Source: Burkholderiales bacterium (GTDB lineage Bacteria; Pseudomonadota; Gammaproteobacteria; Burkholderiales; SHXO01). Taken from it: DNA of 64,000 nt. A program made the translations under genes and the position numbers. The stretch is taken from positions 133,805 to 197,804 of the forward strand of contig JADZGB010000022.1 in NCBI GenBank assembly GCA_020854105.1, in the 5' to 3' direction. The notes beneath the pieces are model-generated. The model was given only the letters and a program-made list of their open reading frames with translations. It did not search any database and was not told the DNA's origin. The first letter of the stretch is position 1, and each line of letters opens with the position of its first letter. This document shows, piece by piece, positions 1-64,000 of this stretch.

Positions 1-1145
1 ATCTGCACGATCTCGCGGCTGGTCGTGCCGCGCACGATGGAGTCATCGACGAGCAGCACGTTCTTGCCCTTGAACTCCATGCCGATCGCGTTGAGCTTCT
101 GGCGCACGGACTTCTTGCGTACGCCCTGGCCGGGCATGATGAAGGTGCGGCCGATGTAGCGGTTCTTGATGAACCCCTCCCGGTACGCGACATCGAGCCT
201 GCCTGCCAGCTGCATCGCGGCCGGCCGGCTCGAATCGGGAATGGGAATGATGACGTCGATGTCGAGATTGGCGTAATCGCGCCGGATCTTGTCGGCGAGG
301 CTCTCACCCATGCGCAGACGCGTCTCGTAGACGGAGATGCCGTCGATGACGGAGTCGGGTCGCGCCAGGTAGACGAACTCGAAAATACACGGGTTGAGCG
401 ACGGATGGGCCGCGCACTGCCTGCTGAAGAAGTTGCCGTCCATGTCGATGAAGATGGCCTCGCCGGGCGCCACGTCGCGCACCAGCCTGTATCCGAGCAC
501 GTCGAGCGCGACGCTCTCGGACGCCACCAGGTACTCGTCCTCCTGTCCGGTCTTCGCGCTGCCGAACACCAGCGGCCGTATGCCATACGGATCGCGGAAG
601 GCGAGCAAGCCATACCCCGCGATCATCGCGACCACGGCGTAGGCCCCTCGCACGCGCCTGTGCACGCCGGCCACCGCCTGGAAGATCGTGGCAGGGTCGA
701 GCGCGTACGAGGCAGACGCCTCCTGCAGCTCGTGCGCCAGCACGTTGAGCAGCACCTCCGAGTCGGAGTTGGTGTTGACGTGGCGCAGATCCTGCCGGAA
801 CAAGTCGCGCTTGAGCTGCTCCGAATTGGTCAGATTGCCGTTGTGCCCGAGAACGATGCCGAAGGGCGAGTTGACGTACAGCGGTTGCGATTCCGCGGAG
901 TTGTCGGCCGAACCCGCCGTCGGATACCGGCAGTGGGCGATACCGCTCGCGCCCGCCAGGTTGCGCATGTTGCGCGTGCGGAACACGTCGCGAACCAGCC
1001 CGTTGCCCTTGTGCATGTGGAAGATGCTGTGCTCGGCGGTGACGATCCCCGCCGCGTCCTGTCCGCGATGCTGCAGAACCAGCAGCCCGTCGTAGAGCAG
1101 CTGATTGACGGGTGATTTGGCTACAACGCCGATGATTCCGCACAT
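1..1145 (-). CDS. purF: Amidophosphoribosyltransferase, 3' end cut by window
   Basis: First committed step of purine synthesis: transfers the amide nitrogen of glutamine onto PRPP to give phosphoribosylamine in the cytosol. The protein begins MCGIIGVV, so the nucleophilic Cys2 is exposed directly after Met with no propeptide, as in the E. coli type. The PRPP-binding loop VLLVDDSIVRGTTSRE lies close to the window edge. About 381 codons are present; the family is about 500 residues, so roughly the last 120 are outside. The ATG at 1143-1145 is fixed by the need for Cys2. Upstream on the same strand is cvpA, the classic cvpA-purF pairing, 93 bases away. Confidence 0.97.
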   Translation of the reverse strand, partial: MCGIIGVVAKSPVNQLLYDGLLVLQHRGQDAAGIVTAEHSIFHMHKGNGLVRDVFRTRNMRNLAGASGIAHCRYPTAGSADNSAESQPLYVNSPFGIVLGHNGNLTNSEQLKRDLFRQDLRHVNTNSDSEVLLNVLAHELQEASASYALDPATIFQAVAGVHRRVRGAYAVVAMIAGYGLLAFRDPYGIRPLVFGSAKTGQEDEYLVASESVALDVLGYRLVRDVAPGEAIFIDMDGNFFSRQCAAHPSLNPCIFEFVYLARPDSVIDGISVYETRLRMGESLADKIRRDYANLDIDVIIPIPDSSRPAAMQLAGRLDVAYREGFIKNRYIGRTFIMPGQGVRKKSVRQKLNAIGMEFKGKNVLLVDDSIVRGTTSREIVQ

Positions 1146-1238
1146 ATCCGGCCTCGTTGATTTGACACGATCATGGCGATTGGGGCCGCGCCCGGCCCGC
1201 CTCGCCTCACACGGCGGCGCAACGGACGAGCCAGTCTG

Positions 1239-1730
1239 TCAATCGTAGCGTATCCGTCCCGCCACCGCCGGCGGCAGGTGGCTGCGTACCGCCATCGCCA
1301 GCGTCTGCAGCGGCACCACCAGCCTCGACTGCGTCCACAGGCGTTCGCGCGGCAGGGTCGTCATTCCCACCACCAGCGTGGCCGCGACCAGGATGACGAG
1401 CGCGCGCACCAAACCGAACATCGCACCGAGCAGTCGATCGACCCCGGACAGCGGCGACTTGCGCAACAGCCCGGCCACCAGCAGCGTGAGCAGCGCCAGG
1501 ATCAGCAGCGCGCCGAAAAAGACCATGGCAAAGCCGGCGGCGAGTCGCAACGAGACGTTGGACAGGGATTCGGGCAGGAAGGTCGCGGCCTGCGGCGCGA
1601 AGCGCACCGCGAGCCACACCGCGATCAGCCAGGACGCCAGGGACATCAGCTCGCGGACCGCCCCGCGCAGCACGCTGATGAGGATCGACAGGACCAGCAC
1701 GGCGATAATGGCGTAGTCGAGACCGTTCAT
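1239..1730 (-). CDS. cvpA: CvpA family inner-membrane protein
   Basis: 163-residue integral membrane protein starting MNGLDYAIIAVLVLSILISV, with the typical N-terminal helix followed by RGAVRELMSLASW and three further hydrophobic segments (roughly residues 30-48, 64-86 and 100-123). The family was named for colicin V production in E. coli and is linked to envelope homeostasis; its molecular activity is not settled. Its position immediately upstream of purF and downstream of the SPOR-domain gene is conserved in beta- and gammaproteobacteria, which makes the assignment firm even though the function is loose. Confidence 0.93.
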   Translation of the reverse strand: MNGLDYAIIAVLVLSILISVLRGAVRELMSLASWLIAVWLAVRFAPQAATFLPESLSNVSLRLAAGFAMVFFGALLILALLTLLVAGLLRKSPLSGVDRLLGAMFGLVRALVILVAATLVVGMTTLPRERLWTQSRLVVPLQTLAMAVRSHLPPAVAGRIRYD

Positions 1731-1746
1731 CCGCCACCGCTCACGA

Positions 1747-2397
1747 TCATTCGCCCTTCACGACGACCTTGCCCGGATCGAATCCGAGCCTGACGAGGCG
1801 TGTGCGTGCAGCCTCGGCCGCCTCCTCCCTGGCGAACGGCCCGACGCGCACCCGGATCTTGTCTCCATCCGGCGTCTTCTCGGTGTAGACCGGGAACTTC
1901 TGCTTCTGCAGTCGACGTTTCAGCTCGCGCGCCTTGTCGGGCGAACCGGTGGCGATCAGCTGCACCACGTACGCCGGCTTCGTTGCCGCCTTGGGCGCCG
2001 GATCGCTCTTCTCCGTGGCGGCGGTTTCGGCGCGAGGTTCCTCCGGCGCCGGCGTGTCGGTTCGCGTCGCCGCTGTCGCGGGCGCGCTCGCGGATGACAG
2101 GGAGACTGCCTGCGCGGGTGCCGGCGCATCCGCTGTCGCGGCAGACTCCGATGGGGCGGGATCCGGCTCGGGTGCTCGAGCCTCGACTTCGACGCTCGCT
2201 GGCCGCTGCGCATCCGCGTCGGCTTCTGCGGCCGGCATGCTGACCCGAGGTTCGGGTTGGGTGTCGCGTGGCTCCGCGTCCAGCAGCAGCGGAACCGCCG
2301 TGACGGCAACGATGACCAGCGCGATGGCACCGACCAGACGTCGGCGCGCGCGCTTGCGCAACTGGATCTGTTCGTCGGAAACGCTGCTCCTGGCCAA
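1747..2397 (-). CDS. dedD: DedD-like SPOR-domain cell-division protein
   Basis: 216 residues: a short cytoplasmic N-terminus rich in Arg/Lys, one transmembrane helix (about 20-40, LVGAIALVIVAVTAVPLLL), a long Ala/Pro/Glu linker and a C-terminal SPOR domain (about 140-216) beginning YVVQLIATGSPDKARELKRR. SPOR domains bind denuded septal peptidoglycan, so the product should sit at the division site with the domain in the periplasm. The start is a TTG at 2395-2397: the next codons upstream run straight into the folC stop in the same frame, so no earlier start exists. It is 18 bases after folC and 16 before cvpA, in one operon. Confidence 0.9.
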   Translation of the reverse strand: MARSSVSDEQIQLRKRARRRLVGAIALVIVAVTAVPLLLDAEPRDTQPEPRVSMPAAEADADAQRPASVEVEARAPEPDPAPSESAATADAPAPAQAVSLSSASAPATAATRTDTPAPEEPRAETAATEKSDPAPKAATKPAYVVQLIATGSPDKARELKRRLQKQKFPVYTEKTPDGDKIRVRVGPFAREEAAEAARTRLVRLGFDPGKVVVKGE

Positions 2398-2415
2398 GCT
2401 CTGGATCTCGTGGTA

Positions 2416-3711
2416 TCAGCGGGATCGGTCCGCGGTGCAGGCCAGTATGGCGGCAACCGTGAGGAAGGAACCGAAGACGGCGATTTTATCATCCGGTCCC
2501 GCCTGTTCCCGCGCCTGACGCAAGGCATCGTGCACGTCCGCGCACTGATGCGCGGGTGCGGTGACGGCGGCCGCCTGCAGCGCCGCCTGCAGGCCCTGCG
2601 CACTCTCCCCGCGCGGCCCCGGCAGCGGCGCGAGGAACCAGCCGTCGACGGCGTTGCCGAGGGTGCGCACAACGCCGGCGATGTCCTTGTCGCGCAGCAT
2701 CGCGAACACCGCGAAGGTGCGGCCTCCGGGCATGCTCTCGAGGTTCTCGCGCAGCCGCAGTGCCGCGTGCGGATTGTGCGCGACGTCCAGTACCGTCATC
2801 GGGCGGCCGGGCAGGACTTGGAAGCGGCCCGGCAGCTGCACTTCCACCAGTCCGCGGCGGATGGCACCCATGTCCACCGGGATGCGCCCGTGCAGCCTCT
2901 CCAGCGCCATCAGCGCCGCGGCGGCGTTGCCCAGCTGGCAGGCACCGCGCAGACTCGGCCAGGGCAATCCGGCGCGCCGGCCCGCCATGCTCCAGAAGGT
3001 CCAGTCGTGCTCGCGCGCCAGCGCGCCGAAATCGCGATCGGCGAGGAAAACATCGGCACCGATCTCGCCGGCCCGCTGCAGCACGCTGCGCGGCGGATCG
3101 GGATCGGCGACGATGGCTGGCCGGCCGCCGCGAAAGATGCCCGCCTTCTCGGCGCCGATCGCCTCGCGTGTGTCGCCCAGGTACTCCATGTGATCGAGGC
3201 CGACGCTCACCACGATCGCGCAATCGGCGTCGAAGACGTTCACCGCGTCCAGCCGGCCACCGAGGCCGACCTCCAGCACGGCCGCGTCCACGTCCGCCTC
3301 GATGAACATCAGCATCGCCGCGAGCGTGCCGAATTCGAAGTAGGTCAGCGAGACGCCCTGGCGCGCAGCCTCGACCTGCTCGAAGACACGCACCAGCGCG
3401 GCGTCGGTGACCTCGCACCCGCCGATGCGCACGCGCTCGTTGTAGCGCAGCAGATGCGGCGAGCTGTAGCGCCCGACGCGATATCCGGCGCACTGAAGAC
3501 AACTCTCCAGGAAGGCGCAGGTGGAGCCCTTGCCGTTGGTTCCACCGACGGTGATCAGTGGAAAGGCCGGTGTCAGCGGCAGGCGCTCGCGTACTGCCCC
3601 GATGCGCTCGAGGCCGAAATCCATGGCCGTCGGGTGCAGCCGTTCCAGATGTTCGAGCCAGGCGGCCAGTGGGCTGCCGGCTGACGGGGTGGAGGACATG
3701 GAGGAATGCAT
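2416..3711 (-). CDS. folC: Bifunctional folylpolyglutamate/dihydrofolate synthase
   Basis: Adds L-glutamate to dihydropteroate and to tetrahydrofolate, using ATP. The Mur-ligase type P-loop GGTNGKGSTCAFLE is clear, followed by the RYSSPHLLRYNERVRI segment and the central HDxE-like ATPase region (LGGRLDAVNVFDADCAIVV). Length about 431 residues matches the family. I place the start at the ATG at 3709-3711. An in-frame TTG lies six bases upstream and another ATG at 3697-3699, and none has a strong Shine-Dalgarno. It sits between accD and dedD, the usual neighbours in betaproteobacteria. Confidence 0.95.
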   Translation of the reverse strand: MHSSMSSTPSAGSPLAAWLEHLERLHPTAMDFGLERIGAVRERLPLTPAFPLITVGGTNGKGSTCAFLESCLQCAGYRVGRYSSPHLLRYNERVRIGGCEVTDAALVRVFEQVEAARQGVSLTYFEFGTLAAMLMFIEADVDAAVLEVGLGGRLDAVNVFDADCAIVVSVGLDHMEYLGDTREAIGAEKAGIFRGGRPAIVADPDPPRSVLQRAGEIGADVFLADRDFGALAREHDWTFWSMAGRRAGLPWPSLRGACQLGNAAAALMALERLHGRIPVDMGAIRRGLVEVQLPGRFQVLPGRPMTVLDVAHNPHAALRLRENLESMPGGRTFAVFAMLRDKDIAGVVRTLGNAVDGWFLAPLPGPRGESAQGLQAALQAAAVTAPAHQCADVHDALRQAREQAGPDDKIAVFGSFLTVAAILACTADRSR

Positions 3712-3766
3712 CGGCAAAGCTGCGCGCAGCGCTGACGGGGCTGCGCGTGCGAGTGCGGGACGGGCC

Positions 3767-4630
3767 TCAGGCAGCGGGCGCGCGCGTCAGCAGGGTGATC
3801 AGACTCGCCAGCCGGTCGCGCATCTCGCGCCGATCCACGATCATGTCGATGGCGCCGTGCTCGAGCAGGAATTCCGCGCGCTGAAAGCCTTCGGGCAGGG
3901 TCTGCTTTACTGTCTGCTCGATCACGCGCGGGCCGGCGAAGCCGATCAGCGCGCCGGGCTCGGCAATCACCACGTCTCCGATCATGGCGAAGCTCGCGGA
4001 CACCCCGCCCATGGTCGGGTCGGTCAGCACGCAGACGAAGGGCAGGCGCTCGGCAGACAGCTGGGTGAGCGCGGCAGTCGTCTTGGCCATCTGCATCAGC
4101 GACATCAGGCCTTCCTGCATGCGTGCGCCGCCGCTGGCGGTGAAGCACACGAAGGCACTCTTCTGCTCGATCGCGCACTGCACGCCGCGCACGAAGCGCT
4201 CGCCCACCACCGAGCCCATCGACCCGCCCATGAAGCGGAACTCGAATGCCGCCACCACCGCCGGGACGCTCTTGATCGCCCCTTGCATCACGACCAGCGC
4301 ATCGCCCTCGCTGGTCTCGGCCTGGTCGGCAACCAGGCGCTCGGTGTAGCGGCGGCTGTCGACGAACTTCAGGAAGTCCACCGGCACCACCTCGGTTCCG
4401 ATCTCGTAGCGCCCCTCCGGATCGAGCGTCATGTCCAGACGCTCGCGGGCGGTGATGCGATTGTGATGCGAACATTTCGGGCAGACGTCCAAGCTCTTCT
4501 CGAGGTCTGCGCGGTAGAGCACCGCCTCGCACACCTCGCACTTGACCCAGAGCCCCTCGGGCACGGCCTTTCTCGCCGCACCGGGGCTGCGCTTGATCTT
4601 CGGCGGAAGCAGCTTCTGCAACCAGCTCAC
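3767..4630 (-). CDS. accD: Acetyl-CoA carboxylase carboxyltransferase beta subunit
   Basis: Beta half of the carboxyltransferase that makes malonyl-CoA from acetyl-CoA and carboxybiotin. The N-terminal four-cysteine zinc ribbon (CEVC...CPKC) and the crotonase-like core with GGARMQEGL and [12 protein letters not shown] are present. A reading frame continues upstream to 4681, but the conserved N-terminus [13 protein letters not shown] begins at a GTG at 4628-4630. A GGAGGTGA Shine-Dalgarno lies right in front of that GTG, so I use it (287 residues). The partner accA is not in the window. It is directly downstream of trpA. Confidence 0.95.
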
Positions 4631-4690
4631 GTCACCTCCGACAGTGACTGCGGCGAAATCGTCCGCCGCCTCGTTGGGCATCGACCGACC

Positions 4691-5488
4691 CTACGCGTCC
4701 ATGGCGCGGCGGATGCCGCCCACGAGGGCCCGGACCTTCTCGACCGCCTGTTCCGGCGCCGAATCCTCGATCTCCTGCACCAATCGGCTGCCAATGACGA
4801 CCGCATCGGACAGCTTTCCGACCGCGCGCGCGGTTTCGGCATCACGAATGCCGAATCCCACTCCGACAGGCAGCCCGGTATGGGCCTTGATGGCGGGCAG
4901 CTTGCGCGCGATCTCGTCCAGGTCCAGGCTTGCGGCACCGGTCACACCCTTGAGTGACACATAGTAGATGTAGCCGCTTGCCGCGCGTCCGACTTCTCGG
5001 ATGCGACTTTCGGTCGAGGTCGGTGACAGCAGGTAGATGCTGTCGATGTCGCGCGCCTTCAGCGCCTGCGACAGGCCGCTGCCCTCTTCGGGTGGATAGT
5101 CGACCACCAGCACACCGTCGACCCCGGCATCGGCCGCGGACTGGGCAAAGCGCTCCACGCCCATCGCCTCGATCGGGTTGGCATAGCCCATCAGCACCAC
5201 GGGCGTCGCGTCGTCCTTCGAGCGGAACGTGCGCACCGCCTCCAGCACTCCCCTGAGTGACGTGTGCTTCCTGAGCGCGCGCTCGCTCGAGCGCTGGATG
5301 GCGGGACCGTCGGCCATCGGATCGGAGAAGGGCACGCCCAGTTCGATGATGTCGGCGCCTGCCTCGACCAGGGCGTGCATCAGCGAAACGGTATGGGCGA
5401 GCGAAGGATCCCCCGCGGTGATGAACGGGATCAGGGCCTTGCGGCCCTTGCCCTGGAGGGCTTCGAAGGTCGATGGAATTCTTGACAT
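4691..5488 (-). CDS. trpA: Tryptophan synthase alpha chain
   Basis: Cleaves indole-3-glycerol phosphate to indole, which is channelled to TrpB. Both catalytic acids are visible: Glu in [12 protein letters not shown] and Asp in the adjoining [10 protein letters not shown]. The phosphate-binding [12 protein letters not shown] is near the C-terminus. The start is taken at the ATG of [17 protein letters not shown] at 5486-5488, giving 265 residues (family about 268); the longer frame to 5557 adds an arginine-rich unconserved stretch. It lies 46 bases downstream of trpB. Confidence 0.97.
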
Positions 5489-5534
5489 CGGGGGGCGTGT
5501 GCGGGTGAGCGGAACGTGTAGGCGGCGCGGGCGT

Positions 5535-6738
<1,204 letters not shown>

Positions 6739-6752
<14 letters not shown>

Positions 6753-7362
6753 TGCGCGCTCCTCGTATGAATGCGGCGACCTTGGCCGGATCCTTGACGC
6801 CCTTGCTCCGTTCCACGCCGCTGCTCACGTCTACTGCCCAGGGCCGGACACGGCGGACAGCCTGCTCGACCGTGTCGGGGGTGAGGCCGCCGGCGAGCAC
6901 GATCGGAAGGGAAAGGCCCGAAGGGATCAGGGACCAGTCGAACGCCTGTCCGGTCCCGCCGTGGTGCTTGTCGTCGAATGCGTCGAGCAGCAGCCCTTTC
7001 GCGCCCTGAAAACGGCTTGCGCATTGTAGCAAATCCACCCCTGCCCTCACCCGTACCGCCTTGATCCACGGCAGATCGAAGAGCGCGCAGTACTCGGGGG
7101 ATTCGTCACCGTGGAACTGCAGCAGTTGCAGCCGCACGCCGGCCGTTACGGCGCGCACGTAGGCGGGATCCGCATCCACGAACAGGCCGACCGCGCTCAC
7201 GAACGGGGGCAGTGCCGCGACGAGCGCGCGGGCGCGCTCGGGGGCAACGCAGCGCGGGCTGGCGGCATGGAACACCAGGCCGATGGCGTGCGCACCCGCG
7301 TGCGCCGCATGGTGCGCATCCTCCGGAGTTGTGATGCCGCAGATCTTCACCGCGGTGGCCAT
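6739..7362 (-). CDS. trpF: Phosphoribosylanthranilate isomerase
   Basis: Amadori rearrangement of phosphoribosylanthranilate in tryptophan synthesis. The N-terminal [11 protein letters not shown] carries the general-base Cys; the acid Asp is in [15 protein letters not shown]; the phosphate loop is [11 protein letters not shown] near the end, followed by [16 protein letters not shown]. The ATG at 7360-7362 (MATAVKICG) gives 207 residues; an in-frame GTG six bases upstream is an alternative. It starts two bases past the truA stop and overlaps trpB. It is a free-standing TrpF, not fused to TrpC. Confidence 0.96.
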
Positions 7363-7364
7363 GC

Positions 7365-8180
7365 TCACTGTTCCATCAGGGCCGGGAAGGGCAGGCGGGT
7401 GCACAGCGCAGCCATGGACGTCGCGGATGCCGGCAGATTCCACTGCGCGTCGTACTCGACCTGGGCCAGATACAGTCCGCCGGCCGCGAACGTGGGGGCC
7501 GCACGCGTACGGTCGCGCCCCTCGAGGATCTCACGCATCCAGGAGGCCGGGCGCGAGCCGTTGCCCACCCGGACCAGACTGCCCACGATGTTGCGCACCA
7601 TGTGGTGCAGGAAGGCATCGGCGGCCAGATGGAAGACGAACATCGCCCCACGCTGCTCGATGTCGATGCCGCGCAGCGTCTTGACCGGCGAGCGTGCCTG
7701 GCACTCGGCGGCACGGAAGGCGCTGAAGTCGTGCGTCCCGAGCATGGACGCGGCCGCCTCGCGCATGCGCGCGATGTCGAGATCATGGTGGTGCCAGCCC
7801 GCGTGCTCGGCGAACAGCCCCGGGCGCTCGCGACGATTTAGCAGCACGTACAGGTAGGCACGGCCGCGCGCGCAGAAGCGCGCGTGGAACGCCGGCTCCA
7901 CCTCGCGCGCCCACAGCACCGCACACGAGCGCGGCAGCAGCGTGTTCGCCCCGCGCACCCAGGCGGTCAGGGGACGGCGCGCGTCGGTGTCGAAGTGGAC
8001 CACCTGTCCCAGCGCGTGCACGCCCGCATCGGTGCGTCCGGCGCACTGCGTGAGGACCGGCTGCGCCGCGATCCGCGACAGCACGCCATCCAGGCAGTCC
8101 TGCACGGCGCAGCCGGAAGGCTGGGTCTGCCAGCCGCAGAAGCGGCTGCCGTCGTATTCGATGCCGAGAGCGATGCGCAC
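7365..8180 (-). CDS. truA: tRNA pseudouridine(38-40) synthase TruA
   Basis: Converts uridines 38-40 in the anticodon arm to pseudouridine. The catalytic Asp is in CAGRTDAGVHALGQ; the opening IALGIEYDGSRFCGWQ and the later FHHMVRNIVGSL-like segment (LHHMVRNIVGSLV) are family hallmarks. 271 residues. The start is a GTG at 8178-8180. The gene lies between the fimV terminator and trpF, the usual place in betaproteobacteria. Confidence 0.96.
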   Translation of the reverse strand: MRIALGIEYDGSRFCGWQTQPSGCAVQDCLDGVLSRIAAQPVLTQCAGRTDAGVHALGQVVHFDTDARRPLTAWVRGANTLLPRSCAVLWAREVEPAFHARFCARGRAYLYVLLNRRERPGLFAEHAGWHHHDLDIARMREAAASMLGTHDFSAFRAAECQARSPVKTLRGIDIEQRGAMFVFHLAADAFLHHMVRNIVGSLVRVGNGSRPASWMREILEGRDRTRAAPTFAAGGLYLAQVEYDAQWNLPASATSMAALCTRLPFPALMEQ

Positions 8181-8230
8181 GGGCCAGAGGATAAACGCAA
8201 AATGCCGGTGGCCGCTCGGACGCGGCCGTG

Positions 8231-8260
8231 AAAAACAGCGCGGCCCCCGAAGGGGCCGCG
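8231..8260 (-). terminator. Intrinsic terminator of fimV
   Basis: Read on the minus strand: a 9-bp perfect stem CGCGGCCCC/GGGGCCGCG closed by a TTCG tetraloop, followed by CTGTTTTT. It lies 48 bases after the fimV stop and ahead of truA, so it should separate the two transcripts. Confidence 0.9.
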
Positions 8261-8307
8261 TGGCACGAGCAATTCCGCCCGCCTGTCAGGCGCGTGCAGG
8301 GACACGG

Positions 8308-10983
8308 TCAGACGAGCGCCTCCAGCACGCGCTGCGCGGCCGCCTGCTGCTCGTTGTCGCCCTCGGCGATGACCTCGCGCAGGATCTCGCGCGCGCCTTC
8401 CTTGTCGCCCATCTCCTGATAGGCCTTGGCAAGATCGAACTTGGTCTGAACGTCGTACCAGCGGTCGTCACGCTCGCCGCCCGCGACCGCGCCATCGGTC
8501 TTGCCGCCGTCCAGGCTCAGATCGATGTTCGACAGATCGATGTCGGGCGTGGACGCGATGCCCACGTCCAGGCGCGGCTCGACCTTGTCCAGTGCACCCT
8601 CGTCGAGCGAGATCTTGCTCAGGTCGAAGCTCATGCTGGAGGGCGCATCGGCACCGGGCTGGGACGTGCGCGCCTGCGGAACCGGTTCGCTGCCCAGGCC
8701 GTTCAGATCGAAATCGAAATCGAGGCCGGCAGGCTTGCCCTGGTCGGCGCCCAGATCCAGATCCATCGGCACGGTCGGCTGCGTCTGAGCCATGCTTGCC
8801 GTGGACTGGGCGAGCTTGCTCATCTCGTCCTGGCCGGTGCTCAGATTGGACAGGTCCACGTCAGTGCTGGTGCCGGCGGCGGACCCGAGGCGGGTGAGAT
8901 CGATGTCGGTCCTGGTTGCCGCGTCCTGCTCGTCCAGACCGATGTCGAAGTCGAGCTTGTCCTCCATCGCTCCAGCGGCCACACCGATGGCAGCTGCGCC
9001 AGCCGGCTTGCCTGCCGCATAACGCGGATTCTGCGGATCGAGCAGATAGCCCAGCCGCGCTGCCTGCAGCCAGGAGTCGCCCTGCCCGCCGGTGGCCATG
9101 TGCAGTTCACGCGCAACGCCGTCGAACGCGGCGGCGTCCTTGCGTCGGGCATAGATCTCGAGAAGCTTGAGATGGATCTCGTGACGGCGAGGATTGCTCT
9201 GCAGCGCCTCCTTCAGAATCTCCTCGGCCTGTCCGTCACGCCCGTATGCCAGGTAGATCTCGGCTTCGGCCAGCGGATCGACGTCCTCGCTCATCGGCGG
9301 CATGCCGGTCGAGGGCAGGCCGGTGGAGCTTTCCACGGCTTGCGTCGCGACCACTCCAGCATCGGCACCGGTCGCTTCGACGGGCTGGTCGAGCACGCTG
9401 TCCGCCTCGACCGCATTCCCTTCCCGGCGCTTGCGCGCGAACCTGAATCCCATGAAGCCCAGCAGACCCAGAACGGCTGCACCGCCTGCCAGGTACAGCG
9501 GCTGGTCGAGCAGTTGCTCGGTGAAGCCAGGAGCCGGCTTGGCGACCACCGTGGGCTTCTTCGCCTTGACGGGCTGGTCCGGCTTGGCCTCCTGCACGGG
9601 CGCGGCTGCAGGTGCTTGCGTCGTCTGAGCCGGTGCGTCGTCTGCGGCGGCTGGCGCAGCCGGCGCGGTCCCGACCGGTGCCGGATCGGGGGTCTGGGCG
9701 GCCTGCTGCTGCGCTTCCGCCAGGCCCTTGTTCTTCATCTCGAGCAGCGACTGCATGTCCCTGACCTGCTTCTCGAGCAGCGCCACACGCTCGTTCTGCT
9801 CGCGAATGGTCTTCTCGCGTGCCGCCAATTCCTCTTCGAGCGCGCGCGTGCCCTCTGCACCGGCAGTCCCCGCGGCATTGCCACCGGAGAGCTTGACCAC
9901 TTCCTTGGGCTGTTCGGCAGCAGCGGGCGCCTGGTCCTTCACCATGGGCGAGATGCTGCCCGAGGCGCTCTGGCCCGCCGTAGCCGCCGCGGCCGCCCCG
10001 GCCGCGGCGGCCGCGACCTTCTCGCGGTAGGCGTTGAAGTCAGCCGTCTGCAGGCGCACGACCCTGCGCGCCTCCGCCGGATCGATGGCGGCGGCTTCCG
10101 ACCCGCCGGGAATCTGCAGCACCTTGCCAGCCCGCAGGCGGTTCATGTTGCCGTCCACGAAGGCATCGGGATTGGCTCGCACCAGCAGGACCAGCATCTG
10201 GTCCAGCGACACATCCTCGGAGACATAGTCGCGGGCGATCCTGCTCAGCGTATCGCCGCGCATGACGCTGTGGGTGTCGGCCGCGCTCTGCACCGGCGCG
10301 GGTGCGGATGCGGCTGCGCCCTCGGCAGCCGGCGCTTCGGCAACGGGATCCGTGGGCGCCTGCGCGGTCGGCTCGGCCGGCGCGTCGGGTGCAGCCTCGG
10401 CGGCGCTCGCCGACGCATCAGGCACGGTTGCGGGGCGGGTCATCTCGCTGCCCAGCTGCGTCTGAACCTCGGGCTCCGGCGCAGCCATCGGTGCGGGCGC
10501 GATCTCGGGTGCAGGGCCCGGCTGCGCAGCGGCAGAGGGCTCTGCGGCCTGATCGGCGAAGGTGGGCGGATCGATGAGCGCGGTGTAGCCGCGCAGGATG
10601 CGACCGCCGTTCCAGGTCAGCTCGACGAGGATGTCGACGAACGGCTCGTTGATCGGCTGCGCGGTGGTCGCCACGATGTACGGCTGCCCGGACTGGCGCA
10701 TCTCGAGGCTGAGCTGCAAGCCCAGCGAAGGCGTCGGATATGGCAGGTTGTTCTGCACATAGGTCTCGATCGACGCGAGGCGTGCGCTGAGCGAGTCTAG
10801 CTCGCCCTTCTCGACGGCCACCACGTCGATCTCGGCACGCAAGGGCTGGCCGAGATCCGACAGGACGTTCAGCCGGCCCAGTCCTGCGGCACCTGCAGCT
10901 GACGACAAAGCGAGCAGTGCGCTCGCCAACACCACAGAGCGGGAGACTGGTTTGCCCACGGCGCCACCTTTCTTTATGACCAT
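8308..10983 (-). CDS. fimV: FimV-like peptidoglycan-binding hub protein
   Basis: 891 residues in the FimV/TspA pattern. A signal peptide (about 10-33) is followed by the conserved N-terminal domain (LGRLNVLSDLGQPLRAEIDV). A LysM segment starts near residue 240 (GDTLSRIARDYV). Then come a coiled coil (about 370-430), one transmembrane helix near 495-515 (LYLAGGAAVLGLLGFMGFRF) and a long acidic cytoplasmic tail. The tail has repeated DxDLS/DLD motifs and a C-terminal TPR-like module (FDLAKAYQEMGDKEGAREIL). In Pseudomonas the protein organises polar type IV pilus assembly and twitching. An ATG at 10981-10983 is used; a GTG at 10957-10959 with an AGGTGG Shine-Dalgarno in front is a good alternative. 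Confidence 0.92.
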   Translation of the reverse strand: MVIKKGGAVGKPVSRSVVLASALLALSSAAGAAGLGRLNVLSDLGQPLRAEIDVVAVEKGELDSLSARLASIETYVQNNLPYPTPSLGLQLSLEMRQSGQPYIVATTAQPINEPFVDILVELTWNGGRILRGYTALIDPPTFADQAAEPSAAAQPGPAPEIAPAPMAAPEPEVQTQLGSEMTRPATVPDASASAAEAAPDAPAEPTAQAPTDPVAEAPAAEGAAASAPAPVQSAADTHSVMRGDTLSRIARDYVSEDVSLDQMLVLLVRANPDAFVDGNMNRLRAGKVLQIPGGSEAAAIDPAEARRVVRLQTADFNAYREKVAAAAAGAAAAATAGQSASGSISPMVKDQAPAAAEQPKEVVKLSGGNAAGTAGAEGTRALEEELAAREKTIREQNERVALLEKQVRDMQSLLEMKNKGLAEAQQQAAQTPDPAPVGTAPAAPAAADDAPAQTTQAPAAAPVQEAKPDQPVKAKKPTVVAKPAPGFTEQLLDQPLYLAGGAAVLGLLGFMGFRFARKRREGNAVEADSVLDQPVEATGADAGVVATQAVESSTGLPSTGMPPMSEDVDPLAEAEIYLAYGRDGQAEEILKEALQSNPRRHEIHLKLLEIYARRKDAAAFDGVARELHMATGGQGDSWLQAARLGYLLDPQNPRYAAGKPAGAAAIGVAAGAMEDKLDFDIGLDEQDAATRTDIDLTRLGSAAGTSTDVDLSNLSTGQDEMSKLAQSTASMAQTQPTVPMDLDLGADQGKPAGLDFDFDLNGLGSEPVPQARTSQPGADAPSSMSFDLSKISLDEGALDKVEPRLDVGIASTPDIDLSNIDLSLDGGKTDGAVAGGERDDRWYDVQTKFDLAKAYQEMGDKEGAREILREVIAEGDNEQQAAAQRVLEALV

Positions 10984-11281
10984 GAGTTCTTTAAGAAATT
11001 AACATCGTGAAGTTATCGATGCAAGCTCATCCACCGTCTGAGTTCTGCAGCTAACTCAGCAATTTTCCTAGTTGTTTTTCGGCCGGTGCAAAGTAGTCTT
11101 TAATGAACTTTCACCAAGCGTGCACCCGTTTCGCAGTAGTTTGCATGGCTGGTGCGAATGTGAAACGCCCGGGCCCAGAAGCAAGAGCCTCGCCAGCAAG
11201 TCTGTCGATAGGGGAGCGCGCGCCGCAAACCGTCGCGCAGAGGAATCAGGCGCTCTCGCGAGCGCCCGTCCCACGGGGGCT
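10984..11281. other. asd-fimV intergenic region with two hairpins
   Basis: 298 bases with no gene. Next to asd there is a 7-bp GGCGCTC/GAGCGCC stem (11249-11266) that could end asd transcription, though no clear T-tract follows. Positions 10984-11110 are strikingly AT-rich for this genome and hold a 7-bp dyad CTGAGTT/AACTCAG (11038-11059). This stretch probably carries the fimV promoter; no single -35/-10 pair stands out. Confidence 0.55.
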
Positions 11282-12397
11282 CTAGCGGCGCTCGACCAGG
11301 ATGCGCAGCATGCGGCGCAGCGGCTCGGCCGCCCCCCACAGCAACTGGTCGCCGACGGTGAATGCGCTCAGATATTCGCCGCCCATCGGCAGCTTGCGCA
11401 GGCGCCCGATCGGCACCTGGAGAGTGCCTGTGACATTTGCTGGTGTCAGTTCGCGCAGGCTCGTATCGCGTTCGTTCGGCACGACCTTCACCCACTGGTT
11501 TGCCTGCGCCAGCAGGGTCTCGATGTCGGAGAGCGGCACGTCGCGCGTGAGCTTGATGGTCAGCGCCTGACTGTGACAGCGCATGGCACCGACGCGTACG
11601 CAGATGCCGTCGATGGGGATGGGCCGCTCGGCCCGGTCCAGGATCTTGTTGCCCTCGGCCTGCGCCTTCCACTCCTCGCGGCTCTGGCCGTTGCCCAGGT
11701 CCTTGTCGATCCACGGCAGCAGGCTGCCGGCCAGGGCATGGCCGAAATTCTCCTTCGGAAGGTTCTCGGCCCGCAGGGCGGCACTCACCGTCCGGTCGAT
11801 GGCGAGGATGGACGCGGCCGGATCCTCCAGCAGTCCCCGCACCGAGGCGTGCACCGCGCCCATCTGGGTCACCAGTTCGCGCATGTTCTGCGCCCCGGCA
11901 CCGGAGGCGGCCTGATAGGTCATTGCCGTAATCCACTCCACCAGCCCGGCCTTGAACAGCCCGTGCACGCCCATCAGCATCAGGCTGACCGTGCAGTTGC
12001 CGCCGACGTAATCCTTCACTCCCGACTGGACTGCGCGATCGATCACCTCCCGATTGACCGGGTCGAGGATGATGACCGCGTCGTCGCGCATGCGCAGCGC
12101 GGACGCCGCGTCGATCCAGTAGCCCTTCCAGCCCGCGGCACGCAGCTTCGGATGGGTCTCGCTGGTGTAGTCGCCGCCCTGGCAGGACACCAGCACCTCG
12201 TGGCGGGAAAGCGCGGCGATGTCACGTGCGTCCTGGAGCGGCGGCGTGGCGCGCCCGATGTCGGGTCCCTTGCCGCCCGCTTGCGAGGTGGTGAAGAAGC
12301 TCGCCTCCACGTGATCGAAATCACGCTCCTCCAACATGCGCTGCATGAGCACCGAGCCCACCATGCCGCGCCAGCCGATGAATCCTGCCCGCATCAT
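11282..12397 (-). CDS. asd: Aspartate-semialdehyde dehydrogenase
   Basis: NADPH-dependent reduction of aspartyl phosphate, the branch point to lysine/diaminopimelate, threonine and methionine. The nucleotide-binding [14 protein letters not shown] and the active-site Cys in [12 protein letters not shown] mark the E. coli-type enzyme. Of several in-frame starts I choose the ATG at 12395-12397, because GGAGG lies six bases in front; an upstream TTG at 12403 would fall inside that spacer. 371 residues. It is 17 bases downstream of leuB in the same operon. Confidence 0.96.
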
Positions 12398-12414
12398 CGT
12401 CAACCTCCTTATCG

Positions 12415-13485
12415 CTAGCGGTGCGCCAGCGCGCTCACCACGGCGTCACCCATCTCGACCGTGCCGATCCGCCGCATACCGTCCTGCCAGATGTCGCTGG
12501 TGCGCAGCCCCTGGCCCAGCACCTGCCGTACTGCGCCCTCGATGCGGTCGGCCACGTCGGCCCGATCGAAGGTATGACGCATCATCATCGCCGCCGAGAG
12601 GATGGTGGCGAGGGGATTGGCCACACCCTTGCCGGCGATGTCGGGCGCCGAACCGTGGATCGGCTCGTACATGCCCTTGTTCGCGGCATCGAGCGAGGCG
12701 GACGGCAGCATGCCGATCGAGCCGGTCAGCATCGACGCCTCGTCCGACAGGATGTCGCCGAACATGTTGCCGGTGACGATCACGTCGAACTGCCTGGGCG
12801 CGCGCACCAGCTGCATGGCGGCATTGTCCACGTACATGTGGGACAACTCCACCTGCGGGAAGTCGCGCGCCACTTCGTTGACCACTTCGCGCCACAGGAT
12901 GCTGGTATCGAGCACGTTGGCCTTGTCCACGGAGCACAGCCTGCGGCCGCGCTTCATCGCCGTATCGAAACCCACGCGCGCGATGCGGCGGATCTCCGAT
13001 TCGCGATACTTCATCGTGTCGAAGCCCTCACGCTCCCCCTCGGTCTCGCGTCGTCCGCGCGGCTGCCCGAAATAGATGTCGCCGGTCAGTTCGCGCAGGA
13101 TCATGATGTCGAGTCCCGCAACGATCTCCGGCTTCAGGGAGGAGGCCGACGCCAGCTCCGGATACAGCACCGCCGGGCGCAGGTTGGCGAACAGGGACAG
13201 TTCCTTGCGCAGGCGCAGCAGGCCCTGCTCGGGCCGCATGGCGCGAGGCAGCGTGTCGTACTGCGGCCCGCCCACTGCACCGAACAGGATGGCGTCGGCG
13301 GCGCGCGCGATCGACAGCGTGCCCTCGGGCAGCGGGTCCCGGGCCGCGTCGTAACCGGCACCGCCGACGGCCGCTGCCTCGGTCTCGATCCTCAGCCCAT
13401 CGCTGCGCAGCGCCTCCAGGACCTTGATCGCCTGCGCCATGATCTCGGAGCCGATGCCGTCGCCCGCCAGTAGTGCGATCTTCAT
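12415..13485 (-). CDS. leuB: 3-isopropylmalate dehydrogenase
   Basis: NAD-dependent oxidative decarboxylation of 3-isopropylmalate in leucine synthesis. Begins [15 protein letters not shown]; the substrate-binding [15 protein letters not shown] arginines, the catalytic-region TDNAAM equivalent ([10 protein letters not shown]) and the metal-binding [10 protein letters not shown] are present, followed by [11 protein letters not shown]. The ATG at 13483-13485 has an AGGA Shine-Dalgarno; the frame runs 20 codons further but without conservation. 356 residues. Confidence 0.97.
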
Positions 13486-13575
13486 GCTGATTCCTGTCAA
13501 TGTCGAAAAAATCAACGCCGCGCGGGCCGGCTTCGCAGCCGGCACGGCACGGCGTGACGGGCTTCCGGCGACGCC

Positions 13576-14214
13576 CTAGCCGAACAGCCAGGGCTGCTCG
13601 GCCCTGCGTTTCGCCTCGAACGCGCGGATCTGGTCGGCGTGCTGCAGCGTCAGTCCGATCTCGTCGAAGCCGTTCAGCAGGCAGTGCTTGCGGAACGCGT
13701 CGATGGAGAAGGCAAAGGCCTGCCCGCGCGGCGAGAGCACCACCTGCTTTTCCAGATCCACCACCAGCCTGTAGCCGGGCGTGGCTTCGACCTCCCTGAA
13801 CAGCTGGTCCACGGCACCGCCCTCGAGAATCACCGGCAGCAGTCCGTTCTTGAAGCAGTTGTTGAAGAAGATGTCGGCGTAGCTGGGCGCGATGATGCAG
13901 CGCAAGCCGAAGTCGAGCAGCGCCCACGGCGCGTGCTCGCGCGAGGAACCGCATCCGAAGTTCTCGCGCGCGAGCAGGATCTGCGCGCCCTTGTAGCGCG
14001 GCTGGTTGAGCACGAAAGCCTGGTTGAGGGGGCGCCGCAGGTTGTCCATGCCCGGCTCGCCCGGGTCCAGGTAGCGCCAGGCATCGAACAGGTTCGGACC
14101 GAAACCGCTGCGCTTGATCGACTTCAGGAACTGCTTCGGGATGATGGCATCGGTGTCCACGTTGGCCCGGTCGAGGGGCGCGACGAGGCCGTCCAGCCGC
14201 ACGAACTTTTCCAT
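13576..14214 (-). CDS. leuD: 3-isopropylmalate dehydratase small subunit
   Basis: Swivel domain that completes the LeuCD isomerase converting 2- to 3-isopropylmalate. The conserved [16 protein letters not shown] and the [13 protein letters not shown] motif are present. 212 residues, starting [15 protein letters not shown] at 14212-14214. Its ATG overlaps the entericidin stop as TGATG, so translation is probably coupled. It is the partner of leuC about 160 bases upstream. Confidence 0.97.
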
Positions 14215-14357
14215 CACTTGCTCTTCTTCGCCGCGTTCTCGAGCTTGTCGCCCGCCGTCTCGATGTCCTTGCCGATGCCTTCCATCGTGTTGCAGCCCTG
14301 CATGAGCAGCACTGCCAGCACGATGCCCAGCAGCGATCGGATCGACCTGTTTCTCAT
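14214..14357 (-). CDS. Entericidin A/B-type small lipoprotein
   Basis: 47 residues, too short for most gene callers. It has a signal peptide ([17 protein letters not shown]) with the lipobox ending at Cys22. The mature peptide [19 protein letters not shown] is the entericidin pattern. Entericidins are tiny lipidated antidote/toxin-like peptides studied in E. coli (ecnA/ecnB). The ATG at 14355-14357 has an AGGAGG Shine-Dalgarno overlapping the leuC stop; the stop overlaps the leuD start. It therefore sits inside the leu operon between leuC and leuD and should be co-transcribed. Confidence 0.9.
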
Positions 14358-14369
14358 TGCGCCTCCTGA

Positions 14370-15782
14370 TCAGAATTGCGAACGCACGTCGACGAAGCGG
14401 CCGGCGATCGCGGCAGCGGCCGCCATGGCGGGACTGACAAGGTGCGTGCGCCCGCCCGCCCCTTGCCGTCCCTCGAAGTTGCGGTTCGAGGTCGCGGCAC
14501 AGCGTTCTCCCGGCTCGAGCCGGTCGTCGTTCATCGCCAGGCACATCGAGCAGCCAGGCTCGCGCCAGTCGAAGCCCGCTTCGCGGAACACGCGGTCCAG
14601 TCCCTCCGCCTCCGCCTGGCGCTTCACCAGGCCGGAACCGGGCACCACCATGGCCAGCTTCACGCTGCCGGCCACGCGCCGGCCCTTCACCACGGAGGCG
14701 GCGGCACGCAGATCCTCGATGCGCGAGTTGGTGCACGAACCGATGAACACCTTGTCGATGCGGATCTCGGTGATCGGTGTGTCGGGCTGGAGGCCCATGT
14801 AGTCGAGCGCCCGCTCGATCGACTTGCGCTTGGTCGGATCGACGATCTGCGCTGGATCCGGCACCCGGCTGTCGATGCTGCCGACCATCTCGGGCGACGT
14901 GCCCCAGGTCACCTGCGGCTCGATGCCGGCACCGTCCAGTCTGATCACCTTGTCGAAGTGCGCACCGGGATCGCTCACCAGGATGCGCCAGTAGGCCGCG
15001 GCACGCTCCCATGCTTCGCCCGTGGGCGAGAAATTGCGCCCGCGCAGATACTCGATAGTGACCTCGTCGGCCGCGACCATGCCCGCGCGCGCGCCGGCTT
15101 CGATCGCCATGTTGCACAGGGTCATGCGGCCTTCCATCGAGAGTGCGCGCACGGCGCTCCCGGCGAACTCGATCGCACAGCCGGTGCCGCCCGCCGTGCC
15201 GATCTCGCCGATGACGGCCAGCACGACGTCCTTGGCGGTGACGCCGCGGCCGAGCCGCCCGCTCACCTCCACCAGCATGTTCCTGGCCTTCTTCATCACG
15301 AGGCACTGCGTCGCGAGCACGTGCTCGACCTCGGAGGTGCCGATACCGAATGCCAGGCAGGCGAAGGCCCCGTGCGTGCTGGTGTGCGAGTCACCGCATA
15401 CCACGGTCATGCCGGGCAGCGTCGCGCCCTGCTCCGGTCCGATCACGTGCACGATGCCCTGGCGTGCGTCGAGAAACGGAAAGTAGGCCTTCGCGCCGAA
15501 GGCCTTGATGTTCGCATCCAGCGTCTCGACCTGGATGCGCGAGATCGGATCGCGGATGCCATGGTCCCAGTCGCGCGTGGGGGTATTGTGGTCGGCGGTA
15601 GCCACGATCGAGTCGACGCGCCATGGCTGGCGGCCAGCCAGGCGCAAGCCCTCGAAGGCCTGCGGGCTGGTCACTTCGTGCACCAGGTGGCGATCGATGT
15701 AGATCAGCGCAGTGCCGTCACTCTCCTCGCGCACCACGTGGCTGGTCCACAGCTTGTCGTACAGGGTCTGCGCTTGCTTCAT
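14370..15782 (-). CDS. leuC: 3-isopropylmalate dehydratase large subunit
   Basis: Aconitase-family subunit carrying the [4Fe-4S] cluster. Cluster cysteines are in [13 protein letters not shown] and [19 protein letters not shown] and the [18 protein letters not shown] tail are diagnostic. The start is the ATG at 15780-15782 ([12 protein letters not shown]), 470 residues. A much longer open frame runs upstream to 16601, but that part is the antisense of the neighbouring MFS gene frame and is not conserved protein. Confidence 0.97.
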
Positions 15783-15835
15783 GAGAGTCTGCCGAAAGCC
15801 TTTGATTATGGCACAGCGCCGGACAGCACCGGTCC

Positions 15836-17026
15836 TCAGGCGCCGCTCGCCGCGGCGGTGGCGATGCGCGGCAGGCGCAGACGCGCAGCGACCAGGACGA
15901 ACGCGAGCAGTGCCGCGGCCGAACCGCACGCGAAGGTCAGCGCCGGTCCGAGATGGGTCCACAGCCAGCCGCTGGCGAACATGCCCACCGCGCCGCCCGC
16001 GCCGAAGCCCAGCGCGGAGTACAGGGCCTGGCCCCGGGCCTGGTAGCGGCCCTTGAAGAAGTGGTGGATAGCGGCCAGTGCCGCGGCGTGGTGCGCACCG
16101 AAGGTCGCGGCGTGCAGCAGCTGCGCCAGCGCGATCACTGCCGCGCTGTCCACCGCCCAGCCGATGGCCGCGAAGCGCACCACCGCGCACAGCAGGCTGA
16201 TGGCGATCACCGCCGCGATGCTGAAGCGCCCCAGGATCCGTGGCATCCACAGGAACACCAGGATTTCGGCGATGACCGAGACTGCCCACAGCATCCCGAC
16301 CGCGCTCTTGGAATAGCCGTTCTCCACCAGGTGGATCGAGTAGAACGCGTGATAGGGTCCGTGGGCGACCGCCATCAGGAAGCAGGCCGCGAACAGCACG
16401 ATCACCTCCGGCCGCAACATGATCCGGCCGAGCGGCTCGTGCGCGTGGCTGGCGGAGGCGGGGTCGGGCGGCAGCGCCCACGCCGCGGCAGACAGCAGCG
16501 CGAACAGCGCCAGGATCAGGATCGGCAGCAGGGCGATTCCACTGCGATCGAACAGCGGGCCGAGCAACGCGACAGCGAGGATGAAGCTGATCGAGCCCCA
16601 CACCCGGATGCGTCCGTAGTCACCCAGGTGACCCCGCAGGTGTCCGAACGTGGATGCCTCCACCAGCGGCAGCGAGGCACTCCAGAACACGTTCAGCAAC
16701 AGCAGCACGACGAACAGCCAGGCGAAGCTCGTCCCGAGCAGGAAGCCGGCGCTCACCACGGTCGCGGCAAGCGTGGTGGCGAGCACGAGCTGACGATGCG
16801 CACCCCGATGATCGGCAACCCAGGCCCACAGCGCCGGCGCGACGATTCGCACCACCGGCACCAGTGCGAGCAGCATGCCGATCTGCTCGGGCGTGAAGCG
16901 CAGCGACTGCAGATACAGGCCGAAGTACGGCGCGTAGGCGCCGAGCATTGCAAAGTAGGCGAAGTAGAACAGCGAGAGACGGGCATGGAGCGCGTGGCCG
17001 TGCCCGGAACTGCCGGCCGGGTGCAT
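15836..17026 (-). CDS. MFS transporter, HcaT/nucleoside-symporter-like
   Basis: 396 residues with about 12 hydrophobic segments, starting [26 protein letters not shown]. That opening, the [12 protein letters not shown] stretch after helix 4 and the charged loop after helix 6 fit the MFS_1-like family that includes the 3-phenylpropionate permease HcaT. The substrate cannot be read from the sequence. It lies 8 bases after aroC and 53 before leuC on the same strand, so it may be expressed with aroC. Confidence 0.85.
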
Positions 17027-17034
17027 TGCCCGGC

Positions 17035-18171
17035 TCAGCGGCCGTCAGGAGGGGTGCCGGAATCCCGCCTGCCGCCAACTGCCCCCGGGATGCGCGGGGT
17101 GCCGCTGTCCACGTCGGCATTCTGCGCACGGTGGCGCAGTGCATGATCCATGAGCACGATGGCCAGCATCGCCTCCACGATGGGCGTGGCGCGGATGCCC
17201 ACGCACGGATCGTGTCGCCCGTGCGTCTCGACGGTGACCGGCTCGCCCGCCCTGTTCACCGAGCGCCGCGGAATGCGGATGCTGGAGGTGGGTTTCACCG
17301 CGACATTGACCAGGATGTCCTGGCCGGTGGAGATGCCGCCCAGGATGCCGCCGGCGTGGTTGCCGAGGAACCCGCCCGGCGTCATCTCGTCGCCGTGCTC
17401 GCTGCCGCGCTGGGCGATGCTGGCAAAGCCGGCGCCGATCTCCACGCCCTTGACTGCATTGATATTCATCATCGCGTAGGCGATGTCGGCATCGAGCTTG
17501 TCGTATACCGGCTCGCCCCATCCGGGCGGCACGTTGCTCGCCACCGCGCTGATGCGCGCACCGACCGAATCACCGGCCTTGCGCAGTTCGTCCATGAACG
17601 CTTCCAGGCGCGGTACGGCGCTGCCGTCGGCCACGAAGAAGGGATTGTCCGGCACCGCGTCCCAGCTCACGAACGGCACCTCGATCGGCCCGAGCTGCGA
17701 CAGGTAGCCGCGGATCTCCACGCCGTGACGCAGGCGCAACCACTTCTTCGCGATCGCGCCCGCCGCCACGCGCACCGCGGTCTCGCGCGCCGACTGGCGG
17801 CCGCCGCCGCGGAAATCACGCACGCCGTACTTCTGCCAGTAGGTGTAGTCGGCATGACCTGGACGGAACGCGTCCTGGATGCTCGAGTAGTCCTTGCTGC
17901 GCGCATCGACGTTGCGGATGAGCAGGCCGATGGGCGTGCCGGTGCTGACGCCCTCGAACACCCCGGAGAGGATTTCCACCGTGTCGGGCTCCCGACGCTG
18001 CGTGACGTGGCGCGAGGTCCCGGGCCGGCGGCGATCGAGTTCGCCCTGGATGTCGGCTTCGGTGAGCGGCAGTCCCGGCGGACAGCCGTCCACGACGCAG
18101 CCGATGGCCGGTCCATGGCTCTCGCCGAAGGAGGTCACGCAATACAACTTGCCGAGGGTGTTGCCGGACAT
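17035..18171 (-). CDS. aroC: Chorismate synthase
   Basis: Last shikimate-pathway step, EPSP to chorismate, requiring reduced FMN. Signature segments: [63 protein letters not shown] and the C-terminal [14 protein letters not shown]. The ATG at 18169-18171 ([16 protein letters not shown]) gives 378 residues; the 33-codon upstream extension is not conserved. Confidence 0.97.
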
Positions 18172-18294
18172 GGAGGGACCGCGGGCAGGCGATTCGGGCC
18201 CGCCGGGAAAGGAAGAAAGGATAGCACAGGGGCGCAGCGGGTCCGCCCGTGGCGGGCGTACGCCGGCCATCGGCCGGATTCCCTCGGCTGCGGC

Positions 18295-19287
18295 TCAGAC
18301 GGCCATGCTGGCGGTCAGCGGCGCGTGATGCCGGTAGTCCTCGAGCACGAAGTCGGACGGCTCCACCTGCTCGAGCCAATGCGGCTCGTACCTGCCCGTG
18401 ACGGCGAAGTCGGGGATGCGTGCACTGAGCACCAGCCGCGGCAGCGGCAGCGGTTCGCGCCGCAGCTGTTCCTCCAGCATCGGCAGGTGATTCTCGTAGA
18501 TGTGGGCATCGCCGATGAAGTAGCTGAACCAGCGCGGTGCGTAACCCGTCAGGCGGCCCACCAGGTGCAGTAGGGCGGCACCCTCGGCGAGATTGAACGG
18601 CGTGCCGAGCCCGACGTCGTTGCTGCGCACGTACAGGCACAGCGATATCTCGCGTTTCGACGCATTGGGCAGGAACTGGTACAGGAGGTGACAGGGCGGC
18701 AAGGCCATCTCCTCGAGCTGCGCGCAGTTCCATCCGTGGAACAGGATGCGCCGGTCGCCCGGATTGCGCACGATGGTATCCAGGCACTGGCGCAACTGGT
18801 CGATCGCCTTGTACATCACCATCCGCGCACCGCCCTGCCCGTCCGCGTCCTGCTGCAGCGTGCCCAGTTCACGGTAGCCGCGGGCGCGCGCATCGGCGAT
18901 CCGTTCCGCGTGGCGCGGAGCATCGAGCTCGATCACCTTGTACGCCGGCCAGGCGCGCCACTGCACCCCGTACGCCGGCCCGATGTCGTCGGTATCCAGC
19001 CGATGGGGACTGGCGAGCCATTGCGCATTCTCGTTGGCGTTCTGGTCCCATACCTTGCACCCGAGGCCGCGGAATTGCGCGGCACTGCGATAGGCGCGCA
19101 GAAAGCCGATCATCTCGCCGATCGCGGACTTGAAGGCAAGCTTCTTCGTCGTGACCGCGGGAAAGCCCTCGCTCAGATCGAAGCGCAGCATGGCGCCGGG
19201 AATGCTCAGCGTGCGGATCCCCGTACGGTTCTCCTGCCAGGAGCCGTTGTCGAAGATGCTGCGGACCAGATCGAGGTATTGACGCAT
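18295..19287 (-). CDS. thyA: Thymidylate synthase
   Basis: Makes dTMP from dUMP using methylene-tetrahydrofolate. The nucleophile is the Cys in [12 protein letters not shown], preceded by RRILFHGWN; the folate/dUMP pocket [15 protein letters not shown] follows. 330 residues is longer than the E. coli enzyme (264). The extra length includes the segment around [17 protein letters not shown] and the [18 protein letters not shown] region, a form I associate with several proteobacteria. Start ATG at 19285-19287 ([15 protein letters not shown]). folA lies 1.7 kb away, separated by two unrelated genes. Confidence 0.96.
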
Positions 19288-19375
19288 GCGGGGACGACAG
19301 GGGCGAGACGCCGGGTAGTGTAGCGCCGGATGGCCTGCCCCGCCGCGCCCCCGGCACTGCGCTGGCCCGCGGATG

Positions 19376-20317
19376 CTAGCGGCGCGCCTGCTTCGGCGTG
19401 ATGCCCAGGACGCGCTTGAACTGGCGCGTGAGGTGGCTCTGGTCCGAGAAGCCGACCGCCGTGGCGACCTCTGCGAGCGTGGGAGCGTCGGCGCCGATCG
19501 ACAGCAACGCGTTGGCGCCGTGCACGCGCACTTCGAGCAGGTACTGGTAGGGGGACATTCCCAGCGTCTTCTTGAACAGGCGCGTGAGATGGAACGGGCT
19601 GATGCTCGCCGCGGCGGCGATGTCGGCAAGCGTGATCGGCTGCGCGAAGTTCTGACGGATGAAGCGCACGGCGGCGGTCACGCCGCGATGCGCGTGTACC
19701 GCTTCGTGCGCCTCCGGTGCGCCGCGGTTGTAGTGGCGGATCAGGTGCACGCACAGCACGTTGGCGAGACCCTCGACGAAGGTCGGTGTGCCGGCATCCA
19801 CGGCGAGGCATTCGCGCAACAGTGCCGAGGCGACGTTGTTGACGAGCGGATCGTGGCGTCCATCGTCGTGCCACAGTTCCACTGGTGCCGCGTCCGGTCC
19901 GAACGTGCGGCGGGCCACCGCATCGAGGTAGGACGGGGATAGGGTGAGCATCAGGAATTCGAGCCTCGATCTCCATTCCCAGCGAATGGGAATGCCCGCC
20001 GGGTAAATCGAGATCTGGCCGGCCACGTACTCGCCCTCGGTTGTCTCGCCGTGCGATTCACGCAGCACGTACTGATCGTTGAGGCGGATGAAGATCAGGT
20101 GCTCGATGGTGCCGGCGGGGAGGAATTCCCGTCCCGCATGCGACTCTTCGCGGCGCTCGATGTTGAGCGCACCCCAGCCGAGCGGATGGCTGGAGAGCCT
20201 GACCGCATGCGGGCGGTTCAGATGCGCGGGGATCGGCGACAAGGCCGAGGCGAGTCGTGGGGCAGCCGTGGCGACCCCCGGGGATTGCGTCTGGTACGTT
20301 GTGGATGCCTGATTCAT
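19376..20317 (-). CDS. AraC-family transcriptional regulator
   Basis: 313 residues. The N-terminal half (about 40-190) looks like a ligand-sensing beta domain. The C-terminal about 100 residues carry the two AraC helix-turn-helix motifs: [32 protein letters not shown] is the first, and [27 protein letters not shown] the second (each quoted here by its ends only in function). ATG at 20315-20317 is used; a GTG at 20341 would add eight residues. It is divergent from a small exported protein across a 213-bp gap and may control it; no effector can be inferred. Confidence 0.88.
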
Positions 20318-20554
20318 GACATGGTGCACGATCTGTCGCACTCACCGGGCATGCGCCGTCGGTGAACTGCGAACTGCTGTGTCACGATACAGTGTACGCA
20401 CGCCCACCTCGCCTCGGCAAGATTCTCCAAAAACTGCGCAAGAGCATTCAAGATCCACGCCATCCCGACGGCTACATTGTGCACATGGCCGGCGCGACAG
20501 CATCTTAAGCGCACCAGCCAGAAGAGTATCCATTCACTCGTAAGGAGTATTCTC

Positions 20555-20884
20555 ATGGCACTGCGCAAACACGTCGTCGCAACCTTGGTTGCAGCAACCT
20601 CCGCCCTTTCCTTCGGCCTCGTGCAGGCAGCGGAAGTGGGCGCCGCCGGCGCCCACGTCGAGCGCGTATATGGCCGCGCCGGCGTCGCCGCTCTGGGCGC
20701 GCACGCCGGTTCCGTCACCGTGACGTACAGCGACGAAGTCGCCGCTCGCACGAACATGGCCACCGATCGTGCCCGCAACGCTCGCATCGGCGTCACCCAG
20801 AATGCCGAAGTCGCGGCCCGTACCAACATGCCGCTCGACACGAAGGGTGAGGTGTTTGCCGAAACGCGCCCCGGCCGCAGCTGA
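20555..20884 (+). CDS. Small exported protein of unknown family
   Basis: 109 residues with a clear signal peptide (about 1-25, cleavage after LVQA/A). The mature part is small, Ala-rich and lacks cysteine. It contains a direct repeat: EVAARTNM occurs at about residues 61-68 and again at 86-93, each after a variable stretch. The ATG at 20555-20557 follows a TAAGGAG Shine-Dalgarno, so the start is good. I recognise no family. It is divergent from the AraC regulator and followed by a strong hairpin at 20912, so it probably forms its own transcript. Confidence 0.75.
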   Translation: MALRKHVVATLVAATSALSFGLVQAAEVGAAGAHVERVYGRAGVAALGAHAGSVTVTYSDEVAARTNMATDRARNARIGVTQNAEVAARTNMPLDTKGEVFAETRPGRS

Positions 20885-20911
20885 TCGCCAGTCAGGCAAT
20901 TGCAGGCAGAA

Positions 20912-20934
20912 CGACGGCCGCAGGGCGGCCGTCG
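20912..20934 (+). terminator. Hairpin after the small exported protein gene
   Basis: A 10-bp perfect stem CGACGGCCGC/GCGGCCGTCG with an AGG loop, 28 bases after the stop. There is no T-tract, so it may stop transcription weakly or protect the 3' end. Confidence 0.5.
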
Positions 20935-21007
20935 GATCGTGCCCCGCGGCTGATGTATGCTGCCGGGGCATGATCATCGCACTTCCCAGACTCGCGATGG
21001 TGGCGGA

Positions 21008-21520
21008 TTGAACGCCACATCCATTCCACGCCTGTCGCTGGTCGTGGCCATGGGCCGCAACCGCGCCATCGGCGCGCAGGGCAGCCTGCCCTGGCACATC
21101 CCCGAGGACCTCGGACGCTTCAAGGCGCTCACGCTCGGCCACCCGATCGTGATGGGACGCAAGACCTACGAATCCATCGGGCGCCTGCTGCCCGGCCGCA
21201 CCTCCTTGATCGTGACACGCCAGCACGGGTATCAGGTCCCGGGGGCGCTGGTGGTGAACTCGCTGGACGAGGCGCTCGCGCGCTGCCCCGGCAACGGGGA
21301 GGTGTTCGTCATCGGCGGCGGCGAGCTGTACCGCGAGGCGCTTCCCCGCGCACAACGCATCTATCTGACACACGTGGATGCCGCACCCGAGGCCGACACC
21401 TTCTTTCCGGAGCTGGCCCCGGGTCACTGGCACGAGGTGCAGCGCGAGACGCTGGCCCGGCGCGACGACGGCAGCGTGCTGGCGGAACTGGCGCTGCTCG
21501 AACGCGCCTACCAGTCGTAA
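21008..21520 (+). CDS. folA: Dihydrofolate reductase
   Basis: NADPH-dependent reduction of dihydrofolate. Core motifs: LSLVVAMGRNRAIG, LPWHIPEDLGRFKALT (the catalytic acid is the Glu/Asp of PED), IVMGRKTYESIG, SLIVTRQ and VFVIGGGELYREAL. A TTG at 21008-21010 gives 170 residues, close to the family norm; the frame is also open to an ATG at 20957 (187 residues), which lacks a Shine-Dalgarno. Its last 13 bases overlap the convergent beta-barrel gene. Confidence 0.94.
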   Translation: MNATSIPRLSLVVAMGRNRAIGAQGSLPWHIPEDLGRFKALTLGHPIVMGRKTYESIGRLLPGRTSLIVTRQHGYQVPGALVVNSLDEALARCPGNGEVFVIGGGELYREALPRAQRIYLTHVDAAPEADTFFPELAPGHWHEVQRETLARRDDGSVLAELALLERAYQS

Positions 21521-22842
21521 CGCAGCGTGGCGTACGCCTGCCAGCGGTCGTACTCGTTTAGCTCGATGTTGCTGGCGTTGCGGATGTAGCTCACCTGCGG
21601 CGACAGTCGCCAGTCGTTCTCCAGCAGGAAATGGATACCGGTCGCTGCGGCGAACTGGCGGTCGCGGCGGGTGGTCTGGAAGCTCGGATCCTCGCCGCGG
21701 TAGTCGCGTCGTTCGTAGCCGAGCGAGGCGAACCACCAGTACTTGTCGGAAAGCGCTTTCTGACCGCCGAGCCGGATTCCCAGCGGGCGGTGGCCGAGGA
21801 AGTCGAACTTCCCGTCCCGCTCGCGTTCCACGCCGCCGTACACGCCGACATACGCACTCGGATCGCCGCCGCGCACGGCGAACGCATGGCCCAGCCCCAG
21901 GATCAACCGGTCGGTGTCACGCTCGCTCTCGTTCGGGTAGTGCAGGGCGGCGTACTGCAGGTACGCAGTCCATTGCCGGTACGGGGTGAGGTCGCGCGTC
22001 CACTGCACCGTCGCACCGGCGGCATTGCGATAGCCGCCCGAGTAGTCCGGAGCGTAGAGCAGGAAGGTGTTGAGCTGACCGATGGCCGTCCAGGTGTCAC
22101 GTCCCCGCCGGAACGACAGGCCCAGCCAGCCATCCAGGTAGCCGGTGCTGAAGTCCGACTGCTGCGGGTTGAGCCGCTGGTACAGGCCGAGGCCGCCGAT
22201 GATCGCGGTGCGCGCCGACAGCGGCGCGTTCAGGGCGGCGCCGATGGCGAACGAGAAGAACGCATCGTCCTGCTCCTGCGCGCTCGCATCGAGCGCGAAC
22301 TCCAGCCCGTTGAACGCCGGAATGGCAATCAGGCTCAGATCGGTCGCGCCATTGACGTTGCTGTCGTATCCGGCAGCGAATTCGAGGAAGAACCGGGCGG
22401 TCAGCCTGGCTCCGCCCCCGGCCTGTCGAATGGCGCTCAGATAGCGCTCGATGGTGCGCGCCGTCTCCGCGGTGATGGCCTGTGCGCGCACCGCCTCGAA
22501 CTCCCGGCGAGCCGCCTCGAACTCCTTCAGGTTGTAGTAGGCACGCGCGAGCTGGGCGCGGGCGGTGAGGTTGCCGGGTTGCAACGCGAGCACGCGCTCG
22601 AGGGCGAATACGGCCTCGGTATCGCGTCCCGCCTCGAGCGCGCTCACGCCCAGCAGGAGATCGTACTCGGGCTCTCCGGCGCGCGACGTCTGTTCGGGCA
22701 GCAGCAGCTCGATTGCCGCCTGCGGCTCATCCGCTTCCTGCAGCGCGCGGGCGCGCGTGAGCAGTTCGTCCGCCCGCGCCTGGAACACGGCCGTGAGGAG
22801 GAGCAGCGCAATCAGGCCTGTCCGCGATCGGCGCATCCGCAT
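21508..22842 (-). CDS. TPR plus outer-membrane beta-barrel protein (Slam/DUF560-like)
   Basis: 444 residues. Signal peptide (about 1-24), then a periplasmic helical part (about 25-160) with TPR-like repeats such as LLLGVSALEAGRDTEAVFAL and ARAQLARAYYNLKEFEAARR. Next comes a long aromatic-rich region with alternating hydrophobicity ending YATLRYDW, a typical beta-signal. This TPR-then-barrel layout is that of the surface lipoprotein assembly modulators (Slam). No obvious lipoprotein cargo gene is adjacent, so the role is open. The start MRMRRSRTGL at 22840-22842 is chosen because the signal peptide follows directly. It lies downstream of the decarboxylase terminator. Confidence 0.75.
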   Translation of the reverse strand: MRMRRSRTGLIALLLLTAVFQARADELLTRARALQEADEPQAAIELLLPEQTSRAGEPEYDLLLGVSALEAGRDTEAVFALERVLALQPGNLTARAQLARAYYNLKEFEAARREFEAVRAQAITAETARTIERYLSAIRQAGGGARLTARFFLEFAAGYDSNVNGATDLSLIAIPAFNGLEFALDASAQEQDDAFFSFAIGAALNAPLSARTAIIGGLGLYQRLNPQQSDFSTGYLDGWLGLSFRRGRDTWTAIGQLNTFLLYAPDYSGGYRNAAGATVQWTRDLTPYRQWTAYLQYAALHYPNESERDTDRLILGLGHAFAVRGGDPSAYVGVYGGVERERDGKFDFLGHRPLGIRLGGQKALSDKYWWFASLGYERRDYRGEDPSFQTTRRDRQFAAATGIHFLLENDWRLSPQVSYIRNASNIELNEYDRWQAYATLRYDW

Positions 22843-22911
22843 GTCCACCTCGTTCGCGCCGGACCGGCGTAGGCGATGCCCGGGCCCGCGGGAGACGGCC
22901 AGCACTGCCCC

Positions 22912-22946
22912 GGAAAACACGACGGGCGCCGACATCGGCGCCCGTC
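22912..22946 (-). terminator. Intrinsic terminator of the decarboxylase gene
   Basis: On the minus strand a 12-bp perfect inverted repeat (arms 22921-22932 and 22935-22946, GACGGGCGCCGA) is followed by GTGTTTTCC. It begins 26 bases after the decarboxylase stop. Confidence 0.8.
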
Positions 22947-22971
22947 CGGTGAGCACGCGCCGGGCGCCGGT

Positions 22972-24156
22972 TCAGCTTCCCACGCCGACGAAGCGCACCT
23001 CCGGCAGCGGAAAGCCGTTGAAGTTGCTGGCGTAGGCGGTGGTGTAGGCACCCGCGTTGGGAATGTAGGCGAAGTCATCCGCCTGCAGATCGTCCGGCAG
23101 AAGCTGGTCGCGCATCACCACGTCCACCGAGTCGCAGGTCGGCCCAGCCACGGTGTACGGCACCAGTTTGCCGTGCCGCTCCGTTACCACGTCGTACTGC
23201 AGCCCTTCCGTGGTCTCGATGATGCCGCCGAACATGCCCGCGTCGAGGTATGCCCAGCGCTTGCCGCCGCGCGTGGTCGTGCCCACCACCTGGCACACGA
23301 ACCAGGCCGCGTCCGAGACCAGGAAGCGGCCCGGCTCGGCCATCACCCGCACTTCCGGCCCGAAGGCCGCCAGCCCGCGATTGACCACCTCGCCGATCAC
23401 CTCGATGGAGGGAATGGGCTTGGTGTGACGCACCGGGTAGCCGCCCCCGAGATTGAGCAGGCGCGGGCGCAGGCCCTTGAGCTTCATGCTGCGGAATACG
23501 CGCTTCGCGCTCTCCATGCCCGCACGCCAGTTCTCCGGATTGCGGCACTGGGAGCCGACGTGGAAAGTCACACCCGCCAGATCGGCATGCAGGCGCACCG
23601 CTTCGTCGATGATCCCGTCCACGTCGGGCACGGGCGCCCCGAACTTGCCCGACAGGGGCCAGTCGCTGCCGACGTTGCTGACCTCGATGCGCAGGTAGAG
23701 ACTGGCATCGGGCTTGACCGCGACGATCTTGCGCAACTCCTCGACGCAGTCCAGCACGTACCACTGCACGCCCTTGGCCGCAGCGTACTCGAGGTAGGCG
23801 CGCGACTTCACCGGGTTGCTGTAGTAGATCTCCTCCGCCGGGACGCCCAGTTCAAGCAGCAGGTCCAGTTCGGCGATCGAGGCAATCTCGAAACCCACAC
23901 CTTCCTCGATCAGCGTGCGCAGTACGGTCGGATGCGGATTCGCCTTGACCGCGTAGTGCGGCTGGACACGCGGCATCACGGCCTTGAAGCGCCGTGCCTT
24001 GGTACGAACGATGGTGGGGTCGACCAGCAGGAAGGGTCTGTCGTAGCGTTGCCGGGCGGCAAGCTGGACCCGGTCGAAGTCGACGCGGGTTTCGGGATGG
24101 GTGTCGAGCGGATGCTCTTGTTCGAGGCGCTGGGTCAGCGCGCTGCGTACGGTCAT
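22972..24156 (-). CDS. PLP type III ornithine/lysine-type decarboxylase
   Basis: 394 residues of the alanine-racemase-fold decarboxylases (ornithine/diaminopimelate/arginine group). The PLP lysine is in PHYAVKANPHPTV; the PLP phosphate loop is LNLGGGYPVRH; EPGRFLV binds the pyridine nitrogen. The Cys of AGPTCDSVD matches the catalytic Cys of eukaryotic-type ornithine decarboxylase. The size and GPTCDSVD favour ornithine (putrescine) or lysine (cadaverine) over diaminopimelate; sequence alone does not decide. ATG at 24154-24156 with AGGAGA five bases ahead. A strong promoter and a translated 21-residue leader precede it, pointing to attenuation-like control. Confidence 0.88.
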   Translation of the reverse strand: MTVRSALTQRLEQEHPLDTHPETRVDFDRVQLAARQRYDRPFLLVDPTIVRTKARRFKAVMPRVQPHYAVKANPHPTVLRTLIEEGVGFEIASIAELDLLLELGVPAEEIYYSNPVKSRAYLEYAAAKGVQWYVLDCVEELRKIVAVKPDASLYLRIEVSNVGSDWPLSGKFGAPVPDVDGIIDEAVRLHADLAGVTFHVGSQCRNPENWRAGMESAKRVFRSMKLKGLRPRLLNLGGGYPVRHTKPIPSIEVIGEVVNRGLAAFGPEVRVMAEPGRFLVSDAAWFVCQVVGTTTRGGKRWAYLDAGMFGGIIETTEGLQYDVVTERHGKLVPYTVAGPTCDSVDVVMRDQLLPDDLQADDFAYIPNAGAYTTAYASNFNGFPLPEVRFVGVGS

Positions 24157-24176
24157 CGACTTCTCCTGAAAGGACG

Positions 24177-24242
24177 CTACGTAAGAGGGATGTGGAGGTT
24201 GGCCAGATCGATGCTGGGCAAGTAGTTCCTTTCGACTGTCAT
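24177..24242 (-). CDS. 21-residue leader peptide upstream of the decarboxylase
   Basis: Short frame MTVERNYLPSIDLANLHIPLT then TAG, with an excellent Shine-Dalgarno (GGAGG, five-base spacer before ATG). It lies wholly between the promoter (24287-24314) and the decarboxylase start, ending 20 bases before that ATG, in a different frame. Leader peptides in this place can sense amino acids or polyamines: E. coli SpeFL, upstream of the unrelated ornithine decarboxylase SpeF, arrests ribosomes on ornithine. Analogy only; the sequences are not alike. Translation is inferred from the ribosome binding site. Confidence 0.6.
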   Translation of the reverse strand: MTVERNYLPSIDLANLHIPLT

Positions 24243-24286
24243 GATGACCTCCTGCACAGAAGCCGGGTGGCCGGCGTGAGGGACGA

Positions 24287-24314
24287 ATTATAGGGACACC
24301 CCCCCTCAAATCAA
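24287..24314 (-). promoter_or_regulatory. Sigma-70 promoter for leader and decarboxylase
   Basis: On the minus strand TTGATT (24309-24314), a 16-base spacer and a perfect TATAAT (24287-24292). The spacer contains a run of seven G. Transcription would start near 24280, giving about 125 bases of 5' leader before the decarboxylase. It is the best match to consensus I found in the window. Confidence 0.8.
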
Positions 24315-24391
24315 GGGGAATTTTGGCCGTCTCGGCAGATACGCAAATCCCGCGCCGGACGCCGTGCTGGACATGCCCGGACGGGCAGCGG

Positions 24392-24964
24392 CTAGATCTT
24401 GGGCAGCGTCACGCCGCTCTGGCCCTGATACTTGCCGCCGCGATCGCGATAGGAGGTTTCACAGACGTCGTCGGCAGCCGCCTCGAGGAAGATGACCTGG
24501 GCGACCCCCTCGTTGGCATAGATGCGGGCCGGCAGCGGCGTGGTGTTGGAGAACTCCAGCGTGACGTGCCCCTCCCACTCGGGCTCGAGGGGGGTGACGT
24601 TGACGATGATCCCGCACCTGGCATACGTGGATTTTCCGAGGCAGATCACCAGCACGTTGCGGGGAATGCGGAAGTACTCGACCGTGCGCGCCAGGGCGAA
24701 CGAGTTGGGCGGGATGATGCAGGAGTCGCCCTTCACGTCCACGAAGGACTTCGGATCGAAGTGCTTGGGGTCGACGATCGTGGTGTTGATGTCGGTGAAC
24801 AGCTTGAATTCGTCCGAGCAGCGCAGGTCGTAGCCATAGCTCGAGGTGCCGTACGAGACCACGGGACGTCCGTCGACGTGCTTGATCTGGTGCGGCTCGA
24901 ACGGGTCGATCATCCGGTGTTCCTCCGCCATGCGGCGGATCCAGCGGTCGGACTTCACTGACAT
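24392..24964 (-). CDS. dcd: dCTP deaminase
   Basis: Deaminates dCTP to dUTP, feeding dTMP synthesis with the thyA product nearby. Motifs: [36 protein letters not shown] and [20 protein letters not shown] with the catalytic Glu in [16 protein letters not shown]. The end is [20 protein letters not shown]. The ATG at 24962-24964 ([16 protein letters not shown]) gives 190 residues, the family length; the upstream 24 codons read into repeat DNA and are not conserved. Confidence 0.97.
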
Positions 24965-24986
24965 TTCGGTTCTAGCCCCCTTTTCT

Positions 24987-25113
24987 TGCCACAGAGGACA
25001 CAGAGAACATAGAGAGGATCCTGGACCGGAGCACAATGCGGGCGCTAGCCGGAGGCGGCGAGCAGTCGTCTCGATCCGCCTCTTCTCTAGTGTTCTGTGT
25101 GCCCTCTGCGGCA
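24987..25113. repeat. MITE-like imperfect palindrome
   Basis: Terminal arms of about 33 bases in inverted orientation: 24987 TGCCACAGAGGACACAGAGA onward and the complement of 25081-25113, TGCCGCAGAGGGCACACAGA onward, differing at a few positions. About 65 bases lie between. The CACAGAGGACACAGAG core recurs in many proteobacterial genomes from memory. It fills the dcd-apbC gap and contains no gene. Confidence 0.65.
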
Positions 25114-25121
25114 GATGATCC

Positions 25122-26213
25122 TCAAGTGTTCTGAATTACGATCTTCGGGAACGCGGCGCTGAAGTCCTGCGCCTTCTCGGCGATCTTCATCGCCACCCTG
25201 CGTCCGATCTCGCGATAGATCTCCGCGGCCCTGCTGTCCGGATCCGACGCCACCGTCGGACGCCCGGAATCGGCCTGCTCGCGGATGCGCAGGTCGAGCG
25301 GAAGCGAGCCCAGCACATCCACCTCGTAGTCGGCCGCCATCCTGGCGCCGCCACCGCTGCCGAACACGTGCTCGGCGTGCCCGCAGTTCGAGCACACGTG
25401 CACCGCCATGTTCTCCACGATGCCGAGTATGGGAATGTTGACCTTCTCGAACATTTTCAGCCCCTTGCGCGCATCGAGCAAAGCGATGTCCTGGGGCGTG
25501 GTGACGATCACCGCACCGGTGACCGGCACCTTCTGGGCGAGCGTGAGCTGGATGTCCCCGGTGCCGGGCGGCATGTCCACGATCAGGAAGTCCAGGTCGC
25601 GCCAGCGCGTGTCGCGCAGCAGCTGCTCCAGCGCCTGGGTGACCATGGGGCCGCGCCAGACCATGGGCTGTTCCGGATCGATCAGGAAACCGATCGACAT
25701 CGCCTGGATGCCGTGCGCCTCCATCGGCTCCATCGACTTACCGTCCGGGCTGTGCGGACGCTGCCCCTGCAGGCCCAGCATCACCGGTTGCGACGGACCA
25801 TAGATGTCCGCGTCGAGCAGCCCCACGCTCGCGCCTTCGGCTGCCAGCGCCAGGGCGAGGTTGACCGCTACCGTGGACTTGCCGACTCCGCCCTTGCCCG
25901 AGGCCACCGCGACGATGTTACGCACGCCGGGAATGAGCTTCACGGCGCCCTGCACCGCGTGCGCGGCGACCTTGAACGACACGTCCACCGCGAGCGGCGT
26001 GGCGCCCAGCGCCGGGCGCAGGGCGGCCTCGATCTGCGCGCGCACCCGGCCCAGCACGCTGCGCGCGGGATAGCCCAGCACGATTTCCACCGCGACCTGC
26101 CCGTCGCCGACCTTGACCACCTTGACCGACTTGCCCGCCACGTAATCCCTGCCCGTCGTCGGGTCAATCGTGGCCTTGAGGATTTCCCGGATCTGAGCTT
26201 CGTTCGCTGTCAT
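25122..26213 (-). CDS. apbC: Mrp/ApbC iron-sulfur cluster carrier ATPase
   Basis: 363 residues. N-terminal MIP18/DUF59-like domain (about 1-90) followed by a deviant Walker A P-loop ATPase: [20 protein letters not shown], then [35 protein letters not shown] and [16 protein letters not shown]. The cluster-binding CSNCG is near residue 275. Members deliver Fe-S clusters to apoproteins in the cytosol. It is divergent from metG across 96 bases; the same head-to-head apbC-metG pair is common in proteobacteria. Confidence 0.95.
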
Positions 26214-26309
26214 CTGTGCCCTCGAATGACGGCGGATTCTATCACCGGCCGTCCGTTAGTCTTTGCCGTAATGCTTTGTTAGACTGCCGTTTTCCAAGTT
26301 CCTTCTGCA

Positions 26310-28436
26310 ATGCAACGAAAAATACTCGTCACCTCCGCACTGCCGTACGCGAACGGCAGCATCCACCTCGGTCACCTGGTCGAGTACATCCAGACCGACA
26401 TCTGGGTGCGCTTCCAGAAGATGCGCGGGCACGAGTGCCATTACGTCTGTGCCGACGATACCCACGGCACGGCCATCATGCTGCGTGCCGAGAAGGAGGG
26501 CATCGCGCCCGAGACGCTGATCGCGCGCGTGCTGGAGGAGCACACGCGCGACTTCGCCGGTTTCCACGTCGACTTCGACAACTACCACACCACGCACTCG
26601 CCGGAAACGCGCGCGCTGTCGGAGGACATCTACCTGCGCCTGCGCGAGCGAGGGCTGATCGAGGTGCGCTCGGTCGAGCAGTTCTTCGACCCGGTGAAGG
26701 CGATGTTCCTGCCCGATCGCTTCATCAAGGGCGAGTGCCCGAACTGTCACGCCCGGGACCAGTACGGCGACAACTGCGAGGCGTGCGGCACCACCTACAG
26801 TCCGACCGACCTGATCAACCCGTATTCGGCGGTATCGGGCGCCGCCCCGGTGCGCAAGGCCTCCGACCACTACTTCTTCAAGCTGTCGCATCCGGACTGC
26901 CGCCGCTTCCTGGAGCAGTGGACCCAGCAGGGCGACCAGTTGCAGGAAGAGGCGCGCAACAAGATTCGCGAGTGGTTCGACCAGGGCCTGAACGACTGGG
27001 ACATCTCGCGCGACGCGCCTTATTTCGGCTTCGAGATTCCGGGCGCGCCCGGCAAGTACTTCTACGTCTGGCTGGACGCGCCGATCGGCTACCTCGGCAG
27101 CTTCCGCAACCTCGCGACCCGGTGCGACATCGACTTCGAGAGATGGGTGCGGCCCGGCGATGACGCCGTCGAGATGGTGCATTTCATCGGCAAGGACATC
27201 CTCTATTTCCACGCGCTGTTCTGGCCGGCCATGCTGGAATTCGCCGGCTACCGCACGCCGCGCCACGTCTTCGCGCACGGCTTCCTCACCGTGGACGGAG
27301 CGAAAATGTCGAAGTCGCGCGGCACCTTCATCACTGCCGGCAGCTACCTGAAGCAGGGCCTGAATCCGGAGTGGCTGCGCTACTACTACGCCGCCAAGCT
27401 GGGCCCCACGATGGAGGACATCGACCTCAACCTCGACGACTTCGTCGCGCGCGTGAACAGCGATCTGGTGGGCAAGTACGTGAACATCGCGAGCCGCTGT
27501 GCGAACTTCATCGTGAAGCGATTCGAGGGATGCCTTGCACGGATCGATTGGGATCTTGTCGATGCGACCACGGTATCGCGGGAGGCGGGCCTGCTCATGA
27601 CCCTGACAGGTTCGGAAGAAGCACTGCGGACGGCGTACGAAGGGCGGGAATTCAGCCGCGCCGTGCGCGAGATGATGCGGCTCACCGACCTGGTGAACCA
27701 GTACATCGACGAGTTCAAGCCCTGGGAACTGGCCAGGCAGGCGGGCCAGGACGAACGCCTGCACATGGTATGCAGCGCCGGACTGCAGGCTTTCCGCGTT
27801 CTGTCCGTCTACCTCAAGCCGATCCTTCCCGCCGTCGTTGCACGCGTCGAGGCCTTCCTCGGGCTCGCGCAGCCGCTGCGCTGGGACGATCACGGCAAGC
27901 CGCTCCCCGCCGGCCACCGCATCAACCCCTACGAGCACCTGATGACCCGCGTCGAGCGCAAGCAGATCGACGCGCTGGTCGACGCCAACAAGGAATCGCT
28001 GCCGGCGGCGCCGTCGCCGCAGCGCCACGCGCAGCACCAGGAGAGACAAGTGAACCAGCAGGCCTCCCCCGCTCCCCAGGCCACACCTGCCGCAGAAGGC
28101 AGCCAGGCCGCGTACATCACCATCGACGATTTCGGCAAGGTCGACCTGCGCGTGGCGCGCATCGTCGACGCCCAGCACGTCGAGGGCGCCGACAAGCTCC
28201 TGCGGCTGCAGCTCGACCTGGGCGGCGAGATGCGCCAGGTGTTCGCCGGCATCAAGTCCGCCTACGACCCGGAGAAGCTGAAGGGCCGCCTCACCGTGAT
28301 GGTCGCCAACCTGCAGCCGCGCAAGATGCGCTTCGGCGAGTCCCAGGGCATGGTGCTCGCCGCCAGCGGCGAGGGTCCCGGCATCTTTCTGCTCGATCCC
28401 GACGACGGCGCGCAGCCAGGCATGCGCGTGAAATAG
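26310..28436 (+). CDS. metG: Methionyl-tRNA synthetase
   Basis: 708 residues. Class I catalytic core with the HIGH-type [14 protein letters not shown], the zinc-binding cysteines ([18 protein letters not shown]) and the KMSKSRGTF loop. An alpha-helical anticodon domain follows. Then a Pro/Ala-rich linker (about 565-600) leads to a C-terminal EMAP/tRNA-binding domain starting [17 protein letters not shown], so it is the dimeric E. coli-type enzyme. It diverges from apbC; no T-box or other leader element was seen. Confidence 0.98.
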
Positions 28437-28444
28437 CCGGTGCG

Positions 28445-29011
28445 ATGGACGAAGCGATGGCCGCGACCAGGCGACTGATCGTACGCGGGCGATTGCAGGG
28501 TACGCGCATGGCCGAGGCGCTCGCTGCGGAAGCCTCGGCACTGGGGGTGACCGGATGGGTGCAGGAACGCGGCGACGGCACCATCGAGGCAGTCGTACAG
28601 GGCGACGAGGATCTGGTCGCGACGCTGGTGGACTGGTCCACTCGCGGCACCTCGGACGCGCTGGTGAGCGGCGTGGAGATCACCGGCGCCGATGGCAGCT
28701 TCACGTGCTTCGAGCATCGGCCCGCCGCACCGGGCGCCACCATGACACGCCGCCTGGTCGTGCACGGACGCGTGCAGGGGGTGGGCTTCCGCGAAGCGCT
28801 GCGCACCCGCGCGCTGTCGCTGGACATCGCCGGCTGGGTGCGCAACTGCAGCGACGGAACGGTGGAAGCGCTCGCGCACGGCCAGGCGGACCGCGTGCAG
28901 GAGCTGATCGACTGGGCGCGCCGCGGCCCGCCCGCGGCACGTGTCACGCGCGTGCAGGTCGAGGAGGCCAGTGGCAGATTCTCCGGCTTCGAGCGGCGCC
29001 CGACGGTCTGA
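28445..29011 (+). CDS. Tandem acylphosphatase, N-terminal copy degenerate
   Basis: 188 residues made of two acylphosphatase-like domains. Domain 2 (100-188) is a full acylphosphatase: HGRVQGVGFREAL with catalytic Arg116 and GWVRNCSDGTVEALAHG with Asn134, followed by RGPPAARV. Domain 1 (about 8-95) aligns along its length (RGRLQGTRMAEAL, GWVQERGDGTIEAVVQG) but has Ala23 and Glu41 in place of the catalytic Arg and Asn, so it should be inactive. Acylphosphatase hydrolyses carboxyl phosphates. The ATG at 28742 could also start domain 2 alone; the frame is open throughout. It begins 8 bases after the metG stop. Confidence 0.85.
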   Translation: MDEAMAATRRLIVRGRLQGTRMAEALAAEASALGVTGWVQERGDGTIEAVVQGDEDLVATLVDWSTRGTSDALVSGVEITGADGSFTCFEHRPAAPGATMTRRLVVHGRVQGVGFREALRTRALSLDIAGWVRNCSDGTVEALAHGQADRVQELIDWARRGPPAARVTRVQVEEASGRFSGFERRPTV

Positions 29012-29071
29012 ACCGTCGGGCTATCGGATCCCGGGCACGCAACCCGGCGCAGCCCAGGCTGCGCACGGTGC

Positions 29072-32545
<3,474 letters not shown>

Positions 32546-32614
32546 GCGCGAATTCTAGCGCGAGCGTCGCAACGCGATGCGCTCGAGCGGGCCTTTCCGG
32601 ACGACGCGTGCCGC

Positions 32615-32620
32615 TATAAT
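32615..32620 (+). promoter_or_regulatory. -10 element of the EamA transporter gene
   Basis: A perfect TATAAT 67 bases before the transporter start, in the dnaE-transporter divergent gap. The -35 is weak (CCTTTC region, 32592-32597, 17-base spacing). Confidence 0.5.
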
Positions 32621-32686
32621 CGCGCTCCCTCCGCTGCGTCCGATCATGCCTTCCCACATGCCGCCGCATTCCGGCGCAACCTCGTC

Positions 32687-33598
32687 GTGAACGACGCACG
32701 CAGCGTGCGCCGCGCCAGCATCGTCATGGTGGCACTGGTGCTGGTGTGGGGCTACGCGTGGGTGCTCGCCAAACTCGCCCTCGCCTACTGCGGGCCGCTC
32801 CAGCTCGCCACGCTGCGGACCGCGGTAGGCACGGCCTGTCTGCTCCCCACGCTGCTGTTCACGAGCAGGCGCGTGCTGCCCGAACATCCCTGGGAAGCGC
32901 TGGGCGTGGGCGTGATCCAGACCGCCCTGTTCCTGCTGCTGAACAACTGGGCGCTGGCGCAGGGGGAAGCGGGCAAGACCTCGATCCTCGTGTTCACCAT
33001 GCCCTTCTGGGTGCTGCTGTTTGCCTGGCCTGCGCTGGGTGAGCGCATCCGCGGGATCGGCTGGGGAGCGATGGCCATCGCGGCTGCCGGCCTGGTGCTG
33101 ATACTCGAACCGTGGGCAATGCGCTCGGGCCTGCACGCCAAGGTGGCCGCAGTACTGGCCGGCGTGTGCTGGGCGCTGGGGGTGGTCATCTCGAAGCGGC
33201 TGCACGACCGCCATCCGGTGGACATGTACAACTTCACCTTCTGGCAGATGGCGCTCGGGCTGGTGCCGATGGTGGTGATCGTGCTGAGCGCGCCCTCGCA
33301 GCCGATCCGCTGGAGCAGCGGGTTCGTCGCCATCCTGCTCGCTCTGGGACTCGTCGGCACGGCACTCGGATGGATGGCGTGGTTCTACGTGCTCAAGCGC
33401 CTGCCGGCGGGAACCGCCAGCATGAGTTCGCTCGGCATCCCGGTCGTGGCACTTCTGGGATCGGCCCTGCAGCTCGGCGAGCGCCCCACCGTCGCCGAGT
33501 GGGGCGGCATGGGACTGGTCGTCCTGGCCCTGGCGCTGGTCTCCTGGGATACGATCCGCCGCCACCGGCCGAGCGAACCGCTGATGGGACAGGAGTAG
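32687..33598 (+). CDS. EamA/DMT-family inner-membrane transporter
   Basis: 303 residues with ten hydrophobic helices in two EamA repeats, beginning IVMVALVLVWGYAWVLAKL and continuing PLQLATLRTAVGTACLLP. The second repeat starts near residue 155 (AAVLAGVCWALGVVISKRL). The drug/metabolite transporter superfamily exports amino acids, nucleotides or other metabolites; the substrate is not readable. The start is probably the GTG at 32687-32689; an internal ATG at 32726 is possible. A very long open frame runs upstream opposite dnaE and is spurious. Followed 10 bases later by the hydrolase gene. Confidence 0.87.
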   Translation: MNDARSVRRASIVMVALVLVWGYAWVLAKLALAYCGPLQLATLRTAVGTACLLPTLLFTSRRVLPEHPWEALGVGVIQTALFLLLNNWALAQGEAGKTSILVFTMPFWVLLFAWPALGERIRGIGWGAMAIAAAGLVLILEPWAMRSGLHAKVAAVLAGVCWALGVVISKRLHDRHPVDMYNFTFWQMALGLVPMVVIVLSAPSQPIRWSSGFVAILLALGLVGTALGWMAWFYVLKRLPAGTASMSSLGIPVVALLGSALQLGERPTVAEWGGMGLVVLALALVSWDTIRRHRPSEPLMGQE

Positions 33599-33608
33599 GG
33601 ATTCAGTC

Positions 33609-34478
33609 ATGACCAAGCAGAGTCGATCCGAATTCTTGGACGTGCGCGGATTGCGCTACCACGTGCGCACCTGGGGCAATCACGCCGGCCGGCCGCTGTG
33701 GCTGCTGCACGGGTGGATGGACGTGTCAGCCTCGTTCCAGTTCGTGGTCGACGAACTGGCTGGCGAATACCGGGTGCTTGCCCCGGACTGGCGCGGCTTC
33801 GGGCTGACGCAATGGGCGGCCGGCGGCTACTGGTTCCCGGATTACCTCGGCGACCTCGACGCGCTTCTGCGCGCCTTCACCCCCGAGGGAGCGGTGGACA
33901 TCGTCGGGCACAGCATGGGCGGCAACGTCGCCAACCTGTATGCCGGCGCGCGGCCCGCGCGCGTGCGCCGGCTCGCGTTGCTGGAAGGCTTCGGCCTGGC
34001 GCGCATGGCGCCGTCCGCTGCACCGGCACGCTACGAGAAGTGGCTCGACGAGCTGGCCGAAGCGCCCTCCATCAAGCCCTACGGGTCGCTGGACGAAGTG
34101 GCCGCGCGGCTGATGCGTAACAATCCGCGCCTGCCCCCCGAACGCGCGCATTTCCTGGCGCCGCACTGGTCTGTGCCGCGCGCGGATGGCAGCTACGGCC
34201 TCGCCGGCGACCCCGCCCACAAGATGGTCAATCCGGTGCTCTACCGGCTGGAGGAAGCCATCGCGTGCTGGCGGCGGATCGAGGCACCCGTTCTATGGGT
34301 CTGGGGTGACGGGCAATGGTTGCGCAGGTGGTTCCGCAGCGGCGAGCAGGATCTCGCCGAGCGGCGTGCCGCGTTCCGTGATCTGCGCGAAGCGACATTG
34401 CCAGAATGCGGCCACATGATGCACCACGACCAGCCGGCGGCGCTGGCGCGGCTGCTCGACGATTTCCTGAATCGGTAG
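33609..34478 (+). CDS. Alpha/beta hydrolase
   Basis: 289 residues of the alpha/beta-hydrolase fold. Oxyanion region LLHGWMDVSASFQ, nucleophile elbow VGHSMGGNVANL (Ser near residue 102), a cap domain in the middle, and the catalytic His in LPECGHMMHHDQP near the C-terminus. A WGD segment (LWVWGDGQW) is in the usual place of the acid residue. Substrate unknown. It is in line with the EamA gene, so the two may form a transcript, and converges on a TetR regulator. Confidence 0.88.
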   Translation: MTKQSRSEFLDVRGLRYHVRTWGNHAGRPLWLLHGWMDVSASFQFVVDELAGEYRVLAPDWRGFGLTQWAAGGYWFPDYLGDLDALLRAFTPEGAVDIVGHSMGGNVANLYAGARPARVRRLALLEGFGLARMAPSAAPARYEKWLDELAEAPSIKPYGSLDEVAARLMRNNPRLPPERAHFLAPHWSVPRADGSYGLAGDPAHKMVNPVLYRLEEAIACWRRIEAPVLWVWGDGQWLRRWFRSGEQDLAERRAAFRDLREATLPECGHMMHHDQPAALARLLDDFLNR

Positions 34479-34556
34479 AGCCTCGATCCGACCGGCGCAC
34501 GCGCCTCGAATGCCGGACGCGGCCGGCCGGTCACGATCACTGCGGATCGTGCGCGC

Positions 34557-35225
34557 TCAGGCGCGGACCGCCACCGGCTCGATGCGTTCGCAACTGCTGT
34601 CCGCGCGCACGCAGACGATCGCCAGCAGGGCGGTGGTGAGCTGCCGCGCGAAACGTGCGTCGAGCTTGCCCTGCTGCAGCAGCAGCCGGTACCACAGCGG
34701 CCCGAGGATCAGTTCACAGGCGAGATCGATGTCGGCGGCCAGGTCGACTTCGCCGCGCTCCATGCCGCGCTGGAAGATCTGCCTCAGCGCATCGTGGCGT
34801 TTCGCCACGAATGCGCTCACCAGCACTTCGCGGAACTCGTCGTCGTGCACCGCATCCGCCATGAGCCCGCGCATGATCGGGCCGGAGATGTCGGTGAGCC
34901 GCTTGAAGGCGACGCCGAGAAAGGCCTCGAGATCCGCGCGCAGACTGCCTCGATCCGGCACGGGCGTCTTGCTCGCGGCATGATTCGCGTATGCCTCGAG
35001 CACCAGTTCGGCCTTGCACTTCCACCAGCGGTAGATCGTCTGCTTTCCCACGCCCGCCTGGCGCGCGACCCCTTCGATGGTCAATGCGTCGTAGCCTTCT
35101 GCCTCCAGCAGGCGCAGCACCGCATCGAGAATGGCCTCGTGCGAATGTTCGCTGCGCGGACGTCCACGTCCGGGCTTGCAGTCGGCGCCGACTTTGGACA
35201 GGGAGGGTATTTCGCTGGCGGCCAT
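34557..35225 (-). CDS. TetR-family transcriptional regulator
   Basis: 222 residues. The N-terminal helix-turn-helix is ALTIEGVARQAGVGKQTIYRWW after an arginine-rich stretch (GRGRPRSEHS). The C-terminal part has the TetR ligand/dimer domain with LMADAVHDDEFREVL. The ATG at 35223-35225 (MAASEIPSLSKVG) is preferred over a 38-codon longer frame. Its neighbours are an alpha/beta hydrolase (convergent) and an MFS carrier on the same strand 234 bases upstream; it may govern either. Confidence 0.88.
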   Translation of the reverse strand: MAASEIPSLSKVGADCKPGRGRPRSEHSHEAILDAVLRLLEAEGYDALTIEGVARQAGVGKQTIYRWWKCKAELVLEAYANHAASKTPVPDRGSLRADLEAFLGVAFKRLTDISGPIMRGLMADAVHDDEFREVLVSAFVAKRHDALRQIFQRGMERGEVDLAADIDLACELILGPLWYRLLLQQGKLDARFARQLTTALLAIVCVRADSSCERIEPVAVRA

Positions 35226-35459
35226 GGGACGTCGGAATTGTGGGCGCGGAACGTGACGCGCTGGTTGTTCGATTGCGGGCGGCAGCTCTCTGCGCGCGAC
35301 CACGGTCCAAGGAGGGTACCACAGGCGCCATCCGCCCATTGAGCATCGCCGCGGGGCGGGGCTCCCTGCTCCGGTCTCGACCCGGAGCGGCCCGACCCCG
35401 CTCGCATCCGCCGGTCCGCGATGCCAGGCGCATCGCCCACACGCTGGACCGGACCCTGC

Positions 35460-38017
<2,558 letters not shown>

Positions 38018-38051
38018 CTGCAACGGCCAGCGGCGACCGCCGCGGTGCCGC

Positions 38052-38525
38052 TCAGTAGGGCAGCCAGCGCGGGCGCTTGGCCGAGATCACCTTGGTGTTC
38101 ACACCGACCCAGTTCAGCCCGCCGAACAGCCGGGCGTGCTCGATCTTCACGCAGCGGTCCATCACCACGTCCATTCCGGCAGCGTGCGCCCTGGCCGCCG
38201 CCTCGTGGTTGATCACGCCCAGTTGCAGCCACAGCACTTTGGCGCCGGTGGCGATGGCGTCATCGACGAGCGGCGCGATATCCTCGCTGCGCCGGAAGCA
38301 ATCGACGATGTCGACCTTCTCCGGAATGTCGCGCAGGCTCGGGTAGCAGCGCTCCCCCAGCACTTCCTGATACTGCGGGTTCACCGGAATGATGCGGTAG
38401 CCGTGCTCTTGCATGTACTTCGCGGCGAAGTAGCTGGGGCGCCACCAGTTGGCCGACAACCCGACCACCGCGATGGTACGGCTCTGGCGCAGGATGCGCC
38501 GCAGAGTGTTGATGTCTTCGTTCAT
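38052..38525 (-). CDS. CoA-binding (YccU-like) Rossmann protein
   Basis: 157 residues, single CoA-binding Rossmann domain: TIAVVGLSANWWRPSYFAAKYMQ and YRIIPVNPQYQEVLGERCYPSL are its nucleotide-binding half. VLWLQLGVINHEAAARAHAAGMDVVMDRCVKIEH (about 95-128) is the conserved C-terminal half, ending in the DRCxKxEH signature. Proteins of this kind are related to succinyl-CoA synthetase alpha and lack a known reaction. ATG at 38523-38525 (MNEDINTLRRILRQS). Confidence 0.9.
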   Translation of the reverse strand: MNEDINTLRRILRQSRTIAVVGLSANWWRPSYFAAKYMQEHGYRIIPVNPQYQEVLGERCYPSLRDIPEKVDIVDCFRRSEDIAPLVDDAIATGAKVLWLQLGVINHEAAARAHAAGMDVVMDRCVKIEHARLFGGLNWVGVNTKVISAKRPRWLPY

Positions 38526-38656
38526 GCGTGGAATCCTTCCATGGCTCGAGTGTAGCACTGCCCAGCGCGTAGAACCTTGGACAGATGGACCCGCGTACCG
38601 GAGCGGTGCACACTTGCGGCGTCTCGTCGAGACTCCTCCCAGGGAAGCAGGTGTTC

Positions 38657-38685
38657 GAGCCCCGTCCATGCGGGGCTCCTTTCTC
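38657..38685 (+). terminator. Intrinsic terminator on the plus strand, no plus gene seen
   Basis: An 8-bp stem GAGCCCCG/CGGGGCTC with a 6-base loop, followed by CTTTCTC on the plus strand; on the minus strand no T-tract follows. Both neighbouring genes are on the minus strand. Either it serves ubiT as a poor terminator or it ends an unseen plus-strand RNA. Confidence 0.55.
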
Positions 38686-38727
38686 TACCGCCGGCCTCGG
38701 GCTGCGTACGGGCCGGGCATCAGCCGG

Positions 38728-39189
38728 TCAGTTCCACAACGGGCCGATCGCGTCGAGGGTGTTCTTCAACACCAGGCCGTACTCCGTGTCGCCCTCCATG
38801 ACCAGGGCCTGTTCGAAGAACAGCCGGTCGGCATCGTCCCGGCCCCGCACCAGCCGCCACAGCGCATCGGCGCGGGCGCGGATCACCAGAGCCGGCGCTG
38901 CGGCGCCCGCCGCGACGGCAAAGCCGCCCATGTCCAGCTGCAGGCGCACGCGCACGCCCGCTTCGATCACTTCGACCTCCACGACACGGCCCGCCAGTGC
39001 CTGCCGCTGACCGGCATCCAGCCGAGGCAGCAGCACGCGATCGAGAACGCGGGCAACGACGAAGGAAGGCGGCTCGACCGGAAGTCGGCGCACGATCGCG
39101 CGCAGGCCGGTGGCGGCGCGCAGCAGGAAGGGGGACAGCGCCGCCATCGGTGCGCTGTGCAACAGATCGCCAGGTCCGGGCCGGTTCAT
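38728..39189 (-). CDS. ubiT: UbiT, SCP2-domain ubiquinone biosynthesis factor
   Basis: 153 residues with an SCP2 lipid-binding domain (about 50-140; the middle is VEVIEAGVRVRLQLDMGGFAV, ends only quoted for orientation) and the end LFFEQALVMEGDTEYGLVLK. UbiT accompanies UbiU and UbiV in oxygen-independent ubiquinone synthesis, probably handling the hydrophobic quinone precursors. The ATG at 39187-39189 overlaps the ubiV stop by four bases (ATGA). Together with the next two genes it forms the ubiU-ubiV-ubiT operon. Confidence 0.92.
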   Translation of the reverse strand: MNRPGPGDLLHSAPMAALSPFLLRAATGLRAIVRRLPVEPPSFVVARVLDRVLLPRLDAGQRQALAGRVVEVEVIEAGVRVRLQLDMGGFAVAAGAAAPALVIRARADALWRLVRGRDDADRLFFEQALVMEGDTEYGLVLKNTLDAIGPLWN

Positions 39190-40133
39190 CGCAACATCTC
39201 CTCGCGCAGGGTCATGCCCGCCCGGCCGTGTGCGAAGCCGTCGACCGGCACGCCGGGCAGGCGCAGGGCGGCGAGTTCCGCACGCGCGTCGGCAGCCGGC
39301 ACCCCCCGGTTGTACACGGCGTCGAACAGCCGCAGCACGGCCCCGAAGTCCTCGGAGCACGGCGACAGGCGCACGCTCGAGACACCGCACTCGCGCAGAA
39401 GGTGCGCCTGGCCGAGCAGACAGTGCAATGCTGCCGACTGCGTCTGGATGCCGTTGAGCGCCAGGAACGGCTGCCCCTCGGCGGAGGACAGCAGCAGACC
39501 GTCGGCATCGTCCCGGCAGCGGAACTCGCACACGTCCTTCGCCAGCCGGTGGTGGCGCGCCGTGAAGCAGCGCGCGGAAAAGGCCAGCGGAAGCCGTCCG
39601 AATCCGAACACCTCGGTGGTCAGCTCGCCCGCGGGCCCTCCGACGCGCGCCTCGGGCGGATTCACGCACTGGACCGCATCGAGCGCGAGCTCCACCGGTG
39701 CGATCCACCGCCCCGCGCCCAGCGCCGCGTACTCGGCCAGTGCTGCCCGGCTGTAGATGTTCACGTGCGGACCGAGCCAGAACGGCTGCCGCGCAGGGTG
39801 TACGGCATGATGCCGCGCCAGCAGGCGGACGGCCGAGGCATCGCCCGCCTCCACCGCGAATTCGTCCTGCTCGGCCAGGCGGCGCAGCGTGCGCAGCTCG
39901 GACTCGCTCATCACCAGTGCCTGCGTGGCGAGCACCACCCGCTTGCCCGCACGCGCCAGGTCGCGTGCCAGGTCGAGCCAGTCCTCCGTCCTGAACTCGT
40001 TGCGTCGCGAGCACACCACCTCTCCCAGCACGACGGTGGATGCCGGGCTCTCGGCGACGTCCGCATAGAAGGAGACGGTTGCCGCACGCGGCCACCAGTA
40101 AAGCAGCGGCCCGACGGTGAGTTCCAATGTCAT
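39186..40133 (-). CDS. ubiV: UbiV, Fe-S U32-peptidase-like hydroxylation factor
   Basis: 315 residues of the U32 peptidase-like family. Cysteines expected to bind the [4Fe-4S] cluster are in EVVCSRRNEF and in the ARCFTARHHRLAKDVCEFRC group. With UbiU it forms the complex that hydroxylates ubiquinone precursors without O2, using prephenate as oxygen donor in E. coli. I use the ATG at 40131-40133, which makes an ATGA overlap with ubiU; an ATG six bases upstream is equally in frame. Confidence 0.93.
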   Translation of the reverse strand: MTLELTVGPLLYWWPRAATVSFYADVAESPASTVVLGEVVCSRRNEFRTEDWLDLARDLARAGKRVVLATQALVMSESELRTLRRLAEQDEFAVEAGDASAVRLLARHHAVHPARQPFWLGPHVNIYSRAALAEYAALGAGRWIAPVELALDAVQCVNPPEARVGGPAGELTTEVFGFGRLPLAFSARCFTARHHRLAKDVCEFRCRDDADGLLLSSAEGQPFLALNGIQTQSAALHCLLGQAHLLRECGVSSVRLSPCSEDFGAVLRLFDAVYNRGVPAADARAELAALRLPGVPVDGFAHGRAGMTLREEMLR

Positions 40134-41143
40134 CGCCATGGCCGGTCGTAGGCACCCAGGGTGTGCTGCTGACCTTCGGCCCAGCGGGACAGCTGGGCCG
40201 TCCACGCCGGCTGGACGGAATAGCGCGACCCGGAGGCAGCCTGATCGATCGCCGCGCGCCAGACGCGGGTCACCTCGGCGACGTAACTCGGGCTGCGCTG
40301 CCGACCCTCGATCTTGATGGCCTTGATGCCCGCCTCGAGGAGCTGCGGCAGGATGGCGAGCGTGTTCAGGCTGGCCGGCTCCTCGATCGCGTAGTCGCGT
40401 TCACCGCCGACCTCGAAGCGGCCCTTGCACAGCGTGGGATAGCCGCGCGCCTCGCCAGGCGCGTAGCGGTCGATCAGCACGCCGCTCAGCCGCGCCTCCA
40501 CGCCGGCTGCGGTGTCCTCCCAGCGCACGGCCGAGGGAGGCGAGCACACTCCTGCCGTGTTCGGCGACTGGCCGGTCACGTAGGACGACAGCGCACATCG
40601 TCCCTCCACCATGACGCACAGGCTGCCGAAGCCGAACACCTCGATCTCGACACGCGTATGCCGGATCAGCTGCTGCACCTGCGCCAGGGTGAGCACGCGC
40701 GGCAGGACCGCGCGCTGGACGCCGTAGCGCTCACGGTAGAATTCGATCGCCTCGTAGGTAGTCGCGGAGGCCTGTACCGACAGGTGCAGACGCAGGTCAG
40801 GATGGCGATCGCGGGCGTAGGCCAGCACCGCGGCATCCGCGACGATCAGGGCATCGGCACCGACGTCGGCCGCATGGTCCACCGCATGCAGCCAGGGGCC
40901 GGGATCGCGTGCGTCGGCGTACGTGTTCAGTGCCATGAGCACCGCGCGGCCGCGCGCGTGCGCGTAGCGCACACCTTCGCGCACCTGGGTGTCGTCGAAG
41001 TTCAGACCGGCGAAGTTGCGCGCGTTCGTGGCATCCTTCAGCCCCAGGTAGACCGCGTCGGCGCCGGCATCGATGGCCATCTGCAGCGCGCGCAGCGAAC
41101 CGGCCGGGCACACCAGCTGAGGTGCGCCGTTGGTTTCACCCAT
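40130..41143 (-). CDS. ubiU: UbiU, Fe-S U32-peptidase-like hydroxylation factor
   Basis: 337 residues, U32 family: LVCPAGSLRALQMAIDAGAD, AVYLGLKDATNARNFAGLNF, and the four cluster cysteines in GSLCVMVEGRCALSS, NTAGVCSPP and YPTLCKGRF. EAGIKAIKIEGRQRSPSYV is the characteristic late motif. Partner of UbiV. First gene of the ubiUVT operon; the ATG is at 41141-41143. Confidence 0.94.
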   Translation of the reverse strand: MGETNGAPQLVCPAGSLRALQMAIDAGADAVYLGLKDATNARNFAGLNFDDTQVREGVRYAHARGRAVLMALNTYADARDPGPWLHAVDHAADVGADALIVADAAVLAYARDRHPDLRLHLSVQASATTYEAIEFYRERYGVQRAVLPRVLTLAQVQQLIRHTRVEIEVFGFGSLCVMVEGRCALSSYVTGQSPNTAGVCSPPSAVRWEDTAAGVEARLSGVLIDRYAPGEARGYPTLCKGRFEVGGERDYAIEEPASLNTLAILPQLLEAGIKAIKIEGRQRSPSYVAEVTRVWRAAIDQAASGSRYSVQPAWTAQLSRWAEGQQHTLGAYDRPWR

Positions 41144-41255
41144 TTCTGTCGGCGTCGCGTCCCTTGAAAGCCAGGGACTCTAGCGGCAGTCCCGCCCAAC
41201 GGCCTTAAGCAGGATCAAATATTTCCACAGCCGGCCGGCGCCGGCCCGGGGGCGC

Positions 41256-41795
41256 TCAGCGCCAGAACACGCGATGGGATACCAGCAGCCTGGCGGCACC
41301 GGCGCTTACCAGTCCGAGCCCCGCGAACAGGCTTAGCCATGCAAAGCGCGGGAGAGCGTGATCCAGGACCGAGTCGGTGATGCGCTCGGGGTTGTAGAAC
41401 ACGACGACGGAGGTGTTGGGGGGATACGCAACGACCATTTCGCGCGCGTCCGATTCGCCGTAGGCGTCGCGCGCGGTCGCGGGCGAGATGCCTGCGCTGA
41501 TGACCGTCTGTCCCTTCACGTCGTACATGTATCGCACCATCGGCCGCCAGCGCGTGTCGCCTCCCTCCGCGACCGGCTCGAGGTGGCTTTCGATCACCCG
41601 CCCCAGCGAGGTGGGCCAGCGCGTCATCAGCTTGGCACGGCTGTATTCCTCGAACGCCTGCCACAGCAGCATGCTGCCGATGAAGATGACAGTCAAGCAG
41701 AGCACGAAGGAGACCAGATCCTCGTTGCGGCGCACGCGCAGCAGGCCGTTCGAAGGTCTGAAGATCCAGCGTTTGTCCGTCCAGATGTTATACAT
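41256..41795 (-). CDS. DUF3592 membrane protein
   Basis: 179 residues with two transmembrane helices, near 29-48 (SFVLCLTVIFIGSMLLWQAF) and 153-172 (FAWLSLFAGLGLVSAGAARL), and an extracytoplasmic beta-rich part between them. That part includes WRPMVRYMYDVKGQTV and VVAYPPNTSVVVFYNPER, which match the DUF3592 pattern. Function unknown. Start ATG at 41793-41795 has GGAG upstream; an in-frame ATG at 41805-41807 adds four residues. It is divergent from the AAA+/release-factor fusion gene across 174 bases. Confidence 0.8.
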   Translation of the reverse strand: MYNIWTDKRWIFRPSNGLLRVRRNEDLVSFVLCLTVIFIGSMLLWQAFEEYSRAKLMTRWPTSLGRVIESHLEPVAEGGDTRWRPMVRYMYDVKGQTVISAGISPATARDAYGESDAREMVVAYPPNTSVVVFYNPERITDSVLDHALPRFAWLSLFAGLGLVSAGAARLLVSHRVFWR

Positions 41796-41969
41796 CGATC
41801 GCTCCATGACGTCGCCGGCGGGGCACGCCCCGGGCTCGCGACTGGACGGGCAGTGTAGTCGGCGGCAGACAGCGGCGGATATCACTGTCAAACCTGTCTC
41901 AAACCGCATTCCGGTACGAAGACCTCCCCTCGTGCTGCATCGCATCCGGCGAGCCAGTAACATCGCGCC

Positions 41970-44900
41970 ATGGAGTACGTCATCATTGCCGGCGCGATCG
42001 CGCTGATCTTTCTTCTCGCTGCGCGTTCCCTGAAAGAGATGGGGCGGCGCGCACGAACGCAGGCGAACGGCGCCGCCGCCGGCGGCGATACGCCAGCCAC
42101 GACAGTCGCCGCGGGGGGCGAAAACGCAGAAGACAAGCCGCAGACATCCGTCGAGCCGCCCCCCTCGGCCACGCTGCAGGATCTGGCCAGCACCCTGGAG
42201 CCGGCATACGAGAGCAGCGGACATCCCGAGGTACTGACACAGCACCCGGCCTTCCGGCGCGGGGTGGAACTGCTGCGCGATCCGGCGACACCGCTGGATC
42301 TGGTCATCGACGGCTGCATCGGCGCCAATGTGCAGGTTGCCGCGATGGCAGCCGCGGCGCTGCGCGAGCGCGAGGACAGCGCGCTCGCCGTTCCCGACAT
42401 CGTCGACTACGTGCGGCACGCGAACGTGTGGACGCTGTTCTTCATCCTGCGCTTCCTGGCGTTGCGTGCGCGCGAACCGGTGGTGGCGCGGGTGCTGCTG
42501 CAGGTGCGCGAATGGTGGCCGCGCAATCCGCTGCTCATGCGCTTCCTGGCCGAGTTCGTGGATGCCCGCATCGCCATTGGCGAGCGGGTCGACCTGCGCG
42601 GCACGCTGGCCGAGCACGGCTGCGAGCAGCCGGCGGAACTGGCGATGGTGCTGTCGCGGCTGTCACCGCCCCATGCCGACGATCTGCGCGTACAGCAGCA
42701 GCGCTTCGAACGCGAACGTGTCGATGTCGTCTTCCTGTCCGGCATCGGCCGCATATGGCGCGAGGACAACTGTGCCGGCGCGCTGCTCACGCCTGCGTTC
42801 GAGACCGGCATGGGCGCAGCGCTCACCGTCCTGCATGCCCGGCCGCCGCAATCGCTGCTGGTGGTCGGCGAACCGGGCGTGGGCAAGACCAGTTTCGTGC
42901 GCTGCCTCGCGCAGCGGCTCATTGCGCAGGGCTGGACCCTGTTCGAAGCTTCGGCTGCCGAGATCATTGCCGGCCAGGCCTACATAGGCGATCTCGAAGG
43001 GCGCATGCACGGCCTGCTCGCCGCGGTAGGCAGCGAGAGGCGCGTGCTGTGGTACATCCCGGCCTTTCACGAAACGCATTTCGCCGGCCGGCACCGCTAC
43101 AGCCCTACCGGGCTGCTGGACCTGATGCTGCCCGCGATCGAAAGCGGGCGCGTGTGCATCCTGGGGGAGACGCATCCCGCTTCGCTCGAGAAACTGCTGC
43201 AGCAGCGCCCGCGGCTGCGCAACCTGATGCAGACCCTGCGCCTGGAGCCCGCCTCCACCGCCGAGACGCTCGCCCTGGCCGCTCGCGTGTTCCCGCAGCA
43301 CGGACCGGATGCGGCCGTCGAGCCCGGGCTGCTGGAGGAAGCACTGGAACTCGCGCGCAACTATCTGACTGCCCTCGTGCCGCCGGGCAATGTACTGGAC
43401 CTGCTGCGCCAGACGCGCGTCCTCCTACCACGCGGCGGCGGTGCACCGCCGATCGGGCGGGAGGAACTGCTGGCCGCCGTCGTGCGTTTCACCGGCCTGC
43501 CGCAGGCAGTGGTCGACGAGCGCGAAGGGCTGGACGCGGCCGGCCTGCGCACCTTCCTGCAGCGCCGTGTCATGGGCCAGCCGGAAGCAGTGTCCTGCCT
43601 GGTCGACCGCATCGCCATGCTCAAGGCCGGTCTGACCGATCCGCGCCGTCCGATCGGCGTGTTCCTGTTCGCCGGCCCCACCGGCACGGGCAAGACCGAG
43701 GTCGCGAAGACGCTCGCGGAGTACCTGTTCGGATCGACCGAACGCATGATCCGGCTGGACATGAGTGAGTTTCAGGAACCGCACTCTCTCTCGCGCATCC
43801 TTGGCGATGCCGGCGAGGATGGCGAGACGCAGTCACTCGTCACGCGCATCCGCCGGCAACCGTTCTCGGTGCTGCTGCTGGACGAGTTCGAGAAGGCGCA
43901 TCCGCGCATCTGGGACCTGTTCCTGCAGGTGTTCGACGACGGCCGCCTCACCGACGCTCAGGGCAACCTGGCCGACTTCCGGCACTGCATCGTCATCCTC
44001 ACCTCCAACCTCGGCGCCACCGAGCATCGCGGAACCAGTCTGGGCTTCACGCGCGGCGAGGGCGATTTCGGCGGCGGGCAGATCCTGCGCGCGATCGCCG
44101 CGACCTTCCGTCCGGAGTTCGTCAACCGCATCGACCGGGTGGTGGTATTCCGGCCCCTGTCGAGAAGCGTGATGCGCGACATCCTGCGCAAGGAATTGCG
44201 CGCCGTGCTCGAGCGCCGCGGCTTCCGCAACCGCGACTGGGCGGTGGAATGGGAAGAGTCGGCCATCGAGTTCCTGCTCGACCGGGGTTTCACGCGCGAC
44301 ATGGGCGCACGTCCCCTGCGCCGGGCGATCGACGAGCACGTGCTGGCGCCGATTGCAATGACCATCGTGGAGAACCGCTTCCCCGAAGGTGACCAGTTCC
44401 TGTTCGTGCGCGGGGCTGCCGATCGCATCGAGGTCGAGTTCGTCGATCCCGACGCGCCCGCCGATGCAGCGGCTCCGGCAGCGCACGACGGACTGTCGTA
44501 TGCGCGCATCATTCTCTCGCCGGGCGGGAGCAGACAGGAGCGCGCATTCCTCGAGGACGGCCATGCAGGCCTGCAGGCGCGCATCGAAGCGCCTGCCTGG
44601 ACGGCGCGCAAGCAGGAACTGCTGCAGGCGATGGCGCACGGGGGATTCTGGGACGACCCCGACCGGCACGCCGTCCTGGCCGCGCTGGAGAATCTCGACA
44701 GCATCGAGGCGGGACTGGCCAATGCGCAATCGCTGGCGCGCCGTCTGCAGGCGCGCCCGGGGCAGGCCGGCGTACCGGTGTCGATACTGGGCAATCTCGC
44801 GCAGCAGCTGTGCTTGATCGAACGGGCATTCGCCGACCACGACGCCACCCTCGCTCCCGAGGTCTTCGTGGGCATCGACATGGTGGCCGAGGATTCCGGC

Positions 44901-45347
44901 AATGCCGCGGCCGCACGGCGCTGGAGCGAGCGCGTCATGGACATGTACCGCGACTGGGCCCGCAAACGGCGAGTGCGCTTCACCATGCTGCGCACCGATT
45001 CGGGCGGCGATGACACCGGACACATCGCCGCCGTCGTCGGCTTCGGCGTGCACGGCGTCCTGGCGCGCGAGGCCGGCATGCACGTGTGGGAGACGCCGGA
45101 CCTGCACGGCGGCTTCGACCGCTGCACCGCGCGCGTGCGCGTTGTCGCCCAGCCCGCCCAGCCGCTTCCACCCGGCCGCGACGCGGCGGCATTCGCGGCG
45201 CAGTGCCTCGCCGCCGCCCGGTCCGGCACCACCATCGTGCGTCGCTACCGGGAGCAGCCCTCGCCCCTGGTGCGCGATGCCGTGGCCGGTTGGCGCACCG
45301 GGCGCCTGGATCAGGTGCTGGGCGGGGACTTCGACCTGGTCGCCTGA
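41970..45347 (+). CDS. Membrane-anchored Clp-type AAA+ protein fused to GGQ-less RF2 remnant
   Basis: 1125 residues. One N-terminal helix (about 3-21, YVIIAGAIALIFLLAARSL), then a low-complexity linker and a helical region. AAA domain 1 has Walker A GEPGVGKTS at 300-308, but the Walker B place reads LWYIPAFHE without the acidic pair. AAA domain 2 is ClpA/B-D2-like: GPTGTGKTE (569-577), VLLLDEFEKAHP (Asp638-Glu639), TSNLGATEHRG and GFTRDMGARPLRRAI. Residues about 870-1059 follow the release factor 2 PCRF domain: WTARKQELLQAM, GGFWDDP (891-897), then VFVGIDMVAEDSG to about 1059. The last 38 residues resemble the RF2 C-terminus (VLGGDFD like VLDGxLD). The segment with the GGQ domain is missing, and the SPF codon-reading tripeptide is not kept. 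Function unknown. Confidence 0.88.
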   Translation: MEYVIIAGAIALIFLLAARSLKEMGRRARTQANGAAAGGDTPATTVAAGGENAEDKPQTSVEPPPSATLQDLASTLEPAYESSGHPEVLTQHPAFRRGVELLRDPATPLDLVIDGCIGANVQVAAMAAAALREREDSALAVPDIVDYVRHANVWTLFFILRFLALRAREPVVARVLLQVREWWPRNPLLMRFLAEFVDARIAIGERVDLRGTLAEHGCEQPAELAMVLSRLSPPHADDLRVQQQRFERERVDVVFLSGIGRIWREDNCAGALLTPAFETGMGAALTVLHARPPQSLLVVGEPGVGKTSFVRCLAQRLIAQGWTLFEASAAEIIAGQAYIGDLEGRMHGLLAAVGSERRVLWYIPAFHETHFAGRHRYSPTGLLDLMLPAIESGRVCILGETHPASLEKLLQQRPRLRNLMQTLRLEPASTAETLALAARVFPQHGPDAAVEPGLLEEALELARNYLTALVPPGNVLDLLRQTRVLLPRGGGAPPIGREELLAAVVRFTGLPQAVVDEREGLDAAGLRTFLQRRVMGQPEAVSCLVDRIAMLKAGLTDPRRPIGVFLFAGPTGTGKTEVAKTLAEYLFGSTERMIRLDMSEFQEPHSLSRILGDAGEDGETQSLVTRIRRQPFSVLLLDEFEKAHPRIWDLFLQVFDDGRLTDAQGNLADFRHCIVILTSNLGATEHRGTSLGFTRGEGDFGGGQILRAIAATFRPEFVNRIDRVVVFRPLSRSVMRDILRKELRAVLERRGFRNRDWAVEWEESAIEFLLDRGFTRDMGARPLRRAIDEHVLAPIAMTIVENRFPEGDQFLFVRGAADRIEVEFVDPDAPADAAAPAAHDGLSYARIILSPGGSRQERAFLEDGHAGLQARIEAPAWTARKQELLQAMAHGGFWDDPDRHAVLAALENLDSIEAGLANAQSLARRLQARPGQAGVPVSILGNLAQQLCLIERAFADHDATLAPEVFVGIDMVAEDSGNAAAARRWSERVMDMYRDWARKRRVRFTMLRTDSGGDDTGHIAAVVGFGVHGVLAREAGMHVWETPDLHGGFDRCTARVRVVAQPAQPLPPGRDAAAFAAQCLAAARSGTTIVRRYREQPSPLVRDAVAGWRTGRLDQVLGGDFDLVA

Positions 45348-45368
45348 GGATCCATCCGCTGGATCACG

Positions 45369-45407
45369 GCCGGCACCCGGCTCCCGCGGCAGCGGCTGCG
45401 TGCCGGC
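45369..45407. terminator. Hairpin between convergent AAA+ and rhomboid genes
   Basis: Arms GCCGGCAC (45369-45376) and GTGCCGGC (45400-45407) enclose a GC-rich loop that can itself pair. It lies 21 bases after the AAA+ stop and 6 before the rhomboid stop. There is no T-tract on either strand. Confidence 0.35.
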
Positions 45408-45413
45408 GCGGCT

Positions 45414-46046
45414 TCAGCGCGAGCGCGGCTTGAACGGCCCGCGGCCACGCCAGTACTGGATCAGGAAGTAGCCGGCGACCATCCCCCCGAGATGGGCGAA
45501 ATGGGCGACCCCCTGCTGGGTCCCGGTCACCCCGAGATAGAGCTCTATCCCCCCGTACAGTGTCACGAACAGCCAGGCCGGCATCGGGATCGGCGGGAAG
45601 ATCAGCATGATGATGCGACGTGGATACATCATGCCGAAGGCGAGCAGCAGCCCGAACACACCGCCCGATGCACCCAGCGTCGGATAGGGCGGGCCGGTCT
45701 GCAGCCCGGTGACGAGCAGCTGCGCGAGGGCGGCGCCGACGATGCATGCCAGGTAGTAGATCAGGTAGCGGCGCTCGCCCCACACCCGTTCGATCTCGCC
45801 CCCGAACATGTACAGCGCGAACATGTTGAACAGCAGGTGCGTGAAGCCGCCGTGCAGGAAGCCGTAGGTGAGGATCTGCCAGGGCTGGAAGTTGCCCCAG
45901 CCGCGCACCTCGTACCCGCTGGCCAGCTGCGGCGGCCACAGCGCGAACACCGACACGATCCAGTCTCCCAGCAGCATCTGCGCGAGGAAGACGGTGACAT
46001 TGACGACGATCAGGGTCTGGGTGAGAGGCGGAACAGCGGGGAACAT
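45414..46046 (-). CDS. Rhomboid-family intramembrane serine protease
   Basis: 210 residues with six predicted helices. Catalytic Ser in TLGASGGVFGLLLAFG and catalytic His in VAHFAHLGGMVAGYF; the HGGFTHLLFNMFALYMFG helix carries the oxyanion His/Asn. Rhomboids cleave single-pass membrane proteins inside the bilayer. It converges on the AAA+/release-factor fusion, whose single N-terminal helix could in principle be a substrate; that is speculation. ATG at 46044-46046. Confidence 0.93.
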   Translation of the reverse strand: MFPAVPPLTQTLIVVNVTVFLAQMLLGDWIVSVFALWPPQLASGYEVRGWGNFQPWQILTYGFLHGGFTHLLFNMFALYMFGGEIERVWGERRYLIYYLACIVGAALAQLLVTGLQTGPPYPTLGASGGVFGLLLAFGMMYPRRIIMLIFPPIPMPAWLFVTLYGGIELYLGVTGTQQGVAHFAHLGGMVAGYFLIQYWRGRGPFKPRSR

Positions 46047-46414
46047 GATTCAGTGTGGGCCGCGCCGTCGGGCGCGGTCTGGTTCGGGGAGAGCAAACGC
46101 AACGACCAAACCGACGGACGTTGCACGGCGGACGCCGGCGCCCGATGCAGGTCCATCCGGTTGGTGCTTCATTGCCCGGCTGGTTGCTGATTGCCCGGTT
46201 GATTCATGATTGACCGGTTGGTTCCCGATTGACCGGCTGGTTCTTCATTGCCTGATTGGTTCTCGATTGCGTAGTGTAGTTCCATTGCGACGTGGCGCAC
46301 AGCGCAGGCCTCCTGCAGGCGGAACATCCGGGCAGTACCCGCGCAGGGGCAGCGAGTCGCTAGAATGCGGGTTCCGGTTCCGCCGTTCCGGCGAAACTGC
46401 ATCCCCGGCCCCCC
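46047..46414. other. Rhomboid-uvrA gap with tandem repeats and uvrA promoter region
   Basis: 368 bases without a gene. Positions 46157-46270 are the six-unit 19-bp repeat. A TAGAAT hexamer at 46361-46366, 49 bases before the uvrA ATG, is a likely -10; the -35 is poor. No LexA-type CTGT-N8-ACAG box was seen. Confidence 0.5.
46157..46270. repeat. Six imperfect 19-bp tandem repeats
   Basis: Units start at 46157, 46176, 46195, 46214, 46233 and 46252, each exactly 19 bases. Consensus CCGGYTGGTTCNTGATTGC; the last unit diverges at its start. The unit length is not a multiple of three and the tract is outside genes. Confidence 0.92.
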
Positions 46415-52099
<5,685 letters not shown>

Positions 52100-52234
52100 G
52101 CGGGTCGCACGCAGAGGCGGCCCATGAACGGCCCCAGATCGACGCCACCGGATGAACCCGATGAACCGGATGAGCAGAGCCCGATGAACAGGGTTTGGCG
52201 CACTGGCTCTCAACCCGGCACAATTGCGCATCCC

Positions 52235-53065
52235 ATGGCGAGCGAACACGAAAAGACGCAGCCCGGCATCACGCCACGGCCCACGCAACCTCGCGTTCCC
52301 GAGCGCTATGTCGGCCTGTGGCAACGCCTCATCCTGCAGCAGAACGGCATACCCGCCGACGTCACCTCCAACGTGTTCTGGTTGCAGACGCGCAGCTGGC
52401 ATGCGCACATCCAGGTGCCGGCGCAGCGCCCGGAGTTCGCACAGCATGCGTCGCTGCAGGCATGCGGCCCCGACCGCCTGGCCTGGCTCGCGCATCAGCA
52501 GGGGTTCGCCGGCCTCACCGAGATCGAGGGCGAGATCTGCTCGCGCGAGCGCCGGGCCGAGTTCCGCCCCCCCGACGGAAAGCGCGACATGGCGCGCATG
52601 GTGTTCGTCGATGCCGATACGCTCGTCGAGACCGGCATCGAGTCGCGCTATCTGCAGATCTGGGAGCGTGTCCCCGGTGGTGACGGCTTCAGCGCCGCAC
52701 TGCAGCGCCTGGACCAGGGTGAGCGCCCGGCCGTGCCATCGCAATGGCTGATCTTCGCTGGCGAGTACGCGATGTACGTGCGTGAACGCGCGCGCACCCA
52801 CCTGCCGAGCGCGGATTCGCTCGCTGCGCTCGCGCGCAGCGAAGCAGCCGATGACTCAGCGATGCGTGCGCTGGTCGATTTCGAGGTGAGTTTCGCTCGT
52901 CAGACGCCCGCAGGATGGCGCATTCAACTGTCCACCCTGCCTTTCCGCGAGGGCAGCCTGCTGCTCGCGCAGGAGCGGCTACCCCCGCCACAGGACAATG
53001 GGCTGCGTCTCGCCGGCACACCTCCGACCTGCTGGCAGGTGCTGGAATGGGTCGACGCCGGGTAG
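52235..53065 (+). CDS. Hypothetical protein with apparently conserved body
   Basis: 276 residues from the ATG at 52235 (MASEHEKTQPG); the frame is open to 52124 but that part encodes a repetitive Asp/Glu/Pro stretch (DEPDEPDEQ). No signal peptide or membrane helix. The central region (RYVGLWQRLILQQNGIPADV, VFWLQTRSWHAHIQVPA, YLQIWERVP, WLIFAGEYAMYVRERA) looks like a compact beta-rich domain. Codon use is typical of the genome. I do not recognise the family. It follows the double uvrA by 135 bases. Confidence 0.75.
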   Translation: MASEHEKTQPGITPRPTQPRVPERYVGLWQRLILQQNGIPADVTSNVFWLQTRSWHAHIQVPAQRPEFAQHASLQACGPDRLAWLAHQQGFAGLTEIEGEICSRERRAEFRPPDGKRDMARMVFVDADTLVETGIESRYLQIWERVPGGDGFSAALQRLDQGERPAVPSQWLIFAGEYAMYVRERARTHLPSADSLAALARSEAADDSAMRALVDFEVSFARQTPAGWRIQLSTLPFREGSLLLAQERLPPPQDNGLRLAGTPPTCWQVLEWVDAG

Positions 53066-53183
53066 ATCCAGGGGTTCGATCCGGCAGCCTGATCCGGCGC
53101 TGTGATCCGGGGTCTGGATCCGGAGGCCTGCCCCCGGCCGCTGATATTGCTCTGCGCAGGCCGCGACCGGCCCGCGCGCCCGG

Positions 53184-53351
53184 CTAGAGGCCCGGACCGC
53201 GTCGTCCCATGACGAAGAACACGATTGCCAGGATGATGCCGATGACGAACAGGATCCAGGCGATATTCGCGGCGGTGCCTGCGATGCCGGTGAACCCGAG
53301 CAGTCCGGCAATGATCGCGACGACGAGAAAGACTACTGCCCAGCTAAGCAT
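53184..53351 (-). CDS. DUF1328 small membrane protein
   Basis: 55 residues, two hydrophobic segments: [20 protein letters not shown] and [20 protein letters not shown], ending GRRGPGL. It matches the DUF1328/YtjA pattern, a family often induced by envelope or osmotic stress. ATG at 53349-53351 has AGGAGAG upstream; the frame runs longer upstream but without conservation. It is divergent from the next small gene. Confidence 0.92.
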
Positions 53352-53531
53352 CGATACTCTCCTCTTGTGCTGTGCGACGATTCGCAGCCGCTCCGCGCCG
53401 CGGAACGCGCTGCCCCGACTGAGCCCTGCACTGCGCCCTGCTGTGGCAGGCGCCGTGCCCGGCGCTGCCGGCGCGGGCACGGGCACTGCTGACTGCGAGG
53501 GCTATCGGAGTCGAGCCTGTCGGAGGCGAAG

Positions 53532-53789
53532 ATGGCGCTGTCGGCATCGCACATCCTGGGCGCGCGCGAAGCGGCCCGCGAGGTGCTCGAGGAAGTCGGT
53601 CTGGACAACTACCTGTTCACGGTGGATCCACGCGAAGCAGGGTGGGAGCTCAAGGTCGAGCACCCGGTGAGCGAAGGCTGGCAGACGGTCACGCTGCCGG
53701 TGGACCGCGATCTGCTGCTCGCCAGCCGCACCGACCGCGGCGCCCGGCGGTTGCTCGCGCAGCACTGGCGCGAGCGCATCCGCCGCTGA
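53532..53789 (+). CDS. Small conserved hypothetical protein
   Basis: 85 residues, soluble, charged: an N-terminal helix (ASHILGAREAAREVLEEVG), then LDNYLFTVDPREAGWELKVEH and DRDLLLASRTDRGARRLLAQHWRERI. The ATG follows GGAGGCGAAG, a good Shine-Dalgarno. I have the impression that similar short proteins occur in other betaproteobacteria; no function is known to me. Divergent from the DUF1328 gene. Confidence 0.75.
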   Translation: MALSASHILGAREAAREVLEEVGLDNYLFTVDPREAGWELKVEHPVSEGWQTVTLPVDRDLLLASRTDRGARRLLAQHWRERIRR

Positions 53790-53860
53790 GGCGGCCTACG
53801 GCTGCGCGGGCCTGGCCGGGGCTGCGGCGGCGGCGCCTGAGGGATCGACGCCTGAGGGAT

Positions 53861-54631
53861 CTATTCTGGCTGCGCGTCGTGCCCGGAGGCGGCCGGCGCG
53901 CGCTCGCCCTCCTCCAGCAGCCGCGGCAGGCCGGCAGTCACCGCCTCCAGGCAGGCGGTCAGACGGCGCATGCCGCGCACACCCGAATACACGCGCGCAG
54001 CGTCCAGCCGCAGGCCGCGGCATAGCTGCGGGCTGCGGGCCAGCGCATTCAGGCTGGCGAAATCGGCGCTGCCCATGAACGCGATCGCCCGATCAAGCCA
54101 GTGCTGCGCGTCGGCCTCGTTGGTATCGAGTCGGGGCGCATGTTCGCGCCGCGCCCCCTGCCACGTACGCCACGCGCTGTTGTGCAGTTCGATCCGCCGA
54201 TTCAGATCCGCCCGCTGCGCCTGCAGAGCCTTGTACCGGCCATCCTGTTCCTGCCCGCGCGCGACCAGTTCCGCGCCCCGGGCGTTGCAGGAGTCGATCG
54301 CGGCGGCGTCGGCCATGTCCCTGGGGCAGCGCTGGCGATGCCGTGCAAAATCGCGCCCCAGCTGTGCCGCGTCGGCATTGTGCCGGTCCATCGCCTGCGC
54401 GAGCCGCGCAGATTCCTCCGCCAGTGCGCGATCGGCGTCGCGCAGGCGCGTGCCCTCCGCGTCCACCATGGCAGTGGTGGGGTCGAGCGCCTTCAGTTCG
54501 TCGAGCAGCAGATGCGCCTCCTCCAGCAGCGCGGCCATGCGCAGCCGGTTGGCCGCTTCGTCGGCGTGCGCCGGCAGCGTGGCGGCGAGGGACAGTGCCA
54601 GCAGCGACAACAGGGATTTCAACAGGGTCAT
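53861..54631 (-). CDS. Secreted helical protein, paralogue 1
   Basis: 256 residues with a signal peptide (about 1-22, ATLPAHA cleavage) and a mostly helical mature part rich in Ala/Arg/Glu. Cysteines in HRQRCPRDM, IDSCNARGAEL and SPQLCRGL are at the same places as in the following gene, and both share the start (D)EAANRLRMAALLEEA with EEAxLxLDE. The ATG at 54629-54631 has AGGA upstream; a GTG one codon earlier also fits. No family recognised. It lies 104 bases downstream of its paralogue. Confidence 0.75.
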   Translation of the reverse strand: MTLLKSLLSLLALSLAATLPAHADEAANRLRMAALLEEAHLLLDELKALDPTTAMVDAEGTRLRDADRALAEESARLAQAMDRHNADAAQLGRDFARHRQRCPRDMADAAAIDSCNARGAELVARGQEQDGRYKALQAQRADLNRRIELHNSAWRTWQGARREHAPRLDTNEADAQHWLDRAIAFMGSADFASLNALARSPQLCRGLRLDAARVYSGVRGMRRLTACLEAVTAGLPRLLEEGERAPAASGHDAQPE

Positions 54632-54735
54632 CACGACGTCCTAGCGGGGTGAACGTGCCGTTTCTATCGGCACTGCGCCGGAATGTTGCAACATCCAGAA
54701 CCGATCGGCCAGCGTCGCGGCCGGGCGCTGCGGTG

Positions 54736-55446
54736 CTACGGTTTGGGCGCCAGGGCCTTGAGGCAGGCCTGGAGGCGGCCAACCACCTGCTCGTGCGGCG
54801 CTGACACCGCCTCGGCGAGGTGGGCGGCGTCGCAGGTCGCAGGATTGCCCGCCTTCTTCGTCAGCGACCTGAATCCTTCCGAGACCAGGAACGGCCTGGC
54901 CCCGGCCACCCAGTGCTCGCAGTCGCCCCGATTCGCCTGTACCCTGGCCTCGTGGTCGCGCTTGATCTGCGCCCACTCCTTGCGCGCGGCATTGTGCTGC
55001 TCGATGCGCTGCTTCAGATCCAGCTGGCGAGCCTGCAGCGCGGGACGCTCCTGTTCCAGCTTCTGGGCGGTGCCCTTCAATCCCACGGCCATGGCGTTGC
55101 AGGACTCGACCAGCTCCTTGTCGTCCGATTCCTTCGGACAGCGCTGCGCATGCTCCTGCACCGCACGCTCGAGCCCCTTGTTGGCCTCGTTGTGCTTGTT
55201 CACCGCCTCGTTGACCGCACTCGATTCCGCCCGCAGCGCCTGTTCGACACTGTCGAGCTGTTCGCCTTCCTTGGCCAGCTTCTCGGAGACCGGCTGCAGC
55301 TGTGCCTGTTCGTCGAGGATCAGGCCCGCTTCCTCCGTGAGCGCCTTCAACTTGAGACGGTCCGCTTCATCGGTGGCTGCTGCGGGGGTGGCAAACCCGC
55401 TCAGGAACGCGGCCGACAGCGCCGCTGCAACGTACGAGCTCTTCAT
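54736..55446 (-). CDS. Secreted helical protein, paralogue 2
   Basis: 236 residues: signal peptide (about 1-24, TPAAA cleavage), then a long coiled-coil stretch (about 30-165; LKALTEEAGLILDEQAQLQP, LKQRIEQHNAARKEWAQIKR). Cysteines are in HAQRCPKES, VESCNAMA, GDCEHW, PATCDAAH and LQACLKAL. Alignment by eye with the next gene shows matching blocks over the full length, so the two arose by tandem duplication. Function unknown; probably periplasmic. ATG at 55444-55446; the 61 codons upstream are not conserved and run over the 24-bp repeats. Confidence 0.78.
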   Translation of the reverse strand: MKSSYVAAALSAAFLSGFATPAAATDEADRLKLKALTEEAGLILDEQAQLQPVSEKLAKEGEQLDSVEQALRAESSAVNEAVNKHNEANKGLERAVQEHAQRCPKESDDKELVESCNAMAVGLKGTAQKLEQERPALQARQLDLKQRIEQHNAARKEWAQIKRDHEARVQANRGDCEHWVAGARPFLVSEGFRSLTKKAGNPATCDAAHLAEAVSAPHEQVVGRLQACLKALAPKP

Positions 55447-55785
55447 TGTCTGTTCTGCTTTTCTCCGCACCCGGCCTGCGCTGCGGAAATCCTGATTGGT
55501 TCTTCGATCCGCCCTCGACCGCTGCGGGGTGCCGGTGCGCCTGGCCTTCCCTGATTCCCGGCGGAACCATGGATCCCGGTCGCCGCGCCAGTCCGGAGGG
55601 ATCACCCGGGACTGTCGGGAAGGGATCACCCGGGACTGTCGGGAAATGGATACGGTCTACCGAGGTACGCATCGTACAAGGTCTCGGGCCTGCCCGCCGT
55701 ACAATCTCGACGGCCCCCCAGCAGCAGCCATGCGCCGCCAGCGATGCGATAATCGCCTTTTCCCGCGGATATCGCCTCCAAGAAA
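55447..55785. other. Gap between paralogue 2 and alcohol dehydrogenase
   Basis: 339 bases, no gene. It contains the 24-bp tandem repeat (55597-55644) and two -10-like hexamers facing the dehydrogenase, TACAAT (55700-55705) and GATAAT (55748-55753), neither with a clear -35. Confidence 0.45.
55597..55644. repeat. Two identical 24-bp tandem units
   Basis: Positions 55597-55620 and 55621-55644 are identical; each starts AGGGATCACCCGGGACTGTC and ends GGGA. Confidence 0.95.
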
Positions 55786-56916
55786 ATGGCCACCATCAGC
55801 TATCTGACCACCATCCAGTTCGATTACGGCATCGTCAAGACGGCAGGGGCCGAGTGCCAGCGCCTGGGCATCGCACGCCCGCTGGTCGTCACCGACACGG
55901 GCATCCGCGCCACCGGGCTGCTCGACCGCCTGCTGGGCAGCCTAGGCGACGGAATCAGCCACGCGGTGTACGACGGGACGCCGCCCAATCCGACCGAAGC
56001 TGCCGTGCTCAACGCACTGGATGCCTATCGCGCGCACAAGGCCGACGGAATCGTAGCGATCGGCGGGGGCTCGTCGCTGGATCTGGGCAAGGCGGTCGCC
56101 CTGCTCGCCACGCATCCTGCACCGCTTGTGCAGTACGCGGCCGTGGAGGGCGGCGCCGCGCGCATCACCGCTGCCGTCGCGCCGCTGATCGCGATCCCGA
56201 CCACGGCCGGCACCGGAAGCGAGGTGGGGCGCGGCTCGGTGATCGTGCTCGGGGACGGGCGCAAGCTCGGCCTGCTGTCTCCGCACCTCCTGCCCAGGGT
56301 GGCATTGTGCGACCCGGAACTCACCCTGGGACTGCCTTCGGGATTGACCGCCGCGACCGGCATGGACGCGATGGCCCACTGCATCGAAACCTTCCTCTCG
56401 CCACTGGTGAATCCGCCGGCGGAGGCGATTGCCCTGGACGGCCTGGCGAAGGCGAGCGCGTGCATCGAGCGCGCCATGCGCGACGGCCAGGATCGCGAGG
56501 CGCGCTGGAACATGATGATGGCCGCCATGGAGGGCGCGATGGCCTTCCAGAAGGGATTGGGCGCCGTGCACGCGCTATCGCACCCGCTCGGCGCGCTGCC
56601 CGGGTTGAAGCTGCACCACGGCACATTGAACGCCGTGCTGTTGCCGGCCGTGCTGCGCTTCAACGCGCCCAGCGTCGGCGACAAGATGCAGCGACTCGCC
56701 GCCACCATGGGCCTGCCGCAGGGAGCGGACGTTGCACAGGCGATCGCCGGACTCAATGCCCGGCTGGGACTGCCTGCGGGCCTGCAAGCCATGGGGGTGT
56801 CCAGGCAGGCGCTGACCGGCATCGCCGAGGCTGCGCCGAAGGACCACTGTCACGGCACGAATCCCCGCAAGGCAAGCGTGGCCGAGTACCTGCAGATCCT
56901 GGAAGCCTCGTACTAG
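55786..56916 (+). CDS. Iron-containing alcohol dehydrogenase
   Basis: 376 residues, group III (Fe-type) dehydrogenase. NAD-binding VAIGGGSSLDLGKAVA and IAIPTTAGTGSEVGRG. Metal ligands Asp and His are in GMDAMAHCIETFLSP, His in AVHALSHPLGALPG and His in KDHCHGTNPRKAS. The family oxidises or reduces short alcohols and aldehydes; substrate not readable. ATG at 55786. Followed after about 45 bases by a REP-like hairpin that could act as its terminator. Confidence 0.93.
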   Translation: MATISYLTTIQFDYGIVKTAGAECQRLGIARPLVVTDTGIRATGLLDRLLGSLGDGISHAVYDGTPPNPTEAAVLNALDAYRAHKADGIVAIGGGSSLDLGKAVALLATHPAPLVQYAAVEGGAARITAAVAPLIAIPTTAGTGSEVGRGSVIVLGDGRKLGLLSPHLLPRVALCDPELTLGLPSGLTAATGMDAMAHCIETFLSPLVNPPAEAIALDGLAKASACIERAMRDGQDREARWNMMMAAMEGAMAFQKGLGAVHALSHPLGALPGLKLHHGTLNAVLLPAVLRFNAPSVGDKMQRLAATMGLPQGADVAQAIAGLNARLGLPAGLQAMGVSRQALTGIAEAAPKDHCHGTNPRKASVAEYLQILEASY

Positions 56917-56954
56917 CCCGGCGCTCGCGCTGTAGAACGGCCCTTTCGTTGTTC

Positions 56955-56985
56955 GCTGGGCCCCGGCTTTCGCCGGGGCGACGAC
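56955..56985. repeat. REP-like palindromic hairpin
   Basis: CCCCGGC-TTTC-GCCGGGG (56961-56978) flanked by TGGG and GACGACG. Very similar short palindromes are scattered in many proteobacterial genomes. Here it lies between the dehydrogenase and the convergent cyclophilin gene. Confidence 0.6.
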
Positions 56986-57010
56986 ACACCAAGGGAGACG
57001 AGCCGATCGC

Positions 57011-57562
57011 CTACTTCACGTCCGCCGCCACCCGCATCTTCACGATGCGGTCGGGATTGGACACCGCGCCGTTGGCCGTGCGGCTGCCCTTCTTGATCAT
57101 GTCGACGAACTCCATCCCCTTGGTGACCTTGCCCCAGACGGTGTACTGGCCGTTGAGGAAGGGCGCGGCTTCGAAGCAGATGAAGAACTGCGAGTCGGCG
57201 CTGTTCGGGCTCGCCGCGCGCGCTGCGCCCACCGTGCCGCGCTCGAACGGCTCGCGCGTGAATTCCGCGGGAATGTTCTGACCGGAACCGCCGGTGCCGT
57301 CGCCCCTGGGGTCGCCGGTCTGCGCCATGAAGCCCTCGATCACGCGATGGAAGGCGAGGCCGTCGTAGAAGCCCTTGCGTGTCAGCTCCTTGACGCGAGC
57401 GACGTGCTTGGGGGCGAGGTCGGGCCGCAGTTCGATCACCACGCGCCCGTCCTTCAGATCGAGGAACAGGGTGTTCTCGGGATCGGATGCGGCGACGCTG
57501 TCGGTGACCATCGGCAATGCCAGCGCAGCGGCGAGCAGGAAGCGAAGCGGTTTCATGTGCAT
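57011..57562 (-). CDS. Periplasmic cyclophilin-type peptidyl-prolyl isomerase
   Basis: 183 residues: signal peptide (about 3-25, VTDSVAA) and a cyclophilin domain with the catalytic Arg in FYDGLAFHRVIEGFMAQTGDP, then GTGGSGQNIPAEF, SQFFICFEAAPFLNGQYTVWG and GKVTKGMEFVDMI. Resembles PpiA-type enzymes that isomerise X-Pro bonds during folding in the periplasm. ATG at 57560-57562, with a second ATG two codons on. Divergent from pdxH. Confidence 0.94.
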   Translation of the reverse strand: MHMKPLRFLLAAALALPMVTDSVAASDPENTLFLDLKDGRVVIELRPDLAPKHVARVKELTRKGFYDGLAFHRVIEGFMAQTGDPRGDGTGGSGQNIPAEFTREPFERGTVGAARAASPNSADSQFFICFEAAPFLNGQYTVWGKVTKGMEFVDMIKKGSRTANGAVSNPDRIVKMRVAADVK

Positions 57563-57689
57563 ACGTGTGCTGTCGTGGAGAAGCCGGGTAGTCTACAGGC
57601 TTACCGGAGCGATACCAGGGGTACCGTCGACTGCGTCCATGCGCTGCAGGTAACATGCGCGGCATGATCCGAACTGGCCCCGTCCGCTC

Positions 57690-58337
57690 ATGAACCGCCC
57701 TCTCAGCATCGCCGACCTGCGCAAGGAGTACGCCCGCGAGCGCCTCGACCAGCGCGACGTCGCCCACGACCCGATGATCCAGTTCTCGCGCTGGTTCCAG
57801 GAAGCGCTCAACGCCGCCCTGCCCGAGCCGAATGCGATGACGCTGGCGACGGCCGACAGCCGCGGCCATCCCTCCGCACGCGTCGTCCTGCTCAAGGGCT
57901 ACGACGAGGGAGGCTTCGTCTTCTACACCAACTACGGGAGCAGGAAGGGGCAGGAACTCGAGATCAATCCCAACGCGGCCCTGCTGTTCTTCTGGCTGGA
58001 ACTGGAGCGCCAGGTGCGCATAGAGGGACGCATCGACAAGGTGTCGCAGGAGGAATCAGACCAGTACTACCAGGTCCGCCCGCTGGGCAGCCGTCACGGC
58101 GCGTGGGCCTCGCCGCAGAGCCGGGTCATTCCCGATCGCGAAGACCTGGAGGCGCGCTTCCAGCAGGCCATCGCGCAGCACGGCGATGCGCCGCAACGGC
58201 CGACGCATTGGGGCGGATACCGCCTGTCGCCGCACGCCCTGGAGTTCTGGCAGGGACGTCCGAGCAGGCTGCACGACCGTGTCGCCTACACACGCGAGGC
58301 GCCGGGGCGCTGGCGCATCGAACGTCTCGCGCCCTGA
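57690..58337 (+). CDS. pdxH: Pyridoxamine 5'-phosphate oxidase
   Basis: FMN enzyme oxidising pyridoxine or pyridoxamine phosphate to PLP, which trpB, metY and the decarboxylase here all need. Motifs: [52 protein letters not shown], and the C-terminal [24 protein letters not shown] before WRIERLAP. 215 residues, ATG at 57690. Confidence 0.98.
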
Positions 58338-58358
58338 GAATCGCGCGTCACGCGCGGG

Positions 58359-58628
58359 TCACGGCCGGGCGCCCGGCGCGTGCTTCTCCAGGTAGTGCTT
58401 CAGACACATCTTGAGGGCCAGCACACGCACCAGGTCGCCTGCGTGGCGCGCCTGTTCGATGTCGTCCACGATCATCGCGTGGATGCGCCGCTCGCCCTCC
58501 GGGGTATGGATCAGGTAGTTTCCCAGCTCGATCGCCGCCATGGCGGGGATGTGCTCGTGTTCCGCGATGACGAGAATCTCTTCCTCGGTCAGTTCGGACA
58601 GCTCGATGCAGTCCTGGATGGTGAGCAT
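58359..58628 (-). CDS. Small conserved hypothetical protein
   Basis: 89 residues starting MLTIQDCIELSELTEEEILV, with an all-helical acidic body (AEHEHIPAMAAIELGNYLIH, ALKMCLKHYLEKH). The ATG at 58626-58628 is backed by AGGAGGAG; a longer frame to 58649 has no ribosome site. Similar short proteins seem widespread in betaproteobacteria from memory; no function known. Convergent with pdxH. Confidence 0.82.
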   Translation of the reverse strand: MLTIQDCIELSELTEEEILVIAEHEHIPAMAAIELGNYLIHTPEGERRIHAMIVDDIEQARHAGDLVRVLALKMCLKHYLEKHAPGARP

Positions 58629-58807
58629 CCGTCTCCTCCTGCCGTGCATGTTCCACGTCAGGAGACCGCATCGCGCGTTCCCGCGCCTTGATCCAGCGCA
58701 AGGGAAGAGGCGATCGGGACGCGCGCCCGCGGAAATCGCGCGGTCCGCCGCGACGCGGCGGACCGGCCAGGCAGCTATGCGTTACCGGGACGTGTCAGTG
58801 AAATGTG

Positions 58808-59179
58808 CTACTGGGACTTGTTCTCGACGGTCGCCCCGGACAGGTCGCCGCTCCACACGTAACCCTGGACGCGATCGTCCTGATCGAGCTTGATCTGAAG
58901 CATCTTGAACGTCGTGTTCGCCCCGCTCGGGATCTGGCCCGCACCGTAGTAGTAGGTCCACACATTGAGCCTCGAGCCGTCCGGCATCACCTCGACTCCG
59001 CGCCCATACGGCTGCCCGATCCACTGCGCCACGTCCTTGCCGGTGCTCTCGCCCGGCTGCACGCGCGCGGCGAAACTGTTGTAGTCGAAATTGCTGCCTA
59101 CCTTCATGTTCGATGCGCATCCGGCCACAAACGCGGCGGCGGCAATCGCACCGGCGAGCGAACCAATCCCGTAAGCCAT
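58808..59179 (-). CDS. Outer-membrane lipoprotein, BamE/SmpA-like fold
   Basis: 123 residues. Signal peptide with lipobox FVAGC (lipidated Cys near residue 21), then VGSNFDYNSFAARVQPGEST, GKDVAQWIGQPYGRGVEVMPDG and VWTYYYGAGQ, a layout like BamE/SmpA small lipoproteins (helix pair, then sheet with the G-x-P-Y motif). It is probably not BamE itself. ATG at 59177-59179 follows GGAGGAGATCC. Likely anchored in the outer membrane facing the periplasm. Confidence 0.82.
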   Translation of the reverse strand: MAYGIGSLAGAIAAAAFVAGCASNMKVGSNFDYNSFAARVQPGESTGKDVAQWIGQPYGRGVEVMPDGSRLNVWTYYYGAGQIPSGANTTFKMLQIKLDQDDRVQGYVWSGDLSGATVENKSQ

Positions 59180-59538
59180 GGATCTCCTCCGTGTGGTTGT
59201 CACGACGAACCTCTTCGGAATCCGCGCCGTGCGACGCGCATGCCGACGATTGCGATGCTCAGCCGTGCCCGAACACGACTGTCCTGCTGTGCGTCTGCTT
59301 CATCGGCTCGCCGCTGTCGCGTGCCGGCGACCGGTAGCCGCCGATCAGATAGTCGAACGCGGTGACCGCGTCCTGGCTTGCCGGACGGTTGGCAGTGGCG
59401 CTCGTGCCTTCCCGTTCGTTGCAGCGACCGCGCCGACGCCTGCAAAGCCCCGATTCTAACGCCGCGCGCCGCCGCGCAGCAGGACAGGCGACGCGGCGCA
59501 GTGCGCGTATCATGCCGGCTGCCTCCATCGCGGCCCAT
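59180..59538. other. Lipoprotein-P450 gap
   Basis: 359 bases between divergent genes. It holds a candidate small minus-strand gene (59259-59528) and, on the minus strand, a TTAGAAT hexamer near 59455. No repeat or riboswitch was seen. Confidence 0.4.
59259..59528 (-). CDS. Candidate small hypothetical gene
   Basis: 89-residue frame. The second half (SQDAVTAFDYLIGGYRSPAR, then EPMKQTHSRTVVFGHG) uses G/C at nearly all third codon positions, as real genes here do; the first half is arginine-rich and looks like non-coding sequence. No ribosome binding site supports any start. It may be a real short gene with an upstream start misread, or chance. Confidence 0.3.
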   Translation of the reverse strand: MEAAGMIRALRRVACPAARRRAALESGLCRRRRGRCNEREGTSATANRPASQDAVTAFDYLIGGYRSPARDSGEPMKQTHSRTVVFGHG

Positions 59539-60918
59539 ATGAATCAGACCGACGAACCAGCTGACCCGATACCCGCGCCGCGTGGCCTGCCCTACTTCGG
59601 CTGCATCGCGCCCCTGCGCCGCAACCCGATGGAGTTCTTCCGTCGGATCGCGCTGCGCTTCGGCGGCATCGCGCGGGTGCCGCTGCAGGCCCGACGCAGC
59701 CTGTTCCTCGTATCGGAGCCGAAGCTGATCAAGGAACTGCTGCTCGATCATCGCGCGCGCCTGATGAAGAACACGCGCTATCCGGCCATGCAGCGCCTGC
59801 TCGGTCAGGGTCTGCTGCTCAGCGAAGGCGAGGATTGGCGGCGGCTGCGCCTGCTCACGCAGTCCGCGTTCAAGCCGACCGAACTGAGACGCCAGGTGAA
59901 CTGGATGGGCGGCTACGTCGCGCGCTACCTCGAGGGCTGGAAGCGAAACACGGAAAGCGGCGCGGCGCTCGATGCGGAGCTCGAATTCCTGCGGCTCACG
60001 CAGCTGCTCGCCGGCATTCTGGTGATCGGCCCGCGCTTCGAGGCAGAGGCGGAGGAGATGTTCGCCATCACCGAGGCGATCAAGAACAGCTGGCCGGTCC
60101 CGCCGCGCGGAATCCTGTCCGGGCTGCGCAAACCCTCGCCGGAACGCGCGCAGCGCCTGGAAGCGGCCTGCTCCGACCTGGACCGGCTGGTGCAGCATTT
60201 CATCGACCGGCAGCACAAGGCCACCACGGAGGAGGGCGGCATCCTCGGCATGCTGAAGGCCGCTGCCGAGAAGGAAGGGCAGGCGTTCACCGACAAGGAA
60301 TTGCGCGACCAGGTGGTCACGCTGTTCTTCGCCGGTTACGAGACGTCGGCCGCGTCGATGTGCTGGACGCACTATCTGCTGAGCGCGCACCCGCGGATGC
60401 GCGAGCGGCTGCTGCGTGAGGTGGACGAGCAGCTCGGCGGCCGCACCCCCGCCGGTGAGGACCTGGAGCGGCTCGAGTACGTCGAGCGCGTGCTGCAGGA
60501 GTCGCTGCGCATCTACTCGCCGATCCATTCGCTGTCGCGCGTGGCGATAGAGGACTGTCCGGTGGGCGGCTTCGTACTGCGCAAGGACTCGACCGCGGTG
60601 GTGTCGCTGTACGCGACACACCGGCTGCCGGACTACTGGCCCGATCCGGAGCGCTTCGATCCGGAGCGCTTCACACCGGAGGCCTGTGCGGGCCGCTACG
60701 GCCTGGCCTACATTCCCTTCGCGGTCGGACATCGCAACTGCATCGGCGGCACGCTTGCCATGATGGAGGGCAAGCTCATCCTCGCGCAGGTGGCGCAGCG
60801 CTACCTCCTGGACCTCGCACCGGGCCAGCGCGTCGAGGCGATGGCGGCAACCACCATGCGTCCGCGGCATGGCATGCGCATGCACGTGCGCGCCCGCGCT
60901 GCTCAGAACGGGAGGTAG
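59539..60918 (+). CDS. Cytochrome P450
   Basis: 459 residues. I-helix AGYETSAASM for oxygen activation, K-helix ESLRIY (ExxR), PERFDPERF, and the heme loop FAVGHRNCIGG with the ligand Cys401. No N-terminal membrane helix, so soluble. The pattern is closer to the CYP4/CYP102-like fatty-acid group than to camphor-type enzymes; substrate unknown. No ferredoxin or reductase gene is nearby. ATG at 59539 (MNQTDEPADPIPAPRG); longer frame upstream is not conserved. Overlaps the end of otsA by 16 bases. Confidence 0.93.
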   Translation: MNQTDEPADPIPAPRGLPYFGCIAPLRRNPMEFFRRIALRFGGIARVPLQARRSLFLVSEPKLIKELLLDHRARLMKNTRYPAMQRLLGQGLLLSEGEDWRRLRLLTQSAFKPTELRRQVNWMGGYVARYLEGWKRNTESGAALDAELEFLRLTQLLAGILVIGPRFEAEAEEMFAITEAIKNSWPVPPRGILSGLRKPSPERAQRLEAACSDLDRLVQHFIDRQHKATTEEGGILGMLKAAAEKEGQAFTDKELRDQVVTLFFAGYETSAASMCWTHYLLSAHPRMRERLLREVDEQLGGRTPAGEDLERLEYVERVLQESLRIYSPIHSLSRVAIEDCPVGGFVLRKDSTAVVSLYATHRLPDYWPDPERFDPERFTPEACAGRYGLAYIPFAVGHRNCIGGTLAMMEGKLILAQVAQRYLLDLAPGQRVEAMAATTMRPRHGMRMHVRARAAQNGR

Positions 60919-62429
60919 TCGGACTCGGGCTGCGCCCCGTCCACGGGTACATGCGGAATTCCGCGCAGCTCGTGCGCGAACGCCGCGTCGAGGAAGGCGT
61001 CCAGCCACCAGTACACGTCCTGCCGCCTGATCGAGCGGCGCATCGCGCGCATGCGCGCGGCGCACTCCTCCGGCGGCATTGCCCAGGCCCGCCTGAGCGC
61101 ATCGGCAACGCCCTCGATGTCGTAGGGATTGACCAGCAGAGCGCCGCGCTGCAGTTGCGTCGCGGCGCCCGCGAATTCGCTCAGGATCAGCACGCAATCC
61201 TCCTCGATGCTGCACGCGCAGTACTCCTTCGCCACCAGGTTCATGCCATCCTTGAGCGGCGTCACCAGTGCGATGTGCGCGGCGCGATAGTAGGCGAGCA
61301 GATCGACCGCAACCAGGCTGCCATACACGTACCACACGGGCACCCAGCCTCCCGGCTTGCTGTACTCGCCGTTGATCTCGCTCACCAGCTGCTCGATCTC
61401 GAGCTTGAGCGCCTGGTAGGCGCCGATGTCCTCCCGGCTGGGCACCACCACCTGGATCAGCGACAGCCGCTCGCGCAGTTCCGGAAAACGCGCGAGCGCG
61501 TTGCGGAACGCCTTCAGCCGGTGCGGGATGCCCTTCGTATAGTCGAGCCGGTCCACGCCCAGCATCAGCCGCCGATCCGGCAGCAGGCCGTGCAGTTCGT
61601 GCACGCGCTGTGCAACTTCGGTACTGGCCGCCCGGCGCACGAACCAGTTGTAGTCGATGCTGATGGGAAAGCTGCCGATGCGCACCCTGCGCTCCGCCAC
61701 CCGCACTTCGGTCACCGGACCCCGGCCGGTCAGCACGGCCTGCGGCACCAGCGCACGCACGCATTCGCTGAAGTTGCGCCGGTCGCGCTGAGTCTGGAAT
61801 CCGACGAGGTCGTATTGCAGCAGTGCGTGCAGCAGCGGCATGCGCCACGGCAGCTTTACGAACACGTCCAGCGGCGGAAACGGCACGTGCAGGAAGAACG
61901 CCACGCGCGTGTCGGGCAGCAGGCTGCGCAACTCGGCCGCCACGTGCATCAGCTGATAGTCGTGCACCCACACGAAATCGCCTGCACCCGCATGCCGCGC
62001 GACCGTTTGCGCGTAGCGCCGGTTCACCTCGCGGTAGGTGCGCCAGTACACGGGGTCGAAGTCGCACAGCGACTGCAGATCGTGGAACAGCGGCCAGATC
62101 ACCCGGTTGGAGAAGCCGAGATAGAAGTCGCGCACCTCCGCCGCGTTCAACGCGACGGTCGCCATGCGATATCCCGCCTCCGCGCCGGCCTGCTGCGCCG
62201 CGCGCTCCACCGCGGGATCCCCGGCGTCCGTGCCCGGCCATCCGATCCAGGTGCCGCCGCGATTGCGCAGCACCGGCAGCAACGCCGTCACCAGTCCGCC
62301 CGAGCCCGCGCACGCGTGCCAGCCACCCTGCGCATCGCACGTCAGCACCACCGGGAGCCGGTTGGACACCACCACCAGATTGCGGCTCGCGTGGGGCTGC
62401 GCCGCCTGGGTGTCGGAGTTCGCACTCAT
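60903..62429 (-). CDS. otsA: Trehalose-6-phosphate synthase
   Basis: 508 residues, GT20 glycosyltransferase joining UDP-glucose and glucose-6-phosphate. [10 protein letters not shown] with GSGGLVTAL at the N-terminus, [48 protein letters not shown], and the nucleotide-sugar end [17 protein letters not shown] and [11 protein letters not shown]. No otsB phosphatase gene is adjacent. ATG at 62427-62429. Trehalose is an osmotic and stress protectant. Confidence 0.96.
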
Positions 62430-62630
62430 CGCCGGCCCGTATCAGTGGACAGTTGCATCGAAGTCCAGGCGCCGTTGTAGAATTCGCACGAAGGCCGTGG
62501 ACTCGGCGCGAGCCGTACCGCGATCCCCTGCCGCGTGCACGGGGACAGGTCGGTCCATCTCGAAGTCATGGCACGCCTCCTGCAGCAGCCCAGCGCCCTG
62601 CAATTTCGACCTCGAGCGGACCTTACGTCG

Positions 62631-63302
62631 ATGTGGTTCAACCTGCTGATCGCGGCAATTCTGCTGCTGGCCACGCTGGCAGGTTATCACCTGATCCGTA
62701 AGCGCATCATGGGTGACAGTGTTTTGACACCTCCGCCCGAACGCAAACAGGTGTCGAAGGGTTCGCACGAACTCGAGAAGATCATCGCCGCCTACAGGCG
62801 CGACGACGCGAATGCCGCACTCCCCGTCGCGGCGAAGGCGGCGCCACTGCAACCCCGGCGCCCCGGCCACGTGCTCGGCGCTCCGCTCGAACTGGCTGCC
62901 GCCGCCGATGCACGGACCGCCAGCTCGGCTGCGCACGTGCAGCTGCGAAAGCCGTTCCTGGCGGGCCCGAACCGCCTGCTCTACCTCGTGCTCAAGATCG
63001 GCTTGCCCGATCATCTGGTGTTTGCCAACGTGCGGCTCGCGGATTTGGTGCGTGTGGTCAATCCCGCCGCCACGCCGCAGGCACGCGCCCAGCTCGCGCA
63101 GACGCGCATCGACTTCACCGTATGCAGTCCCGAGCTCGAAGTCGTCGCGCTGCTCGACATCACCGATGGCAATCGCGCGGACGACGTGCTCAAGCGCCAG
63201 CTGGAAGCCCAGCTGACTTCGGGCGGATGCCGCTATCTGCGCATCACGCCCAACGCCATTCCCAAACCTGCACAGATCCGCACCCTGGTCTGCGGTAGCT
63301 GA
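62631..63302 (+). CDS. DUF2726 membrane-anchored protein
   Basis: 223 residues: one N-terminal transmembrane helix (about 2-20, WFNLLIAAILLLATLAGYHL), a linker, then a DUF2726 domain (about 105-215). In the domain are KPFLAGPNRLLYLVLKIGLP, VFANVRLADLVRVV, and IDFTVCSPELEVVALLDITDG. The domain is thought to have a nuclease-related fold, but activity is not known to me. ATG at 62631 (MWFNLL); the 32 upstream codons lack conservation. Divergent from otsA. Confidence 0.85.
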   Translation: MWFNLLIAAILLLATLAGYHLIRKRIMGDSVLTPPPERKQVSKGSHELEKIIAAYRRDDANAALPVAAKAAPLQPRRPGHVLGAPLELAAAADARTASSAAHVQLRKPFLAGPNRLLYLVLKIGLPDHLVFANVRLADLVRVVNPAATPQARAQLAQTRIDFTVCSPELEVVALLDITDGNRADDVLKRQLEAQLTSGGCRYLRITPNAIPKPAQIRTLVCGS

Positions 63303-63335
63303 CCGGCAACCCACCCCGCTGCTCTGCACCGCTTC

Positions 63336-63419
63336 GTTCACGAGGGCACCGGCGCGGTTCATTACGGCACCGGCGCGGTTCACGACGGCACCGGCGCGCT
63401 TCACGACCACACGGGCGCG
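63336..63419. repeat. Four 21-bp tandem repeats
   Basis: Units start at 63336, 63357, 63378 and 63399, consensus GTTCACGACGGCACCGGCGC plus G. The first three differ at one to three bases, the fourth more. It lies exactly at the broken end of the DUF72 gene. Confidence 0.93.
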
Positions 63420-63631
63420 TCGCCCATCGCCTGCACGCGCGCGATGAGCCCTGCGGCGTCGTACCACTGCGCGAACAGCTCCGGCCGCTGCAGCGAGTAG
63501 AACGAGCCGTTGATTTCGATGGTGGGAAACGCGCGTGAGGCGAACTCCAGTTCGCGCCGCTGCACCAGCCCCTCGGGATAGAACACACCGCGCCAGGGTG
63601 CGTAGCGCCAGCCCGATATGCCGATGAGCAC
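63401..63631 (-). pseudogene. Truncated DUF72 (YecE-like) gene
   Basis: Only the first about 65-70 residues of a DUF72 protein remain: VLIGISGWRYAPWRGVFYPE, FPTIEINGSFYSLQRPELFA, then QWYDAAG. After this the frame leaves the family pattern and stops inside the 21-bp repeats. Intact members have about 240-300 residues. I take a GTG at 63629-63631 as the start because the family begins with (M)xILIGTSGW; the frame is open to 63694. Probably a remnant after deletion. DUF72 has no known reaction. Confidence 0.75.
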
Positions 63632-63654
63632 GCGTCCAGCCACCGGGCCGTGCC

Positions 63655-63906
63655 TCAGGAGAGCGCGCGTTCGAGCTGCGGGTCGTTCTTCCATGCGCCC
63701 CGGATGTTGAGCGCCGCCAGCGCGACCTGCAGCACGATCAGCGCGTGTGCGCCGTCATGCCATCCCCAGACGACCCGTAGTGCGTTGCCGAGCAGGAAGA
63801 ACCAGAAGCCGGCACTGCGCCGCCGCCGCGACTGCGAGGCCACCAGCCAGGCCGCCAGCACGGTGACGAGCATGGCCGGCCACTGCAGGGCATCGATCCA
63901 CGCCAT
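63655..63906 (-). CDS. Small conserved membrane protein
   Basis: 83 residues with three hydrophobic stretches: WPAMLVTVLAAWLVA, GFWFFLLGNALRVVWGW and LIVLQVALAALNIRG, separated by a basic loop SQSRRRRS, ending in a charged tail. ATG at 63904-63906. Short proteins with the same WHDGAxALIVLQ segment occur in other proteobacteria as I recall; function unknown. Just upstream of the DUF72 remnant on the same strand. Confidence 0.8.
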   Translation of the reverse strand: MAWIDALQWPAMLVTVLAAWLVASQSRRRRSAGFWFFLLGNALRVVWGWHDGAHALIVLQVALAALNIRGAWKNDPQLERALS

Positions 63907-63972
63907 GATCCTGGAAGCGCTCCATCGCTGATCGGTTGGAGCGAGGCCGGCAAGCTCCGTGCCGGTGGCGGC

Positions 63973-64000
63973 TCAGTCGAGCACGTGCGAAACCAGTCCG
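63973..64000 (-). CDS. Possible 3' end of a gene entering from the right
   Basis: On the minus strand the edge reads GLVSHVLD followed by TGA. Eight codons are too few to identify; it is listed because the gap to the next gene otherwise lacks an explanation. Confidence 0.3.

What the first reader, a model, noticed from the sequence alone, without database searches (positions are those of the whole stretch)
41970..45347. Clp-type AAA+ unfoldase fused to a release factor 2 remnant lacking GGQ
Seen directly: two P-loop AAA modules followed by about 190 residues that track the RF2 PCRF domain (KQELLQAM, GGFWDDP, then a GID-MVAEDSG to AGMHVWE stretch parallel to the RF2 core). The last 38 residues match the RF2 C-terminal segment (RxY...VRD...TG...QVLGGDFD). 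The roughly 100 residues between, which hold the GGQ hydrolysis loop, are replaced by a 28-residue linker, and the SPF codon-reading tripeptide is gone. Such a protein should still be able to touch a ribosomal A site but not release a peptide. Coupling to an unfoldase suggests ribosome rescue, A-site clearing or nascent-chain extraction at the membrane. I know of no description of it.
Basis: partly seen in the sequence, partly recalled or inferred. Interest (0 to 1): 0.93.

Follow-up and report, generated by a model that had tools for sequence, protein, structure and literature searches.

The report
Clp motor fused to gutted RF2
A bacterial protein joins a Clp-type two-ring ATPase, predicted to sit on the membrane, to the body of the translation release factor RF2 with its peptide-cutting part removed; it likely docks on ribosomes or RNA without ending translation, and no description of it was found in the papers searched.

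Summary

GGQ, SPF and the switch-loop Trp are gone, and 19 of 32 RF1/RF2-universal positions are lost, while the C-terminal strip is almost invariant. So this is not a working release factor. The AAA+ part is unusual too. D1 has lost its Walker B acids. D2, the motor ring, lacks the pore-loop aromatic in 116 of 120 members but keeps a ClpP-type GF loop.

Best guess: the RF2 body is a non-hydrolysing docking module, likely for the ribosome, that delivers a tethered Clp-type machine. Ribosome binding is untested, and the loss of decoding residues counts against it.

The parts
41970..45347 (+). whole gene, 1125 aa Clp-type AAA+ / RF2-body fusion
   Evidence: ORF; family of 158 relatives at E <= 1e-3
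41970..42044 (+). N-terminal transmembrane helix (residues 1-25), C-terminal side predicted cytoplasmic
   Evidence: hydropathy: 83 of 96 members of 1090 aa or more; charge more positive after than before in 81 of these 83; helix 2-34 in model
42165..42749 (+). helical N-terminal domain (66-260), seen only in this family
   Evidence: AF2 model; search with residues 60-290 finds 14 proteins of 1035-1268 aa with AAA domains; 13 of 14 show the RF2-like tail or part of it, P0122 ends in letters that look out of frame
42792..43469 (+). AAA+ module D1 (about 275-500)
   Evidence: Pfam AAA_16/AAA_22; ClpA model 284-801
42867..42890 (+). D1 Walker A GEPGVGKT (300-307)
42972..42998 (+). D1 pore-1 loop GQAYIGDLE (335-343), aromatic kept
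   Evidence: Y 80 and F 26 of the 112 members with letters there; aligned to host ClpA GTKYRGDFE
43044..43073 (+). D1 Walker B, degenerate (359-368): DE replaced by P-x
   Evidence: P364 in 101 of 112; host ClpA has LFIDEIHT
43497..44447 (+). AAA+ module D2 (510-826), most conserved part of the AAA half
   Evidence: AAA_2 1.6e-44 and ClpB_D2-small; invariant columns
43674..43697 (+). D2 Walker A GPTGTGKT (569-576)
43800..43841 (+). D2 pore-1 loop (611-624), GYVG replaced by a short polar loop
   Evidence: any aromatic in 4 of 120; GYVG in 0 of 35, the window and 34 locus proteins; host ClpA and ClpB have GYVG
44040..44048 (+). LGF tripeptide in a flexible D2 loop, position of the ClpP-docking loop (691-693)
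   Evidence: G 120 of 120, F 119 of 120; aligns with IGF of host ClpA, absent in host ClpB; pLDDT < 50 at 686-696
44109..44135 (+). D2 arginine-finger segment RPEFVNRID (714-722)
44499..44849 (+). RF2 domain 1-like helical part (844-960) with the FW motif
   Evidence: HMM alignment to RF2; model
44850..45149 (+). first part of RF2 domain 2 (961-1060), SPF and GGxE lost
   Evidence: PCRF 982-1038
45150..45233 (+). 28-residue linker/helix in place of the GGQ domain (1061-1088)
   Evidence: lengths 17-32, median 29, measured over 1060-1088; RF2 5-357 aligned with 267 residues
45234..45344 (+). RF C-terminal strands and helix (1089-1125), IVRRYREQPSPLVRD...WRTGRLDQVLGGDFD, nearly invariant

Best explanation
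This is a Clp-type two-ring AAA+ protein, predicted to be anchored in the inner membrane, whose C-terminal domain is an RF2 body stripped of the GGQ domain and likely used as a docking module that brings the ring to ribosomes without releasing the peptide. Shown: architecture, RF2 fold (sequence profile and predicted structure), loss of GGQ and SPF, and conservation across phyla. Predicted: membrane anchor with the body in the cytoplasm; hexamer; ATP hydrolysis mainly by D2; ClpP docking through the LGF loop. Inferred: in the hexamer up to six RF2 bodies hang on the D2 side. One would enter or probe the factor-binding/A site of a stalled, perhaps membrane-bound, ribosome, or bind its RNA, through the arginine-rich C-terminal strip. 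The ring would then remodel or remove a ribosome-bound protein, gripping it with the D1 tyrosines, powered by D2, possibly with hand-over to ClpP. Because no domain reaches the peptidyl-transferase centre, it would act before or beside peptide release, as Dom34/Pelota does in archaea and eukaryotes, not as a terminator.
Against: 19 of 32 positions universal in RF1 and RF2 are lost, including the GGxE and SPF/RHTS regions that read the codon (motif roles recalled). The window's tail as a whole is not basic: net charge -1. The modelled domain angle fits free E. coli RF2 (rmsd 4.8) better than ribosome-bound RF2 (7.7 to 9.6). No neighbour gene shared across many clades points to translation. D2 has no pore-1 aromatic, D1 no Walker B acids, so threading may be weak or absent. 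Nothing here tests ribosome, RNA or ClpP binding.
Confidence: 0.36

Rival explanations
1. The RF2 body has become an RNA-binding or mRNA-protecting module with no role at the A site, as PrfB3 of plant chloroplasts did; the AAA+ ring remodels RNA-bound proteins at the membrane.
For: PrfB3 is an RF2 relative that lost SPF and GGQ and binds the petB 3' UTR (PMC5897788, passages). Here too the codon-reading motifs are gone while an arginine-rich strip is nearly invariant.
Against: PrfB3 has no AAA ring (general knowledge); a strip invariant across 11 phylum-level groups argues for an invariant target, which rRNA, tRNA or a ribosomal protein fits better than assorted mRNAs (inference).
Confidence: 0.22
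2. The RF2 body is now a protein-protein adaptor or a built-in part of the ring: its conserved strip contacts the protein's own D2 ring, ClpP or a membrane substrate, and ribosomes are not involved.
For: D2 and the C-terminal strip are the two most conserved parts; fused behind D2, the ClpP-facing end in ClpA (recalled); decoding residues lost; no translation theme next door.
Against: Does not explain why the whole RF2 fold, domain 1 included, is retained.
Confidence: 0.27
3. A regulator or decoy of termination: the domain binds RF partners (such as RF3 or the L11 region) or competes with RF1/RF2 and so slows release at the membrane.
For: Domain 1 of RF2 is retained; GGQ-mutant RFs bind without releasing (recalled).
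Against: Decoding residues lost, so competition would be poor; an ATP-driven ring is not needed for a decoy.
Confidence: 0.1
4. Ordinary Clp protein with a decaying, functionless RF tail.
For: GGQ, SPF and many RF residues lost; rare and patchy.
Against: 26 invariant columns in 38 tails across phyla; a decaying tail would not keep an invariant strip.
Confidence: 0.03

Closest known systems
Bacterial class-I release factor RF2 (PrfB)
   Different: GGQ domain absent, SPF and GGxE lost, about 29-residue linker instead, fused behind a AAA+ ring
ClpA / ClpC (Hsp100 partners of ClpP)
   Same: two AAA+ modules, active-site motifs of D2, xGF loop, best structural matches
   Different: D1 Walker B acids lost, D2 GYVG lost, a different N-domain, predicted membrane anchor, RF2 tail
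PrfB3 of land-plant chloroplasts
   Same: RF2 relative without SPF and GGQ (PMC5897788, passages read)
   Different: no AAA+ ring; a plastid mRNA-binding protein
Vms1 with Cdc48/p97, and Dom34/Pelota
   Same: release-factor-like body coupled to a AAA+ ATPase (Vms1), or A-site binding without hydrolysis (Dom34); PMC6514570, passages
   Different: unrelated release-factor superfamily (aeRF-1), separate proteins, eukaryotes/archaea; a functional analogy only
PrfH (seen on damaged 70S ribosomes)
   Different: far weaker match than RF2; not fused to a AAA+ ring (recalled)

Membership tests
bacterial class-I release factor (RF1/RF2) | PCRF domain / RF fold | tested here: met
   the window's own protein alone stays under Pfam's cut-off
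bacterial class-I release factor (RF1/RF2) | GGQ motif in domain 3 | tested here: not met
   GGQ letters in 1 of 119, at another place; domain absent
bacterial class-I release factor (RF1/RF2) | SPF tripeptide (RF2) | tested here: not met
   SPF/SPY in 0 of 119
bacterial class-I release factor (RF1/RF2) | PxT tripeptide (RF1) | not tested
   named in the script but never counted there; its printed 0 is not a count
bacterial class-I release factor (RF1/RF2) | binds the ribosomal A site | not testable with these tools
   no binding assay or complex model; residue losses count against it
Clp/Hsp100 (ClpA/ClpC class) | two AAA+ modules, D2 with C-terminal ClpB_D2-small domain | tested here: met
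Clp/Hsp100 (ClpA/ClpC class) | D1 Walker A and Walker B | tested here: not met
   Walker A present; Walker B DE lost, P364 in 101 of 112
Clp/Hsp100 (ClpA/ClpC class) | D2 pore-1 loop GYVG aromatic | tested here: not met
   4 of 120 have any aromatic; GYVG 0 of 35; role from PMC9663308, passages
Clp/Hsp100 (ClpA/ClpC class) | ClpP-docking [IVL]GF/L loop | tested here: met
   sequence only: [LIVT]GF in 29 of 35; of the other 6, five show PGF and one AGF in the same segment; ClpP binding not tested
ClpA equivalog (TIGR02639) | curated score cut-off 993 bits | tested here: not met
   311.6 bits

The most novel reading that the evidence does not exclude
A bacterial single-chain ribosome-clearing machine: the RF2 body works as a non-hydrolytic probe of stalled, membrane-bound ribosomes, and the attached AAA+ ring, with ClpP, strips and destroys what is stuck there. 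It would be a bacterial counterpart, evolved independently, of Pelota- or Vms1-type factors working with Cdc48.
Probability: 0.22. Interest if true: 0.94.

Novelty: new variant of a known kind. Interest (0 to 1): 0.8.

Why it matters
A release factor body has been joined to a Clp-type protein remodeller, kept in fold across 11 phylum-level groups, and stripped of exactly the part that cuts the peptide. If it docks on ribosomes it would, to my knowledge, be the first direct physical link in bacteria between the A site and a Clp machine, and a new route of ribosome rescue or quality control at the membrane. If it does not, it is a striking case of a translation factor reused for another purpose. 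Either outcome is testable with one purified protein. It also shows an odd division of labour in a AAA+ protein: the aromatic grip is kept in the ring that should hydrolyse ATP poorly, and lost from the ring that should be the motor.

Tried and rejected
Chimera or assembly artefact: rejected, since the fusion recurs in many independent contigs. Generic coiled-coil match: rejected. Stand-alone RF2-body proteins: not seen, but not excluded. Of 51 short hits, 13 hold letters of the end of D2; 5 were read, 2 of them starting in the AAA end and 3 inside the tail. Conserved operon: none. Among 45 loci (44 plus the window) the clusters shared beyond one clade, apart from the gene and its shadow frames, hold 6 (biotin-carboxylase-like by eye), 5 (a Cys/Met-metabolism PLP-enzyme-like protein by eye, in L005, L026, L036, L040 and the window, at differing places and strands) and 4 loci (kinase-like by eye); a further cluster of 5 (L008 with Solirubrobacter loci) looks like shadow frames. 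Only L046 shares the window's downstream rhomboid and UvrA-like genes. Pfam of 10 chosen upstream ORFs showed no theme; 4 of the 10 had no hit. Viral carriage: no relative found with one pattern in viral contigs, no phage match of the last 50 residues. Plasmids: 0 of 2285 matching records cover 80% of the query; the 6 listed cover 48-51%, the AAA part. Defence system: 7 PADLOC models match AAA stretches only. Transfer versus descent: the tree of 34 proteins clusters by phylum label (12 label changes, least possible 10), so mostly old descent with many losses; single transfers, and mis-binned MAG contigs, are not excluded. L043-L047 are partial matches and were left out of the alignments; in the Reyranella genome (L047) only a 19-residue tail match in a 29-aa frame was found. 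In one search, 3 of 38 family tails (L020, L032, L034) and 3 RF loci (L099, L101, L104) dropped out through my patterns. In one search, 8 of 43 proteins gave no D2 match (7 are short, L017 is 1106 aa) and are not in the n of 35. One search made an alignment (A3) with a stray 10-residue row; it was replaced by A4 and not used. One search stopped on an error and one search found nothing because of a faulty pattern; they were redone. The protein search scored only the 7995 candidates sharing most words, that only 7999.
Full report
What is there. The ORF at 41970-45347 (+) encodes 1125 residues. Pfam reports AAA modules, ClpB_D2-small and a sub-threshold PCRF match; NCBIfam reports ClpB/ClpA models below their equivalog cut-offs and a short prfB match. 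A search with residues 850-1125 gave 158 proteins at E <= 1e-3, 120 of them listed, mostly about 1100 aa and all with AAA-type Pfam domains (the tool admits only proteins of 0.55-1.75 times the query's length). A search with a tail alignment reached shorter proteins and gave 51 hits. 13 of these hold letters of the end of D2; of the five I read, two begin in the AAA end and three inside the tail, and they look like truncated or frameshifted fusions. So the RF2-like body was not seen as a protein of its own, though most of the 51 were not settled.

What was kept and lost from RF2. On an alignment of 12 RF1, 19 RF2 and 35 family tails, 32 positions are shared by RF1 and RF2 (each >= 85%). The family keeps 13, mostly fold positions, and loses 19; another 23 positions are >= 90% conserved in the family only, most of them in the C-terminal strip. 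SPF/SPY: 0 of 119; GG[TDSN]E: 1 of 119; GGQ letters: 1 of 119, at another place; R[HY]T[SA]: 6 of 119; a Trp in the linker where RF2 has its switch loop: 5 of 119. That these motifs read the stop codon, cut the peptide or form the switch loop is recalled knowledge of RF1/RF2. The C-terminal strip IVRRYREQPSPLVRD..RGWRTGRLD.VL.GDFD is nearly invariant from Pseudomonadota to Planctomycetota. Its net charge is +2 to +8, though the window's tail as a whole is -1. So this does not look like a decaying remnant: one surface is under strong constraint while the decoding surface has been freed.

The AAA+ half. The full-length model (pLDDT 89.3, pTM 0.63) matches ClpC, ClpA and ClpB chains best (50 of 1611 matches listed). 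D2 keeps Walker A, Walker B, sensor, Arg finger and GAR. Compared with the same genome's ClpA and ClpB (partial sequences, named by me from size and motifs), three things stand out. D1 has P-x in place of the Walker B DE (P364 in 101 of 112). D1 keeps the pore aromatic (Y or F in 106 of 112). D2 has lost GYVG: any aromatic in 4 of 120, and in the window plus 34 locus proteins GYVG in 0 of 35 and any aromatic in 1 of 35. In ClpA the D2 ring is the main motor, and its GYVG tyrosines and the D1 KYR tyrosines contact substrate (PMC9663308, passages read). The LGF tripeptide sits where host ClpA has IGF and ClpB has nothing: G in 120 of 120 and F in 119 of 120; [LIVT]GF in 29 of 35, the other six, all Lysobacteraceae loci, having PGF (five) or AGF (one). 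That such loops dock ClpP is established for ClpA/ClpX (recalled; PMC9663308 describes the ClpA IGL loop between ClpP subunits); here it is inferred. The genome has one ClpP and, by size, ClpA, ClpB and ClpX.

Membrane. 83 of 96 members of 1090 aa or more have a hydrophobic stretch at the N-terminus, and in 81 of these 83 the charge after it is more positive than before, which predicts a cytoplasmic body.

Distribution. A scan of one genome per species gave 44 loci; 39 (L004-L042) match 238 or more of the 280 tail residues, 5 are partial. The tree of 34 proteins holds 11 phylum-level groups, by record title and many from metagenome bins, and mostly follows them. Isolates include Solirubrobacter soli DSM 22325 and Pseudoxanthomonas helianthi. 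Among 60 genomes (own included) two carry it: the window's own and one of three others of its genus, where the match runs to a contig end. In the phylum, 3 of 398, own included. Hosts keep ordinary release factors: the window's genome has RF1 and RF2. Of 16 genomes reached through loci, 15 carry the fusion; all 15 show at least one further RF-like match in a frame of 332-458 aa and 12 show two or more, and 11 of the 14 such loci fetched carry GAGGQ under my pattern. No neighbouring gene is shared widely across clades; the largest such clusters hold 6, 5 and 4 of 45 loci, common gene families by eye. In the window the gene stands alone between a DUF3592 gene and a rhomboid gene on the other strand.

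Literature. Eight searches for such a fusion listed no paper on it by title or abstract; the one hit was read in passages and is unrelated; of the five papers listed, two were read in passages and three were seen as listings only; the hits were seen as listings only. PMC6514570 on the evolution of release factors, searched for AAA, Clp, PCRF, fused to, fusion and inactive, describes no such protein in the 12 of 18 passages shown; [quoted passage not shown] PMC8012679 on ribosome rescue in bacteria, searched for related terms, likewise shows nothing. Only open-licence papers were searched.

Mechanism. I commit to docking on the ribosome by the RF2 body, with remodelling by the ring, at 0.36. 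Shown: the parts. Predicted: anchor, ring, ATPase in D2, ClpP docking. Inferred: ribosome as target, what is remodelled. The nearest rivals are reuse as an RNA binder, for which PrfB3 is a precedent (PMC5897788, passages), and reuse as a protein adaptor. The sequence says clearly what it should not be able to do: with neither GGQ nor the known stop-codon readers it should not terminate translation.

Noticed in passing
46415-52099 (+): An 1894-aa UvrA-like protein with UvrA_DNA-bind at 294-358, UvrA_inter at 1139-1243 and P-loop matches near 661, 1023 and 1562: looks like two UvrA units in one chain.
   Followed up: no
38728-41143 (-): A U32 peptidase-family gene (40130-41143) beside a frame that ends in an SCP2 domain (38728-40155), a pair reminiscent of the anaerobic ubiquinone genes ubiU/ubiT (recalled).
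   Followed up: no
45414-46046 (-): A rhomboid intramembrane protease gene directly downstream, convergent; of 45 loci only L046 (Burkholderiales fragment) shares it and the UvrA-like gene.
   Followed up: partly
36695-37981 (-); L005, L026, L036, L040: A protein that looks by eye like a Cys/Met-metabolism PLP enzyme lies within 10 kb of the fusion in 5 of 45 loci, at differing distance and strand; in L026 a PALP-CBS gene also lies upstream. Probably chance, not tested.
   Followed up: no
L047 / G447:C4:116466-116522: Reyranella sp. shows only the last 19 residues of the conserved strip in a 29-aa frame: perhaps a remnant of a lost gene, or chance.
   Followed up: partly
residues 335-343 and 611-624 of the protein (42972-42998, 43800-43841): The aromatic grip is kept in the D1 ring that has lost Walker B and lost in the D2 ring that has it, nearly family-wide; unexplained.
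   Followed up: partly
L030, L033, L036, L038, L040: In these Lysobacteraceae loci the gene follows a gene on the same strand that looks by eye like mutS; seen only within that clade.
   Followed up: no
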